Part shown: piece after piece, positions 1-64,000 of the stretch
Numbering within the stretch: the stretch's first letter is position 1
How the letters are laid out: each line of letters opens with the position of its first letter
Source of the DNA: Sistotremastrum niveocremeum HHB9708
Taxonomy: Eukaryota > Basidiomycota > Agaricomycetes > Sistotremastrales > Sistotremastraceae
Reading direction: 5' to 3'
Assembly: GCA_001630475.1 (NCBI GenBank)
Contig: KV419422.1
Span: 62,001-126,000 of the forward strand
DNA length: 64,000 bases
Program-made: the position numbers and the translations under genes
The notes under the pieces: generated by a model
What the model was told of the DNA's origin: nothing
The model's database searches: none
The model's input: only the letters and a program-made list of their open reading frames with translations

Positions 1-468
1 AAGAAGATGGCTGCTCATCAGGCTCATCAACTTGCGGATCAGAGATACGGAGGAGGAACTGGATGGGAATATGCTCAATCCCAGGGCGGGTATGCTCAAG
101 AATATCAATATGGTGGATATGGCGGCGGCGGCGGCGGTTATGGGGGAGGAGGGGGCTATGGGGGCGATCCTGGATATGGAGGCGGAGGCGGAGGCTACGG
201 AGGTGGTGGTGGCTATGGAGGCGGCGGCGGCGGCGGTTATGGAGGGGGAGGAGGTTACGATGGTGGTTACGGAGGAGGCGGAGGTTATGGCGGAGGAGGT
301 TATGCCCCTCCTCCTCCACAAGGTGGATATTACCCGCCTGGAGGAGCAGGTGGCTATGGCGGACCACCCCCAGGATATGGAGGACAACCTGGATACGGAG
401 GAGGATATGATTCAAATTTCCCACCACCGGAACATCACCATCACCACCACCACCGCGACGAATACTAG
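1..468 (+). CDS. Gly/Tyr-rich protein with His-rich tail (3' end only)
   Basis: The reading frame is open at the window edge (AAG AAG before the first ATG at 7), so this is probably the last exon of a gene that begins outside. The visible 155 residues are low complexity. A stretch of GGGGY-type repeats (about residues 40-100) is followed by a Pro/Gly/Tyr segment, then a run of seven His and a final RDEY before the TAG at 466-468. Such Gly-Tyr-Pro tails occur on fungal C2-domain, annexin-like and RNA-binding proteins, but no folded domain is visible here, so the family cannot be named. The codons mix GGC, GGA and GGT freely, which argues for selection on the peptide rather than a simple DNA microsatellite. 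Confidence 0.7.
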   Translation, partial: KKMAAHQAHQLADQRYGGGTGWEYAQSQGGYAQEYQYGGYGGGGGGYGGGGGYGGDPGYGGGGGGYGGGGGYGGGGGGGYGGGGGYDGGYGGGGGYGGGGYAPPPPQGGYYPPGGAGGYGGPPPGYGGQPGYGGGYDSNFPPPEHHHHHHHRDEY

Positions 469-643
469 TCACTTACAATCTCACCTGACGTATATGTGCA
501 TCTCATCTTCCTGTACCATAGTTATGTCGTTTTGCATTGGAATTCCACAACTGACCGACGAGGTGCTATTTGTATGTTCATTTTGAAAATGTTATACTGT
601 TGATTGGCTACTTCTGTCTGTCATCGAGATATGTTGGGTGAAA

Positions 644-3367
644 CTAGATTAAACCCAGGTCCTGGAAGCAGAATCAGAGAAGAGTGTAGCATTTCGCAGA
701 TCAACGCACCTTCTGAATAAGTCTCCTCGCAATCGGGTGGAACCTCTCACGACTACTCTCGAATGTCTTCTTCGCAAGACCCTCATCAACCTTCTTCAAC
801 CCTCTAAACGTAGGCCTACAAAATTTCATCCGTCCCTTCACACCTCCACTCTCGAATTTCTCATCCACGACCCATTCAGCTACTTCTTCTTTGATCGAAG
901 GTCCGGCGGGGGATGCGAGTGCCAGTTCGTAGTATCTGAATCGGAGTTCCACGTTCAGAGTTGATCGGAATCCATAGACGTCACCCAAAAGGTCGATGTG
1001 GGCTTTCGGCAATGGTGCTAAGACTTGTAGACGTTCAAGGAAGACGACTGAGGGAGGGTGAGTGTGAAGACGATGTGACAGGACAAGGCCCACTCTTTTG
1101 ATTTGTGTTAAAGGCTTCGACGTCTGATTTCTGGAATCCGACAGTCGAAGGATCTGCAACTAGGCGCGAGGTATCCCATCGTGCGGCAAGAGCAAAGGCC
1201 TCCTCGGCGAGCGTCGTATCAAATGCATATTCTTCCGGTAGCTTCAAGCCTTCACCATAGAACCACGCCTACAGCGTACGTCAGCTCGCGTTCCAGTTAC
1301 GAAGACCAACATACATTCCAATCGATCTTGTCCAACACATCTGCCACAAGACTCGGGTTATGTTGCTTGAAATAAGAAAAAAGATGATCCTTCCACTGAA
1401 AGGTGTTGATACTCTTGCCGATGTAGGTCGAGACGTAATCTTTCACGTAAGGCAAAAATACCTCCGGACCACCAAGTGATCTCTCTACAAACGGAATCAG
1501 GCTTACGTCTCTTTCTATATGGAGGAACGTACCGAGATAATATATGAAGTTAGAGCCCTTTTCATAAGGGATTTTGGAATAGGCGTCGTCGGGATCTTCG
1601 CCGTATTCGAAATCGATAACAAGTCTCTGATATTTAGGTCTATCCTCGTATTGTTTCAGAGAATCTTGCAATGACTTGAAATCCATCAAGAACGAGAAAT
1701 CGCGTTCTTCTTGGCCGTGGAGGACGCGGAGAAGCATTCTTTCCATGTATGTCGTCCAGCCTTCATTGAGCCAGAAATGGGAAGAATCGGCTATTTGATT
1801 TACGGTCAGCGTGCGTGGCCACGTTTTTCCCCAGGAAGGAGAAGCTTACCTTGAGTCACCTGAACTCGTGTGAGAAATTGATGACTGAGGATTTAGAGAG
1901 CAGATACTTACCCCGTTTCCGAACCATGAATGCTGTAACTCGTGAGCTACAACATCAACCAAGGCCCGATCGCCCGAAAGAAGTGCTACAACGGATCAGC
2001 CGCTGTATCCCAGGAAAACACATTCTTTTTCGTACTGGGCGTCAAAAAGGTTAAACACGCATTTTCCTAAGAAATAGGAAAAGTGTGAGATGCCAGTAAA
2101 TCATGAAATCGAAGACGCGCGTACCATACCGCCGTAGGGGAAAGACGGAGGAAGAACTACCATCTCATACACACCAAATTTGTACGGGATAGCAAGTTTC
2201 TCAGCCTCGATCATGAATCTGGTAATACACATGTGAGGTTCAGAGAAGGAAATCTTGGCGCATATACGAACTCACTTTGGTGTATCTTCGCAGAATTCCC
2301 AATGGGCTGCATCGATGACTTCAGGTTCTGCCCAAACACCGGTGGTCCAATCTTTTCCGGGGACTGTTTCGAAGGGCTTGTAACGAACATTTCCCGAGGC
2401 GATGGCGATCAGGTAGGAAGGGATGGGCACGGGCTGGTATTACATCATGTTAGGTGTGAGGCAGACGATGGACGGAAAATAATAATCCGCACCTGTTTGT
2501 AAGTGTAAACCACAGACTCCTTTCCGATCTCCTTTCCATCATGCGCCGGACCCGTTGATGGTGGAGAAACTCGGATCGCAGACAAGAGGACAGGAAGAAC
2601 TGAAGTAACTGATGCTGCCCATGTCTATAGGCGCCAACAATAAATACGAGTAGACCTCGCAATAATGGAAGGTGCGCACGATTTTTACAGATGGGCTATC
2701 TGGAGAAATAAATATGAGAAGTTAGATCGCGGTTATCTCGGGCAAGTTGTTGCATATACCTTGTAGCGGGACCAATGAACGAGCGTGGATGGGCTGGCAT
2801 TGGCTGAACAGATATGGGAAAAGCCTTCCAGCAGTTTGCCTTTCGGATGGTCAGGATCGAGGGCAAGGCTTTAAGGAGGCTTTAGATGACTTTACTCTTT
2901 GTCAAGCCATTGGAGAGCTGTGCAGTCCTTTGTGGTTTCGTACACGATACGTATGGACAGCTTTGTTCCAGCCGACTGAGGGTGTTTTAGCGAGATACGA
3001 AGCGGCGAACCCATAACCTCATGGTGCTTTCCAACAGTAAACTGGAGATCAGGTACCTGAGATGAGCGTATCGTTCCCGGAAATTGTGCTAGGAGCGTAC
3101 CGGAGCGGACTCGCCCTCGACCTCGACTTTATGTATGTCAAGAAAGAGAGTGTCGACTCTATAGACATGATCCAATCAACATCTCGGCGATGGTCATGAC
3201 CGAAAGTGGGAAAGCTACATGAATTCCTGTACGCCGTCCTCGTTGACGATGGCAGAGTGGGTTGCGTGCCCTGTTATCGCTTTCTTGGTCCAGTCGAGTT
3301 CCCAGACGAGATCAACATGCTGGGAGGCGATGGCAAGGTAGTTTGACTGAGTGGTTGGGTCAGGCAT
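644..3367 (-). CDS. Leukotriene A4 hydrolase-type M1 aminopeptidase
   Basis: A zinc metallo-aminopeptidase / epoxide hydrolase of peptidase family M1, LTA4H subfamily, probably cytosolic or nuclear. The ATG at 3367 begins [13 protein letters not shown], followed by the family's N-terminal beta domain ([10 protein letters not shown]). Spliced exons give [14 protein letters not shown], the substrate-binding [19 protein letters not shown] and the zinc site [10 protein letters not shown] (HELQH at 1930-1944). Next come the third zinc ligand in [10 protein letters not shown] and the conserved [13 protein letters not shown] (about 1540-1570). The C-terminal helical domain (RGRMKF-type motif present as [10 protein letters not shown]) ends in an 18-nt last exon, 644-661. 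That exon follows a 48-nt intron and gives the tail QKDLGLI, close to the human ending. Reading through instead would stop at 701. Length is about 650 residues, normal for the family. It diverges from the hypothetical gene at 3796. Confidence 0.93.
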
Positions 3368-3795
3368 CTGCTCGTCTTTGCTATCGACGCCGATGAGTTC
3401 GGGAATCAAGGGTCGTTGCCGGGAACACGTGTTGATCGCCTTGGATGGACCCTCCTGCCACAACGGACGATAGAGGTCTAGTTTCAGGCCTAGCACTCGC
3501 TGCCTCCAAGCGCCTTGAGCCAGGCCCGCGCAGAATACTGCCATCCCGTCTGGACCATCTTTCCCAGTTGATCGCACTCGTTTGCATCCATTCTCGACCG
3601 CTTCAAAAGCCGAGAGCCATGATCATGCGATTGCAGAAACCAGCTCATCCTTTGCCTCCAGCTCTGCGCTGCCTTGCCGTCCCGAGCAGAGCCTAGTCCT
3701 CGACTCATCCACCTCTTGTGAATATCCTGCTCCATATTCTACCCACTCCGTCCATTCTCAAACAATCCAGATCATCTCTTTCGTCATCCAAACTC
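3368..3795. promoter_or_regulatory. Shared divergent promoter of the LTA4H-type gene and the 3796 gene
   Basis: 428 bp lie between two divergent start codons. The palindrome AACACGTGTT at 3424-3433 contains a CACGTG E-box, a typical fungal bHLH site. No clear TATA box is visible. The role is inferred from position only. Confidence 0.4.
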
Positions 3796-4305
3796 ATGCC
3801 ACCAGTTCTCGACGCTCGAATGGGTCAACACGCCGGCATGTACAGACCCATAGACATCGATCACCTTGCACCAGATCCAGACGAAGATCGCGAGGTCAAG
3901 ATCTGCATCTCCCGTGCCCGCCCCGACGACCGCGCAAGAGACCGCCACTGGCGGATCGTCTGGTCGACGAAACAGACGATCGAAGGCGCAAACGCGTATC
4001 GGGTCTTGCAGATTGTCCAAGAGCGCGGATGGAACATTTACACCAACTGGGGTCCCATGACAAAATATCTCGACTGTTCGCCGGGATCCGGTCAACTTTC
4101 AAACCCTTGTGTGTCGATAACGACGATCAATCTCGCTCGTCGACGTATATTGGAATCGATCGCACTGTGCACGCCTCCGGTCTCTCCAAATTCCGGCGGC
4201 AACAGCCAGGATTGGGTCGCGTCCGTCCTTGCGCAGGCCGTCGGTCGGGGAGTCATCAGCAGACAGCAGATGGAGGCTGCGATCGCCAAGGCCAGCCAAT
4301 CATAG
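3796..4305 (+). CDS. Hypothetical protein, 169 residues
   Basis: Single-exon frame starting at ATG 3796 (MPPVLDARMGQHAG). An in-frame ATG at 3718 lies further upstream, but the sequence before 3796 is Ser/Leu-rich and unlike the rest. The body contains RHWRIVWSTKQTIEGANAYR (about residues 52-71), then VQERGWNIYTNWGPM, and a helical C-terminus (QDWVASVLAQAVGRGV). The pattern of a His-Trp strand followed by a short loop and a Trp-containing strand recalls small basidiomycete-specific proteins of unknown function. I cannot assign a family. There are no membrane segments and no signal peptide. Other frames overlap on both strands but have less protein-like composition. Confidence 0.55.
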   Translation: MPPVLDARMGQHAGMYRPIDIDHLAPDPDEDREVKICISRARPDDRARDRHWRIVWSTKQTIEGANAYRVLQIVQERGWNIYTNWGPMTKYLDCSPGSGQLSNPCVSITTINLARRRILESIALCTPPVSPNSGGNSQDWVASVLAQAVGRGVISRQQMEAAIAKASQS

Positions 4306-5520
4306 AACACGTAGAACACGTCGGTCACCCGCTCATTATAATTTCAACACTCGTCCTCATGCTTGTCTGATTTCAGGTTGCTCCGTTCACGATTGAGACC
4401 TCCACACGAACCTCTATACCCTGTGACACCGATGCACGCCGCTTTGAATTTCCCAGCTTTCGTCCACCATTACACTATCTACCGCTATTGCACTATTGGA
4501 ATCATATCACCACTGTATTTTGGATCATTCAGATTGTCGCGTGACATGCTATACGGCCCATTGCGTTTCAATTCACTTCCTGCGCCACTCGTCTCGATCA
4601 CAGGCCCTGTGACTTCATTTGCCCGGCAATCAAACTATAAGTGCCTCGAGAGCTTTGGTTGCCGTGTATTCCTATTCTACCATTGCGAAGGGTCGAAGTC
4701 TGATGAACAATCTACCGAGTCCAGTCCCGATCGCCTGGCCAGCTTTCGCCTTCTCACACCGGAGTGCATTTTAGATGCTTGTTCCTGGATGGCACACGGC
4801 AAAGGATGTGAGCGACGAATCACTCGCAAGTGATTGCAATTTATGCCTTCCGTCCGATCCAGTCCATGACACGATCAAATGCTGGGCACTTGGATTGCGG
4901 ATCTTACGAAAACTAGCACCCCAGAGAGAGGGGTCAGGCTAGTATGGTCAACCACCAGGGCCTATCTCACAATAGGAACCTGGAAAAAGCAGCAGCAACT
5001 CTCGTTCATTACGAGGCAGAAGTTAAGCTGCTCTGTAACAGATAGCCTTCTGTAGCCCAGGCACAGGAACTGCCGGCTTCTCTTCGGATAAATACAGATG
5101 TAGTCGGAAGCATATTTTCTCGTACCTTTATCTGATCCATTTCCTGAACAACGCCTACCGATTGCTCGACCTGAACGACTGTCGCACCACTATCGCAAAA
5201 TATAGCGCGAGGCCATAAGAAGAGTTGAAGAAGTTACGAATAATAGGAAAATCTCTCGTGGGTTTCGAAAGACGGTTAGATATGATTAGGGCCCTGAATT
5301 CGGAAGCAAAGTTCGAACTTGATGTCGAGTCAAGTGAAACAGCTCTTATTGGATCATCGATCAGCGTTGATTAGTGTCATTGGTTCTAGATTCAGCCTCT
5401 AGCAGTCGTCGTCGTCGTTCGGCAAACTCCACAGCCTAATCCACTATCGCCTACAACTACACACACAGCCTAGCTCCTACTGCTATTCAACTAGAAGTTC
5501 CGTTTGTTGAAATCTCTGGA
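4306..5520. other. 1.2-kb region without a supported gene
   Basis: One 156-residue frame on + (4363-4833) has no recognisable motif, and its composition is not convincing. The 5340-5520 part is probably the promoter and 5' leader of the gene starting at 5521. It is pyrimidine-rich near 5400-5500, with a short GTC trinucleotide run (GTCGTCGTCGT) at about 5407-5417. Confidence 0.4.
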
Positions 5521-7687
5521 ATGAACCATAAAACAACTTCAAAGCGATTCGTTCATCCGCCAACCGCGGGAAAGGACCTGCCGACGGACCCTCAGGCTCA
5601 AGACTTCCCGCAGGTCGAAGCGGCACTTGCACCGTCAGTTCTTGCATCGAATCCTCCTCCTAGCTGGTCACCCGCGCCGTCGCATTCTGTCCTTCCAAGC
5701 CCCTTGGTCGACGCAGCAGAGCAGAAGAAGTATACGGCCGTTGATGTTGCCAATCTCAATACAGTAAAAGTTGTCTATTTTGTGGTGAAGGACTGAGAAT
5801 TGAATGTAACATCATCAGATCATATCTCAAGGAATCAACACATCTACAGCAAACCGAACCTCAGCTCCTGAGAACGATTTGACGATTCGGGTGACCACCA
5901 CCGCTACATTCGCTTCCGACAAGCTTCACCAATCCATGGTCGCATCTCCCTTCATCGTAGCCGGACTGATATCGATCGCGGTGCTTCTCAGTGTTATTGG
6001 GTCCATCTTCAAATACCGGTCCTGGCGTCCTCGTCCTCATGTCCCGACATCTCGCTCCATGCCTGTGGATATCGCTCCTACTCCCAGCCCAGAAGCTCTC
6101 GTTCATGTCGTTCTACCGACCCCCATCGCTTTTCCGCCCATGGCACATCTACAAGCCAAGTTCGCTGACCTGGAGAACGATAGACTCGACAGGGGAAATG
6201 CTCAAGAGATGCTCCGGCTCATAGCAGCGAACGCGACTCTGAAATCCGATGACAAAGTCAAGTGCCAGGAAATGCAGCACATGGCAGCTTCACTCCAGGA
6301 GAAAAATGCATATATCACAATCCTCGAACGCCAATTGCAAGAAAAGACCCATGAAAACGCGTCCTTGCAATGCAAACTTCTCAGTTCAGAAGAAAATCTA
6401 CGAAAAAAGCAAGAGGAAGACATAAATCTTATGGATGACCTCAACGCTGCTATTTCTGCTCGGGAGGCTGCTGAAAAGGACGCAGCTGAAAACCAGTCCG
6501 TGAAAGTGATGCAAGACGTAATACTGGCGAGCACGTGCGAGCGCCTACGCGTGGCGGAGAACCAAATTGTAGACTTGGCCAGTCAAATCGACGACCTCCA
6601 GAGCCACAATGACTTGCCCATCCAAGTTCTGCAGGATCATATCGGAATAGAGGCTCCCTCGACATCATCTTCATCATCAATTTCATCCACTCAAATCGAC
6701 CCTTCCTCCGCTACGCTCTCAAGTTCGCCAAGCGACATCCACGACACCCAATCCGCTCAGAATATTCGTTGCCACCCTTCCTGTTTGAAAACGCTCGAGA
6801 GTAATCTTGTACTCGAAGACGAACTGGAGTGGAGAGAGCGTCAACTTCAGTACTCCCATGGTCATTACGTTGAGGACATGGTGGCTTCAAAGAGGGAGAA
6901 CAACCGGCAAGCCAAGGAGTTGGCCAAGTTGACGACTCGCATTCGAGAACTGGAGCTAGAGATTCTCAGAAGAGATGCTGTTGACGAGCAGATCACTGTT
7001 GCCGCTCAGAAATGTCGTACAGCTGAGGCAAAAGTCCAGGAGCTTCAGTATCGCCTATCCGAGCAAGAAAGGTTTGTGCCACCTTTGCCTTCTACAGGGG
7101 ACTCCTCCACATGTTCTTACAACTTTTCTCACAGAAATACCGGGACTCAACTCCGCTACAAGGACATAAAAATCGCTAAGGTCAAGGCCCAGATCAAGAT
7201 ACTCCTCTTCGGCAAGGAATCTGCCGCTCTTTCTTACTTGAGCGAGATATGGGAGCAAGCCTCGTCATCCATTGAGGAAACCGACGAACTAAAGCTCAAG
7301 ATAGCGAACCTCACACTTAGGCCTGAGCCATCCATCCCCCTCTCGCTCGGACAGATCGACGGAGCCATTGCCACCGAGCTGTCGATTCTACGCACCGAAG
7401 TCGGCTCGTACATGCTCGAGACCGCTCATCTTCGAGGACTTCTTGCATCTTGGACTGCCTCTAGCCCCACTTCGTCTGAGATTCGTCCCATTCCAGTATG
7501 CTTATCGATCGTCGATGATATGGCGAAAGCCATGGTCGACGTTGTGGGCTATAAAAGACGTTACGGTGTATTGGGCAAACAGGGCTTCAACGAGATCGAA
7601 CTTTCAGGCATCCAGGATGATACGGATCGTGGTCCAACCATTTCGAACCCATACAATACTCCTCTCCTTTCCCGTATCTCTCAGTAA
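5521..7687 (+). CDS. Single-pass membrane protein with long coiled coil, function unknown
   Basis: Two exons are clear. Exon 1 is 5521-5763 and ends before GTAAAAG. A 55-nt intron ends ATCATCAG at 5818, and exon 2 from 5819 stays open to the stop at 7685-7687. The product has about 703 residues. The N-terminal 100 residues are Pro/Ser-rich and contain N-glycosylation-type sequons (NTS, NRT) just before a hydrophobic segment at about residues 122-145 (SPFIVAGLISIAVLLSVIGS). After that come a basic stop-transfer KYRSWRPRP, then long heptad-rich stretches (about 175-300 and 375-460) broken by a Ser-rich linker. No signal peptide is present, so the topology is inferred as N-out single-pass. A second, optional 63-nt intron (7072-7134) would remove 21 residues without a frame change. 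I do not recognise the family. Confidence 0.7.
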
Positions 7688-8660
7688 TCGGGTTCGTTCC
7701 GCACGGAGGGCCGCAAATTTCTGATACTGACGCGCCGTTCTTGAAGGGTCTTTCGCTACACTTCCAACATATCTTGAGCTCGTCGTTTATGGCCCTGTGA
7801 CGATCTCGCCCTCGATCACTAGTGTATGCGTTGCGAGGTCAGTCTCGCACGCGGATCCATGCCTTTCATTCTTTTCCTCTCTGACTTGGACTGTCTGATC
7901 ATTATTTGCAGAAATTATTATGCGCAGCCTCAACGCAAGCCCAGTCGATCTCTCGTGTCTTGACGTCCACACTGACTTCTGCTGAACAAGAGATTCCCTG
8001 GCTCGGCCATAATTGTTGTGAATTTGGCTCCTTACCTCCGCGAACAGTGTCGTGCCTTGCCTCTCTTTGTTCTCAATGTGACTGCTCCGAATACCACCCT
8101 TCGAATGAGGCCTATTGTCCTGATCGCCAATCGTGGTCGCCTTGATCTTGCCGATTGGACTCGCCACTTCGATTAGAAAGCCACTCTGTGATTCAGATAT
8201 TCCAGTCACGGCCGCCGATGTCTCTTCTTTGCATTCAGCTCGAATCGCTTTCCGAACCCTATCATGATGTGATGATGTGCCAGACGGTGTCTCGACGCCT
8301 CAACAAACGCAAGAAATTTGCCGCTCTAGCCATTGTTTAGGAGATCAATCAGAGAGTTTGTCGAACTTATTATCGGTCTTCTTTATGTACCTGATCACGC
8401 GACAACGTCCTTTCTCGCATATTCGTATCCTCACATATATTTGATTTTGGTGTTACATCAGAATTGCAATCCAGCAAAATTGCGAAAGAGTAAATTGTGC
8501 CCCCGACTACTCTCGGGCTCAATTTGCCAAACGACCGCCCTGCAAGCATCGCGAAGACATGACCACAGAAGAGACATTACTTGATGACCTGATTATTTGA
8601 CAGTCTTGAAACGTAAACGACCTTCGTTCTCGCAGAGTCAGTGAAACAAGTCCTAGGATT
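7688..8660. other. Region without a supported gene; one orphan open frame
   Basis: Between the coiled-coil membrane protein and the 3' end of MSH4 there is no complete gene that I can support. On +, the frame 7976-8176 (67 codons) reads like protein: NKRFPGSAIIVVNLAPYLRE, then LPLFVLNVTAPNTTLRMRP. It has no start codon and lies just after a stop in frame. It could be the last exon of a gene I cannot assemble, or a decayed copy. An overlapping minus-strand frame (7787-8209) has no recognisable motif. Confidence 0.35.
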
Positions 8661-11600
8661 CTATTCTTCTTCCATTTCTTCAGATGGGTCATCGAGAGTC
8701 TCTGCGAGAGCCTTGACCGTATTCTGCTGTAAGCGAAGAAGGAAATCAGCCAAGTCTTTCTCGGGAAGCGTCGAGTGATCTCGGGCTTGAATAAGTTGCG
8801 TCCGAAGCTATTCATCGTTCCTAACATATCAGACGTTTCGGTCAACAACCAAGCGTAAAATTGTCACCCGAAGCATGATTCGTCGTCTTTGAAATACTTT
8901 GTCAGTTAAACTTCGTTTTTGAGCTTGCTCTTCCTTTGCCGATAGTTCGTAAGCTATTTGTTCCGCGTCTTCCAATATAGAGGGCGGGAGATCTGCCAAA
9001 CGAGCCAGTTCAAGTCCTGCATCACGAGTCAACAATCGGCATCAGATCAAGCTCCGTTTTCAACCATAATGCTTGTGTTCTTCGGATACACCATCCATGA
9101 TTCTGTAGGGATTAGTACGAGACGTTCAGCAGAAAATCGACTTTTTACTTGTATTGAAAAGTCATTCCGATGTTGGATGCCGACCGTCGCCCTTTCTGAA
9201 GAAGTGTGAGTTTATGATCACAATCGTCGAGACGGGTATGGCTCACCTTGACCGAGAGGTGCAAGCTAGATAGAGATCTGTTAGAGGGGCAGCGATAAGA
9301 AGACCCTAACACGTACTTGACAACGTTAGGGAACCGCGTCAGCGTTGTCGATATCTCTTTGAAATGCCTAAAGGAGGATGAGTAATCAAGTGTAATCAGC
9401 AAGGAATACGTGCGTAGCGAAGAAGACGAAGGACTATCCAAGGTCGACCGTTAGATGACTGACATCACAAATCAGTCATACTCACCTTCAGGTGAACCAA
9501 TTCCTCAGCAATAGCATATGAGATACCAAAGCCTTCCGTCGGGGAGGTCCCTCGACCAAGTTCATCGATAATGATCAGCGAATCAGCCGTTGCGTTACCT
9601 TTAATTGTTTTACGTCAGTATTGATGCGTTGATGAAGGATAACCGGTTGGACATACCAAGGATCATAGCGGTCGAGCTCATTTCATTCGCAAACGTACTC
9701 AGGCTCTTCTCCATGTCATCATCATTCGACAAACGTGTTAGTAGTGAGTCGTGGACTCTAATAAATGTACGTCAGAGCAGCGCTGGGAGCAAATCCACCG
9801 AGCGTACTTGAAACTGGCATATTCGGCGGGAACGAAAGACCCGCACATTGCCATAATCGTTAGAAGTGCAATTTGTCGAAGGTAGGTGCTCTTCCCTGTA
9901 CACATAAAGGGGGTTTATACGACGATCGGGAATCAATCAAGACGTGCTGACCTGACATGCTGGACACAAATGAGCGCACTGACATGAAAGCTGAAAGATT
10001 CAAGCGATCACTTACTTCGGTCCTTGAACAATTTGGAAGGTTGAAGCTGAAGACGCATATGCATCATTCGGCACAATGGTACCCGCTGCTTCGATCTTCT
10101 CTAAAATCGGATGACGACCTGCTTTGATGGCTAATGTTCCGGTAAACTCGGGGCGCACTGCGAAAGTTGATTTATGAAAGCGAATAAATGTTCAAATCAC
10201 GTTACCGTAGCTGTTGACTGCCTGAAACGTAAGGATGCTGATATGGATAAGATGGTCATAACCCACGAATCGTCACGTGTGCGAAGGACCACAGCATGTC
10301 AAGCAGCGCAATCTGCAAACAATCAACAAATTTCGATTGAGAAATAGACATAGATCACCTTTTCCGAGAGCATGTACAGGGCACCAACTTCAGCTACGAC
10401 AGATGCCACAAGTTTCCGTATGATTCTGGTAGAGTGACTTCAGCCCAGCACAATAGTTCTGTATAGACTGACACATACTGTTCGCTAAGAATCAAAGCCT
10501 CGTCTAGAGCATCTTTCATCCTGGCGTTTCGTTTCTTCTGCAAGACAAATTCAGGCATAGACCATACTAGCAATCGCAGACCTTACCAGTTGTATGTTGG
10601 AGAAAGTCATCCTCTGGCCCCTGGTTGACCTATTCCCGAATTCGCTCGGAAGTTCTCCTTGGAGATCTGCCTTGCGGATGCTGAACACGTAGCCTGATTC
10701 AACATAACTCAATTCAAGTGGGAGATCATATTGCTCCGAGAGCTCGGTTTTGAGCTGCATGATATCTCCGACGTTTTCCTTGTACGTTTCTCGAGCGACG
10801 TCAAGAAGTTTATTGTGTTCGGCCTAACGCATAATTTGAGCTTCGTCGCTTCAGACTGAGATTGACACAAAATACCTTCACAGCATATACCCTAGAATTA
10901 ACGGCATTCAATCCTCCGCCCTGTTACGTCGCTATAGGCGTCATTTTCGAAATTCAAAGATGATGAGCGTACCGTCTTCGGGATAGTCTCATCATTAAGA
11001 CTTTCTGAAATGAGTTCATCTAGTTCCGCAAATCGTTCATCTTGACAGATCTATAATAATTTAAGATTCATTGAAATGTTTCGTTCGATCCGAGACTCAC
11101 CTCGGCAATCTCGCGCAGCATGGGCGTCTTCGAGCCTACGAGGGCGTCATGAATCATTGGGACGACGCGAATCAGATTGCGAAGATTGAGCATCTGTGTT
11201 ATCCGGGCAAACGCGCTTTTTGCTGTGGAAACTTCGCGAGCTTCCGACGCGACGAGCTAGAGGGGTTAAGAGGATAATCCGAAAGCTGGGATATGATGAC
11301 ACATACCCCGCCGATGAGTTTGTCTAAATCTTCTTTGGCTAGAAGTTTCAAAGCATCTTTGACATTCTGAAACCGATCGTCCAATTTGACGAGCTCTGCA
11401 ATGAAGTGAGATCATTGGACAAGAGTATAGAATTCATTTACCATCCACAGCATCCAGCCGCTCCTCAATATGAGAATGCGCTACGTCCTTTTCGTTAGCC
11501 CCTTGACCCTAGGAGAAGATGAATGACTTCACAGGAATGAGGGGCCAGTAAGTTCATTCGAAGGAGGCGCGTTCCCATTGGCGTAAAAGTCTTATTGAGG

Positions 11601-12630
11601 ATCCTTGGATTCATTGAAAATGGGACGTATAGATGTCTATTGCCAACTCACCCCAGTAAAGTGTGAGTGCTCTTGCGATGCGTGATGTTGGCCACGAGTT
11701 CAAGATTGCGAGCCGTCTCGGAATCGATTAACATCGTACCTTTCAGCAATATTTCAGTGTAGCTCTCTCCTAATCCGGAAAAAACGCACCATCAACGGGA
11801 GCATATTTAATCTTGAGGGAGCGAAAAGAGTAGCGAGTATTTAATTTGTTCTCGGCGTACTTGAACAGACCACAAGCGGCGGAAAGCGCGTAGTATCTGC
11901 GATATTTTTCTGTCAGTGGGGATCAGAGCCGGAACAAGGGTGGGATTACTTGTTCGACACGGCTACCAATGTGCCTGCGCGATCCTTGTCATCCACACAG
12001 AGCTGATTTACAAACTCGAGTCCTGTGGCACAAGAAGTAAAGACGGCATAAACCCCGACGAGGATACCAAACGAACCAGCTGACTCGTTCCAAAATTTGC
12101 GCGAGAGCGGCTCAATGGTAACATTCGGGAATTCATTTTCGATATATTGTAAGAGCAGCGATGGTGTCTGCTTCTTGAAGGATAGGCGTTCTCCCGGGAC
12201 GGACGTGTCAGGCATGACTACGACGCTCGGATAGTGCAATTGGATGTAGTGCAGTGTCTTGAAATAAGTTTGAACGTCCGCTACCTGAAGAATACGCGCA
12301 TATATGAATACGGATGAGGTCGCGTGCGTGGATCAAATAATACATACCTGAACTAGGCCAACTTTTCCGGTTTCTTTATCAAGTGATGCGATACCCACTT
12401 CCCTTCCAATACCTTTTGACGCGTAATCAGAACCCAAATAAGCCTATGCCACCATTTTCCTTACCCCTGCTCTCCAAAATCGCGATTACAAAATTTCCTT
12501 CAGCTCTGGTCGACATTGCTGTTTGAGGTCTGGCAGTGGGCGGTCGAGATTTAGATACCATAGAGACACTTTCGGCCCTCCCCATCGGCGTTGGTGTGCT
12601 GGCACCTCCCCAGCTCGAGATAGACGACAT
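8661..12630 (-). CDS. MSH4: Meiotic MutS homologue MSH4
   Basis: MSH4 forms the MutS-gamma heterodimer with MSH5, which stabilises Holliday junction intermediates and promotes crossovers in meiosis. It starts at ATG 12630 with a short Ser/Pro tail, then [18 protein letters not shown], which matches the start of the MSH4 core. It lacks the mismatch-recognition domain I of MSH2/3/6, as the family does. Later blocks match [15 protein letters not shown], the clamp and lever domains ([20 protein letters not shown]) and HPILEKIEA. The Walker [17 protein letters not shown] is split over three exons around 9890-10020, and the Walker B is [13 protein letters not shown] near 9560. The C-terminus, [17 protein letters not shown], ends at TAG 8661-8663 (PSEEMEEE). 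The gene has around twenty or more short exons, including an 8-nt one. It is intact as far as I can read it. Confidence 0.93.
9952..9959 (-). other. MSH4: 8-nt microexon of MSH4 encoding part of Walker A
   Basis: The minus-strand sequence CATGTCAG lies between an AG (56-nt intron 9960-10015, donor GTAAGT) and a GT (56-nt intron 9896-9951, acceptor TACAG). Joined with the flanking exons it gives GGA CCG AAC ATG TCA GGG AAG AGC, which is GPNMSGKS, the invariant MutS P-loop. Without this exon the motif and the frame are lost. Confidence 0.85.
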
Positions 12631-12823
12631 GACGAGGGTGTTGAGCTGAGTTGAGTGCTGGGCGTCTATTGAATGGGGAACAAAATCATGTGCGGGACCC
12701 TATGATTTCGGCGACCGGTTATACTGGGGCATCCCAATCTCCGGCTCTTTGGTCCGCGGCATAAAGCTCCTGATTCTGCAACTCGACCTCAGCTTCCCCA
12801 CCCTTTCTTCTTTCCTACATCCA

Positions 12824-14128
12824 ATGGCAAACCGCATCTCACAGATCTCTGGTCATCTTTCCAACGCTGCTGGTCGTGGGCTTCTCCACGATGAAGTCGC
12901 TATCATAACTGGTGAGTCGAGCAGCTTGAGTCGATCTTGAGTGACGTAGTTACCCCGGACGTTATAGGTGCTGCCCAGGTACTGCTTTATGCTTCCGTTG
13001 CAGTGGAACTATGCTGAGACCTGTGTCAGGGTATTGGACGCAGCTGTGCACTCTTGTTCGCAAAGGAGGGCGCAAAGGTCGTCGTCTCCGAGTACGTCCA
13101 GCCTATGAGCGCCGAGACGGAGCCTGACTAAATGGGATGGCTGCTCTAGTCTTGATGAGAAGAAGGCACAGATTGTCGTCGATGAGATCAAGGCTGCAGG
13201 TGGCGAGGCTATTGCAGTCGGTGGGGACGTCGGAGCCGAGGACTTCCCTGAGAAGATCGTCAAAGCCACCATCGAGTGAGTCGGACTGTTCATTGATGTC
13301 TTCCAATAACCTCACACTGTTCATTAGCAAATACGGCAAGATCAACCATCTTGTCAACAATGGTAAGGCTGCTCAATAATTACACTTACATGTCACTGAC
13401 CATCATTTTGATAGCCGGTTTCACCTACGACAAAATGCTTCACACCATGGCTGACGATGCTTGGGATGTTATCATGAAAATCCACGTCCGCGCACCCTTC
13501 CGTCTTGTCAGAGCCGTTGCACCCCACCTGAGAACGAAGGGCGAGCAAGGCGTGAACAAGAGCATTGTGAATGTCTCAAGTACCAGCGGTCTGCACGGCA
13601 ACGTCGGTGAGAACTGCTTTCCCAATCCAATCGATGGCGTCAACTGAAACTCGGGTTCAGGTCAGGCAAATTATGCCGCAGCTAAGGCAGCTGTCATCGG
13701 TTTCACAAAAACCATCGCAAAAGAATGGGGTGCTTTCGGTGTCCGAGCAAACACTGTCGCCTTCGGATTCATTACCACCAGGTACGCGACTATGTCTTTC
13801 AGTAGGCTTTTGTTCTGATGTGTCCCGCGCTAGATTGACGCAAGCAAAAGAAGCTGGCGCTTCAATTGTGATCGACGGAAAGAAAGTTGCTCTTGGTATT
13901 CCCGGCATGCCTGCACCTTCGACAGCAGGAAAAGCAACTCCAGCACCTGGTGTGCCTCTCGGACGCCCTGGATCTCCCGATGAAGCTGCGGCAGCCGTTC
14001 TCTTGTGAGTTCTTCTGCTTCTCTGTTCTTCATTTCGTCTAATTCAATTGCGTCGCAGCCTCGTTTCTCCTCTGGCGTCATATGTTTCAGGGCATACATT
14101 GGAAGTAACTGGAGGAGCTGGCATTTAA
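12824..14128 (+). CDS. Short-chain dehydrogenase/reductase (FabG-like)
   Basis: An NAD(P)-dependent oxidoreductase of the classical SDR family, closest in pattern to 3-oxoacyl-[ACP] reductases; the substrate is unknown. Nine exons can be placed: 12824-12911, 12968-12978, 13030-13091, 13150-13275, 13328-13362, 13415-13606, 13661-13781, 13834-14004 and 14059-14128. They add to 876 nt, or 291 residues, with consistent phases. Motifs seen are the cofactor loop TGAAQGIGR (formed across exons 1-3), NNAG, the catalytic Ser in NVSSTSG, the active-site YAAAK in [10 protein letters not shown], and a C-terminal [14 protein letters not shown]. There is an insertion of about 25 residues before the end ([17 protein letters not shown] region). 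No clear targeting signal is present. Exon 2 is only 11 nt. Confidence 0.9.
12968..12978 (+). other. 11-nt microexon of the SDR gene
   Basis: GTGCTGCCCAG is bounded by ...TTATAG upstream and GTACTG downstream. Spliced, it completes the dinucleotide-binding loop T-G-A-A-Q-G-I-G-R. Skipping it would shift the frame. Confidence 0.8.
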
Positions 14129-14354
14129 TTTCAACATTTTATGGGAGAGGAATATTGAATGTGTATCTCGACTTTCTTCATGTGTAATTAGACTGATTCC
14201 GAGGACATGGCTCAATGAGTTCCGTAAATGGAATTTGCGCGAACTTGCTGTACGAAGCCGAAGGATGAAGGTTTCGGCAGATTGCGGGCCGATGTGTCTA
14301 GACCGTCAGATTTTCGGACGTTGATGGGCTTGCTACACCTTTACACCTGCCGTG

Positions 14355-15428
14355 ATGCCAAAGAGGAAAGACCAAGACGACAATGGAGACGACAGCGATA
14401 CTAAGGTCTTGCTACCATCTTGGAGAGCTTGTTCGATCTCATCGTCGTTTACAGAGTCTCATAGACATCGACTTTCAATTTTTTGACCCCGCGGAGGTCG
14501 ATCACGTTGCACTCAAGAGACTCATCGTTCAACTCTTCCAATCAGATGCAGAGCTCATTAAACCTCATGCTCTCACTGAATTGGTACTATCTCAACCCCT
14601 AGTGGGGACGACAGTGAAAACCGAAGGCAAAGAGAGCGATCCCCTGGCGTTCCTGACAGTCCTGAACATGCATGTTCACCGGGTGCGTTGGACTGCCTTG
14701 TGGCTCCTATCAGTCCGTGCAAACTGAATTTACAGGGATCCGTAGGAGAATGCATCGATTCGGGCTCTCGCTCAGTACTTCCTGGACAAATCCAAGAGCA
14801 ACGGCGACCTGCACAAGGAGCTCAGCACATTATTTGACAGGGGCGTTGAACCTCCGAATGTTGGACTCGTCCTCACCGAGCGCCTCATCAATATGCCTGT
14901 CGAAATCGTGCCACCCATGTATCGGATGCTCGCAGACGAAATCCAGTGGGCACTGGAGGAGGTCGGCTTTACACTTTTTTGGATATTCAATCCTGCTCAA
15001 TCCCTAACACAGGACGAGCCCTATCAGTTTTCTCACTTGATATTCGTCTCACGGACCTATCGATTGACCGCGGAAGACGAAATCGGCATGGACGTTGACG
15101 AGCGCCCAGCGAAGAAGAAGCGTAAGGACGGAAGACCAACCCTTGCCAACGCAACAGGACGTGGCGGTACATACTCGTTCCATCCAGAGGACGAATGCAT
15201 ACAGAGGGTGAGTCTAATTCGCCTCCGGTAGTCGTCGGAAGTTGAACTGGTTCCTAGTTTGCTACATATACCCACGACTTCAACTTTACCAACAGCCAGC
15301 CCCGAGAGAAGGACTCTTTTGGATTGGATGTGGCTGCGCGAATGTTCCTAGTTCCGCAGAAACGATTTTCGGATCTTGTGGCAGCTCTGCTGAACGACTA
15401 TGGAACAGATCAAGGCGATGGGATGTGA
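14355..15428 (+). CDS. BCP1: BCP1/BCCIP family protein (Rpl23/uL14 chaperone)
   Basis: In yeast, Bcp1 escorts ribosomal protein Rpl23 and is needed for nuclear export of Mss4; the animal homologue is BCCIP. Exons are 14355-14405 (MPKRKDQDDNGDDSD, an acidic basic-tipped N-terminus), 14455-14682, 14746-15207 and 15258-15428. Diagnostic blocks are IDIDFQFFDP, QPLVGTTVKTEGKESDPLAF and LTVLNMHVH near the N-terminus. Further on are NVGLVLTERLINMPVEIVPP, a basic loop PAKKKRKDGR, and the C-terminal AARMFLVPQKRFSDLVAAL. The length, about 303 residues, fits the family. It is transcribed in the same direction as its neighbours, 226 bp after the SDR stop. Confidence 0.9.
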
Positions 15429-15728
15429 GCGGTGAGCCGGCGTTGACGTTGCGGCTTCTCTTATGTTCTCCAGAGTCTTGATTTTCCGATGTAGCCTTTT
15501 TAGCCTTGATCGACTTATGATTAGTATGTCTTCTGTACGTTTGAGTGTAGTTAATGGGAAACCATTTGGATTTGTACGTGTGCGATTGTGGACGTGCAAA
15601 TAGATCGGCACATGGTCAGGGATCCGTCCGCACTTGTGGTGTTCCATCGGCGACGGTTATCTTATCACAAGGAGCGTCATAGGCAATGCTCATAAAAGGA
15701 GATACAATGTTTCTCGAACGATCCTCTC

Positions 15729-17759
15729 ATGTTCCATCTCCATCGTCTCCAACCTCGGGCCTTTAGTCGCGTTTTATCGAGAACAGCGAGCACAAGCCAA
15801 TCCAGTCGCTCCTTCCGACGGCTAGCGACAAGATCTACGCTTGTCTCTATCGTCGGTGCTACAGGACTTCTGCTCTATAACAACCCTGTGCATGCTGATA
15901 GCGTTGCGTCTGCATCGTCAGAGAATGTACAAAGGCATCGAGAGCCGGCTTCCTTGTCTTCGTTGATCCGGTCGTATGGAGTCTATACAATCTGCTCAGT
16001 CCCAGTCATCGTCGATTGGTCTCCTGCCCTCTTGAAGTTCTTCACTTCTATAGTGGGATTGCGGGAATTGACTCAGATCGTCGTTCGGCATACCTTTTTC
16101 GCGCAGTTCGTCGGAGGAGATACCGTGAACGACACGATACCGCTGCTCTCGCACCTACGAAAGGAGAATAAGGGTGGACTACTGGCATACAGTGTCGAAG
16201 TTGATGAACACGAAGCAACCAACCATGACCGTATTCTATCATCCGGGAAAGTGCAGAGCCTGCCTGTTTACAAGCAGAACGTCGAGGAGATGATCCACAG
16301 CATCAACATTGCGGCAGATTTTGAAGCGTCATTAGGAAGCGTGTCGGGGGCTAGTAGGAAGACGTGGGTGGCATTGAAAATGGTGCGTCTAAGATTATTC
16401 TACGTTTCTATGCTTTCTTATTCTCTATAGACAGCTTTGACACCTTCGTCTCAAACTCTTATCAATTTCTCGGACTTTCTTCTCCAGAATCGTCCAAGTG
16501 ATTCGGGCGTAGTCTATCCGGGATTACCGCACCCTTCTGATCTGGATATTCTTGAGGAGAAGACATCGACAAAAACCCTACCTGCTTCCCTTTCACAAGA
16601 GGACATCAGAGCCCTTGTCGAACTTCGCGATGATCTATTCAGAATATGTAAACGAGCGCGAGAAAGGGGCGTTAAAGTGATCATCGACGCTGAATACACG
16701 TAAGTTTGCAGATTAGTCCCTTTTCGCTTCATACTGACGTGGATGTAGTTGGTATCAGGTGAGCAGCTGGCGATGGATTCATTGCCCTTTCTAATAAGAC
16801 ATGTAGCCTGCGATCGATGCCTACGCCCTTGCTTTAATGAGAACATTCAACAAGAATCCTTCAAGACGACCATCATCTTTCACCTCTTTATTCAACTCAA
16901 CTCCATCAATACCATCCCATGATACCCAACCCCTAATTTACGGAACTTTTCAGGCATATCTGCGCCGGTAAGAATTTCATCCACATGCCGGGATCTTTGA
17001 GCTTAATGTTATCATTCTCCCTCAGGACCCCTGAACATCTACAAGCTTCCATCAGAGACGCCAAACAGAACGGTTACTCCCTGGGAGTAAAGCTAGTTCG
17101 TGGCGCATATCATCCTCATGAAATAGAATATCATCGCAAACGTCATTCCTCCACTCCAACCTCTTTGCCGCCCGTCTGGCTCGAGAAACCGGAAACAGAT
17201 ACCTGCTACGATAATTGCATCCAAGTTCTTCTATCCGAGGTCAAGGATGATATCAAGAGCAAGGCAAATAATATCGGTGTTCTGTTCGGGACGCATAATT
17301 GGGTCAGTGCAAGGAAAGTTATAGAGGGATTGGCACGACATGGATTGGCATCTGTAGAGCAGAGCTCAGGAGCCGATCACGATCCGGTGATCAGGGTGGA
17401 TGACGACGTTTCTGAACGAATTGTTATTGGACAATTATATGGTGCGTAGCCTGCATCGCAATTGGGTTTCGCTGACAGCATACTTTGATCAGGTATGAGC
17501 GACGCACTCAGTGATTATCTGGTAGACCACGTCCGCTCTCCATCGCCGTTTGTTATTAAATATATCCCATATGGGGCGCTGGCCGAAGTTCGTTGCATTC
17601 CTCTCGTGAAAGAGACGCACTTACAAACGATATTTTCAGGTCATGCCATACCTCGGTCGTCGTGCCATCGAGAACAAAGCTGTTCTGGGAGGTCCCGGTG
17701 GGGCTTCTGAAGAACGTAGAAGAGCTGGCGCAGAAATATGGAAGCGTGTTTTCGGCTGA
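15729..17759 (+). CDS. PUT1: Mitochondrial proline dehydrogenase
   Basis: An FAD-dependent oxidase that converts proline to pyrroline-5-carboxylate in the mitochondrial matrix or inner membrane, the first step of proline catabolism. ATG 15729 begins an Arg/Ser-rich presequence (MFHLHRLQPRAFSRVLSR). The catalytic barrel shows LLAYSVEVDE and VKVIIDAEYTWYQPAIDAYA, the latter assembled through a 10-nt exon. Later motifs are GYSLGVKLVRGAYHPHE, VLFGTHNW, and YGALAEVMPYLGRRAIEN near the C-terminus (FAD and substrate residues in YLGRRA-EN). The stop is TGA 17757-17759. Several introns are visible, at about 16382-16430, 16700-16748, 16759-16806, 17443-17491 and 17590-17640. No defect is seen. Confidence 0.92.
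16749..16758 (+). other. PUT1: 10-nt microexon of proline dehydrogenase
   Basis: TTGGTATCAG lies between introns of 49 nt (16700-16748, GTAAGT...GATGTAG) and 48 nt (16759-16806, GTGAGC...ATGTAG). It supplies W-Y-Q in the conserved D-A-E-Y-T-W-Y-Q-P-A-I-D motif. Confidence 0.82.
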
Positions 17760-18002
17760 AGTTAGAAGCTGCTTATTTCTTGTTCACGTCTCCATGGACC
17801 TTAGCTTCATTTTGGTAAATTATGTAGGGTTTCTCCTACGCATAGGCAACATTGGTACACCACATCAATGACATGTAATACTTGAATTCTTCTTTTCATT
17901 GAAATGCATTGCGAGCCGGAACAATCTCGTGTCGACAAGAAACATGAACACAGCAGGAACACCAGATACATCTACTCCCAATACTCAATTTATTTGCTCC
18001 GC

Positions 18003-21000
18003 TTACGCACTCGTCAGCTCCTTGAATTCCGGTGCATGCGGTCCCATCTGTATTCTCTCAATCAGTGAATCGAACTGAGGCGCAATTCCTGGTGTAGCGA
18101 TCTTGCTCAAAGCCGCAATAGCTCTCAACGCACTCCGTTGCAGCTCGGCTGCGCGCTCCAGATCTAACTTGACCGTGTCCTTGTTGACAGCCATACCCTC
18201 CATGGTCTTCTGCAACGATGGTGCAGCCTGATCCAATCGTTGCGATACGGCCGTAGGTGCTATCTCTGCGAGACGGAACAACATCATGTGACAGATGACC
18301 TTGACTTCGTCGGCATCGTCCTTCAACCCATCGAGGACGTGTCCAAGATATTCATGGATATCGATCTTAGCCAAAGAGGTATCGAGCTGCGCGGAATGTT
18401 AAGCTATGTCAAGCGAAGGAAAATAGAAATGAACATACCAGAGTATACATAGTCTCGTATGCTGTTTTACGCCCTTCAAGACCTTCATCGACTTTATGTT
18501 GCCAAGGGCCCATCTGGACGATCTTGATGAGCTCAGATTTTAGCACCGTCTCTTTGTAGAGATGAGGAAGGATAGCATGGAGGTGGTTGCGGATCAAATT
18601 AGGCTTGTTCCTTGCAGCAGAGTTCAACGCAGCCAAAGCCAAACGGCGCACAGACTACTCATGTGTCAGATAAATCAACAGGCTTTCGAGGGGAAAACTT
18701 ACAAGATCTGGGTCTGTGATCAAAGCGAGGAACTCTGGTAAAACCAATGATAGTTGATCATCGTATGCAGGAGAGGTATCGGCAAAAGTGTATCGGATGG
18801 CCGAAATGACCGTGCCACGAATAGCAGGAGAAGGATCCCGAAGTCGGATCTACATTGCATTAGCAACATTGACGCCGAGATGTGTGGATGGACGAACCTG
18901 CAATTGAGGAAGATAACGTGAAGGGTTGGTCGTCGTCAACTTGCCGATTGAGGCGGCAGCAGCATTGTTCGTTGCCTCGTCCGTGACACCTGACGTTTGG
19001 AACAGAGGCTCCCAAAGTGTCTCGGCTACGCCCTCAAGTTGAGCATTAGAGCAACGAGAAACGACCTAAATTCACTCCGATTATCACAGCAATTCAGAGA
19101 GTTAGACATGTATTACCTCTTTCAAAGCTTGTAGAGCAAGTAACCGACGATCATCCGTCTGAACCATAGTGACGATGATAGGCAGGTATTTTTGTACATT
19201 CCCAATAGCCATGTTACCTGTTAATGAACGTCACATCGGATATACATACGACTTCCAGAATACATGACATACCGACTGCGAACGCCGCGGCCGATCTGAC
19301 CTCTTCTGATTCAGCGTCGAAATACTGGACAGCAGTTTCGAAGACGCTGGTTTGGTTAGCCATATCGCTATTGCCGGTGAAGGGTGAGACAAGCTTAGTA
19401 GATCAATATCACCATCACTCACACAGTCCGTCCAATCTCGCCCAACACCAAGAGACTTAATGTCTTCGACGCGTCAGTCGAATTACCCTATTATGGTCAT
19501 CAGAATCACCCAGATAACTCGGACAAACGAGACATACGCGAAGGCTCTTGGAGAATTCTGCAATAGTTCCCGCAATCATTGAAATCTCGACTCTCAGCAC
19601 TCTCTCAATCGATTTAGCAACATTGCTGGGAGCCGCGCTTCCCTTTTCTTTTGGAGCACTGTTGAAGCTGCCAATTAAGTTGCTGATAAGTCTCGTGGCA
19701 ATTGGTCCATCGGCAGTGACGAGCGAAGTGTAGAAAGTCAAGAGAGAGTCAAGGGATGAACCGGATATGAGAGGCGAATAAGTGAGGTCGTAGATATCTT
19801 TGAGAAGATCCTTTTCCACGGATGGATAGGTCGCCTTGGGGGATGTTTGGAGAAGAAGGGAGACAATGGAGATAGCTTGAGAGAACAGCGATATATCTGA
19901 TACAGTGAGATACTGATGAAGCAGCTGTAATAACGCAGGTGTCGGAGTGTAAGGGTTGGAAGTCGATTGTCTAAAGATGATCAGAGCGGTCGAATTCGGA
20001 GGGAAAATGAAACACACTTCTGCAAGAGGGCGAACAGACAGCCGAAAGCTTCCAACTTGCCCACACGTCCTTGCTTCTTGAGCACTCCTGAGACCCACTC
20101 AATACTCGCGTCGAACCATCTGGAGTCCATCTCAGCCTCCTTAGCAACTTTGGTGATAACCCTGATCGGCGTCTCAGTGCGTGTGGTTGAACGAAGGATA
20201 TAATCCCATTCATTGCCCCCTCTTGTCTTCATAGCTTCATTGGCACAGATCCAAAGATCACCAGCGCACTCTTCAGCGCGTTCTCGGATTTCGGAATCGG
20301 TGTCATTCGATTTAAGACGTGTGATGACTTCTTGATGAACGTCTCCTAGCCAGGCTTCTGATTTGACGGGTCTGAGCGCGTTCAGAAGGGCGGAGAATAT
20401 GCGGAAGGACTCCGCGACAACCCGGGGATGTTTTTCTCTGAGGGAGGATAGGAGAGAAGGGATAATGGACGAAAGTTGACCAGTGAAGATCACAGGAGAG
20501 TGTGTAGAGAAGAAGAGGGAGAGGAAAGACAGGACGATCGCATGCAGTGGAGCAGTGGTCGTAGTGACAGATCCAGCTAAGACTGTCTTGCAAGTCGCGA
20601 AGAGTGTTTGAGTCTGACCTGAAAGCGAGCCGGGGAGAACGTGCAATAACGAGATGAGCAGTTCGAATCCAGACTGAATCACCGCAGAACTCGTCTTGGG
20701 TCCTTTCAATTGACCAAACAAGGCTTTGGCAAGCGAAGGGACCTGGCCCTCGAGAAGCCGAATAGGGCTGCCTTCCACTTCCATGCCTTCCTCGTCTTCG
20801 TTTCTTTTTCTCTTGCCAACTCCGGGGCTTTTGGCTCGTGTATGCAGAGAAGCGTCGCCATACAAGGCGGTTTGAGAAAGAAGGACTCGATAAGTCGCCC
20901 AGACTTCGAGTTTAACGGATTCTTCGCGATCACCGAAACGAGAGATGAGGGCTGGTGAGACGTCTCTGTAGAGTGTTGCGAGGAGTTCTGGACGAGTATC

Positions 21001-22519
21001 GATGACGGCTGCAAGAAGCTTAGCCGACGAGCGACGGATTTTGTAAGAGGTGTCTTCGTCGTCAGAATATCTGTGTAGCATATGAAGTTGTAGTTGGCTT
21101 GACTGGAGAGAAGAGTCACTTACCCTTCGAGTTCCTCGTCGTCGTCATCAGCATCATCCATCTCTGCATCCTCATCATCATCGTCTCCAGCATAGTTCTT
21201 TACAGTCCGTCAATCCACAGATTCAAAATCAAGACATGCGTCACTCACTGGATCATACTTGATCAATCCAACACCCAGAGCCACAATATCCTTCAAGAAT
21301 GGCGTGATCTCACTAGGACACCTCAAAACAATCGTTTCAACAGCCCTCAAGCCGCTCTCCCTCAGTTCCGCATCATCCTGATTCGTAGCTTTGAGTACGC
21401 CTGGGACGACGTCTCCCAAATCCGCAGCGATTTTCTGAGGTGCATATCGTGCGATGGCTGCAACCAATTGGACCACTGTTCGCTTGGATTCAAGGTGCGA
21501 AGATGCAAGGCCGGGGATGATGCTCTGTCTCAGTAGAGATTGGAACTGCTCGGGAGTCGATGTGGGGAGGAATTGGGCTACATCGCATTCATATTAGGAT
21601 GACAGCAAGGAGGGTGGCACGAAATATTACCAAGAGTCAGGATGGCTTGCTTGCGGACTGCAGGACGCGAGTGTCCTAACAAAGGAGTTATAGCACTAAC
21701 AGGAGCTGGTTGGATGTTGGGATCTGAGAGGTATGCTGGGAATCGAGTAATCAGAATTGAGAGAATGGACAAGACTTCGATCAGGGATTCTTGTCTCGCG
21801 CTCGGCTGCACGTGGACAGTGTATCATCAGCTTCTAATTCCTGAAGATTCAAACAACGGGAAATCGAACTCACGTCAGCGACCTGTGTTAAGAGTTTGGG
21901 AGTCAACTTGAGGCAGGTCTTTTGTGCGATCTTTCCCTCCAGTGGCAGTTCAGCGGTGATTGTCTTGAGCGCTGCGACCGTCGAACTCAGAAATCGGTAC
22001 GAGTTCGAAGTCAATCGAATGCATACCAAGAGCAGCAATATCTCGAGTCTCTTCGTCCTTGTTCGACGACAAATCGATCAACCTCTCCATAAGAATGTCC
22101 ATCTGAGCCTCTCGAATGACCTTGGTTATCTGACCCAAACTTGACACATGTTGCATGTTATCAATCATTTCGTTTGTGAAGGAATGACAACGCACCATTT
22201 AACGGCTTGATTTTTGACTTCTGAGATCTTGTCTTCGATAAGGAGCAAGACATTCTGCAAGACTCGATTCTCGACGCCCTCGTCACCCACGAAACTCGAG
22301 GGATCTTGTTTGATGGCATTTGTGATATCGCTCAAGGCCATGTACCTATTATCAGCCGTCCATCGTCAGAGTGTGCGATCACAATGCAAGCGGGGCACGA
22401 GTACCGGAAATCCTGGTCTGGCGATGCCATCTATACATTCCATTAGCTTCGGGGACAAAGAGACAGACGAATTTAGTAACCTTTTCAATGTAGCTGTTCA
22501 TGACATATACTTTCGTCAT
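18003..22519 (-). CDS. CAND1: Cullin-associated NEDD8-dissociated protein CAND1
   Basis: A HEAT-repeat solenoid that wraps unneddylated cullins and acts as the exchange factor for F-box and other substrate receptors of SCF-type ubiquitin ligases. ATG 22519 gives MTKVYVMNSYIEKM; a second ATG at 22501 is also possible. The spliced order matches the family: DITNAIKQDPSSFVGDEGVENR, DIAALGMHSIDFELVP, RPAVRKQAILTLGNI, and CPSEITPFLKDIVALGVGLI. The acidic loop (encoded about 21120-21200) precedes SYKIRRSSAKLLAAVIDTR and VSPALISRFGDREESVK, followed by QVPSLAKALFGQLKG. The C-terminal TIP120 domain has ALAALNSAARNKPNLIRNHL, LPHLYKET, VQMGPWQHKVDEGLEGRK and the end PEFKELTSA. The stop is at 18003-18005. 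Length is about 1,250 residues, as expected, and introns are short. Confidence 0.94.
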
Positions 22520-23158
22520 GATTGCGAGACAAAGTAACAGGTGGAAGTATAAGTGGTGGAAGGAAACGCGTTAGGGCGCGGGACCGCGTCTTGTGACTCC
22601 AAAACAGGCAACTTGACGATCGGGCACACAATTGTAGCAGTGCGTAGCAGATGGTGGTAACGAGCATATTGCTAACAATAAACACTATAGATACACGCGG
22701 AAAGTACACTATAGGCAACACAACTTCTACAACTGCCCAGCCCTCCATTTGAAAAAAGCACCCGAAGATCTGTAGAGAGAGTAAGTAAACATGTAGGATG
22801 CAGATTTCGATCAAGAAAGGAAGTGAATGTCAGAGGTGCAACGATGTTTGGCTGTGTCGCGTTTGCCTGTCGTCAACGCCCTCTGGCTCGGACTGGGGCG
22901 GCAAATGGTACTCATCATGAAGGATGTGAAAGTTTTTCAAAGCGAAAAAAAGTTGTAGATGGATACACTCACATATCAACAATCCAGCAATCAACGACAC
23001 GCCCTGCCTAGCGTAGAACAAAGAGGGCAAGCTCTAGAAGACGAAGAAGAGTGCGAGCAAGTTGAGTGAAGGTGGAAGTGCAGCACAAGAAAAAATAGCA
23101 TTCAGTCTCCGCTTTATACAAGTTTCTAGACGCCCGTCGAGCGCTTACCGCATTCCTA
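22520..23158. other. Divergent intergenic region CAND1 / GPALPP gene
   Basis: Holds the promoters of two divergent genes. Small open frames on the minus strand (for example 22830-23030, with a hydrophobic stretch GVSLIAGLLICECI) have no convincing gene structure. I see no repeat. Confidence 0.4.
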
Positions 23159-24324
23159 ATGTCGATAGGTCCTCAACTTCCACCAGACATCCTCGCTCAA
23201 CTAAATTCAAATAAGTCTGAGGACGATGACTACGAAGGGCCTCCATTGCCGCCGCCAAGTAACGACGAGGGTGCGTCTTCAAAATCAATAGGACCTGCTC
23301 TCCCAACAGGACCAACACTGCCCGAGCCACCGACCAACAATGCAGACGATGACGATGACGACGACTACGGCCCTGCTCTCCCTCCAGAACTACTAGCTTC
23401 CCGTTCCCGGCCTCGACCGTCCACTTCAATTTCCCCACCTCCAAAATCAGATAAACCTAGGCGAACAATTGGCCCTTCATTTCCTACTGGCCCACCTGAC
23501 GAAGATGACGACGACGACATTGGCCCTAAGCCATTACCAGTATTCGCTCGAAGTGAGGAAGATGCGCATGCAGAGGCCATTCGGGAATTCATGGCCAAAG
23601 AGGAACGAAGGCGTCAGGAAGTCGAAGTACGTCCTTTACTTGTTTTATTGGGATATATTCTCACTCTTCATAGAATGCCGGCAAACCGAAAGCTTTGAAG
23701 AGAGATGAATGGATGTTGGCCCCTCCGCAGACTTCTGAACTCCTAGGCAGTACGAACATAATTCTTGCATATGGGCAGTTGACTTATGGACTGATCAAAT
23801 TCTAGCTCTCGATCCCAAAAAGCTGCGTCAGACGAAGAAGACATTCAGTGCCAATACGTCTTCCTCTCGACCGTCCACGATCGATAATACTCTGTGGACC
23901 GAAACGCCAGCAGAAAAGGCTCAAAGAATCGCGGATGAAGTGGCCGGTAAACGGAAGCGTGCGGCCAACGACGATGGGGCTAGTGAAAAGGAGATCTTGG
24001 AACGACGAAGAAAGATGGAGGCAGATGAAGACATTCGGAGACGAGTTGAAGAACACAACGTTCGTCTTTCTTCGTCTGATCAAAGCTACATGCTGATGTC
24101 CGCTGCAGAAATCTGCTCGTGCAAAGACCCTTCTTGACGAACACGCTTCATCAATAGCTAAAGCGCCTAAAAAGGACGAAGAACCAGCAGGAATTTGGGA
24201 TCATACGCGTGACATGGGCCTTGGTGGACGCCTCATGGATGACAAGAGTCGGTCGAGGGCTATTCAAGATGCGAAAGGCTTGAGCGACAGATTCGGTGGA
24301 TCAAAAGGAGGAAGTTGGTTATGA
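23159..24324 (+). CDS. GPALPP-motif / DUF3752 protein
   Basis: Conserved eukaryotic nuclear-type protein of unknown function (animal GPALPP1). Four GP-LPP-like motifs are visible in the first 110 residues: SIGPQLPPDIL, SIGPALPTGP, YGPALPPELL and TIGPSFPTGP. They alternate with acidic runs (DDDDDDDYG, EDDDDDIG). The conserved stretch DEWMLAPPQ sits at an exon start (about 23680-23750). It is followed by LDPKKLRQTKKTF and LWTETPAEKAQRIADEVAGKR. The C-terminus, IWDHTRDMGLGGRLMDDKSR, ends GGSKGGSWL, with the DUF3752 signature near the end. The stop is TGA 24322-24324. At least four exons are present. The 3' end lies only 45 bp from the stop of the convergent gene. Confidence 0.88.
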
Positions 24325-24369
24325 TCTTGCCATTATCAGGAATAAAATATATGTATCAGCACACGGTCG

Positions 24370-25004
24370 CTATAACGCTGCTAGCTCTCTCGACCGTGCC
24401 CAAGCTCTTCTTGCTTTCATCTTAGGCGTAAGAACAGCCCTGCCTTCCTCTCCTGATGTCCCGATCTCTCTTCTATCTTTCTTGCCACCTAGTGTTGTTT
24501 TGAGAGTGGAGGATACTGTTTGCGGTGTCGGTGTGAAGTGGTCTGCTGCTCCACTAGTCAGGATAGCTTCCAATATTGTACTCGACTCTTTCGATGATAT
24601 ATCGATAGTCTGTTCGGGCTTATTATCTGAGATCATCCTCAGCAATCATTGTTGAGCATAATGGAGAAGATGAACGTACGAAATCCAAGGATTAATTTGG
24701 CCCCTTCCGTCTTCAAACTTTGGATGGGCTTCTTGTCCACCGATATTCTCAGGCTAGGATTTGCATACTGTATCCTAGGCAGCTCTTCCTTTGCAAAGTG
24801 TCTGCCACCATCTCCCAGTTAACATCTCGCTAGCCAAGATAACTTCACGAGTACATACCGTGCTCCAAAATGATTATTCTTCACCGCATAAGTCAACCTC
24901 AAGGATTGCAACGAAGGTAACGAAGGCGGAGGCGGTATAGTTAGATGTTTCAGGATCTGTGAAAGACGAGAAGGACCAGGGATAGCTGATGACTTTCGAG
25001 GCAT
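24370..25004 (-). CDS. Mitochondrial ribosomal protein, L51/S25/CI-B8 fold (Mrp49/mL61-like)
   Basis: Three exons: 24859-25004, 24680-24801 and 24370-24626 (introns of 57 and 53 nt). The start is MPRKSSAIPGPSRLSQILKH, followed by the thioredoxin-like L51/S25 domain. Its hallmark strand-turn reads HFAKEELPRIQYANPSLRI, preceded by LRLTYAVKNNHFGAR and followed by KLILGFHNKPEQTIDIS. A basic C-terminal extension, KTTLGGKKDRREIG...MKARRAWARSREL, fits binding to rRNA. The total is about 174 residues. The precise subunit name is inferred: both mS25 and mL61 share the fold, and the spacing looks more like mL61/Mrp49. The start is 135 bp from the divergent VPS72 gene. Confidence 0.8.
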
Positions 25005-25139
25005 GCGAGCACGATATTTGAGCGAAAATGAAAGCCGTTCCTAGAATTTAGACGCCGGCAAACGTTCCGAACTTGTCCATTTCAACCTCCATCACTCAAC
25101 CCTTTCACCTCTCACACAACGAACATAGAACGAACAGTC

Positions 25140-27097
25140 ATGTCTGACGATGAAACTCTCGTATCAAGACGGTCAAAGCGATCCACCGCTGGTAATCGGT
25201 ATAGTCTGCATTATCCAGCACAAGAATGAAGCTGACCGTACAAAAGGATGGAAGCTGCTCTGGCAGAGCTGGGAGTCGAAGAAGAAGATCAGGAAGATAT
25301 TGATTTTGAAGCTAAAGAAGGTCTTCAGCTCTCTCCATATGCCTCGTTTGCACCACTCATCATGCTGCAGAGGAACCCGATGCCTTTGACAACGATTTTG
25401 CCAGTACAGATGAAGAGGTTCAGGACGAGGATGCGGGTGAAAAGACTTTATTGGAGGAAGAGAAGCGTAACAAACGAGTATGTCTTTGTTCTATCGCCCT
25501 CGTCTTGGGTCTGACCGCAAAATGTTATAGAAAGCTGCTAAAGCTAATAGACCTAGGGTATCGTTCGCACATCCTCCCCGTCCTTCCAGATCACCTTCGC
25601 CCAAAGCCAAACGTCGGAAGACAATAGGAGGTTCTGCTATTGAATTGAATGCCATGCATGTGCATGAGGAGGGTTCTCTACGGCAGAGTACGAGAACTAC
25701 AACAGTTCGAAATGCTCAAGAACTGCAGTCTCGTCTTAAAGACGCTGAGGAGCGTCGGGTACGATCTGTCTATTATTTTATCGCCTATCATACTTATATT
25801 AGCTCACTCAAGGCCGCACTCCCCAAACCGAAGAAATCATCGCAGAACGCATACATGACCCAAGACGAACTCATCCGTCTCGCCCTAGACATGGAAGAAA
25901 CCAACACCCTCTCCCATCGAAATTACCTCGCGAACGAAGAAGAAAGACGGAAGAAGGCTACAACGATCCAACGAACAGTGATTAAAGGCCCGAGATTGAG
26001 ATGGATATCTAAAGCCGAAGAAAGCGATGTTACAGTTACTATACCTGTAACAGTGACCATACCAGCTCAACCGCCTCCGCCTCCGCCTCCACCGCAATCC
26101 GGGCAAAGGCCCGCTCCTCCACCTTGGACGGCTCCTTATGGGTACTATGCACAATATGCACAGTACGGACAATATGCTGGCTATCGAGGTCAAGGAGGCT
26201 CTAATGCATCTAAACCTCCTGCCAGCGCTCCTTCTAACCCTCCCCCATCCACTGCCGTACCTACCTCTGCCCAAAGCCAAAGTGGAGCGTCAAACCCGGC
26301 CTCTACCTCGTCAGCATCGACTTCTGCACCATCAAATCCCGCTCCTTCCGCGGCAGATACTAATTCCACGCCTAACGCTACTCGTTCTCTGTACTCATTC
26401 ACCCCTTACGCCACCGCTCCGGCATCCTCTTCCACTACTAACTCGACTGCGCCCAAACAATCCCCATATTATCCTTATTACGCATCCTCCAACTATCCTC
26501 CATATTACGGCTACGGAAACCCATATTATTATCCGTATCCGCCATACGGTGATGCCAGACAAACTCAAACGACAACACGAACTGAGACGAAAGCCGAAAC
26601 TCAAGCGAAGAACTACTTGATCCACGAAATTGAAGATCCATCAGAGTCAGGCTCTGATGATGAGAAACGCACAGCGGGCAGGAGAAAGAAGAAAGATAAG
26701 AAGAAGAAGACGAAGAAGACGGATATTCCTTGGGGTGTCCATTATTCTGCGATTTTCGGAGACCACGTAACATGGGAGACGATGCGCGTTCTTCATAGCA
26801 AGAATCGGCCAACATGTGCGTATTTCTTCTTCGCGCTTTTTCAGCTTATTGACTGTGCATGCAGCGAGAATAACGCAAGTGTGTCCTATCACCGGTCTTC
26901 CGGCGCCATACCAAGATCCAAAGACGGGCGTGCCGTACGCAAATGTGGAAGCCTACAAGATATTGAAGCGAGTACTGAATCACGACTATGTGTGGAGCCA
27001 GGTCGGAGGATGTTACGTGAACGAAGCACCAACATCTGATCGAAGATCGAGTGGAAATGACGGAGATGGAGTCGGGGCGGTGGACGATGGAGCTTAG
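25140..27097 (+). CDS. VPS72: VPS72/YL1 (Swc2), H2A.Z-binding chromatin remodelling subunit
   Basis: Subunit of the SWR1/SRCAP complex that binds H2A.Z-H2B and helps its deposition. ATG 25140 gives MSDDETLVSRRSKRSTAGNR, then MEAALAELGVEEEDQEDIDF after a 49-nt intron. This is the classic YL1 N-terminus. Acidic EEPDAFDNDFASTDEEVQDE and basic RVSFAHPPRPSRSPSPKAKRR segments follow. Next is the conserved MTQDELIRLALDMEETNTLS with RTVIKGPRLRWISK. The YL1_C domain, CPITGLPAPYQDPKTGVPYA...AYKILKRVL, is near the end. Between RWISK and YL1_C lies an unusual insert of about 190 residues rich in Pro, Tyr, Ser and Ala. It is followed by a lysine-rich KKKDKKKKTKK stretch. The stop is at 27095-27097. Confidence 0.93.
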
Positions 27098-27426
27098 TCT
27101 GGCGCTTCCCGGTACCCGGAGCGAAGGCGAGCAAATGATGGGACGATATGTATAAACGTGCAAGTAATGTATTTCTGCTGCGAATGGGGGCGAATGTATG
27201 GAAATGCGAACTATTGATACAGTATTCTCTGAGACCCAAGACTGGAACGAGGAACGAAGTATGCGATGTGATGCAGGGAGACATGCGAAATGCGGAGACG
27301 ACGACAATGTATATGGATGGATTTTTTTTACCTGTTCTCGCACAAAATGAGCGGTGCCATACGGTAGTCAGGGAGCTTTGATCTTACCATGCCCTTTTTG
27401 AAATGAAACGGGAAAATGACGACTCA

Positions 27427-28044
27427 CTACGTCGGTATTCTGTCTTTCACCACCTCTGTCGTCCCCTCAGGCAGCAAAAGCGCATCCTCTAGAAGCTCGA
27501 CAATATTCATCACCCATTCCTGGCCTCTTCTCTCTTCACCCTCAGCCTGCAAAAGTTCCGCTTGAAGCACGTTGGTCACTTCTGAAGCGGTCCGCTCAAA
27601 ACATAAAACGCCTTCCCGATCCAAATGAACAAGTTCCATGGCGCCTTCGAGGGAAGCGAACATTTCTGGAACGAATCCTGGCACGACGTTGTGCCAAAAT
27701 TTGGCGTAGCCCGCGACCGTTTGAAGTTCGTGGAAAACGCCAACTAGGGGTTTTGTGTCGGGTTGAGACGTGCGACGAGATGAGAGGTGTGAAGGCGGTG
27801 GAGAAGGCGATACGGATGCGGACGAGGACGACGAGCTCGATAACAATGAAGGTGTGGGTGACGTATTTGAAGAGGAAGTCGGGGATGAACTGCGGGATGG
27901 ATTTCGATGCGAATTCGAATGCGTAGGGGCGACGTAGAACGCCCAAAATCGTGAATCGCTCTCCATGTCTGGGTAGAAATAGACAAGGTAGAGGACATGG
28001 TCCCTCGTAGAGCATGGAAATTTATCCATGAGCGATATCAGCAT
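27427..28044 (-). CDS. Hypothetical protein, about 205 residues
   Basis: Open frame with protein-like character at both ends. It starts MLISLMDKFPCSTRDHVLYL, then VYFYPDMESDSRFWAFYVAP, continues through a Ser/Pro-rich low-complexity segment (about residues 45-88), and resumes with KPLVGVFHELQTVAGYAKFW and PEMFASLEGAMELVHLDREG. The end is helical. The frame is also open upstream (LTLLKICE), so an earlier exon is possible. The ordered-disordered-ordered layout suggests a real gene, but I recognise no family. It is convergent with VPS72, whose stop is 330 bp away, and divergent from SPC25. Confidence 0.6.
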   Translation of the reverse strand: MLISLMDKFPCSTRDHVLYLVYFYPDMESDSRFWAFYVAPTHSNSHRNPSRSSSPTSSSNTSPTPSLLSSSSSSSASVSPSPPPSHLSSRRTSQPDTKPLVGVFHELQTVAGYAKFWHNVVPGFVPEMFASLEGAMELVHLDREGVLCFERTASEVTNVLQAELLQAEGEERRGQEWVMNIVELLEDALLLPEGTTEVVKDRIPT

Positions 28045-28431
28045 TTCGCAGATTTTTAGGAGAGTTAATTTCTATAACACTTTTCCATAGTCAGCGTCCG
28101 TTGTGATCCAGAAAAAGTAAGAAAGAGACAATGTATGATTTCGAGAGAAATAAGCAAAGCTAGAGCAAAGAGGGCGTAACAGTCGTGAACGGTGCAAGTG
28201 GTGTGGTCGCAGGAGAGGGGAGTCGGTTTTCAAATCCTCAGGACATCTCGGACTATAAAAGGGGCCCCACCCGAGATCTTTTTCGATAAACGACGCTCAG
28301 GAGAGCCACTCCATCCTTCAAGTTCGTTGGAGCCCAAACGCCGGCCGATGCCGGCACGACTCTTAGCGCTCGTTCGCCGCTTACCTCATATCACGTGATC
28401 GCGATCCTTTCTCTCGAACACTTTCGCGAAC
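28045..28431. promoter_or_regulatory. Divergent promoter upstream of SPC25
   Basis: 387 bp between a minus-strand hypothetical gene and SPC25. A palindromic ATCACGTGAT (CACGTG core) lies at 28390-28399, only about 35 bp before the SPC25 start. A TATAAAA-type sequence (ACTATAAAAGG) is at about 28252-28262. Assignment is from position. Confidence 0.45.
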
Positions 28432-29372
28432 ATGTACACGCGCCCACTCCAGCTTTCTCAGATTCTTGCGCAACCCCACCCCGAGATTGACCTTCGTCTT
28501 GAGTCGTATGAGAAGTCGACGCGTCAGTTCTTGGATGCTGTGGCGAATTATACGGCTCAGGCTGTGGATGAAATTACGAGGAGGAGAGATCAACACGCGT
28601 TGTTGTTGAAGAAAGAGGCGGAGAAGAGGAAAGCGATGGAGCAGGAAGTCGTGGATTGCAAAGTGAAAGAGATTGAACTGATGAAACGTATGTCCATTGA
28701 GCCACATACTCTTACAACGGACAGCGCTAACGACCAACAGTGTTAGAGCAAGAACAGGCTGAACGAAGAGATGCTGAATCGGCTGTGGCTGCGTTGAAGC
28801 GCCAACTGAACGCCGTCCGTGACAAGTGTGCGTCTGTTGATGTAGAGATTGAGCAATACAAAGCGAATATTCTAACGCTTCGGAGTGGTACGCATCAGTT
28901 TCCATCCCGCGAGACGCCTTATTCACCATTTCTTGTCCAGAAAAAATGAAGGAGCGGAAGATATTAGAGAAACATGCTTCTAAGACCACACCTCAAGTCA
29001 AGGCACTTGAAAGACGACTACACTTTACCGTCGAAGGCGTGCAAAGTCAGTTCCATCAGATTTCCGCTCATTTTGTACTCACGGGGATGAAACAGAGGAC
29101 ATGTTGCTGCTTCGCTTCACTCATATAGACCCTTCTGATGATACTCGAGAGTTCAGCATAGTGATTGATATATCCAACCCGGAGTACAAAGGTCAGCCCA
29201 CGCCATGTCCTGTGCCACATTCTCTGACCGCCTCTTAGTTCCCACTATGACTCCAACTCTTCCCGCCCTACCTTCACTCTTAGCAGAGCTAAACGAAACA
29301 AGAGCATTCTACACTTTCATCAAGCGCGTTCGACACGCGTTCTGCGATCTCATCTCCCCTCGCACTCAATAA
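28432..29372 (+). CDS. SPC25: Kinetochore protein SPC25 (NDC80 complex)
   Basis: SPC25 pairs with SPC24 to anchor the NDC80 complex to the inner kinetochore. The first two thirds are coiled coil (SYEKSTRQFLDAVANYTAQA; LEQEQAERRDAESAVAALKR; KILEKHASKTTPQVKALERR). The C-terminal RWD-like domain is assembled through two introns. It reads LHFTVEGVQKD, then LLLRFTHIDPSDDTREFSIV and IDISNPEYKVPTMTPTLPAL. The last block, LLAELNETRAFYTFIKRVRH, comes before the TAA at 29370-29372. Exon 1 ends at about 28688, and later introns use GTACGC...CCAG, GTCAGT...ACAG and GTCAGC...TTAG. The length, about 220 residues, is typical. Confidence 0.9.
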
Positions 29373-30091
29373 TCCTTACTAGTAACATTATTCAGCCCAT
29401 AACATCTATGTACCACCCTCTGTACCTCTATATCTACCCTCTTTCCCAATCCCTACTCCTCCCAGATTCAACTCTTCGCTAAGATCTAAGATCAGGAGTA
29501 AACTCGGCACCCGGCAATCAAACCGACAGAACCGATCGACCACCCCATGCAAATGTCGTCATCGATCTCGGAAGTAAACAACTTTCCCAAGCTCTCCTCC
29601 GAATCCGAGTCTTAGCTAGCATATATCGGCGATTTCTTTCTCATCAGAATATCGGGCGGGTGCTCCACAGGCAATGAGTTCATCCGCGGTTCCTTTGCAA
29701 TATTGGATAACCCTGACTTGGATGTTCTGTGATTTCTGCTGTCCGATACAACTCCAAATGTTCAAATTGTTTTCCGTATTGATCAGGCTCAGATGAACCA
29801 GCATGGTATTGAGTCAAACTATTAGTCCATCGTGATCTATAGTTCGGCACTTGAGTCGAGTAAACGCATTCAACATTGTGAATGCCCCGCGCTATTTACC
29901 TTGTCGCGATTCTTCATCGATTTGATCAAACATATTCGGTGGAGTTCGGGAACTTCGAGGTAAACGAGCAGAACAATTCATAACTGTAGCGATAGCATAG
30001 CGAATAGCGAGTAAAAGGTACAAAACTAGGAGGGGATCATCGACAAAACAAAAACAAAAAGAAGATAGCATGTAATAGTTGCTGGAGAAAA
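29373..30091. other. Intergenic region between convergent genes
   Basis: About 720 bp. A 62-codon minus frame at 29616-29804 (MLVHLSLINTENNLNIWSCI...) reads moderately like protein but has no family and no visible partner exons. The rest looks like 3' UTR sequence, with T-rich and A-rich runs near 30040-30060. Confidence 0.4.
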
Positions 30092-31528
30092 TTAAGGGCC
30101 CGACACCGTCCTTGACCTGCTCTGAGAACATCGCCGACAATTAGGATATCCCCGCGAAACCGAAGCTTTCCTCTTCAACCCCTTACTCACCACCGGCACA
30201 TCACTCGGAATATTCATCGTCCGTCCTCGAAGCGGAAGCGAAGGCTCCTTCAGCATCGGATAAGCTCTCCTCGAAACGATCGGACGAGCAAGGTTGCATG
30301 CGCAGAGAAACACTTCTCGTTTTGGGATGTTGAGAGGCTGACGAACTCCGGTGACGAGAGAGGCTGTATCTTGAAGGTAAAGAAACGAGTACTGAGGGCC
30401 CGGATCGAACGAAGAGCGAAAGCTTGCAAGATCCTTCGATAAGCCTTGAAGTTTCTTCTGATGTATCCTCCTATTCTCTTTCACCTTCTCAAGATCATGC
30501 ATCCTCTCCTCAATACGAGCTTTCAGAAATTTCTTTCGAAGTTCCGGTTGGTCTTTCGAGCGGATCTGCGTTATGAGTTTACGGAGACGTTCTTCTTTTA
30601 GGGAGATGTTGGAGTTGTATGCGACGTTTGTCCGGAGGAAGGAGGCTTTGCAATATTCTAGATCGGCGAGTCGACGGAGAGCTGTTCGACGTAGTTTTCT
30701 CTTCCGGTCGGGTGTAGCGAGCATTTTGGACGATGGCGGAGTCACCGGAGTGTGGCATATGGGTCTTGGAGGGGAAGATGTGCGCGTGGGTGTAGTCGTG
30801 ATGAGAGCTTTGAGGTCCACTCGTAATGACTCTTGTGAGTCACTCTCTGGACGATCCAGGGACGGGCTATATGCACACATGAGCACGAAGCAAAACACGC
30901 TGAAATCCACAGAACTTACTACTTCGTTTCAGGAAAGACCCATCCCACAACCGCCGATAACTTCTCGATCAACCAGAACGAGAGCTCGAATGCATGACGT
31001 GAATCTGAGAACCCTTGTTCATCCGCACTCGCACTCGTCGAAGAAGGGATGGAAATTCGTGAGCGAATTTGAAAGGAAGATGGAGGAGGATCTGTCACGG
31101 CGGGGACACTAGATGACGACGGAAGCATAGGCCCAGGCTTGCTGATGAAGGCTCCTGGTATTCTGCGTAAAAGAGCCTGGAGCTCCGTCACGGTCGTCGT
31201 ATCCCGGGCCCGAGCGTGTTCGCGGTTCCCGACCAGTTTCATACATTCGAAAAAGGGACTGATGAGGAATAGGAACACCAGGAGAATCGTCATGAAAACC
31301 GCGACGAGGAGGTTTAGAGCCGTGATCAAAGCATACCTACGAGTCTTCGCAACTCTACATTGTCTAATCAGCCTCTCGTCGCTGTGAATGGTTTTGAGGG
31401 GAAGATGCTTACAAGAGATCGAGGGTAGTTGGACATGTGCGTGTCCGCATCAGTGAATGGTTGTCGGTCTGACACCATGCGCCTATGGAGGGACCAATCG
31501 AGGAATGTGCTGAATGTTCGACCGCCAT
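30092..31528 (-). CDS. Hypothetical single-pass membrane protein with basic coiled-coil region
   Basis: Three exons fit in phase: 31414-31528 is extended by one base to 31413, then 30923-31364 and 30092-30866. The introns are 48 nt (31365-31412) and 56 nt (30867-30922), and the total is 1,332 nt or 443 residues. The start is MAVEHSAHSSIGPSIGAWCQ. A strong hydrophobic segment (ALITALNLLVAVFMTILLVF, then LFLISPF) begins about residue 46. After a Ser/Pro-rich stretch, a highly charged helical region (about 215-330) contains RKLRRTALRRLADLEYCKAS and KKFLKARIEERMHDLEKVKE. The C-terminus is basic (CRRCSQSRSRTVSGP). I know of no matching family. An organelle-membrane adaptor is possible, but that is only a guess. 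Confidence 0.65.
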
Positions 31529-32655
31529 AGAAGATAATCAGATAATCCTGAGAATGATTTTCAAATCAAGTGGTCAAGAAAGTAGTTCGTCCAGGCGACT
31601 CGGATGCTGAGGCGGTCGTTGAAATGATTGACTCGGACGTTCAAATGGTCGACTCGATTCACGAAAGGCCTCCAAGTCCTTCCAGTTTCACAGAAAAATG
31701 ACAAGGATAGAAGGTGGATCAAGAGTGATTCGTTCAGACGACTCGGATGCGGATGCGGTCGTTGGAATTGACGTTCAGGTGGTTCGACTCGATTCACGAT
31801 CCAAGAAAGGCCCCTGAGTCTTCCAAGTTTCAAGTTCCAAAGAAAAGTGAAACGAAAAGTGACAAGGGTGAAAGATAAGCCAAGAATGAATCAATGAATC
31901 GACGATGCCCAGGGTCAGAGTATGTTCGTGACCTGGTTCTGATGGACTGATTGGCAGTTCGTCGTCGAGACGTCGGGGAACGACAAATGGAATGTCGGAT
32001 TTCTCCGGGCGTTGGAGTTGAAGTCATCATCTCGTCATTTCGAGTCTTCGACGCGTCGACCAACACCGACAAAAATATGAAATCGAGTCCGTCGTATAGC
32101 AAGGTCAGGAATACATACTGAGTCGCAGATGGACCATCCTGGATAAAATCTCAAATTTTCACTCTCGAACTGACCTCTGGGACCAAATATATTCGATCAC
32201 TTTGCTTCCGCACCCCAAGCGCCCATATACGTTCAAGGCGTTGCCGTCGTCATCCTACTCGAATCTCATCATACACAGTTCATCAAACATCATCTTGCAC
32301 GATCATGCGTCATTCATAGATTAATGTCAGGGTGAATGTGTACATATGAATTAGTATCGATGTCAAGAATATGCATGCGGGTTCAAGTTCGCGAGGAATA
32401 TATACTATACACAGAGGTGAAAAAGTCAGAGGAAAAGATACATATGGACAAGAAGGAACAAGAACAGGCGCAAGAACAGGCGCAAGAATGAGAGAAAACC
32501 GAGATGCAAGGAGGGCATATGAACATCGTCACAACAATCCCAACAATCCCAACATCCCACTCAACACCACCACAAAAGCGCGAAAGTCGAAAGACTCGAG
32601 CAAAACTCGACCAAGACTCAGAGAGGACTCGAGGATGAAGACCCAGAGAGAAGGA
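31529..32655. other. 1.1-kb noncoding region with a diverged tandem duplication
   Basis: No supported gene. It contains two diverged copies of a unit of about 145 bp (31584-31890), listed separately. Around 32455-32490 a 12-bp word (GAACAGGCGCAA) is repeated in tandem, and 32530-32560 has repeated CAACAATCC words. The plus-strand frame 32371-32799 has low-complexity composition and overlaps the real minus-strand gene, so I do not call it. Confidence 0.5.
31584..31890. repeat. Diverged tandem duplication, unit about 145 bp
   Basis: Copy A (about 31584-31729) and copy B (about 31727-31890) share blocks in the same order: GACTCGGATGC, GCGGTCGTTG, GACGTTCA, GTCGACTCGATTCACGA versus TTCGACTCGATTCACGA, AAAGGCC, TTCCA, and GACAAGG-T-GAA. 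They differ by many substitutions and small insertions, so the duplication is old. Confidence 0.7.
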
Positions 32656-33928
32656 TCAAACCATAATCGAACTCCCACTCCCACTAACACCATTAACAAC
32701 CTCCCCAACACCTCTCAAAATCGCCGCTCCGCCTCTCGAGAACGACTCCCCAAAAGCCGAAAGACTACTCCGACGTCGTTTCCCTGGTGTTCCTGGTGAA
32801 TCACCATTGGCATTTGAATTTGCATGGCTGCCGTTGTTAGAGCTTGATACGGAGGATCGACGATCTGTGGACGAATGGGGATTGTGTGAGTGATGATGGT
32901 GGGAGTGAGGTTGAGGTGGGAGCTCGTCAGGGTCTGGGCCGATTATTTCGGGGCTTGCAGGAGTGGGAATGGGATATACGCATGGTGCGCAGAGGGGACT
33001 TGATCTTTTTGGTGTAGTGGGTGAAGTTGTCGAATTGAGGGTGGATGTGCTAGTCTCAGTGGGGAGAGAAGTCTTGAGTGAGAGATTGATCTGACTCGCG
33101 GTGGGACTAGATATCGGACTTGACACCGGCGTTCTTTTCGGAGAAGGAAGAGGGAATAATTGTTCTTCGTCGCTTTCGGGTTCTTGAACAGGTTCATTCT
33201 CCTCTTTAAGACATTCCATCCCCACATCCCCACCTCCAGCAGTGCCTTTCATATCAACCTCATCAACTCTAACAAGCGAAAGTTTATGACACCCCTTTAC
33301 AGGACTCGGAAAAAGCATTCCAGGACGATGATGATCCCTATGATGGTCTGATGCATGTCTTAGCATTGCCCCCGTAGACATTTTCTCCGGTGATGTGGAC
33401 GGAGAAGCAAGGTACGCTTCGACAGCTTCGTAGCATGCTGTGCAGCATGGACGAAGGGGGACAGTGGGTAATGGACGACCGGAGGGAAGTGAAGCTGTGC
33501 GATGAAGGGTCTCTGCGGGACCTCGAGTCGGTGATCGGACTGAGAGTGAGTTTGAACGCTCCGACTTTCGGAGACATGGGGAGAGGGGCGGAGGAGGAGA
33601 AGGTTGCGCCTTTTTGGATTTGGTGAAGCTGGCACGTTGTGCGACGCTGTTAGAGAGCGTTTGACGCCGGAGTTCGGAGGTGGACTCACGTGGGGAGAAT
33701 AACGGTCAGCTTCCGTCCTCTTTCTTTGTCTCGTTCGTCGTCAAGAGAGGCATTAGATGCAAGTGCAGGATGATTTGGAGCGGTGGACCATCCAATAGGT
33801 AATGACCAGCTCTTCGAGACGATCTTGGGACGAGAGAGGATCTGTTTCTTTTGGGAGTAGAGATGTTCGGGAATGAGGACGCATTCTGATTCAAAGCGCA
33901 CTGAACGTTCGAGGATGGGGGACTCCAT
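32656..33928 (-). CDS. Hypothetical Ser/Pro-rich protein
   Basis: Two exons: 33690-33928 and 32656-33647, joined across a 42-nt intron (GTGAGT...CTAACAG), giving about 409 residues. The N-terminus is the most ordered part: MESPILERSVRFESECVLIP, EHLYSQKKQILSRPKIVSKS, and DDERDKERGRKLTVILPT. The middle holds a conserved-looking short segment PLRPCCTACYEAVEAYLASP with three Cys (Cys-Cys-x2-Cys). The remainder is Ser/Thr/Pro-rich, with a His-rich run (PHSHHHHSHNPH), and ends RGGAAILRGVGEVVNGVSGS. The many SP/TP sites suggest a phosphorylated, largely disordered regulatory protein. The family is unknown. Confidence 0.68.
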
Positions 33929-34986
33929 GGCGTTGGGTGGACATGCGAAAGGGAGGGGGGCAAGAGCCGGAACTCATTCAGTTCTCGCTTTTATAGAAGA
34001 CCAAGTGATCTCCGCTTTGGCCGTGTTTACATACGTTGCCTCGTTCAGCTCCTTCGCCCACAATACCAACTGCAGCTTTCGTCTACTCGAGACAATGCTC
34101 TTATCGTCGCTCTGTTCAGTGCTGATAGTGCTTGGGGGCCCTTGAACGTGTTGGACGAGTGTACTGAATGATGCTGTAAGGCTGCACGCCCAGTCGCCAG
34201 ACTCCCGGGTCGGATTGGCTAGCCTTGTATGGTCTTGGTGTCTGGATCCTGAGCGTAATCTCTATGGCGTCAACGACGACTTTCTTTGCAGTCAGCTGAG
34301 CCTCAAATTGAAACGCGAGAATAACGATCCTGTCTCAGAGACCTCTTAATTTTGTCGTTGCAACTGCACAATGGCAAGATCTGCTTACGGGATATGCAAA
34401 AACTGTGCCAGTGATCGAATAGCTTAAAACTCTCACTGTGCCTGACGGTCCTAGAAGTGTCCGAGAATAGCTGTGCTTTTGGGTGATAATTCCGTGCCTC
34501 GGACGAACTGTAATTCCGAATGAATCCTCGAGTCCTCCGAGTCTAAAACCCTCTTCATTCACTCCGCCATCTACTATCCAATATTCTGTCTGCGCTGGAT
34601 GTTGACGGTCATCTGCGATGTCATGGGCGACGAATACCGAGCCCAGTCATTGTATGAAATTTTCTACAATTCGAGTTTGCCCTCGTCATCGCTCCAATTT
34701 CCTACTTTGGGTCCCGTGACCCTGGACGAAGACCGTCATACAAAACGATGGGAAATCCCAGATCTTCTCATGTAGCTACATTCTTCTCAGATAACATTCA
34801 TAAATACCATCACACTGCGCGCCCAGCGTCATAGAACGCACTGAGCAGCGCAAAAGAGCAAGACTCTCGAATGACTCTATATTATAGCGCCGACACCCTG
34901 GCTTGATCGGAGGTCGGGATTGAGCTTCATCGTCGGCCGCACGAGCCACGACACCTACCCTCCCTCTACCCTCCCGCTCGTGTGCC
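33929..34986. other. Intergenic region with an orphan minus-strand open frame
   Basis: Mostly promoter sequence for the divergent genes at 33928 (-) and 34987 (+). On the minus strand the frame 34335-34646 stays open for about 104 codons and reads very like protein (see separate entry). A minus-strand TATA-like CTATAATATAG lies at about 34879-34889. Confidence 0.4.
34335..34646 (-). pseudogene. Possible orphan exon or gene remnant
   Basis: The minus-strand frame has regular, protein-like composition: LGSVFVAHDIADDRQHPAQT, EYWIVDGGVNEEGFRLGGLE, DSFGITVRPRHGIITQKHSY. A good donor (TATCCC|GTAAGC) near 34390 and an acceptor about 45 nt later would extend it by VSETGSLFSRFNLRLS and a stop. No start codon is found in frame: a stop lies immediately upstream (34647-34649), and the upstream acceptor is unclear. 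It may be an exon of a small gene whose first exon I missed, or a decayed copy. Confidence 0.3.
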
Positions 34987-36761
34987 ATGCGTCTTCGTCT
35001 TCGACGGACTGTTTCTCTGCGATTCCTTAAAGGATGGTTCGAGCATGCTACAGATAGACATTATCTACTTAGCAAACTCCTCTACTCGACTTCATCCAAT
35101 TCTACTTCGGGTCCAGAGAGACAGAAAGCTGAAGAACCGAAGGTTAAAGCTCCTTTATATCGTGCGTTTTCATCTTCTATTAATGTGTGATGGGGAAATG
35201 AAGGCTGATGGTGTGGTGATAGGACGGGTTGCTGAAGCTTGGAAAGAGACTCCGACGACTTGGTATCCTCTCCCCGTAGCAGTCGGCGCTCTCCTCCTCG
35301 TCGCACTCCAATACCGCAAAAAGCGCTCAGAAAGAGCCGAAGTCGACTCTTCCCCCGACGGCTCCCAAGTCGTCCGTCTCAAAGGTCCATGGCAGGTACC
35401 CCTCCCCCATCTGCTATACAGTATTGTACATACTGATGCTAATCGATCGCTTAGGTCCACGTCCTCGGCGCCCTCCCTCTCCGAAACATGTCCCGCGTAT
35501 GGGGATACCTCAACTCCCTCGAACTACCCATCTGGATCCGACCAACAGGCTTCCGTCTCTACTCCTTCATATTCTCCGCCGACCTCTCCGAAATCGAACA
35601 TTCATCCGATCTCACGAAATACGTATCCCTAGGCGACTTCTTCTATCGTCGTCTTAAACCTGGTTCGAGACCTATTGCGGAGGCTTTACTTGTAAGTCCG
35701 GCGGATGGGAGGATATTGCATCTTGGAGAGATTGATTCGGAGGGTGATGGGAGGGTTGAACAGGTTAAGGGGTTGAGTTATTCGCTTGATGCGTTGCTTG
35801 GTGTTGAGAGGGGGGAGAAGGGAGAGGGGAAGGATGTGATTGAGGTGCCGTTTAAGAGGGGGGATTTGGAACATGTGGACGATAAAGAATTCGCAAATGT
35901 CAACGGGATCGAATACTCTCTCGATCAACTGATAGGACGAGGAGGCTCTCCGGCCAAAGATGGACCAGCGGACGCATCGGTGGAACAACCTGCTGGATCT
36001 ACGATTCGCGATGCGAGCGTTGCGATGGAGGTTGGTGTCAGACCTGGGATCGGACGAAAATCATCGTTTTCGGAATTGAAAGAAGGGAGTGGGCTTTTCT
36101 TTGCAGTTATATATCTTGCGCCGGGGGATTATCATCGGTTTCATAGTCCTACTGCGTGGGTTGTCGAGCGTCGTCGACATTTTGCTGGTGCGTCCCCTCC
36201 TCTCCCTTTTATTTTTATTTGTTGGATGTGGGGCTGATGAGAGGGTGTAGGTGAATTGTTTTCTGTGTCGCCGTGGATGGCGAGGAGGCTTGCGAATTTG
36301 TTTGTGTTAAATGAACGAGTTGCGTTACTTGGACGTTGGAAACATGGTTTCTTCTCCATGATACCCGTAGGAGCCACAAACGTCGGCAGCATCAAAATCA
36401 ACTTTGACGAGGTACCTCCCCTCCCCTCCTTCCCTTCTTCTCTTTTCTAACAAATCTAACCCAATTTTCACAGGCCCTCCGAACGAACGTCCGAGGCCGT
36501 AAACCCCCCGCCGGCACATTCACAGAAGCAGTCTACTCAGCCGCCTCTCCCATCCTGCACGGACAACCTCTAAGACCCGGACAAGAGATGGGAGGATTCA
36601 GTCTTGGGAGTACGATTGTATTGGTATTTGAGGCTCCGAAGGGGTTTGGGTTTAGTGTTAAGGCGGGGGAGGTTGTTAGGGTTGGTCAGGCGCTGGGGGA
36701 TATTGGGCCTGCTGGTGCCTCTGAGTCGGAAGAGGTCGCTGTGGTCCAGTCATCCTCATGA
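34987..36761 (+). CDS. PSD1: Mitochondrial phosphatidylserine decarboxylase
   Basis: A pyruvoyl enzyme of the inner mitochondrial membrane that makes phosphatidylethanolamine from phosphatidylserine. ATG 34987 begins an Arg-rich presequence ([18 protein letters not shown]). After a 61-nt intron (35162-35222) comes a membrane segment [20 protein letters not shown]. The catalytic domain shows [69 protein letters not shown], and [20 protein letters not shown]. The self-cleavage motif LGST lies in [16 protein letters not shown], near 36600. Cleavage there yields the small alpha chain of about 50 residues. Between VSPADGR and the APGDYH block is an extended insert with two YSLD-LLG-like segments. 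The stop is TGA 36759-36761. Confidence 0.94.
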
Positions 36762-37200
36762 TCTTGATGATCTTCGCATTGATGATGGAGGAGGGAGGGG
36801 GGAGATGAAATTGCATGACTTTTTATGAACTGAACTGACAATGGCGTGAATGCGCAGGGAAGGAACTTTCAACAGTTTCATTTTATTATATATATCCCCA
36901 TCAATAACGGTATCCTGTACAGTAGACTAGTCATTCCTCTGCCTCGTTACTTTAATGGATCCATAATGCGCTGATTTTTCGACTTGGTCTGTTTTCTTGT
37001 TGGATCGATTTCAGATGTGAGATTGGATCCGGGATCAGCATCGTCTATGCTAATCCGACGATCACTTGGAAAAATATAGATCTCATCGTAGTGATACATT
37101 GATTCAGAGGATGTCGAAAAACGGTGCTAATACAAGTACAATCGATCCACCAAAAGATCATTCGCCATAATTACCCTTCCAAACCCACTTAGGCCAAGAC
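36762..37200. other. Intergenic, convergent 3' ends
   Basis: About 440 bp between the PSD1 stop and the stop of the small minus-strand gene. It is AT-rich (TTTTATTATATATATCC at about 36881-36897, likely a polyadenylation region). I see no coding or repeat signal. Confidence 0.4.
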
Positions 37201-37572
37201 TTAAGCCGAAGTCCACGTCCCACTCCAAGTGCCCGAACCCCCCTGCTCAACATGAAAAGCAGCACTAGCACTAACCTTACTCTCATTCGGCTCCACCGAA
37301 ATCTGTACACTCTTTCCCGATACAACGATCTTGAATGTCCCAGATTGACCGCGCGGGATGGCATGTTGGGCTTTTGTGGAAAAGTTGGCTGTGAGAGGGG
37401 TGTCGCCGGTCCCTGTGCCTGTGAGGGTTGAGGTGTGGGATGTCCAGGTTAGGGTGAGTTCTTTGGAGGTGAATGTGAGGGAGAGGGTGTCTGTTAATGG
37501 AGGATCGGATTAGATCTGGATCGGGGGATTGCCAGTGTTACTTGGTGTAGATGATGTACCTTGGTTTGCCAT
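37201..37572 (-). CDS. Small beta-rich protein, function unknown
   Basis: Two exons: 37560-37572 (MANQ plus one base) and 37201-37490, with a 69-nt intron starting GTACATC and ending TTAACAG. The product has 100 residues. Alternating hydrophobic/Thr/Ser strands dominate: DTLSLTFTSKELTLTWTSH, GTFKIVVSGKSVQISVEPNE, and the end HVEQGGSGTWSGTWTSA. There are no Cys and no signal peptide. That makeup recalls small cytosolic fungal beta-sandwich proteins, including some lectins and defence proteins, but I cannot place it in a family. A TATA box (GGTATATAAG, minus strand, 37731-37740) lies 160 bp upstream, which suggests strong regulated expression. The next gene upstream is a fucose lectin. Confidence 0.72.
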
Positions 37573-38670
37573 CGTGAACAATATTAATAAGACTGAGAGG
37601 ATGGGTTATCGCGATAGAACCTGATCGTGAGCGTATAATAAGCTGTGGAACGGGAAACGAGAGATGAAAGGCGACTCACGGGTACTGGGAGATAACGCTC
37701 AGCCAAGACGCAATCTCTGCAGCGGGTGTTCTTATATACCCCTATGTGCCGGCGTCAGATCTGTGGCATTTCCCCTGGCCAGCTGGCCCTTACCATTCCG
37801 GATCACAGACCATGCTTTAGCTGACCAAACTGCCACATGCGGAGATGCGTCTGCAGCAGCGAATAAAGTGGACGCCGATTATTTATTCGAACCAGCAATA
37901 TTAATGGGCTTAGATTATACTCGAGCCATTGCAGAAAGACTGATCAGATAAAGGGTAGACCTGAGATAAGATTAGGTTTCGGGATGAATTGAGATTAATA
38001 TTGCTTCCGAGGATGACAAGATGGACTCGGATGCAGAAAGAGACGAAGCGCCGGTCTGGGCGTCTGCAGCTGTCGAATCGCGCGTATCGGCAAATCGCAT
38101 GCGACGTCGACGAAAAATTCGTAAAATATTCCCAGATGATCTATTTAACATTTCTAGCAGGCATAAAGGCTTGTTTTAGGCTCTGGAACTTGACAGCCGT
38201 CCTCCGTATAATTGAACTTTTTTATTTCTGTCGATCCATCAGGCTTGCCACTCATCCGCCCTGTCTTAAGCCTATGACCACTCATCATTGCCCCTCTCCA
38301 TTTCCACACGGGCAGAATGAGTTACAGTGGGGTTATCAGTCTACGAAAGATTATCTGGCGATATATAGTGAATATAATGATATTGAAGCTGAGCAATAAT
38401 TGAAGAGAACATGCACACATTAGAAGCGACATTTTGGGCTAAATCTTCGCGATTTTATCCGCACGCAGATACGGGTTCAGGCAGTATACATGTACTCGGG
38501 GGACTGCTACGAATTTCGAGGAAAGTCGTGACGCGCGCATATAATTCTCGTGAACAAATTCATACTATTTGGCTCAGGTCGGAAACGTGACTACACATCT
38601 CGCAGAAAATTCGTAGTACTGTACAACATATCAAGTCCGTATCTCCAACAATACTACATACGTGGTATAC
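37573..38670. other. Promoter of the small beta-rich protein plus intergenic sequence
   Basis: The minus-strand TATA box at 37731-37740 and a possible 5'-UTR intron (donor GTGAGTCG near 37680, acceptor CTCTCAG near 37600) belong to the gene at 37201-37572. From 37750 to 38670 I find only frames without protein character (for example 37989-38399 on +). The sequence is locally AT-rich. Confidence 0.4.
37731..37740 (-). promoter_or_regulatory. TATA box, GGTATATAAG
   Basis: Perfect TATATAA on the minus strand, about 160 bp before the ATG of the small beta-rich protein. It shares the core GGTATATAA with the lectin promoter. Confidence 0.6.
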
Positions 38671-39814
38671 TCAAAGAAGTACCTCCACGATGTTATTGTT
38701 CCCCACAGGTTGGTAGAACACGCTTCCGACGTGATCTCCCGCATTACCAGGGGCGAAAGCAGCGGACGCCAAAGCACCCTGGCCATCGACATTAGGATTG
38801 GTAATATCTCCCGTGAAGGAATTTATGGGCCCCCTCCAGCCTGAGCTCCGATTCTTGCCAACCTTCTCTATCTTTTGGATACCGTCGTTGTCACCATCGT
38901 AGTATATGTGGATTTTACTCGTGCTCCACATGGTGACTGTGATGGAACCGGATTTACTAGCCGGGCAGTCGGGGAGTTCGAGAGCCTCACAATGGCTAGG
39001 GTCGTCGTACTCGTTATACACCGAAGCGCCTGCGAGTTTTTGGTCCTCGTCTAGCCAAGCAACAGTGACAACTCCTAAATCGTGCGTGTTATCGGTGTCG
39101 GCACCGATGGGAGTGCCGGGGAGTGGCTGACCTCGGGAGATGATCGAATCTCCCCCGTCAGTCCACTTCTTAGTCTCAGAGCTCCATCTGCATTCTCTGA
39201 TGCATCCGCTAGTGTCCTGATAATAAAGTCGAATATAGGGGTCCGAATACTCTGTAGCAGCCAACGCCGACAGAGAAGAGAGGTTACAGGTAGGGACTAT
39301 TCCGTTGTACGACCAGACATCAATGCCTTCAGACTTCACCCAGTCTTTAATCTGGGGCGAGCCACCACTCTGGTCGATATAGTAGATGTGGATCGCGGGA
39401 TTGGCGGGAGGTATGATGTTGTCATCGCGGGGATATGCGATGGCTGCGAGGGGTGTTTTGGAGTTGACGGTGAAGACGGGTTGACTGCCTGGCTTCCAGG
39501 CGCCGTTGTCCCACTTTACTTCGTGGACGCTGAAGTTGGAGCCTTGGTAGTAGACGCGGATGTGAGGTTTCTCTAAGAGAAGTTCAGTATATGACGCGAT
39601 TTCGGAAGCTTAGTGACGCACTTTCATCTCTATCGACCCAGAATGTGCAGGCGAGGGCAGTAGAGGCGAGAGCTTGAGCAGATGCCACTGAGAGTGAAGC
39701 TGATGTGAGAGTACGATGAGTTATGTGGTAGAGTATGCGATGCTCTGGGTAGATGCTTTTACTTTGAATGAACGAGAGGTTTATATACCTCACGATGTCC
39801 GGTCTCTCAATCAT
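38671..39814 (-). CDS. Fucose-specific lectin, Aleuria aurantia (AAL) type
   Basis: A six-bladed beta-propeller lectin that binds L-fucose between its blades. It is usually cytosolic and implicated in fungal defence or glycan recognition. The main exon, 38671-39572, carries repeated blade motifs of the form I-R-V-Y-Y-Q...I-E...W. Examples are PHIRVYYQGSNFSVHEVKWD, PAIHIYYIDQSGGSPQIKDW, YIRLYYQDTSGCIRECRWSS and KIHIYYDGDNDGIQKIEKVG. The last repeat is AGDHVGSVFYQPVGNNNIVE. Exon 1 ends at 39622 (STALACTFWVDRDE), across a 49-nt intron. The only in-frame ATG for it is 39814, giving 364 residues. A TATA box at 39780-39789 conflicts with that start. Using ATG 39627 with the neighbouring AG acceptor gives about 301 residues but loses part of blade one. 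The family assignment is firm and the start is not. Confidence 0.85.
39780..39789 (-). promoter_or_regulatory. TATA box, GGTATATAA core
   Basis: Minus-strand AGGTATATAAACC, matching the core at 37731-37740. If it is functional, transcription would begin near 39750, downstream of the only in-frame ATG (39814) of the longer lectin model. Confidence 0.5.
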
Positions 39815-40732
39815 TCGCCGATAGCAAAAGCTCCTGAGTCTATAAACAGGATTCGAGATATGTCGACCGTCGGACGGCTCGAGTTGAGGCCGGCTTCTCT
39901 TTGATAGGAGCCTGTGTTAACCAAGTGAACCAATCCGCAGGCTTAAGGTTCAACGTAAGATTTGAATGCAGAACGCATTGAATCCTGACAGCTCGACCAG
40001 ATGGGCAGAAACGTGCGCCACGATTGAACACGAGATCACTGTTAGAATGAAAGAACCTGTCTCTTGGCGCCCTTCGATAGACATTTATCTCATCGGCTGC
40101 GACAGGAAGCAAGATGTTGTCGCCGGAGAGTAACTAGATTGCCGATCTCACTGTTTTTTGAGATTTCTTAGTGGTCCCCAACACGAACATCACGTTCAAG
40201 GGTAGGTTAACAGTTCATTAACCTAGCATCGATTCGTAAAGTATTGATTGAATCCCTGAAGCCTGTGTGGCCACATGAGTGTGTGTATTCGAGGGCAGTA
40301 TCAACCTGTCAAAAATTGGGAAGCGGATCCCAGGCCAATGTTGGGGAAAATTTGAAAGGTATGAACATGCATATAGGGATATGGGATGGTTCCAAAGCAG
40401 ATCAGGGACAGGGGCACTCTTGGTCAAATCCTGAGTTGTCGCCAGATTCATGTTGTCAGCGGAGTTACATATTCCAACTCGATTTGTAATCAAGAGACCG
40501 GCGACTTGTTTGATCACCGCTAGGGGAGGCCTTCTTTGTGAACTGCTCACAGATTGAATTCTACACGAGGTCATTACAATTTCGTGAATCGAATACGTGT
40601 CGATGTTATCATACAAATTTTTCAAAAAGGCACCCAATCTCTCCCTTCTCTATCCGCTCATATTACTCGAGAAGGGGCGACGAGAACTTCGTCCCAAATG
40701 ATGACCTCGCTCAATGTCTTCTCTTTTGTCTA
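39815..40732. other. Intergenic region between lectin and F-box gene
   Basis: About 920 bp. A minus frame at 40218-40637 has no motif and lies downstream of the F-box gene on the same strand, so it is probably 3' sequence. I see nothing else. Confidence 0.4.
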
Positions 40733-42215
40733 CTAAGATGCACTGAACGGTTTCAACTCCGATCGAAAGCAGGTGACATGCAAATTTCTGGCTTGAAAAA
40801 GTTCAGGGAACATGCCCCTGATACGATCTTCGAAAGTATCGACATCAGTCCCGCCTCCAATCTCGAGCTCCGTGAGATCGGGTAGAAGATTATGTGGCTT
40901 TATGAGAGATGCGAGGCTTTTATTAACTCTGCCTTCCAGACGAAGTCGATGAACAGAGGGGTAGGCAGTAAAGATGTCGCGCATAAGTTTCAACATGCTG
41001 ACCCTCGCGAGGCTGGTTTTGTTCTCGTTGCGAGAGGTCTTGTTGATATTGAGCCTAATCACCAGCTCGGTTGGGTGGGCCTCGAAGTGTCTTGCAGGGC
41101 GAGTGAGGAACTCGGAGAGTAAGGTAGATAAAACCTCGGGAGGATCCGCGAGAGACACTGTACGTAGAGGTGCAAGGTCGGTCTCGAGGTGAAAGCCAGG
41201 CATTTTGAGGAACGCTCGATATGGTTGGATTTCAATAAACAAGGTGTCTCTTATCGCAGAGGGAGCGACCGAGATTCCGGGACCGAGGACGGTATGTAGG
41301 ATCGGGAGCATGGTTGTTATTCGGCCAGTATTTTTACAGAAGGTATTTTCGTAGAGAACGAGATGCTGGAGGGCGGGCAAGGCGAGTGAGGATAAGATGA
41401 ATGCGATTAAATTGGCTTCCATGTGGCGGGTTGAGAATGAATGACAGTTCGGGAGGGTGACACGTTCGGTGGCAAAGACGACGCCATCAAATGTGTCTCC
41501 GGAGCCTCTCAATGAAAGGTCCTCGAGTTGAGGCATGACAGGTAGGGCAGTCAAAAGGGGACCGACGGTTTCGTGGCCTATCTTCATCTTCAGGGAGGTG
41601 ATGGCAGTAAAAGAATGAATATTCAATGGGACGGCAGCGCAAATGTGGGCACTTTGTAAAAGAGGAGCGTTATGATCGAATAAGACGTTGAAGTTCTGGA
41701 ATTCATTGCCGATGTTGAAGATCAATGACCGTATGTTGGGAGCAGGAGTTTGGAGAGCGAGACGTAGAGATTGGGGAAACAGTCCATCGTGGATATTGAC
41801 GTTCAGAAGATCAACTCGGTCCATCCTCTCGGTGAGGAAGCTCGCGCAGTAATCTAGCCTGGCTTCGTTGTTTTTCAGTCCGCCCTCTCGTGTGTCAAGA
41901 TATACGCGATATCCTTTCGCCACACGATTCACGTAGAGCTCGATGAGATTTTTGGGCCATTGGAGGTATATAGTGGACCAGATTTCTTCCCAGTGACGGG
42001 AGAGGGCAACTGCGCGAAGCCGAGCATTTCTGAGAGATAGGGGTTCAGCTATTCGAGATATATGGACGAAGAAGAGTGAATGGGACATACATCAGGCCTA
42101 TTTTCACAGTATGTACGCGTCTCTTTCTGGCGGTTGCGTATTCCTCCGGGTTCGACATGTAATGAGCAATGATTTCGGATAACATCTCGGGCGGTAAATC
42201 TTCAAAAGACTTCAT
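40733..42215 (-). CDS. F-box protein with leucine-rich C-terminal region
   Basis: Exon 1 (42091-42215) encodes the F-box: MKSFEDLPPEMLSEIIAHYM. A 61-nt intron (42030-42090, GTATGT...CTCTCAG) joins it in phase to INARLRAVALSRHWEEIWST. The body then shows irregular leucine-rich segments of the kind found in Agaricomycete F-box/LRR expansions (LEDLSLRGSGDTFDGVVFA, LALPALQHLVLYENTF, LIKPHNLLPDLTELEIGGGT). The total is about 473 residues. It would recruit substrates to SCF ubiquitin ligase through SKP1; the substrate is unknown. Reading from the ATG at 42088 instead would lose the F-box. Confidence 0.85.
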
Positions 42216-42291
42216 GTCGTCGTTGTACCTGGTTTCGGGGGTACGGTCGAGTTATGGCGTTTCTTGGGGATGCTAATCGGTTTTCTAAGAC

Positions 42292-43315
42292 ATGGTACTG
42301 ATCCAAGATGAAAGTTCGTCGAACATAACCGGAAGCGGAGTTCGGCTAAGGCCCTCTTCGTCAATGAACCGAGATTCACTGCAGACACCTCGAGGCCTGG
42401 CACCATGGGCAGCCTCCTCGGCATCCCTTGCGTCTCCTTCCGAATTGTTCCAGCTAGCCGAACCAACTGCTCACCAAATCGATGGAGTCGTCATGGATTA
42501 TTTCCTGATCGAGCTCGTAGAAACAATGCGCGCGTCCACCGAGGTTGCTATAAAGCGAAGAAAGGATGCAGAACAAGAGATGATTAATGCCGGATTGTTG
42601 CCTGCCAGCGCATCCAGCAGCTTTGGTGGGAAAGGGAAGAGGGATACCAGAGATTCTATCATGAGCGGTGGCGGGAAGATTGTCGAAACTGAGGAGCAGG
42701 AGGGATTGAGAAAGAGGCTTGAAACTGTCGGTGCTCATGTTGGATCAAATCTGGCTGAGAAGTGCGTATCTCCCTCGAATCTGATCTTTAGCTGGGACTG
42801 ACTTTTGATCTGAGTGAAGACTGAGCCGTGATAAACCGCGGTTTACGGATACACTCGATAGCGTTAAGTTTATATGTAAAGACGTATGGACTGCGTGTTG
42901 GGAGAAACAAGTAGACAATCTCAGAACGAATCATCGAGTGCGTTCTCTCCCGTACATTGAGTGTTCATAAGAAACTAATGCGGCGCAGGGGGTGTATGTC
43001 TTGCAGGACAATTCTTTCCGGCCTATAGCACGGCTTTCTTCGTGGGATGGACAGCGTGAAGCACTACAGCACGCCGCCGTGGTGGGTAACAACACTCCGA
43101 AACGTGTCAAAGTCTAACAGTGACCATTAGTATGTCGCTTTTTCTGCCGGCCTGATACGGGGTGTCCTCCAAAGGTTGGGAATTAATGCGACCGTAACAA
43201 CAGAAATCCCGCAGTTGCCACAATGTAGGGATCTTTCGCAAATGCATCGTGAAGTCATCGTTGATTTATGCGAATGGCAGGCATTTTCCAAGTCAAGTTG
43301 ACAAAGGGTCATTGA
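42292..43315 (+). CDS. TRS33: TRAPP complex subunit TRS33 / TRAPPC6
   Basis: A Bet3-fold subunit of the TRAPP vesicle tethering and Rab-GEF complexes at the Golgi. The frame from ATG 42292 has a Ser-rich N-terminal extension. The conserved core then begins [20 protein letters not shown]. Spliced exons give [60 protein letters not shown] and [20 protein letters not shown]. The last intron (donor T|GTAGGG, acceptor GGCAG) gives the family ending [13 protein letters not shown] and the stop at 43313-43315. An unspliced reading would end differently and lose the match. The exact start could also be a later Met (about 42364). It is divergent from the F-box gene, with only 76 bp between start codons. 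Confidence 0.9.
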
Positions 43316-43407
43316 GCAGAAAGCGTATGATTTGAAGAGTTGCAATGAGAAATCATGAACGACACAACACATGACGGAGAACGACATCGATACTACTTCG
43401 CGGAGGC

Positions 43408-44535
43408 CTAGAAGCCTCTGTTGCGCTTTCTCACTGTCTTGGGGGAATCCGACGAAGGTCTGGGACTCAAAATTAGTCGGGATGTGCGATGAGACGGAGG
43501 ATAACCAATCAAGTGGAATATCCGGCTGGACGAAAAGGACCCACTTCTTTTTTCCTCGCATTCCATCCAGCGTCGACTGCTTCGACTGCGGCTCGGGCTC
43601 GTCGACCTCCATCACGTCCTCCTCCTCGCGATTGTTATACCCTCCCGTATTCCGTAGTATCCTGCCAGAACGTGGGGTCTGCGTAACCTGTTCAGACCCG
43701 CCGCCTCCACCTCCGGACTGTTGTCCTTTCTGTCGGTTGGCGTTAACGACCTCCTGAATCGTGTTTTGAAGGATCTTCTCGTGTTCTTTGTTCTCTTTGC
43801 CCTTCCTGACCTCCTCCTGCCTCACACTCTCGATCTTTTGATCCAGAGCCTGGATAACTCCACTTGTTGTCTGCGCCCATCCTTTCAGCGCGGCCAACAA
43901 GTCATCGATCTCGCCTGGTCGCAGGTCGCGTCCCATCAACCACTCCACTTCGAACACGCTTTGTTGTTGATTGAGTTTGCCGTGTACGATGTCTAGGTAT
44001 ATAGAGTCGATGATAAGGTCCTCGAGTTCGCGAACGGAGGAAATTGAAAGAGAGTTGAGAAGAGCGGGATAAGATAGTGTCCGGGACGACTTTGCGAATG
44101 TTGCCAGACTTAATTGTTTCAGTTTCGTGACTTGGGCAGGTGTTAGGGGAGGGAACGTTGATTGATGTTCTGTGAATGGAAATTTGATCTTGAGTAAATC
44201 GATGAGTCGAAGGATCAGTGTGCTTACGCTTGTAATCCTCGTAGGTACCATACGAGAACAACTTGAGGAGAGACAGAAACGATGCATATTTCTCATTCGA
44301 GCTTAGCTGTCGATACGAGTAAGCAACCATGCCTGCAGTACGTCAGAGCAAACGAGGACGATAGACGAACCTCTTGAATATTTGGTGAATCTAACAACTC
44401 TGCAAAGACGAATACACCATTGGCACTCGTGGCATCCTGAATGAGTTTCGCAGCTGCAGCACCCTTGGCCGATTTGACCATGAGCAGGAATGGCTCCAGC
44501 TTGCCTAGAGCAGCGGCATTGAAGTGATCAGTCAT
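43408..44535 (-). CDS. CSN7: COP9 signalosome subunit 7
   Basis: A PCI-domain subunit of the complex that removes NEDD8 from cullins. ATG 44535 begins MTDHFNAAALGKLEPFLLMV, followed by SANGVFVFAELLDSPNIQE, YRQLSSNEKYASFLSLLKLF and SYGTYEDYK. The winged-helix part of the PCI domain reads SISSVRELEDLIIDSIYLDI, VHGKLNQQQSVFEVEWLMGR, DLRPGEIDDLLAALKGW. A C-terminal helix and Gly-rich linker follow. The last intron (about 90 nt, GTGGGT...TCCCAG) leads to a basic tail RPSSDSPKTVRKRNRGF and the TAG at 43408-43410. The tail splice is inferred. Its 3' end lies 92 bp from the convergent TRS33 stop. Confidence 0.88.
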
Positions 44536-45942
44536 CTTTGGCCGTAAGTCGAATAACTTCAATTAGAGGTTGAGAGCAAGGGATCTAATAGGCGCCGAAA
44601 TGTCTCTGCCTTCAAGCAGTGTGGTCTCGTTGACACACAAACCTTTCTGGAATGACCGACGGCTAAGAGACACCTTGAGGACAATGCTAGGCTTAGGTTG
44701 CCCACCGTCGTTAATGGAGGGCCGCCTCCATCATCACTCTTTGCTCTGTATGTCCGGCCCCTTGGATTCGAGCCCTCGTTCAAATTGTTTCAGTACTCTT
44801 CGCATTCAGTGCTTAAGGTCAAGGACCCTGAGATCTCAACAATCTCCTTGAATCTATGGAGGGCTTCAAGTTTGATGCAAACCTGTCATACTCTCCTATC
44901 CCAGTCGAACTTTGTGTTCGATCTGTTTTTTGGCGGAACGTTAATCCTTCCTGAATCTTGCGACACTGATACATGCCCCACCGACTTGGAGAGCGTAGCA
45001 TCGTGTCAATCTCTATCTCAGGCTGCTGCTTATGGATCGAAACGCCCGTAGACCGCGAAGGGACTGAGAGGTGGCATGCGCTTCCTCCCCGTAGTCTCGG
45101 AATTCTTTCAAGTAGCGTCCACAAAGTCTCGTTGGCAATTTTGATAGCAGACTAATCACTTCCTCAGGCAATCAATTTTCTTCACGAAACTTTGACCAAA
45201 TGCCATACATCAATTTACCCGCCGTCTTCGATCAGCAATAACCGAGAGATCTCATACACTCGATAAAAAAGCTCGGTGAGTACAAGAAAGACGAATGCGG
45301 GCAGACGACACTACCAGCCGAATGTCATCGCTCACCCTTCCCTGAAGTTCTCGACATTTACAAACATTTCGCTCCGGGGCTGCGGTCACGCCGAGTTTAC
45401 TCCCATATTCTTTCTCGCTCTCGCTCTCCTAGACACCCAGGCATCAGTTCAGCCTAAGAAGAAGAAATATGGGCCCCCACAGATAGGTCAGTCATCGATG
45501 TACAGCGACGTATTGATATCGATTTCAAAGTTTGGAATTGAGACCCAGTGACACTTCAGAGCAAAGCAAGATATTTGGTCTAAGAGCCATCGGCTTGATC
45601 AAGTCGATGAGCCGTGCTAAACGAGAACTGACGTACGTGAAGGGGTAGATATCATGCATGACCAGCTTCGCATAATCAAACCGAAATATAATAGCTGCCG
45701 TCGGAGACGCATACAGGACATCTGAGGTGATAGATCCATGGTCGCTCTGGCACCGCCAGTGCCATCGTCGATGCTGAGAGCCAATTCGCTGAAATGGCTA
45801 CCAACGTCAGGAGAAAAAAATATTTCGCGGAACGTCTTAGAGACGCGCATCACGTGTGAATCACGCCCAACGCCACGTGATCAAAATCAAACCCAATCCA
45901 GTTGTCACACGCGTTCTTGTCACGGCGTCGTTCCTCTCTGCC
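44536..45942. other. 1.4-kb region with possible decayed gene on the minus strand
   Basis: Lies between CSN7 and TOP2. Two minus-strand stretches read like protein but cannot be joined into a gene. One is 45525-45805 (DVLYASPTAAIIFRFDYAKL, VMHDIYPFTYVSSRLARLID), which has no start codon. The other is about 44819-45124 (NETLWTLLERIPRLRGGSAC), F-box-like in style. Overlapping frames on both strands give no known motif. The last 90 bp form the TOP2 promoter. Confidence 0.35.
45851..45942 (+). promoter_or_regulatory. TOP2 promoter elements: two CACGTG sites and an MCB box
   Basis: CACGTG occurs at 45851-45856 and 45874-45879, and ACGCGT (the MluI cell-cycle box core bound by MBF-type factors in yeasts) at 45909-45914. 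All lie within 95 bp of the TOP2 ATG. Cell-cycle control of TOP2 is known in yeasts; its use here is inferred. Confidence 0.5.
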
Positions 45943-48900
45943 ATGTCTGAATCAGAGAATTTTGACCTCGATAACGTGTCTGCCTCCGAGGAGTCAGAGG
46001 ACTATGCTCCAGCACCTAAGAAGGTCAGCTTCTTTCGTCCAAGTCCTGATTCTGACTGACTGATTCCGATTCATCAGTCGAAGGCGCCTGCCACCGCGAA
46101 GGCAACCGCAAAATCAGCTACGACCAAAGCTGCCAAAGCTCCTGCTAAGGCCAAGGCTGCGCCTAAGAAGAAGACTGCAGTCTTGAAAGAGATCCATGAC
46201 AATGGGAGCGAAGATGACGCGAAGAGCGGTTCAGATGATGATGGGGCGTACGGAGGGGCGAAAAGAGTAGAAGCCACAGAGGATGATGAAGTCCCGATCC
46301 ACAATAAGGGCAAAACCGCACACGAGAAATATCAAGTGGTGAGTCTGCTATCATATGAGTTGCGAAGATGACACTCATTAGGGCTGTAGCTTGATCAAAT
46401 CGAGCATATCCTGAAGAGACCGGACTCCTATGTTGGCAGTTTGGAATCTATCCGTCAGAATATGTGGGTATTTGATTCAGAAACGAAGCGTATGGTCTTC
46501 AGGTACGTACCTTATAGCTTCCGTTTTACACGTGCTAACAGGGTAGGTTAGAGAGATCAAATATGCGCCCGCCTTCTTGAAAATCTTCGACGAAATCCTT
46601 GTCAATGCCGCGGATAACAAAGTCAGTGATGTTCCGTGCTTTTTGCCAGAAACGTTTCGACGTATAACAGGTCAACGATCCCAACATGGACACGCTCAAA
46701 GTCAATATCGATATCGAGAACTCATCGATCAGCATTCATAACAACGGAGCCGGGATTCCCATTGTCATCCACGAAAAAGAGAAAGTGTACATTCCCCAGA
46801 TGATCTTCGGTCAACTCCTCAGTTCCAGCAACTACGATGATACCGAGAAGAAAGTGACGGGCGGTCGTAATGGTTACGGCGCCAAGCTTACCAACATCTA
46901 CTCGAAAGAGTTTACAGTGGAAACCGCAGACAAATCTACGGGTCTTCTCTATAAACAGACTTGGACGGATAACATGGGTAAACGAGGCAAGGAAAAGATC
47001 ACCAAAAACACCAAAGGAGCCGAGTACACGCGAATCACCTTCAAACCCGACTTGGCACGTTTCGGCATGGATTCCATCGATGCTGATATAGAAGCTCTTC
47101 TCATGAGACGCGTTTACGATATGGCGGGCACCCTCAAGGGCGTCAAAGTTTCTCTCAACGACGAGAAGCTCAAGATCAAGGGGTTCAAGTCCTACGTGGA
47201 AATGTACCTCTCTTCTATGTCAGAGAACGCCGAAGGCGGTGAAGCTGGGGCTCAACCGAAACAGACAGTGATCTATGAGCAGATCAGTCCACGATGGGAA
47301 GTGGCTTTCGCTCTATCCGATGGCTCCTTCCAACAGATCTCTTTCGCCAACGCCATCGCTACGACGAAGGGCGGAACCCACGTTACTCTCATCGCAGACC
47401 AAATCGCCAAGAACCTCATAACTGGCATCACTAAGAAGAACAAAGGCGCTACCGTGAAGCCTGTGCAAATACGGAATCAGATGTTCATATTCGTCAACGC
47501 GCTCATCGAAAACCCTACGTTCGACAGTCAGACCAAGGATACCTTGACGCTCCCAGCCAGCAAGTTCGGAGGTAGTAAACCTCAAGTATCGGACGAATTC
47601 ATGAAGAAAGGCAAGTTGGTATCGCCTATCTAGCTCGGTATGATGATATTGATATCTTCCAGTATCGAAGTCTGGAATTGTTGACAACGTTTTGAACTGG
47701 GCCACACGAAAGGCCGATGAACTGAACAAGAAGACTGACGGATCCAAGAGAACTCGGTATGAATTTAGTGATCAGATCATTTTCCTATGAACTAACCGCC
47801 CATCATGAACAGTTTGACAGGTCTCACGAAGCTCTCTGATGCTAACAATGCGGGCGGACGTAATGCTTCAAAATGTACCCTCATATTGACCGAAGGAGAC
47901 TCCGCCAAATCTCTTGCAATGGCTGGTTTAACTGTCGTTGGACGCGACAACTTTGGAGTTTTCCCGCTGCGAGGAAAGCTGTTGAACGTTCGAGAAGCTC
48001 GACATGATCAAATTATGAAAAATGAAGAAATCCAAGCTATCAAGAAGATCTTAGGTTTGCAACACAACAAGCAGTACGATTCCGTCAGCTCCTTGAGATA
48101 TGGCAGCGTCATGATTATGACAGATCAAGTTTGTCGTACCCACTTTCTCTGCGAACGTCTGTCTAAACACTTAGTTCAGGATCACGACGGTTCGCACATC
48201 AAGGGGCTTCTGATAAATTTCTTCGAACACTTCTACCCATCATTGCTCAAGATCCCCAGTTTCTTGGTGGAATTCGTCACTCCCATCGTCCGAGTGAGTT
48301 TCATTACTCCCTTGACGATCGTCCTCCCTTTGACCGCTAGCACAGGTAACGAAAAAGAGCAACAAGAAAATCCGCAAAGATTTCTTCACCATCCCGGAGT
48401 ATATCGAGTGGTTCAATACTACCCCGGATGTTCATGCCTGGGATCCAAAATATTACAAGGTCCGTTTGTGTCTGTGTTATCATGCCCTGCCTCATAAAGA
48501 ACCAGGGTCTTGGAACGAGCACCGACGCCGACGGCCGAGAGTACTTCCAAGATATGGAAAGGCATTTAATTCCCTTCCATGCTACGCAAGAGGGAGACCA
48601 CGAGCTCATTGAGCTGGCATTCGCAAAGAAGCATGCAGATGCTCGTAAAGAGTGGCTGCGTCAACTCAAGGTATGGATAATCTACCTACGATTATTGTTA
48701 AGTCTGACACACACCGTGCAGCCTGGGACTTTCCTGGACCATTCTGCTGACGAGATCACTATATCTGATTTCATCAATAAAGAACTCATTCTGTTCTCTA
48801 TGGCGGACAACATTCGTTCCATCCCATCCATCGCAGACGGATTGAAACCTGGCCAACGTAAAGTCATATGGGCATGTTTCAAACGAAACTCGAACAATCA

Positions 48901-51413
48901 GGTCAAGGTAATCAATACCTCATTCTCTAAGCCCGAATTCGGACTAACTTGACAAAGGTCGCTCAATTGGTCGGGTACATTTCCGAACACTCCGCTTACC
49001 ATCACGGTGAAGCCAGTCTCGTGTCTACCATTATCAATTTGGCCCAAGATTATGTTGGGAGCAATAATATCAATCTCTTAGAACCCGCCGGACAGTTTGG
49101 ATCTCGTGCAGCAGTATGATCTTTGGCTTTCGTTGCATTCATACGACTGACGTTCTGATCAGGGTGGAAAAGACCACGCTTCTGCGCGTTACATTTTCAC
49201 GCAACCCTTGCCTATTAGTCGATACATCTTCCATCCCGCAGATGATCCTATCTTGAAGTACCAGGTCGACGATGGCAAGAAGGTAGAACCTGAATATTAC
49301 ATGCCGATCGTGCCTCAGCTTCTCGTGAATGGGTCTGAAGGCATCGGCACAGGTCAGTTTCTCAGAGAGTAATGTTTGATCCCGGCTCATCCAAGGACAG
49401 GTTGGAGCACTCACATTCCTTCTTATAATCCGTCCGATATCGTCGCGAACATAAAAAGATTAATCAAGGGAGAGGAGATGGTGCCAATGTGGCCATGGTG
49501 GCGCGGATACAAGGTATGTTATATCCACAGAAGCATGTCCGATATCTGATGTTTCGTTGAAGGGTAACCTGAAGAAGACGGGAGAAAGCAAATGGGACGT
49601 TTGCGGGATCGTCGAAAAGATCAAGGATAACACAATCCAAGTCACTGAACTGCCGATTCACAAGTGGACCAATACCTTCAAGGCCGAACTGGACGAGATG
49701 TACGGTGAAAAGGGCGATGGTCCAGTCAAGGTTTTAAAATCCTTTTGCCGGGTTAACTAGGCTTTACTTAAGGCGTCTTAGGATTTCCGTGAGAACCATA
49801 CCATGGCGCATGTAGATTTCACCATCTCCATGACGGCCGAAGGGATGGCGAAAGCTGAACAGCAAGGACTGGAGGACTATTTCAAACTCACGACGAAGCT
49901 GAGCACTGGCAACATGATCTGCTTTGACTTTGAGGGGAAAATCCGGAAGTACGACACTCCCGAACAGATTTTGGAGGACTTTTATCCAGTTCGACTAGCG
50001 TTCTATCAAAAGCGAAAGGTATGCATTGTCCACGGCGGAGTGCTCTGCCGGTTTCTTATCACTGTCTAGGATTACCTTTCAAACGAACTCGAACAAGAGT
50101 TGGACAAGATCAGCAATCAAGCGCGGTTCATCCAGATGATAGTCAACAAAGATCTGGTGATCTCGAACCGCAAGAAAGCCGATATTGTTGCCGAATTGCG
50201 TACCCATAAATTCAAGCCTATCCCCAAAATTACCAAAACCAAAGCATCAGCCGAAGAGGATGCTGTTCTCGAAAATGCGGAAGAGATTGAGGCCGTCAAA
50301 GAGGAAGAACAGACCACTGGCGCACCTAGCGACTTCGATTATCTTCTGGGGATGGCAATCTGGAGTCTTACTAAAGAAAAGGTTGGGGCAACGTACCTGT
50401 TGTATTCTTTCAGCTCTCTGAAAAGTGGCCGTAGATCCAGAAACTCCTCGAGCAAGCAGCAGAGAAGGAGCACGAGCTCAAAGTGCTCCTCGGCGTCTCC
50501 CCCGCGGAAATGTGGATCAGGGACCTCGATGCCTTCTTGGTTCAGTGGGAGGTCAGTGACACGTTTAGGTCATGAATCTGCCAGGCTCTGATATCCGATA
50601 GAAAACTCTCGATGAATGGACTCGATTGAAGGTCAAGGGCGAAGACGGCAAGGGCATCAAGCCAAAACAGACGACCATCCGGACGCGTAAATCGATTGGC
50701 AAAGGCAAAGGAAAGAAACAGCGCGATGAATCGGAAGACGATTCAGAGGACGATTTCAGGCCTACCAAGGCCACTGCAAAGGCAGCGCCGAAGAAACCGG
50801 CCAGCGAGCTGAAGACGACCACGGCGAGAGCGGCTGCTAAGGATAAGATGGACGTAGATCCTAAACCTCCACCCCGGGCTAAGCCAGCTCCGAAGAAAGT
50901 CGAAACCGATTCTGACATCGACGAAATCCCGCCACCTGACAAAGGCAAAGGCAAAGCTAAGGCTTCGCCAAAGAGAAAATTGTAAGTTGCGATCGTATTC
51001 GATTTGGCTCGGGCAATAACAATTGTTTCAGGTCTGAAACGGAAGACGATGACGATGACGACATGTACATCAAGCCTGTCAAGAAGGCGAAGACTACAGT
51101 CGCCAAAGCAAGTAGTGGAACTCTCGACACATTCCTTGAGCCACCGAAACCTGCTGCCAAGCCCACCGCCAAAGTCAGCAAAGTCAAAGCCATGGCCCCA
51201 AAGAGCCCGCCGAAGCCGAAGAAAGCTCCGGCAAAGAAAGTCATCGACAGCGACGACGAAGTAGAAGACTCTATGGACGATACGCCTCCAGCTCGTGCTC
51301 CAGCACCTGCAAAGCGCAGTCCGAGAAGAGCCGCGAAAGCACCTGCGAAGTATATTGACATTTCTTCTGAAGATGACAAGGACGAAAACGACGACTCGTT
51401 TGTATTAGAATAA
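45943..51413 (+). CDS. TOP2: DNA topoisomerase II
   Basis: The ATP-dependent enzyme that passes one DNA duplex through a double-strand break to decatenate chromosomes in mitosis. ATG 45943 gives MSESENFDLDNVSASEESED and a Lys/Ala-rich N-tail. The ATPase domain shows LKRPDSYVGSLES, KIFDEILVNAADNK and the ATP loop GGRNGYGAKLTNIYS. The TOPRIM domain has LTEGDSAKSLAMAGL, PLRGKLLNVREA and QDHDGSHIKGLLINFFEHFY. The cleavage domain has SAYHHGEAS and AGGKDHASARYIFTQPLP, with the catalytic Tyr in ARYIFT, and GSEGIGTGWSTHIP. A charged C-terminal domain of about 250 residues (KKPASELKTTTAR; SPRRAAKAPAKYIDISSEDD) ends at TAA 51411-51413. It has more than ten short introns and no visible damage. Confidence 0.96.
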
Positions 51414-51738
51414 CGACTGATCTTCTCTCTTTCCCTGCTTTTACGCTCATTGTATCGTTTATCATTTATAGTGCATTGTAATTTATGAAGAGGAAAGCGT
51501 GTGAATAATCGAAGTGCTTTAGAATAAGCAAGTTGCCGAGTGTAGTATCCTTGTATCCTGATCGACTTGTTCCCTTTTCTGAAAAGTCCACTACAAGTGG
51601 CGTCGCCAATAGGCCGCTTGATGGTCTCTGCCTCTGTTTTTCCAACCTTCTAACACCAACAGCAGATCGTTATTGAGGACAGCCACAGTCTAGTCGCGTC
51701 CCGTCTTTGATAGTTGGCCCTGCATCGAGAAACACGCC
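51414..51738. other. Short intergenic region TOP2 to next gene
   Basis: About 325 bp containing the TOP2 3' UTR (TTTATCATTTATAG, TGTAATTTATGAAG) and the leader of the gene at 51739. Nothing else is seen. Confidence 0.4.
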
Positions 51739-54700
51739 ATGGCCACCTTCCAGCACCGCAAGCAACTATCAAGACTCGATATCGCCCAACCTTTCCAACC
51801 TCAACAGCCATTCACAGTTGAGAATCCGCACCTCTTCTCACCCGCTCTTGCCTCCGGAAACAGACATGGGTTCCCGATGCCTCTACCGTCTGCTTTGCAG
51901 ACCCCCATGCAGAGCTCTTTCTTTCCAATCGCGCCTCCTGGAGCCCCTCCACGAATGGGACATCGTACTCATGGTAGCATGGCGCAGTTGCCATTGTCAA
52001 ACGGCCCCATGACGCCGCTTGGCCGTCAGGACTTTGCTGGTATGCAACGCCTGCCACAGTTCACTCAACCAGGTGGCCTAGCTCCTGGCTTCGTTCCACG
52101 TAGCCGACGAACGACGAGCATGAGCATAGGCGGTCCACCCAAAGCTCCGCTAGGTGGTCCTCAAAGACGTCCCAGTCCCCTTCCGGAACAAACACCCGAT
52201 GGAAACGTCGTACATCAGAATTCGGAACCCAAGTATAAGGGAAAGAAGATCATTGTGAACATACCGAAGGAGGTGACCGAAGAGGAAGAGCAGAATCATG
52301 AGGAAACGCGTTCCTTTTTCCTACGCAGACCGATCCCAAAGACAGAGGTCCGCGTAGAGGAGCTTTCTGTCGTGCCGGAAATTACGAGCTGTGAGGAATA
52401 TCCTCCTCAAGAGCTCCGCATGGAGTTTCCAGACTCGTTGGATGTCTTCTTGCCAGGACAGGTATGAATCTTTCGTGATTGTGCTACTCTGAAAGCTGAC
52501 AACATCCGTCCGCCGTACCTGCCAGGTCGCTTGGGATGCGTACAAACGTGCTGTAGTCGACCAACGTCTGAAGAATCTGGGGTTCGAGGATCCAGGATTT
52601 AATCCCATCAACGCTATGCAGCATGGCCCTGCCATTGGTACTTCCGTGAGTAGTCCATTTTTCTCGCGGATATAGCACTTAAATGAGCATCAGACATCGT
52701 CCCCTGCTGATCCCAACGTTCTCATGTACAAACTGGATAAATTGCAACGGTCTCAGAGCATTTCTAACGCCAGTTCTCCCGTGCCACGATCCCTATCATC
52801 ATCTCCCGGGGGACCCATCGGACAACGGTTTATGTATCCAGAACAAGACAGATCAGATTACTCTGGATCTCCCATGCCTTGGGGTCCAGGAGCTTCCCGT
52901 CTTCACCCCCATTCTCAGAACCTTCCAGCACCAGTTTTCCCCCGAACCGCCGAGTCACTTATTTCTAGCCCTGGAATAAGCACCAGCGCGTCATCTGATG
53001 TATTTCGCAGCTCAATTCCCTACACACAATCAGCTTTCCTTGTACCCGGCGGTACGAGTGTTGGAAGTTCTCGACCTAGCTCGAGACCGGACTTCACAAT
53101 AGGCTTTGGACTTGATATTCCCGAAGAGGACGAAGAACTGGAGGCAGAACATGGGAACCCATTATCAGAAGTGCCAGTTCCGCGGCATGACGACGTATTG
53201 AATACACTACACCCAGAAATCGAGGATGGAGAACCAGATAGCGGACAGGGTTCTTTCACTTACGAACACTCCAGACATGCGTCGCATGCCACAGTCCGGA
53301 ATATCAGAACAAGTCAGGCCGAAGCAGAACTCAGGTCTACTGACATCATGGACGATAGCAATAAAGAGAACATCCCGTCATGGCGTCTCCAAACTGCCGA
53401 GCAGTCGATCACTGTACCAGGTCGTGCGCGAGTCGAAGAGAGAGGTACTGCAGAATGGACAGACTCTGAGGACCTGGCGGAAGACGGATCAGACGCCTAC
53501 GAAAACAAGGTTTGCTTCCCCCGCTTTTCCCTCGAATTTACATTGAACGAAATATGTAGAGCGACTCAGAATGGTCGAATCCATCGGATGAAGAACGTCA
53601 CAGACGGAGCCACATTAAGAAGGGTAAGCGAAAAAGCCTATCCGGAGATGCTGCGTCCGGCATACCACGCCACATACCAGAGTTTCCGCAACCACCAGAT
53701 ACCGCGGACCTCTATTCTGGGCGGCTGAACTCGCATCCTGATGATGAAGTCCTTTCAAACCCTAGCGAAGAAGCCTTTGAGTCGTCTCCTCGAGCGAGGC
53801 GTCCTCTGCCGCCCATCCCTGGTTCAAGGCACCCGTCAGGGAATATTGTCCCTCCCCATCCAGTACCTACATCTGCGTTCCATCCCAAGGATGGATTTGT
53901 GCATAGTCGGAGTGGCTCGCAAATCGATCTCACCAGATCAACCAGTCTGAACCCCCTTGCAAAACCATTTGTATTTGGTGGTGTTGCTGCAGGTTCTGGA
54001 AATAGTAATCCACCACCGCGTTCCGAGAGTGGTTCCATCTCTTCCATGCAATTGCATAACCGAACTCCGTCATTTGGCCGCGCCTTGAATGCTGCTGCAA
54101 AGGAGTTCAAGCCAGGGAGCTTCACGTTTAGGCCACCTCCTGGGGTTCCTTCCATTTCTTTCCCAGATCCTGAACAACGCCGTTCACTTACTAGCTTGCC
54201 TGAACCCGAAGAGGATGGCCGTGCACTGCAGGGCCGAGAGAAGAGGATGAGACGAGAGTCCGATATATCCTCGGTCTCTAACAATGATGTAGCCGTGGAA
54301 CGACCAGGCCAAGATAATTTGGCCACTTTCAAATTTCCGTCTCAGCCGAACACCCCGCAGAAACATGCAGACGGCCCATCTATTCCTGTTTTGCATTCAC
54401 GCACGCCCTCCACAGTCAATGATGTCTCGGAGGACGTATTCAATTCTGTTCCTATAGCACAGTCGCCTGTGATAGTGACGAATAATGAGGTGCCTCCACC
54501 TCGCAAAGTTCCTGCAGCGTTATTCCAGTCTTTTGTACAAACTGACTCCGATGGCGGCCTCCGGAGCGCTGGTCGATCTCGTCTTAATTCGAAAGATGCT
54601 TTCCAAGACCTTAGCCGGAGGCCTTCATTGGACGACCGCTATGTTCCGTCGATTTCAAGGAAAGCTTCGAGGCTGCTTCAACCAGCGAATGAAACAACTC

Positions 54701-57589
54701 GACATGCACCGTCATTCAGTCGAGGTGAGCATCTAATGAAAGGCGTAGGATAAATTTAATTCTGATTTTGGTTTAGATTCAGCGTCCTCCTCCGCGGCTC
54801 CAATTGCCTCTGCTTCTCTCAACAGAGTGGAAGATATAATTGGTGGCAAGATGGAAGAACTCAAGAAATCCATCGTAACCAGTCTTTCTGACTCTGCAAG
54901 TTTATTCAATGCTTCCGCGTTGTCAACAATCAGCAATCGGCTGGCGTCTATTATTGAAATTCATCTTTCAAAGCATGGCATATCTTTGCGCGATGGTCGC
55001 CAGATTGGCGATCAAGGAGACGCTGATCTCGAGGCCATCAGGGAGGTACTGGAAGACGGGCACGCACAAATTCTGGCCAAATTGGATGCCAGCCTTTCAA
55101 CGACGAGGGAACAATCCCCACGTCGCTCATTGTCCCCGTTACCGCTCGACAGATCCCCACGTCAGCTGGAAGAGGCGATTCAGCGCGCTATAGTCCCCGT
55201 CGTTGTCTCCGCCAACCAAGTAGCTTCCCGTTTGGAAGCGATTGAGGCGGCCGGACGTGGCTTGAGCGATGAACAGCGGGAGATTGCTTTGCACGATGTA
55301 ATGGGCGTTATCATACCCCGTCTTGAAGAACTTCGTGCAGAGCCAATTGACTTTGAATACCTTACTGCAAAGTTGTCGAGTGCAGTCCGGCCTCATATTC
55401 ATGAGCTTATTGATCTCACATCCGACAAAAAGGAGACAGCTACTCTCATTGTTCAACACTTGGCCCCCGTGCTTCAAACTTTAGCTTCGGCCACGCGAGG
55501 TGTTGACATCGAAATGTTGACGTCGCATATCTCAAATGAGCTCAATCGATTGGCACCCGTACTGGATAACCATATCGTGAAAGAAGAAGTTGCCGATCTG
55601 GTAGTAGAACGACTCGACGCCCGGCTCTCAGTCAGAGATCGCAGCCACAGCCCAGAAGTCATCTCGAGCAAAATTTCGGAAGTGGTGACATCCAACGTCC
55701 GCCTCCTCCAGCCTTTGATTGAGCAATGTCAGAGTGCAGTGCAAACGCTTACAGAGAAAAGCAGTCGCACCCAGGAAGTGCAGGCTAATCTGGCTATGAG
55801 TCTTCAGGACTTGCCAGCATCTGTCCAGACCAATGCGTCTATCCTTCTTGGGCTTGAAAAGAACCTGGCAGGCCTTGTGCAAGCTGGCGCTTCAACCTCC
55901 GAACATTTGACTCATTTATCGGATTCGATGTCAAAATTGGATGACCTTGTGGTCGGACAAGGCTCACTCTCTGCCGAACTTCAGAATGTCAGTGGTCTAC
56001 AGGCCAAACTTGGGTCACAACTTCTGGCGCTCCCCAATACCATGTCTTCGGCATTTGAAGGTCTGCAGGCTTCTGTGGCGGAGTTGATCGATCTTCAACG
56101 CTCCCAGTCTTCGACCGAGACTCACAAAGCCCTCCTCGAAGCGAATATTGACCTTCAAGCGCAGCTCGAAAAACTGCGAGAACAACTGATGTCCACTTCA
56201 TCTCAAAAGGACACCCTTTCAAGGAAGCTCGAAACTCACGAACAAGAAAATTCCAACTTGCATTCAAGTTTGGAAGCAGTCTGCAGGAAAAACAAAGATC
56301 TTGAGGTTGAGGTTTCTGTCAGCGGTTCCAGGGCGTCGGAGTTGGAAGAGGCATTGAGTGCAGCTCTTTCTCGGTTAAAGGCATCGGATGTCACTACACA
56401 GACTGACAAGGAGCGAATCAACCAGCTAGAGACAGCGACTCGTGAGTTATCGTCAGAGAAGGGGAGTCTGAAGTCCAAGGTGAGTTACGAACACGAGGTT
56501 TTGGCCCTGGGCTCATTTCGTTCTTCCAGGTCGACTCTCTAGAGAGACAGAACGAATGGGCGATTCGAGACTTAGAGTCGATGAAGCGCGAACTTGCTCA
56601 TGTCCAACGGGACAGAGACAACCTTGCCTCTCAGCAAGATTACCTCGAGGATTTGCGTCGTAATTCTGAACAGTTGGATAATCTCGCCAAATTGATCACA
56701 TCAGGCGAGAATAGGGAACTGGAAGATCTTCGAAGGCAGCGTGATCGAGCCAAGATCTTAGAAGGCGAACATGCAGCTTTGCAGAAGAGACACAAAGAGC
56801 AGGAAACCAAATTGTCTACACTTGAGCGCGGCTCGCTCAGTATGAGACAGAATGTCGCGGACGCGAACAAGCGATGCGCTGATCTGGAACATGTGGTTCA
56901 AGATAAACAGTCACAAATTGCCGCCCTGACTACGCGTTTGGAACATTTGGAAGTCATTGAGAGCCAGCAGCGCGCCCAGATATCCCTTATGAAGTCTGAG
57001 CGTGAAGAAGTCGAAGCGGCCTTACGATCAGAGCAGGTGAGCAATTCGGTTATAAAAGCTAGCGTTGAATAATCTAATCACTGTCCAGACTCGTGTCCAA
57101 CAAGCTCAGGAAGAGGCCGACGCTTTACGAGAGCAGTTAAGTAAGGCACAAGCCAGCCTGAACGAGGTCAAGAACACCTCAGTGGACACCTGGCGAGGCC
57201 AGGTGACGAATGGCACTTTACCGCGTAGTGAATCCCGCCTGAATGCGGTTCCTGCGCCCAGCCGCACGCCAACTCCTACCGCTACTCCGGTAAAGCTTAT
57301 GTCACGGCAGGCCAGCTCAGCTTATACACCGTCAATACGAAGTCCACCCAACAGCACTTCAGTCAGTAATACGTCAACCTGGGATTCAATGCATGCCCCT
57401 CCGAGATCGGCAGAAGGAACCTCGACTCGCGATTCAATGCATGCACCGCGACCGACGAGCGTAATAGCACGTCCATCTGACCACCGCGTATCTTCTATTT
57501 CCTCTATTAACCGAAAATCCGTCGCATCCCCCACACCCAGTGTCGTCTCTGTCGCTCCCTCACAGCATGACGACGGGTGGTGGTCTTAA
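51739..57589 (+). CDS. Large disordered and coiled-coil protein (about 1,750-1,800 residues)
   Basis: Multi-exon gene. Exon 1 (51739-52461) starts MATFQHRKQLSRLDIAQPFQ and is Pro/Gln/Gly-rich. It contains a conserved-looking KYKGKKIIVNIPKEVTEEEE, SFFLRRPIPKTEVRVEEL, and LRMEFPDSLDVFLPGQ leading into exon 2 (VAWDAYKRAVVDQRLKNLGF). The middle third is Ser/Pro-rich and probably disordered. From about 54780 to 57100 the protein is almost continuous coiled coil: LEDIIGGKMEELKKSIVT-like start, later LEANIDLQAQLEKLREQLMS and LARQRDRAKILEGEHAALQK-type heptads. The C-terminus is Ser/Pro-rich and ends APSQHDDGWWS. Introns are at about 52462-52527, 53508-53560, 54725-54776, 56480-56530 and 57034-57087. 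It resembles fungal cell-polarity or spindle-pole scaffolds in layout only; the family is not recognised. Confidence 0.8.
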
Positions 57590-57902
57590 TCAAATGGCGC
57601 CGTCATCTAATACTGATATGAAGCGGCAAAGAAGTCGCATCTATCTCATTCGCCTTGCATTTTACTCTTTTTCTTGCATATTGACCCCACACCTAGTACC
57701 CATCTGTTTGCTTTGTTTTCCTAACATGTTTTCCGTCGTTGTCTTCCTCCCACATGCGCACTATATGTCCTTCAGCAACCAGAACCCTTCTTTAATACCC
57801 ACGGATTATGTACAGACAATGATATTGAGTCGAAGTGATATAGAGTAGTAATCAGAGTGTGTTATGGATGTGTTACAAAGTCAGAAACAGATTCAGTTAT
57901 CA
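57590..57902. other. Convergent 3' intergenic region
   Basis: About 310 bp of T-rich sequence between two convergent stops; likely 3' UTRs. No gene is seen. Confidence 0.4.
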
Positions 57903-59675
57903 TTATGATTGAGGCCAGATAAATGCCTTCACGGCTTGTATAGCTTCTTCGGGGTCCTCGGGAATGCTGTGAGGATCAAAGTGAGTATTGAGAGAGAACA
58001 CAATAACTGAGAACTGACGTGATCTTGGGCTGCCATCTACCATCTTTCAACTCGAAGAACCTGGGTATATGTTTCTCCCCATTCTCTTCACGTTGGCGTC
58101 TACTATCTCGTTGAGCATCTTCAACAGCACTCTTTGCTTCGGTCGCCGCTTCCATGTCTTTCGCGGCAATAGCTTCTGTCAGACGTTGCCACAATCTAAT
58201 GCTCGACGTGAGGGATCTGCCATATGTGAGACTATCGATACACATACCTCCGCGATTCATTAGGTTCTTGTTCAGATTCCGGAGCCACAGACTTGGGGGC
58301 AATCTTCGCTTCTTTCGATTGGGCGTCAAATAATACGCGTTTTCCGCCCTGCGATATTTGCCGACCAGTCAGGCCCCGAGAATGGTCCATACGGTGCTTT
58401 GATTTCACCTTCGAATTCTTTAATTCCATTACGCTACTCCATCTGCCAGTAACTTCTCCAACATCACTTCCACTTCGCTTTATACGGCCGTTTATAGCGT
58501 TATATGTACCGGAAAAGAAGCCCTAGGAAAGGATTATTTGATTGTTTAATAAGTACGGATCAGAAGAGTAAGAGTTTGACCAACCTTTGTCTTGAAGTCT
58601 AGTTCCGCGACCATATCATTGGCAGCATTCTTGGCTGTGCAAGTATCCCCCAACTCAAGAACCATTTTGCCGAACAAGATACCTCTCGCATACATGTTTG
58701 GCATTGAAATGACATATTCTTTGTTGAAAGTATTAGTGCTGTCAGAGCGACAATCTTAGAAGGATGACTGACCTCCATCTCCCGGTCGCGCCATCAAATA
58801 GACACGATTCTCGCCCTCCATGACAGTGGAGACGCTGTTTCCCAAAAACTTCGATTTAGGTCTGAGTTCACCGATGATTCGTATTTTATTAGCAGGCGAG
58901 ATATAAAAATAGGCAGAAATCGGGGGATGGTGCGAAACTGTCCGGCAATTTCGAGGTAAGATATACGTATTCAACTAAAAAGAGGAAACGTGCCTTGCTC
59001 GGCGATGTAAAATCCCTGAGTGTCGTTATGATAGTCGTATCGACAGCGGAAGAACTCTCCGAGGATCGGGTTGTAGGGTTTTTTAACGCCCTTGCAAGAT
59101 ATTTAGTCACAGCCGAAAGCTGCGGAGGGGACAGAGATCACGAATGCACCTTTGGCTTGATATGCCACCCCGACAGGTAATATGAGAGCACGCGAATAAA
59201 TCTTTCCTCCGGGTCTTCCTGTTCCTCAGCACTGCGACGATGAAACAAGGAGGGCAGTGAATTAAGTGTATCGAATATCGAAATCAGGAGTTTCGTACCC
59301 AAAGATCAGATCAGGATGCGACATGAAGTCCGTTATGCGCTCTAGCATACTCCTTGGCTCTAAGACGAAAGTGGGGAACGTCACTTTGCTTAAATCCATC
59401 CCGATCCTATCGAATCAAACGGCAATCTCATTCAGCCACAGCGATCCACGGGCTCGGTGTAGATTCCACGATTGCATACCTGAGCTGGGAGATCAGATGT
59501 GTTATGATGGATCCTTCGTTCTCATCTCTACACTGTCTGAGCAACTGAGGAGCCTAGGGTAACTTTGGAACACCAACAAGATCTCGGTATCGTCAGGATT
59601 GCCATCAGGGGGTGTGTCGCTCGTCGGGTCGCTGTTGCGTTTACGAGATTGACCGGAACCGAAAAGACCCATCAT
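57903..59675 (-). CDS. Oxysterol-binding protein homologue, short type (OSH4/6-like ORP)
   Basis: A lipid transfer protein that moves sterol or phosphatidylserine against PI4P at membrane contact sites. ATG 59675 (or 59672) begins [16 protein letters not shown], with no room for a PH or ankyrin domain. The ORD follows: [46 protein letters not shown]. Then come [33 protein letters not shown] and the signature [16 protein letters not shown], assembled across a GC-AG intron (58938-58993). After that are [20 protein letters not shown], the C-terminal [20 protein letters not shown] and [12 protein letters not shown]. The last exon ends [13 protein letters not shown] at TAA 57903-57905. The order is that of the yeast Osh4-Osh7 group; which one cannot be decided by eye. 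Confidence 0.92.
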
Positions 59676-59885
59676 TCAGACTGAGAGCAGGGTTGTAGTG
59701 GAAGAGAAGTAGGTGGAGGAAGGGCTTTGCCGAGCATTGTTGCGTCAGTCAAACGGTTACCGCATCGCCTTCAAAGCCGAAAGGCTCACCGGCCGCTCAA
59801 GCTTATTTTCCACACATTATGCGAGAATCAAGTAAAATAAAATCTCACGAGTCTAAGTCTACATAAACATAGATAGATCCCACAT

Positions 59886-62117
59886 CTAGAATTTGATCTT
59901 TGTGGGCGCAGCACTGGCTGGAATATCATTCCGGAAGAAGGCACCATACGCTCCGTGCTCTTTCTTCTTGATAGTCATCGGGAATTTCTTGAGCCCTTCG
60001 GCCTCAAATCCGCTTTCTCTCATAACGCGCGCGAGCTCACCGGCCAACGCACGTTCGTGCAAATCACCCGTAAAATAAGTGATCGCTTTTCCCGACTTGC
60101 CAGCGCGACCTACGGACATCATGTGAGTCATAGTATGTTCATAAGCCGAAGGTACCGTACCCGTCCGTCCGATACGGTGAATGTAATCCTCGATGGTAAG
60201 AGGGAAAGTGTAATTGATGACGGCGGCAACATTCGGGATATCAAGGCCTCGCGCGGCTACATCGGTTGCAACCATAACCCGTGTCTTGCCAGTTTTGAAA
60301 TTCTCGAGCGCCTCCATGCGCTGATTTTGAGACAAATCGCCATGCAGCCCTCCAACTTTGAACCCTTGCCGCCGCAGATTCTCCTCGACTCGAGCAGCTT
60401 CCTTTTTGTAGAGAGCGAACACAAGTATCAGGGAGTCATCTCCTCTCCCTTTGGAATCCGCCTGGAGTTGGCGTAGCAATGGAAGGAGCCTGCGACTGAG
60501 AAAACACCGAATGAGCCGTCTGTATCCCCAGAAGCACAGCAAAGAACATACTCTTTCGAACGAGCATCGTCAAACACCTCAACAACTAGGGAACATGTTA
60601 GATGGTGTCGACAGATCACAGTTGTGCCAAAATTTACAGACTTTGTTCCACTCTACTGTTGGCTGTTAACTCATCTTTTCCGACAGTGATTCTGATGGGA
60701 TCTTTGAGGAATGTGCTTGCAAGCTTGCGGATGGAATCAGGCCATGTGGCACTGACTTTACAACTGCTCAGCGGGAAAGATAGAAGGCAAATAGGGTGAC
60801 GTACACATGAGAGTCTGGCGATGAGACGAATCAGATGTTCGTTCAATGATCTGTCTGATATCGTTTTCGAACCCCCTATCAAGCATACGATCGGCCTCAT
60901 CTAAAACCAAGTACGTGACGCTATGCATACTTCAGTCTCGGCAAGCAGAGAAGATGTCAAAAACATACGCGCTGAGGTCACAGTCTCCCTGATTCATGAG
61001 ATCCAATATACGTCCGGGAGTCCCAGTGACAATTTGGCAGTTTGAAGCCAAATCGTTAATTTGAGCGTCCTTCGAGACACCTCCGAAAACGCAAACACTT
61101 TTGAGATTGAAAGGACCTCCGAATTTTAAGAACGTCTCATGCGTTTGCAAAGCGAGCTCTCTGGTGGGTGCAACAACCAGCACGGAGATGCCTGATGCTT
61201 CGCCTCTTTTTCTTTTCTTCGACTTTTGTGTCAAGGGGGATTCCTTTATCAATTTGGATATGATGGGCAGAGCAAAAGCCAGGGTTTTGCCGCTGAAATG
61301 GGATGTTGAGACTAAGGATCTCAAATACGGCACTGATTTGAGCTCACCTGCCAGTCTCTGCGATACCGATCACATCCTTCCCAGCCAACAGTCCTGGCCA
61401 AGCACAAGCTTGGATGGGAGTGGGGTTTTTGAACTCGCTCAAAAGTGGCCTCAGTGAAGGCGCAATGTCCAATTGGTCGAATGAAAGGATGGGAGTAATT
61501 TCGCCGGAAGTCGGAGAAGTATGGATGACGATGGAATTGGCAGCAAGGAAAGCATCGATAGCGTCGGATGAGGGTTCTAGAGAAGAAGGTTGATTGGCTG
61601 TCGAAGTGGATGCGTTGTTTTCTGGAGAAGTGTTTTCGGAGGCTGCAAGCGCTGCTTTCTCAGCCTTTTCTCGACGTTTTCGAGCTTTCCTGGCTTCCTT
61701 GCTCTCCTTCTCCGGTGCAGCATCTCCACTGACTGGAACCTCTGCAGAACCATCGAGATTGGATTCGCCAGAAGGAGCAGGAGTTTCGTCAGGCGTAGGT
61801 AGCTCTCTCTGGTTGTCCGTCGGTTGGGCCTCTAGTAGCTGCCTCTTTCGCTTCTTCTCCTTCCTAGCAGCTTTCTCGGCAGCCTTATCGACTTGAGCGT
61901 CCATGTCGAGCTTTGATCCTTGATTGACCAAGCTCGCATTCTCGTCCGCTGGCGGCGGCACATCCTCATCTTGACTCTTCTTCCTCTTTTTCACTTTTGC
62001 CGCCTTACCCACATCTCCGTTGACAACCTCGTCTGCTTTTCGTTTCTTCTTCTTGGAAATTTTGATAGTGGAATCTTCGTGAGCGGGAGGTGGATTGGAA
62101 ATAGACTGCGCAGACAT
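59886..62117 (-). CDS. DBP3: DEAD-box RNA helicase DBP3
   Basis: A nucleolar ATP-dependent helicase for 60S pre-rRNA processing. ATG 62117 ([20 protein letters not shown]) starts a Lys/Glu-rich, nucleolar-type N-terminal domain of about 240 residues ([20 protein letters not shown]). The core has the Q-motif region [20 protein letters not shown] and motif I AETGSGKTLAF, split by an intron at about 61290-61347. Then come [26 protein letters not shown] and [13 protein letters not shown] (DEAD, near 60895). The C-terminal RecA lobe shows [35 protein letters not shown] and [11 protein letters not shown]. The end is [17 protein letters not shown], with the stop at 59886-59888. A SAT-type motif ([12 protein letters not shown]) near 60745 is also visible. 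The gene is intact. Confidence 0.92.
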
Positions 62118-62789
62118 AGTAACCAAAAGCCTGTCAGTGGAAGCAGGCAGAGAAAGTTGACAGGCGCCTAAAACATTTTGCCGCCCGTCAATGTCTGTCA
62201 ATGTGGGCACAGACGTTAGCGCCCGGTGTTCACTCTGGATAGTACAGGATTCCAAGAAATATATATGTCTTATCAACTGAGCACGACTAATGCCTTCATT
62301 CAAATGGATCTCACATTTAAGAAGAAACAACTGGACGCTGCCGCATCAGTGGCAGATACAAATGTCTTGTTGCAAGATACAAATGAGCGTAGCACAAAGC
62401 AAAAACTTTCTACGGAACCGGTGTTGCATGTCATCAGGGTCGTTCGTCAAGTTGAAAAGCACTGAATGGATAGCATAATGTTACATCTAGGATGATATCT
62501 AGGAGATCACGCATAATCGAACCAGCACAGGGGCTATGTCCGTGAGGCAGAGAACTCCAGTGGGCTAGTGATCCAACGATTGGACACGAACGCGACGGTT
62601 TCCCGGTAGCTCGACTGAATGCCGAGGATTGAACGACCGATTGACGTGATAATGAGCAATCGGAGTGCCAGAAGGAATCACCAGCGACGGTGACAACGTT
62701 AGCAGCACACTCCTCCCAGTCCCTCTCAGTTCCAAAACATGGTAGGAAAGAGAGATAGCGCTGAGAGCTCCCACATGACTCACAGAAAA
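62118..62789. other. Upstream region of DBP3
   Basis: No gene is supported. Around 62655-62680 there is a weak, damaged match to the repeat unit of the array that follows (GCAATCGGAGTGCCAGAAGG), and CAGTCCCTCTCAGTTCC at about 62716-62732 also resembles its spacer. Confidence 0.4.
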
Positions 62790-63530
62790 CGGTCAACCTA
62801 GCCGAAACAGCAACCGGAGTTGCCGAACAGGAAGATTGTCGTCTCGCCAAGCGAAACCGTGATCAGTCTAGTCCAAAGGACAGCAAGTCATAAAATGCCG
62901 AGGGTGGTTGACCAAGCCAACGCGACAACAGGAGTTGCCACGCTAGAACGGCCATCGACTCGCCGGGCGAAACCACCCCCGTCCCCCGCTCCTCACAGCT
63001 CTCAGAAGAGGTTGCGCGCTGAAGGACAGCCAAAGCTGCCCAGTCAGGGAACCTTCTCTTTCAGTTCCGAAGAACAGCGAGCCGGACAGATCCAAATGGT
63101 CAACCAAGCCAACTCGACAACCGAAGTTGCCAGCTAGGAAGGTAGATGCCTCGCCGAGCGAATCCATTTGCAATTCACGCATCAGCGCCACGTCTCTCAG
63201 AGATTGGTCAACCACACCGACACGACAACCGTAGTTGTCGGCCAGGATGGTTGTTGACTCGCCAAGCGAAACCAATTCTCTTCAGTCTCAAAGGACAGCG
63301 AGACGGACAGCCACAGAATGGTCGACCAAACCGAGCGACAACCGCAGTTGCCGCCGAGAAAGGTCGTTGACTCGCCGAGCGAAACCATTCCATCTCAGGA
63401 CTCACAATAACTCTCCGGTTGTGGTAGTCTAAGCCGAAACAACAGCCGCAGCTGCTGTGACAGGAAAGCCTATGTCTCGCCGAGCGAAGCCACTTCCTTC
63501 CAGTCCCGAGGGACAGCGAGTAAGAGTCAC
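62790..63530 (-). repeat. Degenerate tandem array, six units with a conserved hairpin
   Basis: Six diverged units begin near 62791, 62905, 63098, 63206, 63320 and 63423 (spacing 115, 193, 108, 114 and 103 bp). Each contains, on the plus strand, a word like GGTCAACCAAGCC, then an inverted repeat around CGACAAC-cgna-GTTGYCG. After that come GACTCGCCRAGCGAAACC and a spacer with AAGGACAGCGAG. The hairpins lie at 62808-62825, 62921-62942, 63115-63132, 63223-63240, 63334-63355 and 63439-63458. Read on the minus strand the stems pair with G-U wobbles and compensatory changes. The loops are TCCG, TCCT, TTCG, TACG, TGCG and TGCG. Minus-strand frames give peptides like MVSLGESTTFLAGN, but the units are not in one frame. 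Confidence 0.75.
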
Positions 63531-64000
63531 CATGAGAGGCTGCTGCTGAGGGTGAAGTGAGCGGGGTGGAAGAGAGGTGAAGACCAGTTTTCCCAGGGTC
63601 GATTCTCTTTTATGCAAAGCATTCGAGGCGTGACGCGTGTGACACAAGTAAGAATAGACATTCGTAAAGGGGAGATGGGAAGGCAGCGCACGGTCAGTCA
63701 AGTTGAGCTCGACCAAATGTGAATTAATAGGGTTACTGTATACAGGGTCAATGGCTGCTGAAGTATACGGAAAGCATCACGGAAATCACTTCAATCAGTC
63801 ACCATAGTTTCAGAATTACAAAGCAGGCAGTTTCGAGCATCAAGGGTGATTATGAGCTGCCAGTGGTTTGTGTCCGATAGCTCGTTGAAGGGGTTGAATT
63901 CAACTCCGACGTACTATTTTGGCATGAAAGCCAAACATGCCAATACATCGGAGTTTCCCTTCACAGAATACGCTTCCGTTGGGATTTCCAGCCTGGGCAA
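63531..64000. other. Window end, no gene seen
   Basis: 470 bp after the repeat array. A minus frame reaching from 63716 into the array has no recognisable motif. I see no splice-supported exon and no repeat unit. Confidence 0.35.

What the first reader, a model, noticed from the sequence alone, without database searches (positions are those of the whole stretch)
62790..63530. Tandem array of six hairpins with compensatory changes and UNCG-type loops
Seen: six diverged units each hold an inverted repeat. On the minus strand the pair at stem position 2 from the loop is A-T in units 1-5 but G-C in unit 6. Position 5 is G-C in unit 1, G-T in units 2, 3, 5 and 6, and A-T in unit 4. Position 6 is G-T, G-C or A-T. 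Every stem keeps at least 7 pairs, whereas the plus strand has A-C mismatches at the same places. Five of six four-base loops fit TNCG closed by C-G, the very stable UNCG RNA tetraloop class (known biophysics). Inference: the units are kept as RNA structures transcribed from the minus strand, or are descended from one. No known basidiomycete RNA family comes to mind.
Basis: partly seen in the sequence, partly recalled or inferred. Interest (0 to 1): 0.75.

Follow-up and report, generated by a model that had tools for sequence, protein, structure and literature searches.

The report
Tandem array of three-way-junction RNA units
Between two genes of a fungus lies a single array of six old, diverged copies of an RNA fold, each a three-armed junction whose arms have kept pairing while their letters changed, which looks like an undescribed structured non-coding RNA, although nothing yet shows that it is transcribed or what it does.

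Summary
On the minus strand, 62783-63502 holds six ~85-nt units (plus a decayed seventh at 63004-63059), each a three-way junction: closing helix P1, a near-invariant 13-nt hairpin P2 (UUCGCYYGGCGAG), and a long hairpin P3 capped in five of six units by a UNCG loop whose N takes all four bases. Of 191 cells 90.6% form standard pairs; 13 of 32 pairs show changes on both sides, reached by 0 of 500 shuffles. When 5' arms are re-dealt to 3' arms of other units, only the true one of 720 assignments makes as many pairs. The minus-strand reading carries 30 G-U cells against 3 A-C. No Rfam family fits; the only intact copies found in the 34.7-Mb genome are here. Best reading: a non-coding RNA that offers several copies of one protein-binding module. 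A rival is that P2 copies pair with each other: a whole-array fold pairs P2 of units 6/5 and 3/2. The RNA constraint is well supported; transcription, partner and function are inferred. No homologue from another species could be examined.

The parts
63415..63501 (-). unit 6 (5'-most on the minus strand): three-way junction, loop UGCG
   Evidence: cmsearch 82.7 bits, by construction; weakest own fold, z -0.17
63312..63396 (-). unit 5: three-way junction, loop UGCG
   Evidence: 92.1 bits, by construction; z -3.25
63198..63283 (-). unit 4: three-way junction, loop UACG; best folded
   Evidence: 93.8 bits, by construction; z -5.63
63090..63175 (-). unit 3: three-way junction, loop UUCG
   Evidence: 87.1 bits, by construction; z -1.72
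63004..63059 (-). seventh, decayed unit: P1-like stem and P3-like hairpin with UUUG loop, P2 lacking
   Evidence: local model hit 63018-63047, 11.8 bits, E 0.013; fold z -2.5 minus (5 of 300 shuffles as low), -1.6 plus
62898..62984 (-). unit 2: three-way junction, loop UCCU (not UNCG)
   Evidence: 92.3 bits, by construction; z -4.72
62783..62868 (-). unit 1 (3'-most): three-way junction, loop UCCG
   Evidence: 85.9 bits, by construction; z -2.81, but its own minimum-energy fold differs from the consensus
63476..63488 (-). P2 hairpin UUCGCYYGGCGAG, near-invariant; other copies 63371-63383, 63258-63270, 63150-63162, 62959-62971, 62843-62855
   Evidence: mean pairwise identity 0.93 against 0.53 in P1
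63503..63514 (-). linker hairpin GUCC-CUCG-GGAC before unit 6; related linkers at 63285-63296, 63064-63075 and 62871-62881
   Evidence: linker alignment; isolated energies -3.7 to -5.5 kcal/mol, the 63285 and 62871 copies with 6-nt and 3-nt loops; coordinates read by eye
63607..63615 (-). TATA-like GCATAAAAG upstream of the array: possible promoter element
   Evidence: seen in sequence; not tested as a promoter
63728..63735 (-). TAACCCTA, telobox-like or telomerase-template-like octamer
   Evidence: by arithmetic any octamer is expected about a thousand times on both strands of 34.7 Mb, so weak
61344..62117 (-). probable N-terminal exon of a DEAD-box helicase gene, next gene downstream, same strand (ATG read at 62117)
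   Evidence: Helicase_C in 59886-60542, solved DEAD-box relatives; the exon itself has no Pfam match, so the link between the two is inferred from position

Best explanation
The region encodes, on the minus strand, a structured RNA built from an old tandem array of one three-way-junction module. Shown by covariation: each unit has a closing helix P1, followed without a linker by a 5-bp hairpin P2 of nearly fixed sequence, then four unpaired bases and a long hairpin P3 with a pyrimidine-rich 3x3 internal loop and, in five of six, a UNCG cap; the arms of each unit have changed together. Inferred: it is part of an RNA polymerase II non-coding transcript that starts near 63.58 kb and ends below 62.78 kb. 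Inferred: P1 and P3 are scaffold, free to change as long as they pair, and hold P2 and the junction as the recognised surface, so that one transcript offers six copies of a binding site to one RNA-binding protein, as a decoy or assembly platform. The partner is unknown.
For: Covariation in P1, P3a and P3b (7, 3 and 3 pairs with double changes), none in invariant P2; RNAalifold, not told the structure, finds 30 pairs of the same three-way junction, 12 with double changes. The cognate arrangement beats all 719 others over all arms outside P2 and in P1 energy; by P1 pair counts 4 of 720, and by P3a pairs 12 of 720, reach the cognate value. Divergence is graded: P2 0.93 identity, P3b 0.77, P3a 0.56, P1 0.53, as expected if sequence matters most in P2 and the apical hairpin. 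UNCG loop with N in all four states. Minus-strand G-U excess. No second locus found, so not a dispersed element.
Against: No transcript data. Only paralogous units of one locus were compared, so shared descent inflates the counts, and no R-scape test was possible. In a computed fold of the whole 896-nt stretch most junctions do not form: mean P1 probability 0.65, 0.09, 0.00, 0.52, 0.05, 0.04 for units 1-6, P2 above 0.11 only in unit 4; units 6 and 5 share 24.5 expected pairs and units 3 and 2 share 20.9. Unit 6 is not more stable than shuffles. The seventh unit has lost P2 and one of six lacks the UNCG loop. The model also gives a plus-strand match of 20.8 bits in the array, as expected of inverted repeats but not one-sided. 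Nothing identifies a bound protein.
Confidence: 0.38

Rival explanations
1. P2 is fixed because its copies pair with each other, not because a protein reads it: neighbouring units, or two transcripts, dimerise through P2, as inter-repeat pairing is proposed for the Xist A-repeat.
For: In the whole-array ensemble P2 of unit 6 pairs with P2 of unit 5 (9.3 expected pairs) and P2 of unit 3 with P2 of unit 2 (10.4); isolated P2-P2 duplexes are computed at -15.6 to -17.0 kcal/mol against -3.3 for each hairpin.
Against: Any hairpin is nearly self-complementary, so such duplexes are cheap to predict. P1 and P3 have kept pairing within units. In the ensemble unit 4 keeps its own P2 (4.3 pairs within), and units 4 and 1 do not join.
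Confidence: 0.12
2. Cluster of separate small RNAs: each unit, or each pair of units, is cut out of a precursor and acts alone, as in snoRNA clusters.
For: Units are discrete, 105-116 nt apart except around the decayed one, and linkers alternate between two types, one with its own small hairpin, as if a two-unit block had been duplicated. A TAACCCTA box lies upstream; telobox-like sites mark snoRNA promoters in budding yeast (recalled).
Against: No snoRNA family at gathering score; the one sub-threshold C/D-box match (sR36, 12.6 bits against 55) is on the plus strand outside the units. The ACA, hinge and C/D boxes were looked for by eye only.
Confidence: 0.16
3. Hairpin precursor of small interfering or microRNA-like RNAs cut by Dicer.
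For: Strong hairpins in tandem; microRNA-like RNAs are reported in basidiomycetes (search listing); a sub-threshold match to a microRNA family, mir-1000, in unit 6 (16.4 bits against 50, E 3.6), most likely chance.
Against: A microRNA-like locus should keep one 19-25-nt arm (recalled); here P1 and P3a arms vary most and the 13-nt side hairpin is fixed. A three-way junction interrupts the duplex. Fungal loci are said to have short hairpins (passage of PMC9757828).
Confidence: 0.1
4. Cis-acting leader of the downstream DEAD-box helicase gene, for example an autoregulatory site.
For: Same strand, next gene, and the product belongs to a family that acts on structured RNA.
Against: About 665 nt separate the last unit from the ATG at 62117, with a TATATATTT stretch between them; a strict intron rule finds no intron there, though the rule found only two introns in the whole neighbouring gene and so is insensitive.
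Confidence: 0.11
5. Relic: the units descend from a functional RNA but are now decaying as an old minisatellite.
For: The seventh unit has lost P2, unit 6 folds poorly, units 1 and 6 each have two adjacent mismatches in P1.
Against: Neutral decay at the observed divergence keeps 78-80% of pairs, 90.6% observed, 0 of 5000 runs; P2 is intact in all six full units. Tandem Repeats Finder does not list the array, so it is not a young satellite.
Confidence: 0.08
6. DNA-level palindromes, for example paired binding sites of a transcription factor.
For: TCGC-N3-GCGA in P2 and GTGGTTGACCAA-type inverted repeats.
Against: P1 arms are more than 60 nt apart, vary and still match their own partner; G-T pairs are tolerated mostly on one strand.
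Confidence: 0.03
7. Part of the telomerase RNA, with its three-way junction repeated.
For: UAACCCUA upstream on the same strand; the template of Ustilago maydis is given as UAACCCUAA, and its ter1 holds two 90-bp repeats (passages of PMC10035886).
Against: Eight, not nine, template letters; it lies upstream of the TATA-like site; the short hairpin is on the 5' side of the junction, not the 3' side as in CR4/5 (recalled); no telomerase RNA with six such junctions is known to me (recalled); TTAGGG x4 has no exact match in the assembly, and an 11-nt template has 21 matches elsewhere.
Confidence: 0.02

Closest known systems
Xist A-repeat
   Same: tandem copies (8.5 in human) of a short RNA module with a UNCG-like AUCG loop, proposed as a platform for protein binding and multimerisation (passages of PMC5742192)
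   Different: Xist units are 26 nt and are mostly thought to pair between repeats; here each unit's own P1 and P3 arms have changed together, the unit is an 85-nt three-way junction, and the host is a fungus; P2-P2 pairing between units remains possible
meiRNA of fission yeast, CsrB/CsrC of bacteria (recalled)
   Same: one transcript that holds many copies of a protein-binding site and titrates the protein
   Different: those sites are short linear motifs or GGA loops; no partner is known here
Conserved structural RNAs found in fungi by covariation (PMC8216456, passages)
   Same: fungal structured RNAs detected by covariation
   Different: that screen used Ascomycota genomes; its main text has no occurrence of 'tandem' or 'three-way junction'
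Hammerhead and other small self-cleaving RNAs (recalled)
   Same: three-way junction in tandem copies
   Different: no Rfam match; the CUGAUGA and GAAA core strands were not seen at the junction by eye

Membership tests
Any Rfam 15 family | score at or above the family's gathering threshold | tested here: not met
   0 matches in the 64-kb window; three sub-threshold matches (E 1.8 to 4.2) in 62200-64000
Xist A-repeat-like platform (works like) | tandem structured units with stable tetraloops | tested here: met
   six units, five with UNCG loops
Xist A-repeat-like platform (works like) | pairing between repeats | tested here: inconclusive
   P1 and P3 arms pair best within units, re-dealt arms lose about 19 of 143 pairs; but the whole-array ensemble pairs units 6/5 and 3/2, with P2 supplying 9.3 of 24.5 and 10.4 of 20.9 of those pairs
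Xist A-repeat-like platform (works like) | bound by a silencing or other RNA-binding protein | not testable with these tools
   no binding data
microRNA-like precursor | one conserved 19-25-nt arm and phased small RNAs | tested here: inconclusive
   P1 and P3a arms are the variable part; no small-RNA reads to examine
H/ACA or C/D snoRNA | ACA/hinge or C and D boxes in fixed positions | tested here: inconclusive
   no Rfam match at gathering score; boxes looked for by eye only
Telomerase RNA | template of about 1.5 telomere repeats, pseudoknot, CR4/5 junction | tested here: inconclusive
   8-nt UAACCCUA only; no pseudoknot test was made
Young minisatellite | near-identical tandem copies | tested here: not met
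   Tandem Repeats Finder lists no row here; mean column identity 77% over the aligned units

The most novel reading that the evidence does not exclude
A previously undescribed class of fungal long non-coding RNA made of tandem three-way junctions, in which a near-invariant side hairpin (P2) is held out in six copies, either for one RNA-binding protein or for P2-P2 docking between units: an independent fungal counterpart of the Xist A-repeat whose scaffold is kept by pairing within each unit.
Probability: 0.3. Interest if true: 0.8.

Novelty: new variant of a known kind. Interest (0 to 1): 0.62.

Why it matters
Structured RNAs of basidiomycetes seem little explored: the fungal screen seen here used Ascomycota genomes (passages of PMC8216456). 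An array whose units covary among themselves within one genome gives evidence of RNA structure without a second species, and it separates a variable scaffold from a fixed hairpin, so a pull-down with one unit could name a partner directly. If transcribed, it would be a compact test case for how repeated RNA modules gather proteins or each other.

Tried and rejected
Rfam at gathering and relaxed thresholds: nothing credible. tRNA scan: none (bacterial settings). Other copies in the genome: a DNA search finds only this place; the exact 13-nt P2 pattern has eight matches, six in the array and two elsewhere (backwards control: two), and those two score only 11.2 and 10.1 bits with the model; a two-part pattern has four matches, all in the array (units 2 and 4 differ from it by a loop or stem letter). 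The model finds no further full unit in the window or in 18 kb to its right. Viral contigs: two-part pattern 0 hits; a second pattern two hits, both 16.3 bits, E 0.011. Bacterial genome contigs: five hits, best 18.7 bits, E 0.0019; these were picked for holding P2, so they are taken as chance against 82.7-93.8 bits for the units. Search for fungal contigs among viral contigs by neighbour genes: one helicase at 43% identity, none for the ABC-F fragment. Closing stem between the two ends of the array: not better than shuffles, 161 of 300. Introns in the array by a strict rule: none, but the rule is insensitive. Literature: the listed titles and abstract starts of five paper searches show no report of such an array; the library lacks most subscription papers.

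Full report
What was checked. The finding describes six hairpins at 62790-63530 with compensatory changes on the minus strand. Reading the sequence and the repeats confirms six units; a 31-nt stretch with the fixed motif recurs at spacings of 116, 191, 108, 113 and 105 nt.

The real structure. Aligned on the minus strand (A2), each unit is a three-way junction. P1 (columns 5-14 with 78-87) closes it; P2 (UUCGC-YYG-GCGAG) follows without a linker; four unpaired bases lead to P3, made of P3a (5 pairs), a 3x3 pyrimidine-rich internal loop, and P3b (12 pairs) with a UNCG loop in five of six. RNAalifold, not told this structure, returns 30 pairs of the same fold, 12 with double changes. The stated structure has 32 pairs: 90.6% of 191 cells paired, 13 pairs and 19 cells with changes on both sides, covariation score 0.373; 0 of 500 shuffles reach these four values, while the number of further pair types is reached by 22 of 500; sliding the partner by 1-3 columns drops pairing to 26-49%. 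The structure was drawn from these same units, which favours it against slid versions.

Two controls of my own. A star-like neutral simulation with the same number of changes per unit keeps 77.9% (uniform sites) or 80.1% (sites weighted by observed variability) of pairs and gives 3.3 or 6.0 double changes; observed 90.6% and 20 (this script's count; 19); 0 of 5000 runs reach either value in either model. Second, 5' arms were combined with 3' arms of other units. Over all 27 pairs outside P2 the cognate arrangement makes 143 of 162 pairs, others 124 on average, and it alone of 720 permutations reaches that value; the P1 energy sum likewise 1 of 720; P1 pair counts 4 of 720; P3a 12 of 720. So each unit's own arms have changed together.

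Strand. G-U makes up 30 of 192 cells and A-C 3 (two pairs that are U-G in all six units supply 12 of the 30); a plus-strand reading makes 122 of 162 pairs. Fold z-scores for units 1-6 are -2.81, -4.72, -1.72, -5.63, -3.25, -0.17 on the minus strand and -0.28, -1.28, -1.89, -3.68, -2.44, -0.31 on the plus strand, so units 3 and 6 are no better on the minus strand. Against 313 windows of 86 nt elsewhere in the window (minimum -32.2 kcal/mol on the minus strand), units 2, 4 and 5 fold lower than all, units 1, 3 and 6 do not (energies; G+C not matched). The 896-nt stretch has z -4.21 minus (20 shuffles, none as low) and -1.15 plus (5 of 20). The model scores a plus-strand match of 20.8 bits inside the array.

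Against the junctions. In the ensemble of the whole stretch mean P1 probabilities are 0.65, 0.09, 0.00, 0.52, 0.05, 0.04 for units 1-6, and only unit 4 forms all four helices above one half; P3b has 0.30 to 1.00. Units 6 and 5 share 24.5 expected pairs and units 3 and 2 share 20.9, of which 9.3 and 10.4 are P2 with P2; isolated P2-P2 duplexes are computed at -15.6 to -17.0 kcal/mol against -3.3 for one P2 hairpin. Tandem copies of any hairpin can mispair in this way in a computation, but docking of P2 on P2 is a serious rival to protein recognition as the reason why P2 is fixed.

Which parts are fixed. Mean pairwise identity is 0.93 in P2 with its loop, 0.77 in P3b, 0.70 in the apical loop, 0.61 in the internal loop, 0.56 in P3a, 0.55 in the joining strand and 0.53 in P1. 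The apical loop keeps U and C in six of six and G in five of six while N takes all four bases. P1 and P3a behave as scaffold; P2 behaves as a sequence that is itself needed.

Seventh unit and linkers. Between units 3 and 2, 63004-63059 holds a stem with a P3-like hairpin and a UUUG loop but no P2; the model finds it weakly (11.8 bits, E 0.013), and its fold has z -2.5. Linkers alternate: those before units 6, 4, the decayed unit and unit 1 share a CTYGCTGTYC stretch and a small hairpin, those before units 5, 3 and 2 are shorter and different, so the array probably grew by duplication of a two-unit block.

Surroundings. On the same strand, upstream lies a gene with an ABC-F ATPase domain and downstream a DEAD-box helicase gene; the likely first exon, with an ATG at 62117, has no Pfam match of its own. 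A TATA-like GCATAAAAG at 63615-63607 and a pyrimidine-rich stretch precede the array. No tRNA and no Rfam match at gathering score.

Interpretation. The RNA-level constraint on the minus strand, present or past, is the firm result (about 0.9 in my judgement). That it is a separate non-coding transcript, and that P2 is a protein-binding site offered in several copies, is inference from the pattern of conservation and from analogy with the Xist A-repeat (passages of PMC5742192), meiRNA and CsrB (recalled). No comparison with another species was possible: the searches of the collections on hand gave no fungal relative.

Noticed in passing
63728-63735 (-): TAACCCTA upstream of the array on the same strand, resembling a telobox or a short telomerase template.
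   Followed up: partly
genome-wide (G000): TTAGGG x4 has no exact match in the assembly, while its backwards control has three; telomeres are perhaps not assembled or use another repeat.
   Followed up: no
38671-39339 (-): Fungal fucose-specific lectin domain (Fungal_lectin, E 5.5e-8).
   Followed up: no
46686-50591 (+): Probable type II topoisomerase gene in several exons (DNA_gyraseB in 46686-47633; further exons judged from the ORF list).
   Followed up: no
1-470 (+): Glycine- and tyrosine-rich low-complexity reading frame with tandem repeats of 39 and 57 nt.
   Followed up: no
19981-21081 (-), 35488-36237 (+), 16985-17449 (+): CAND1-like repeats, phosphatidylserine decarboxylase and proline dehydrogenase domains.
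   Followed up: no
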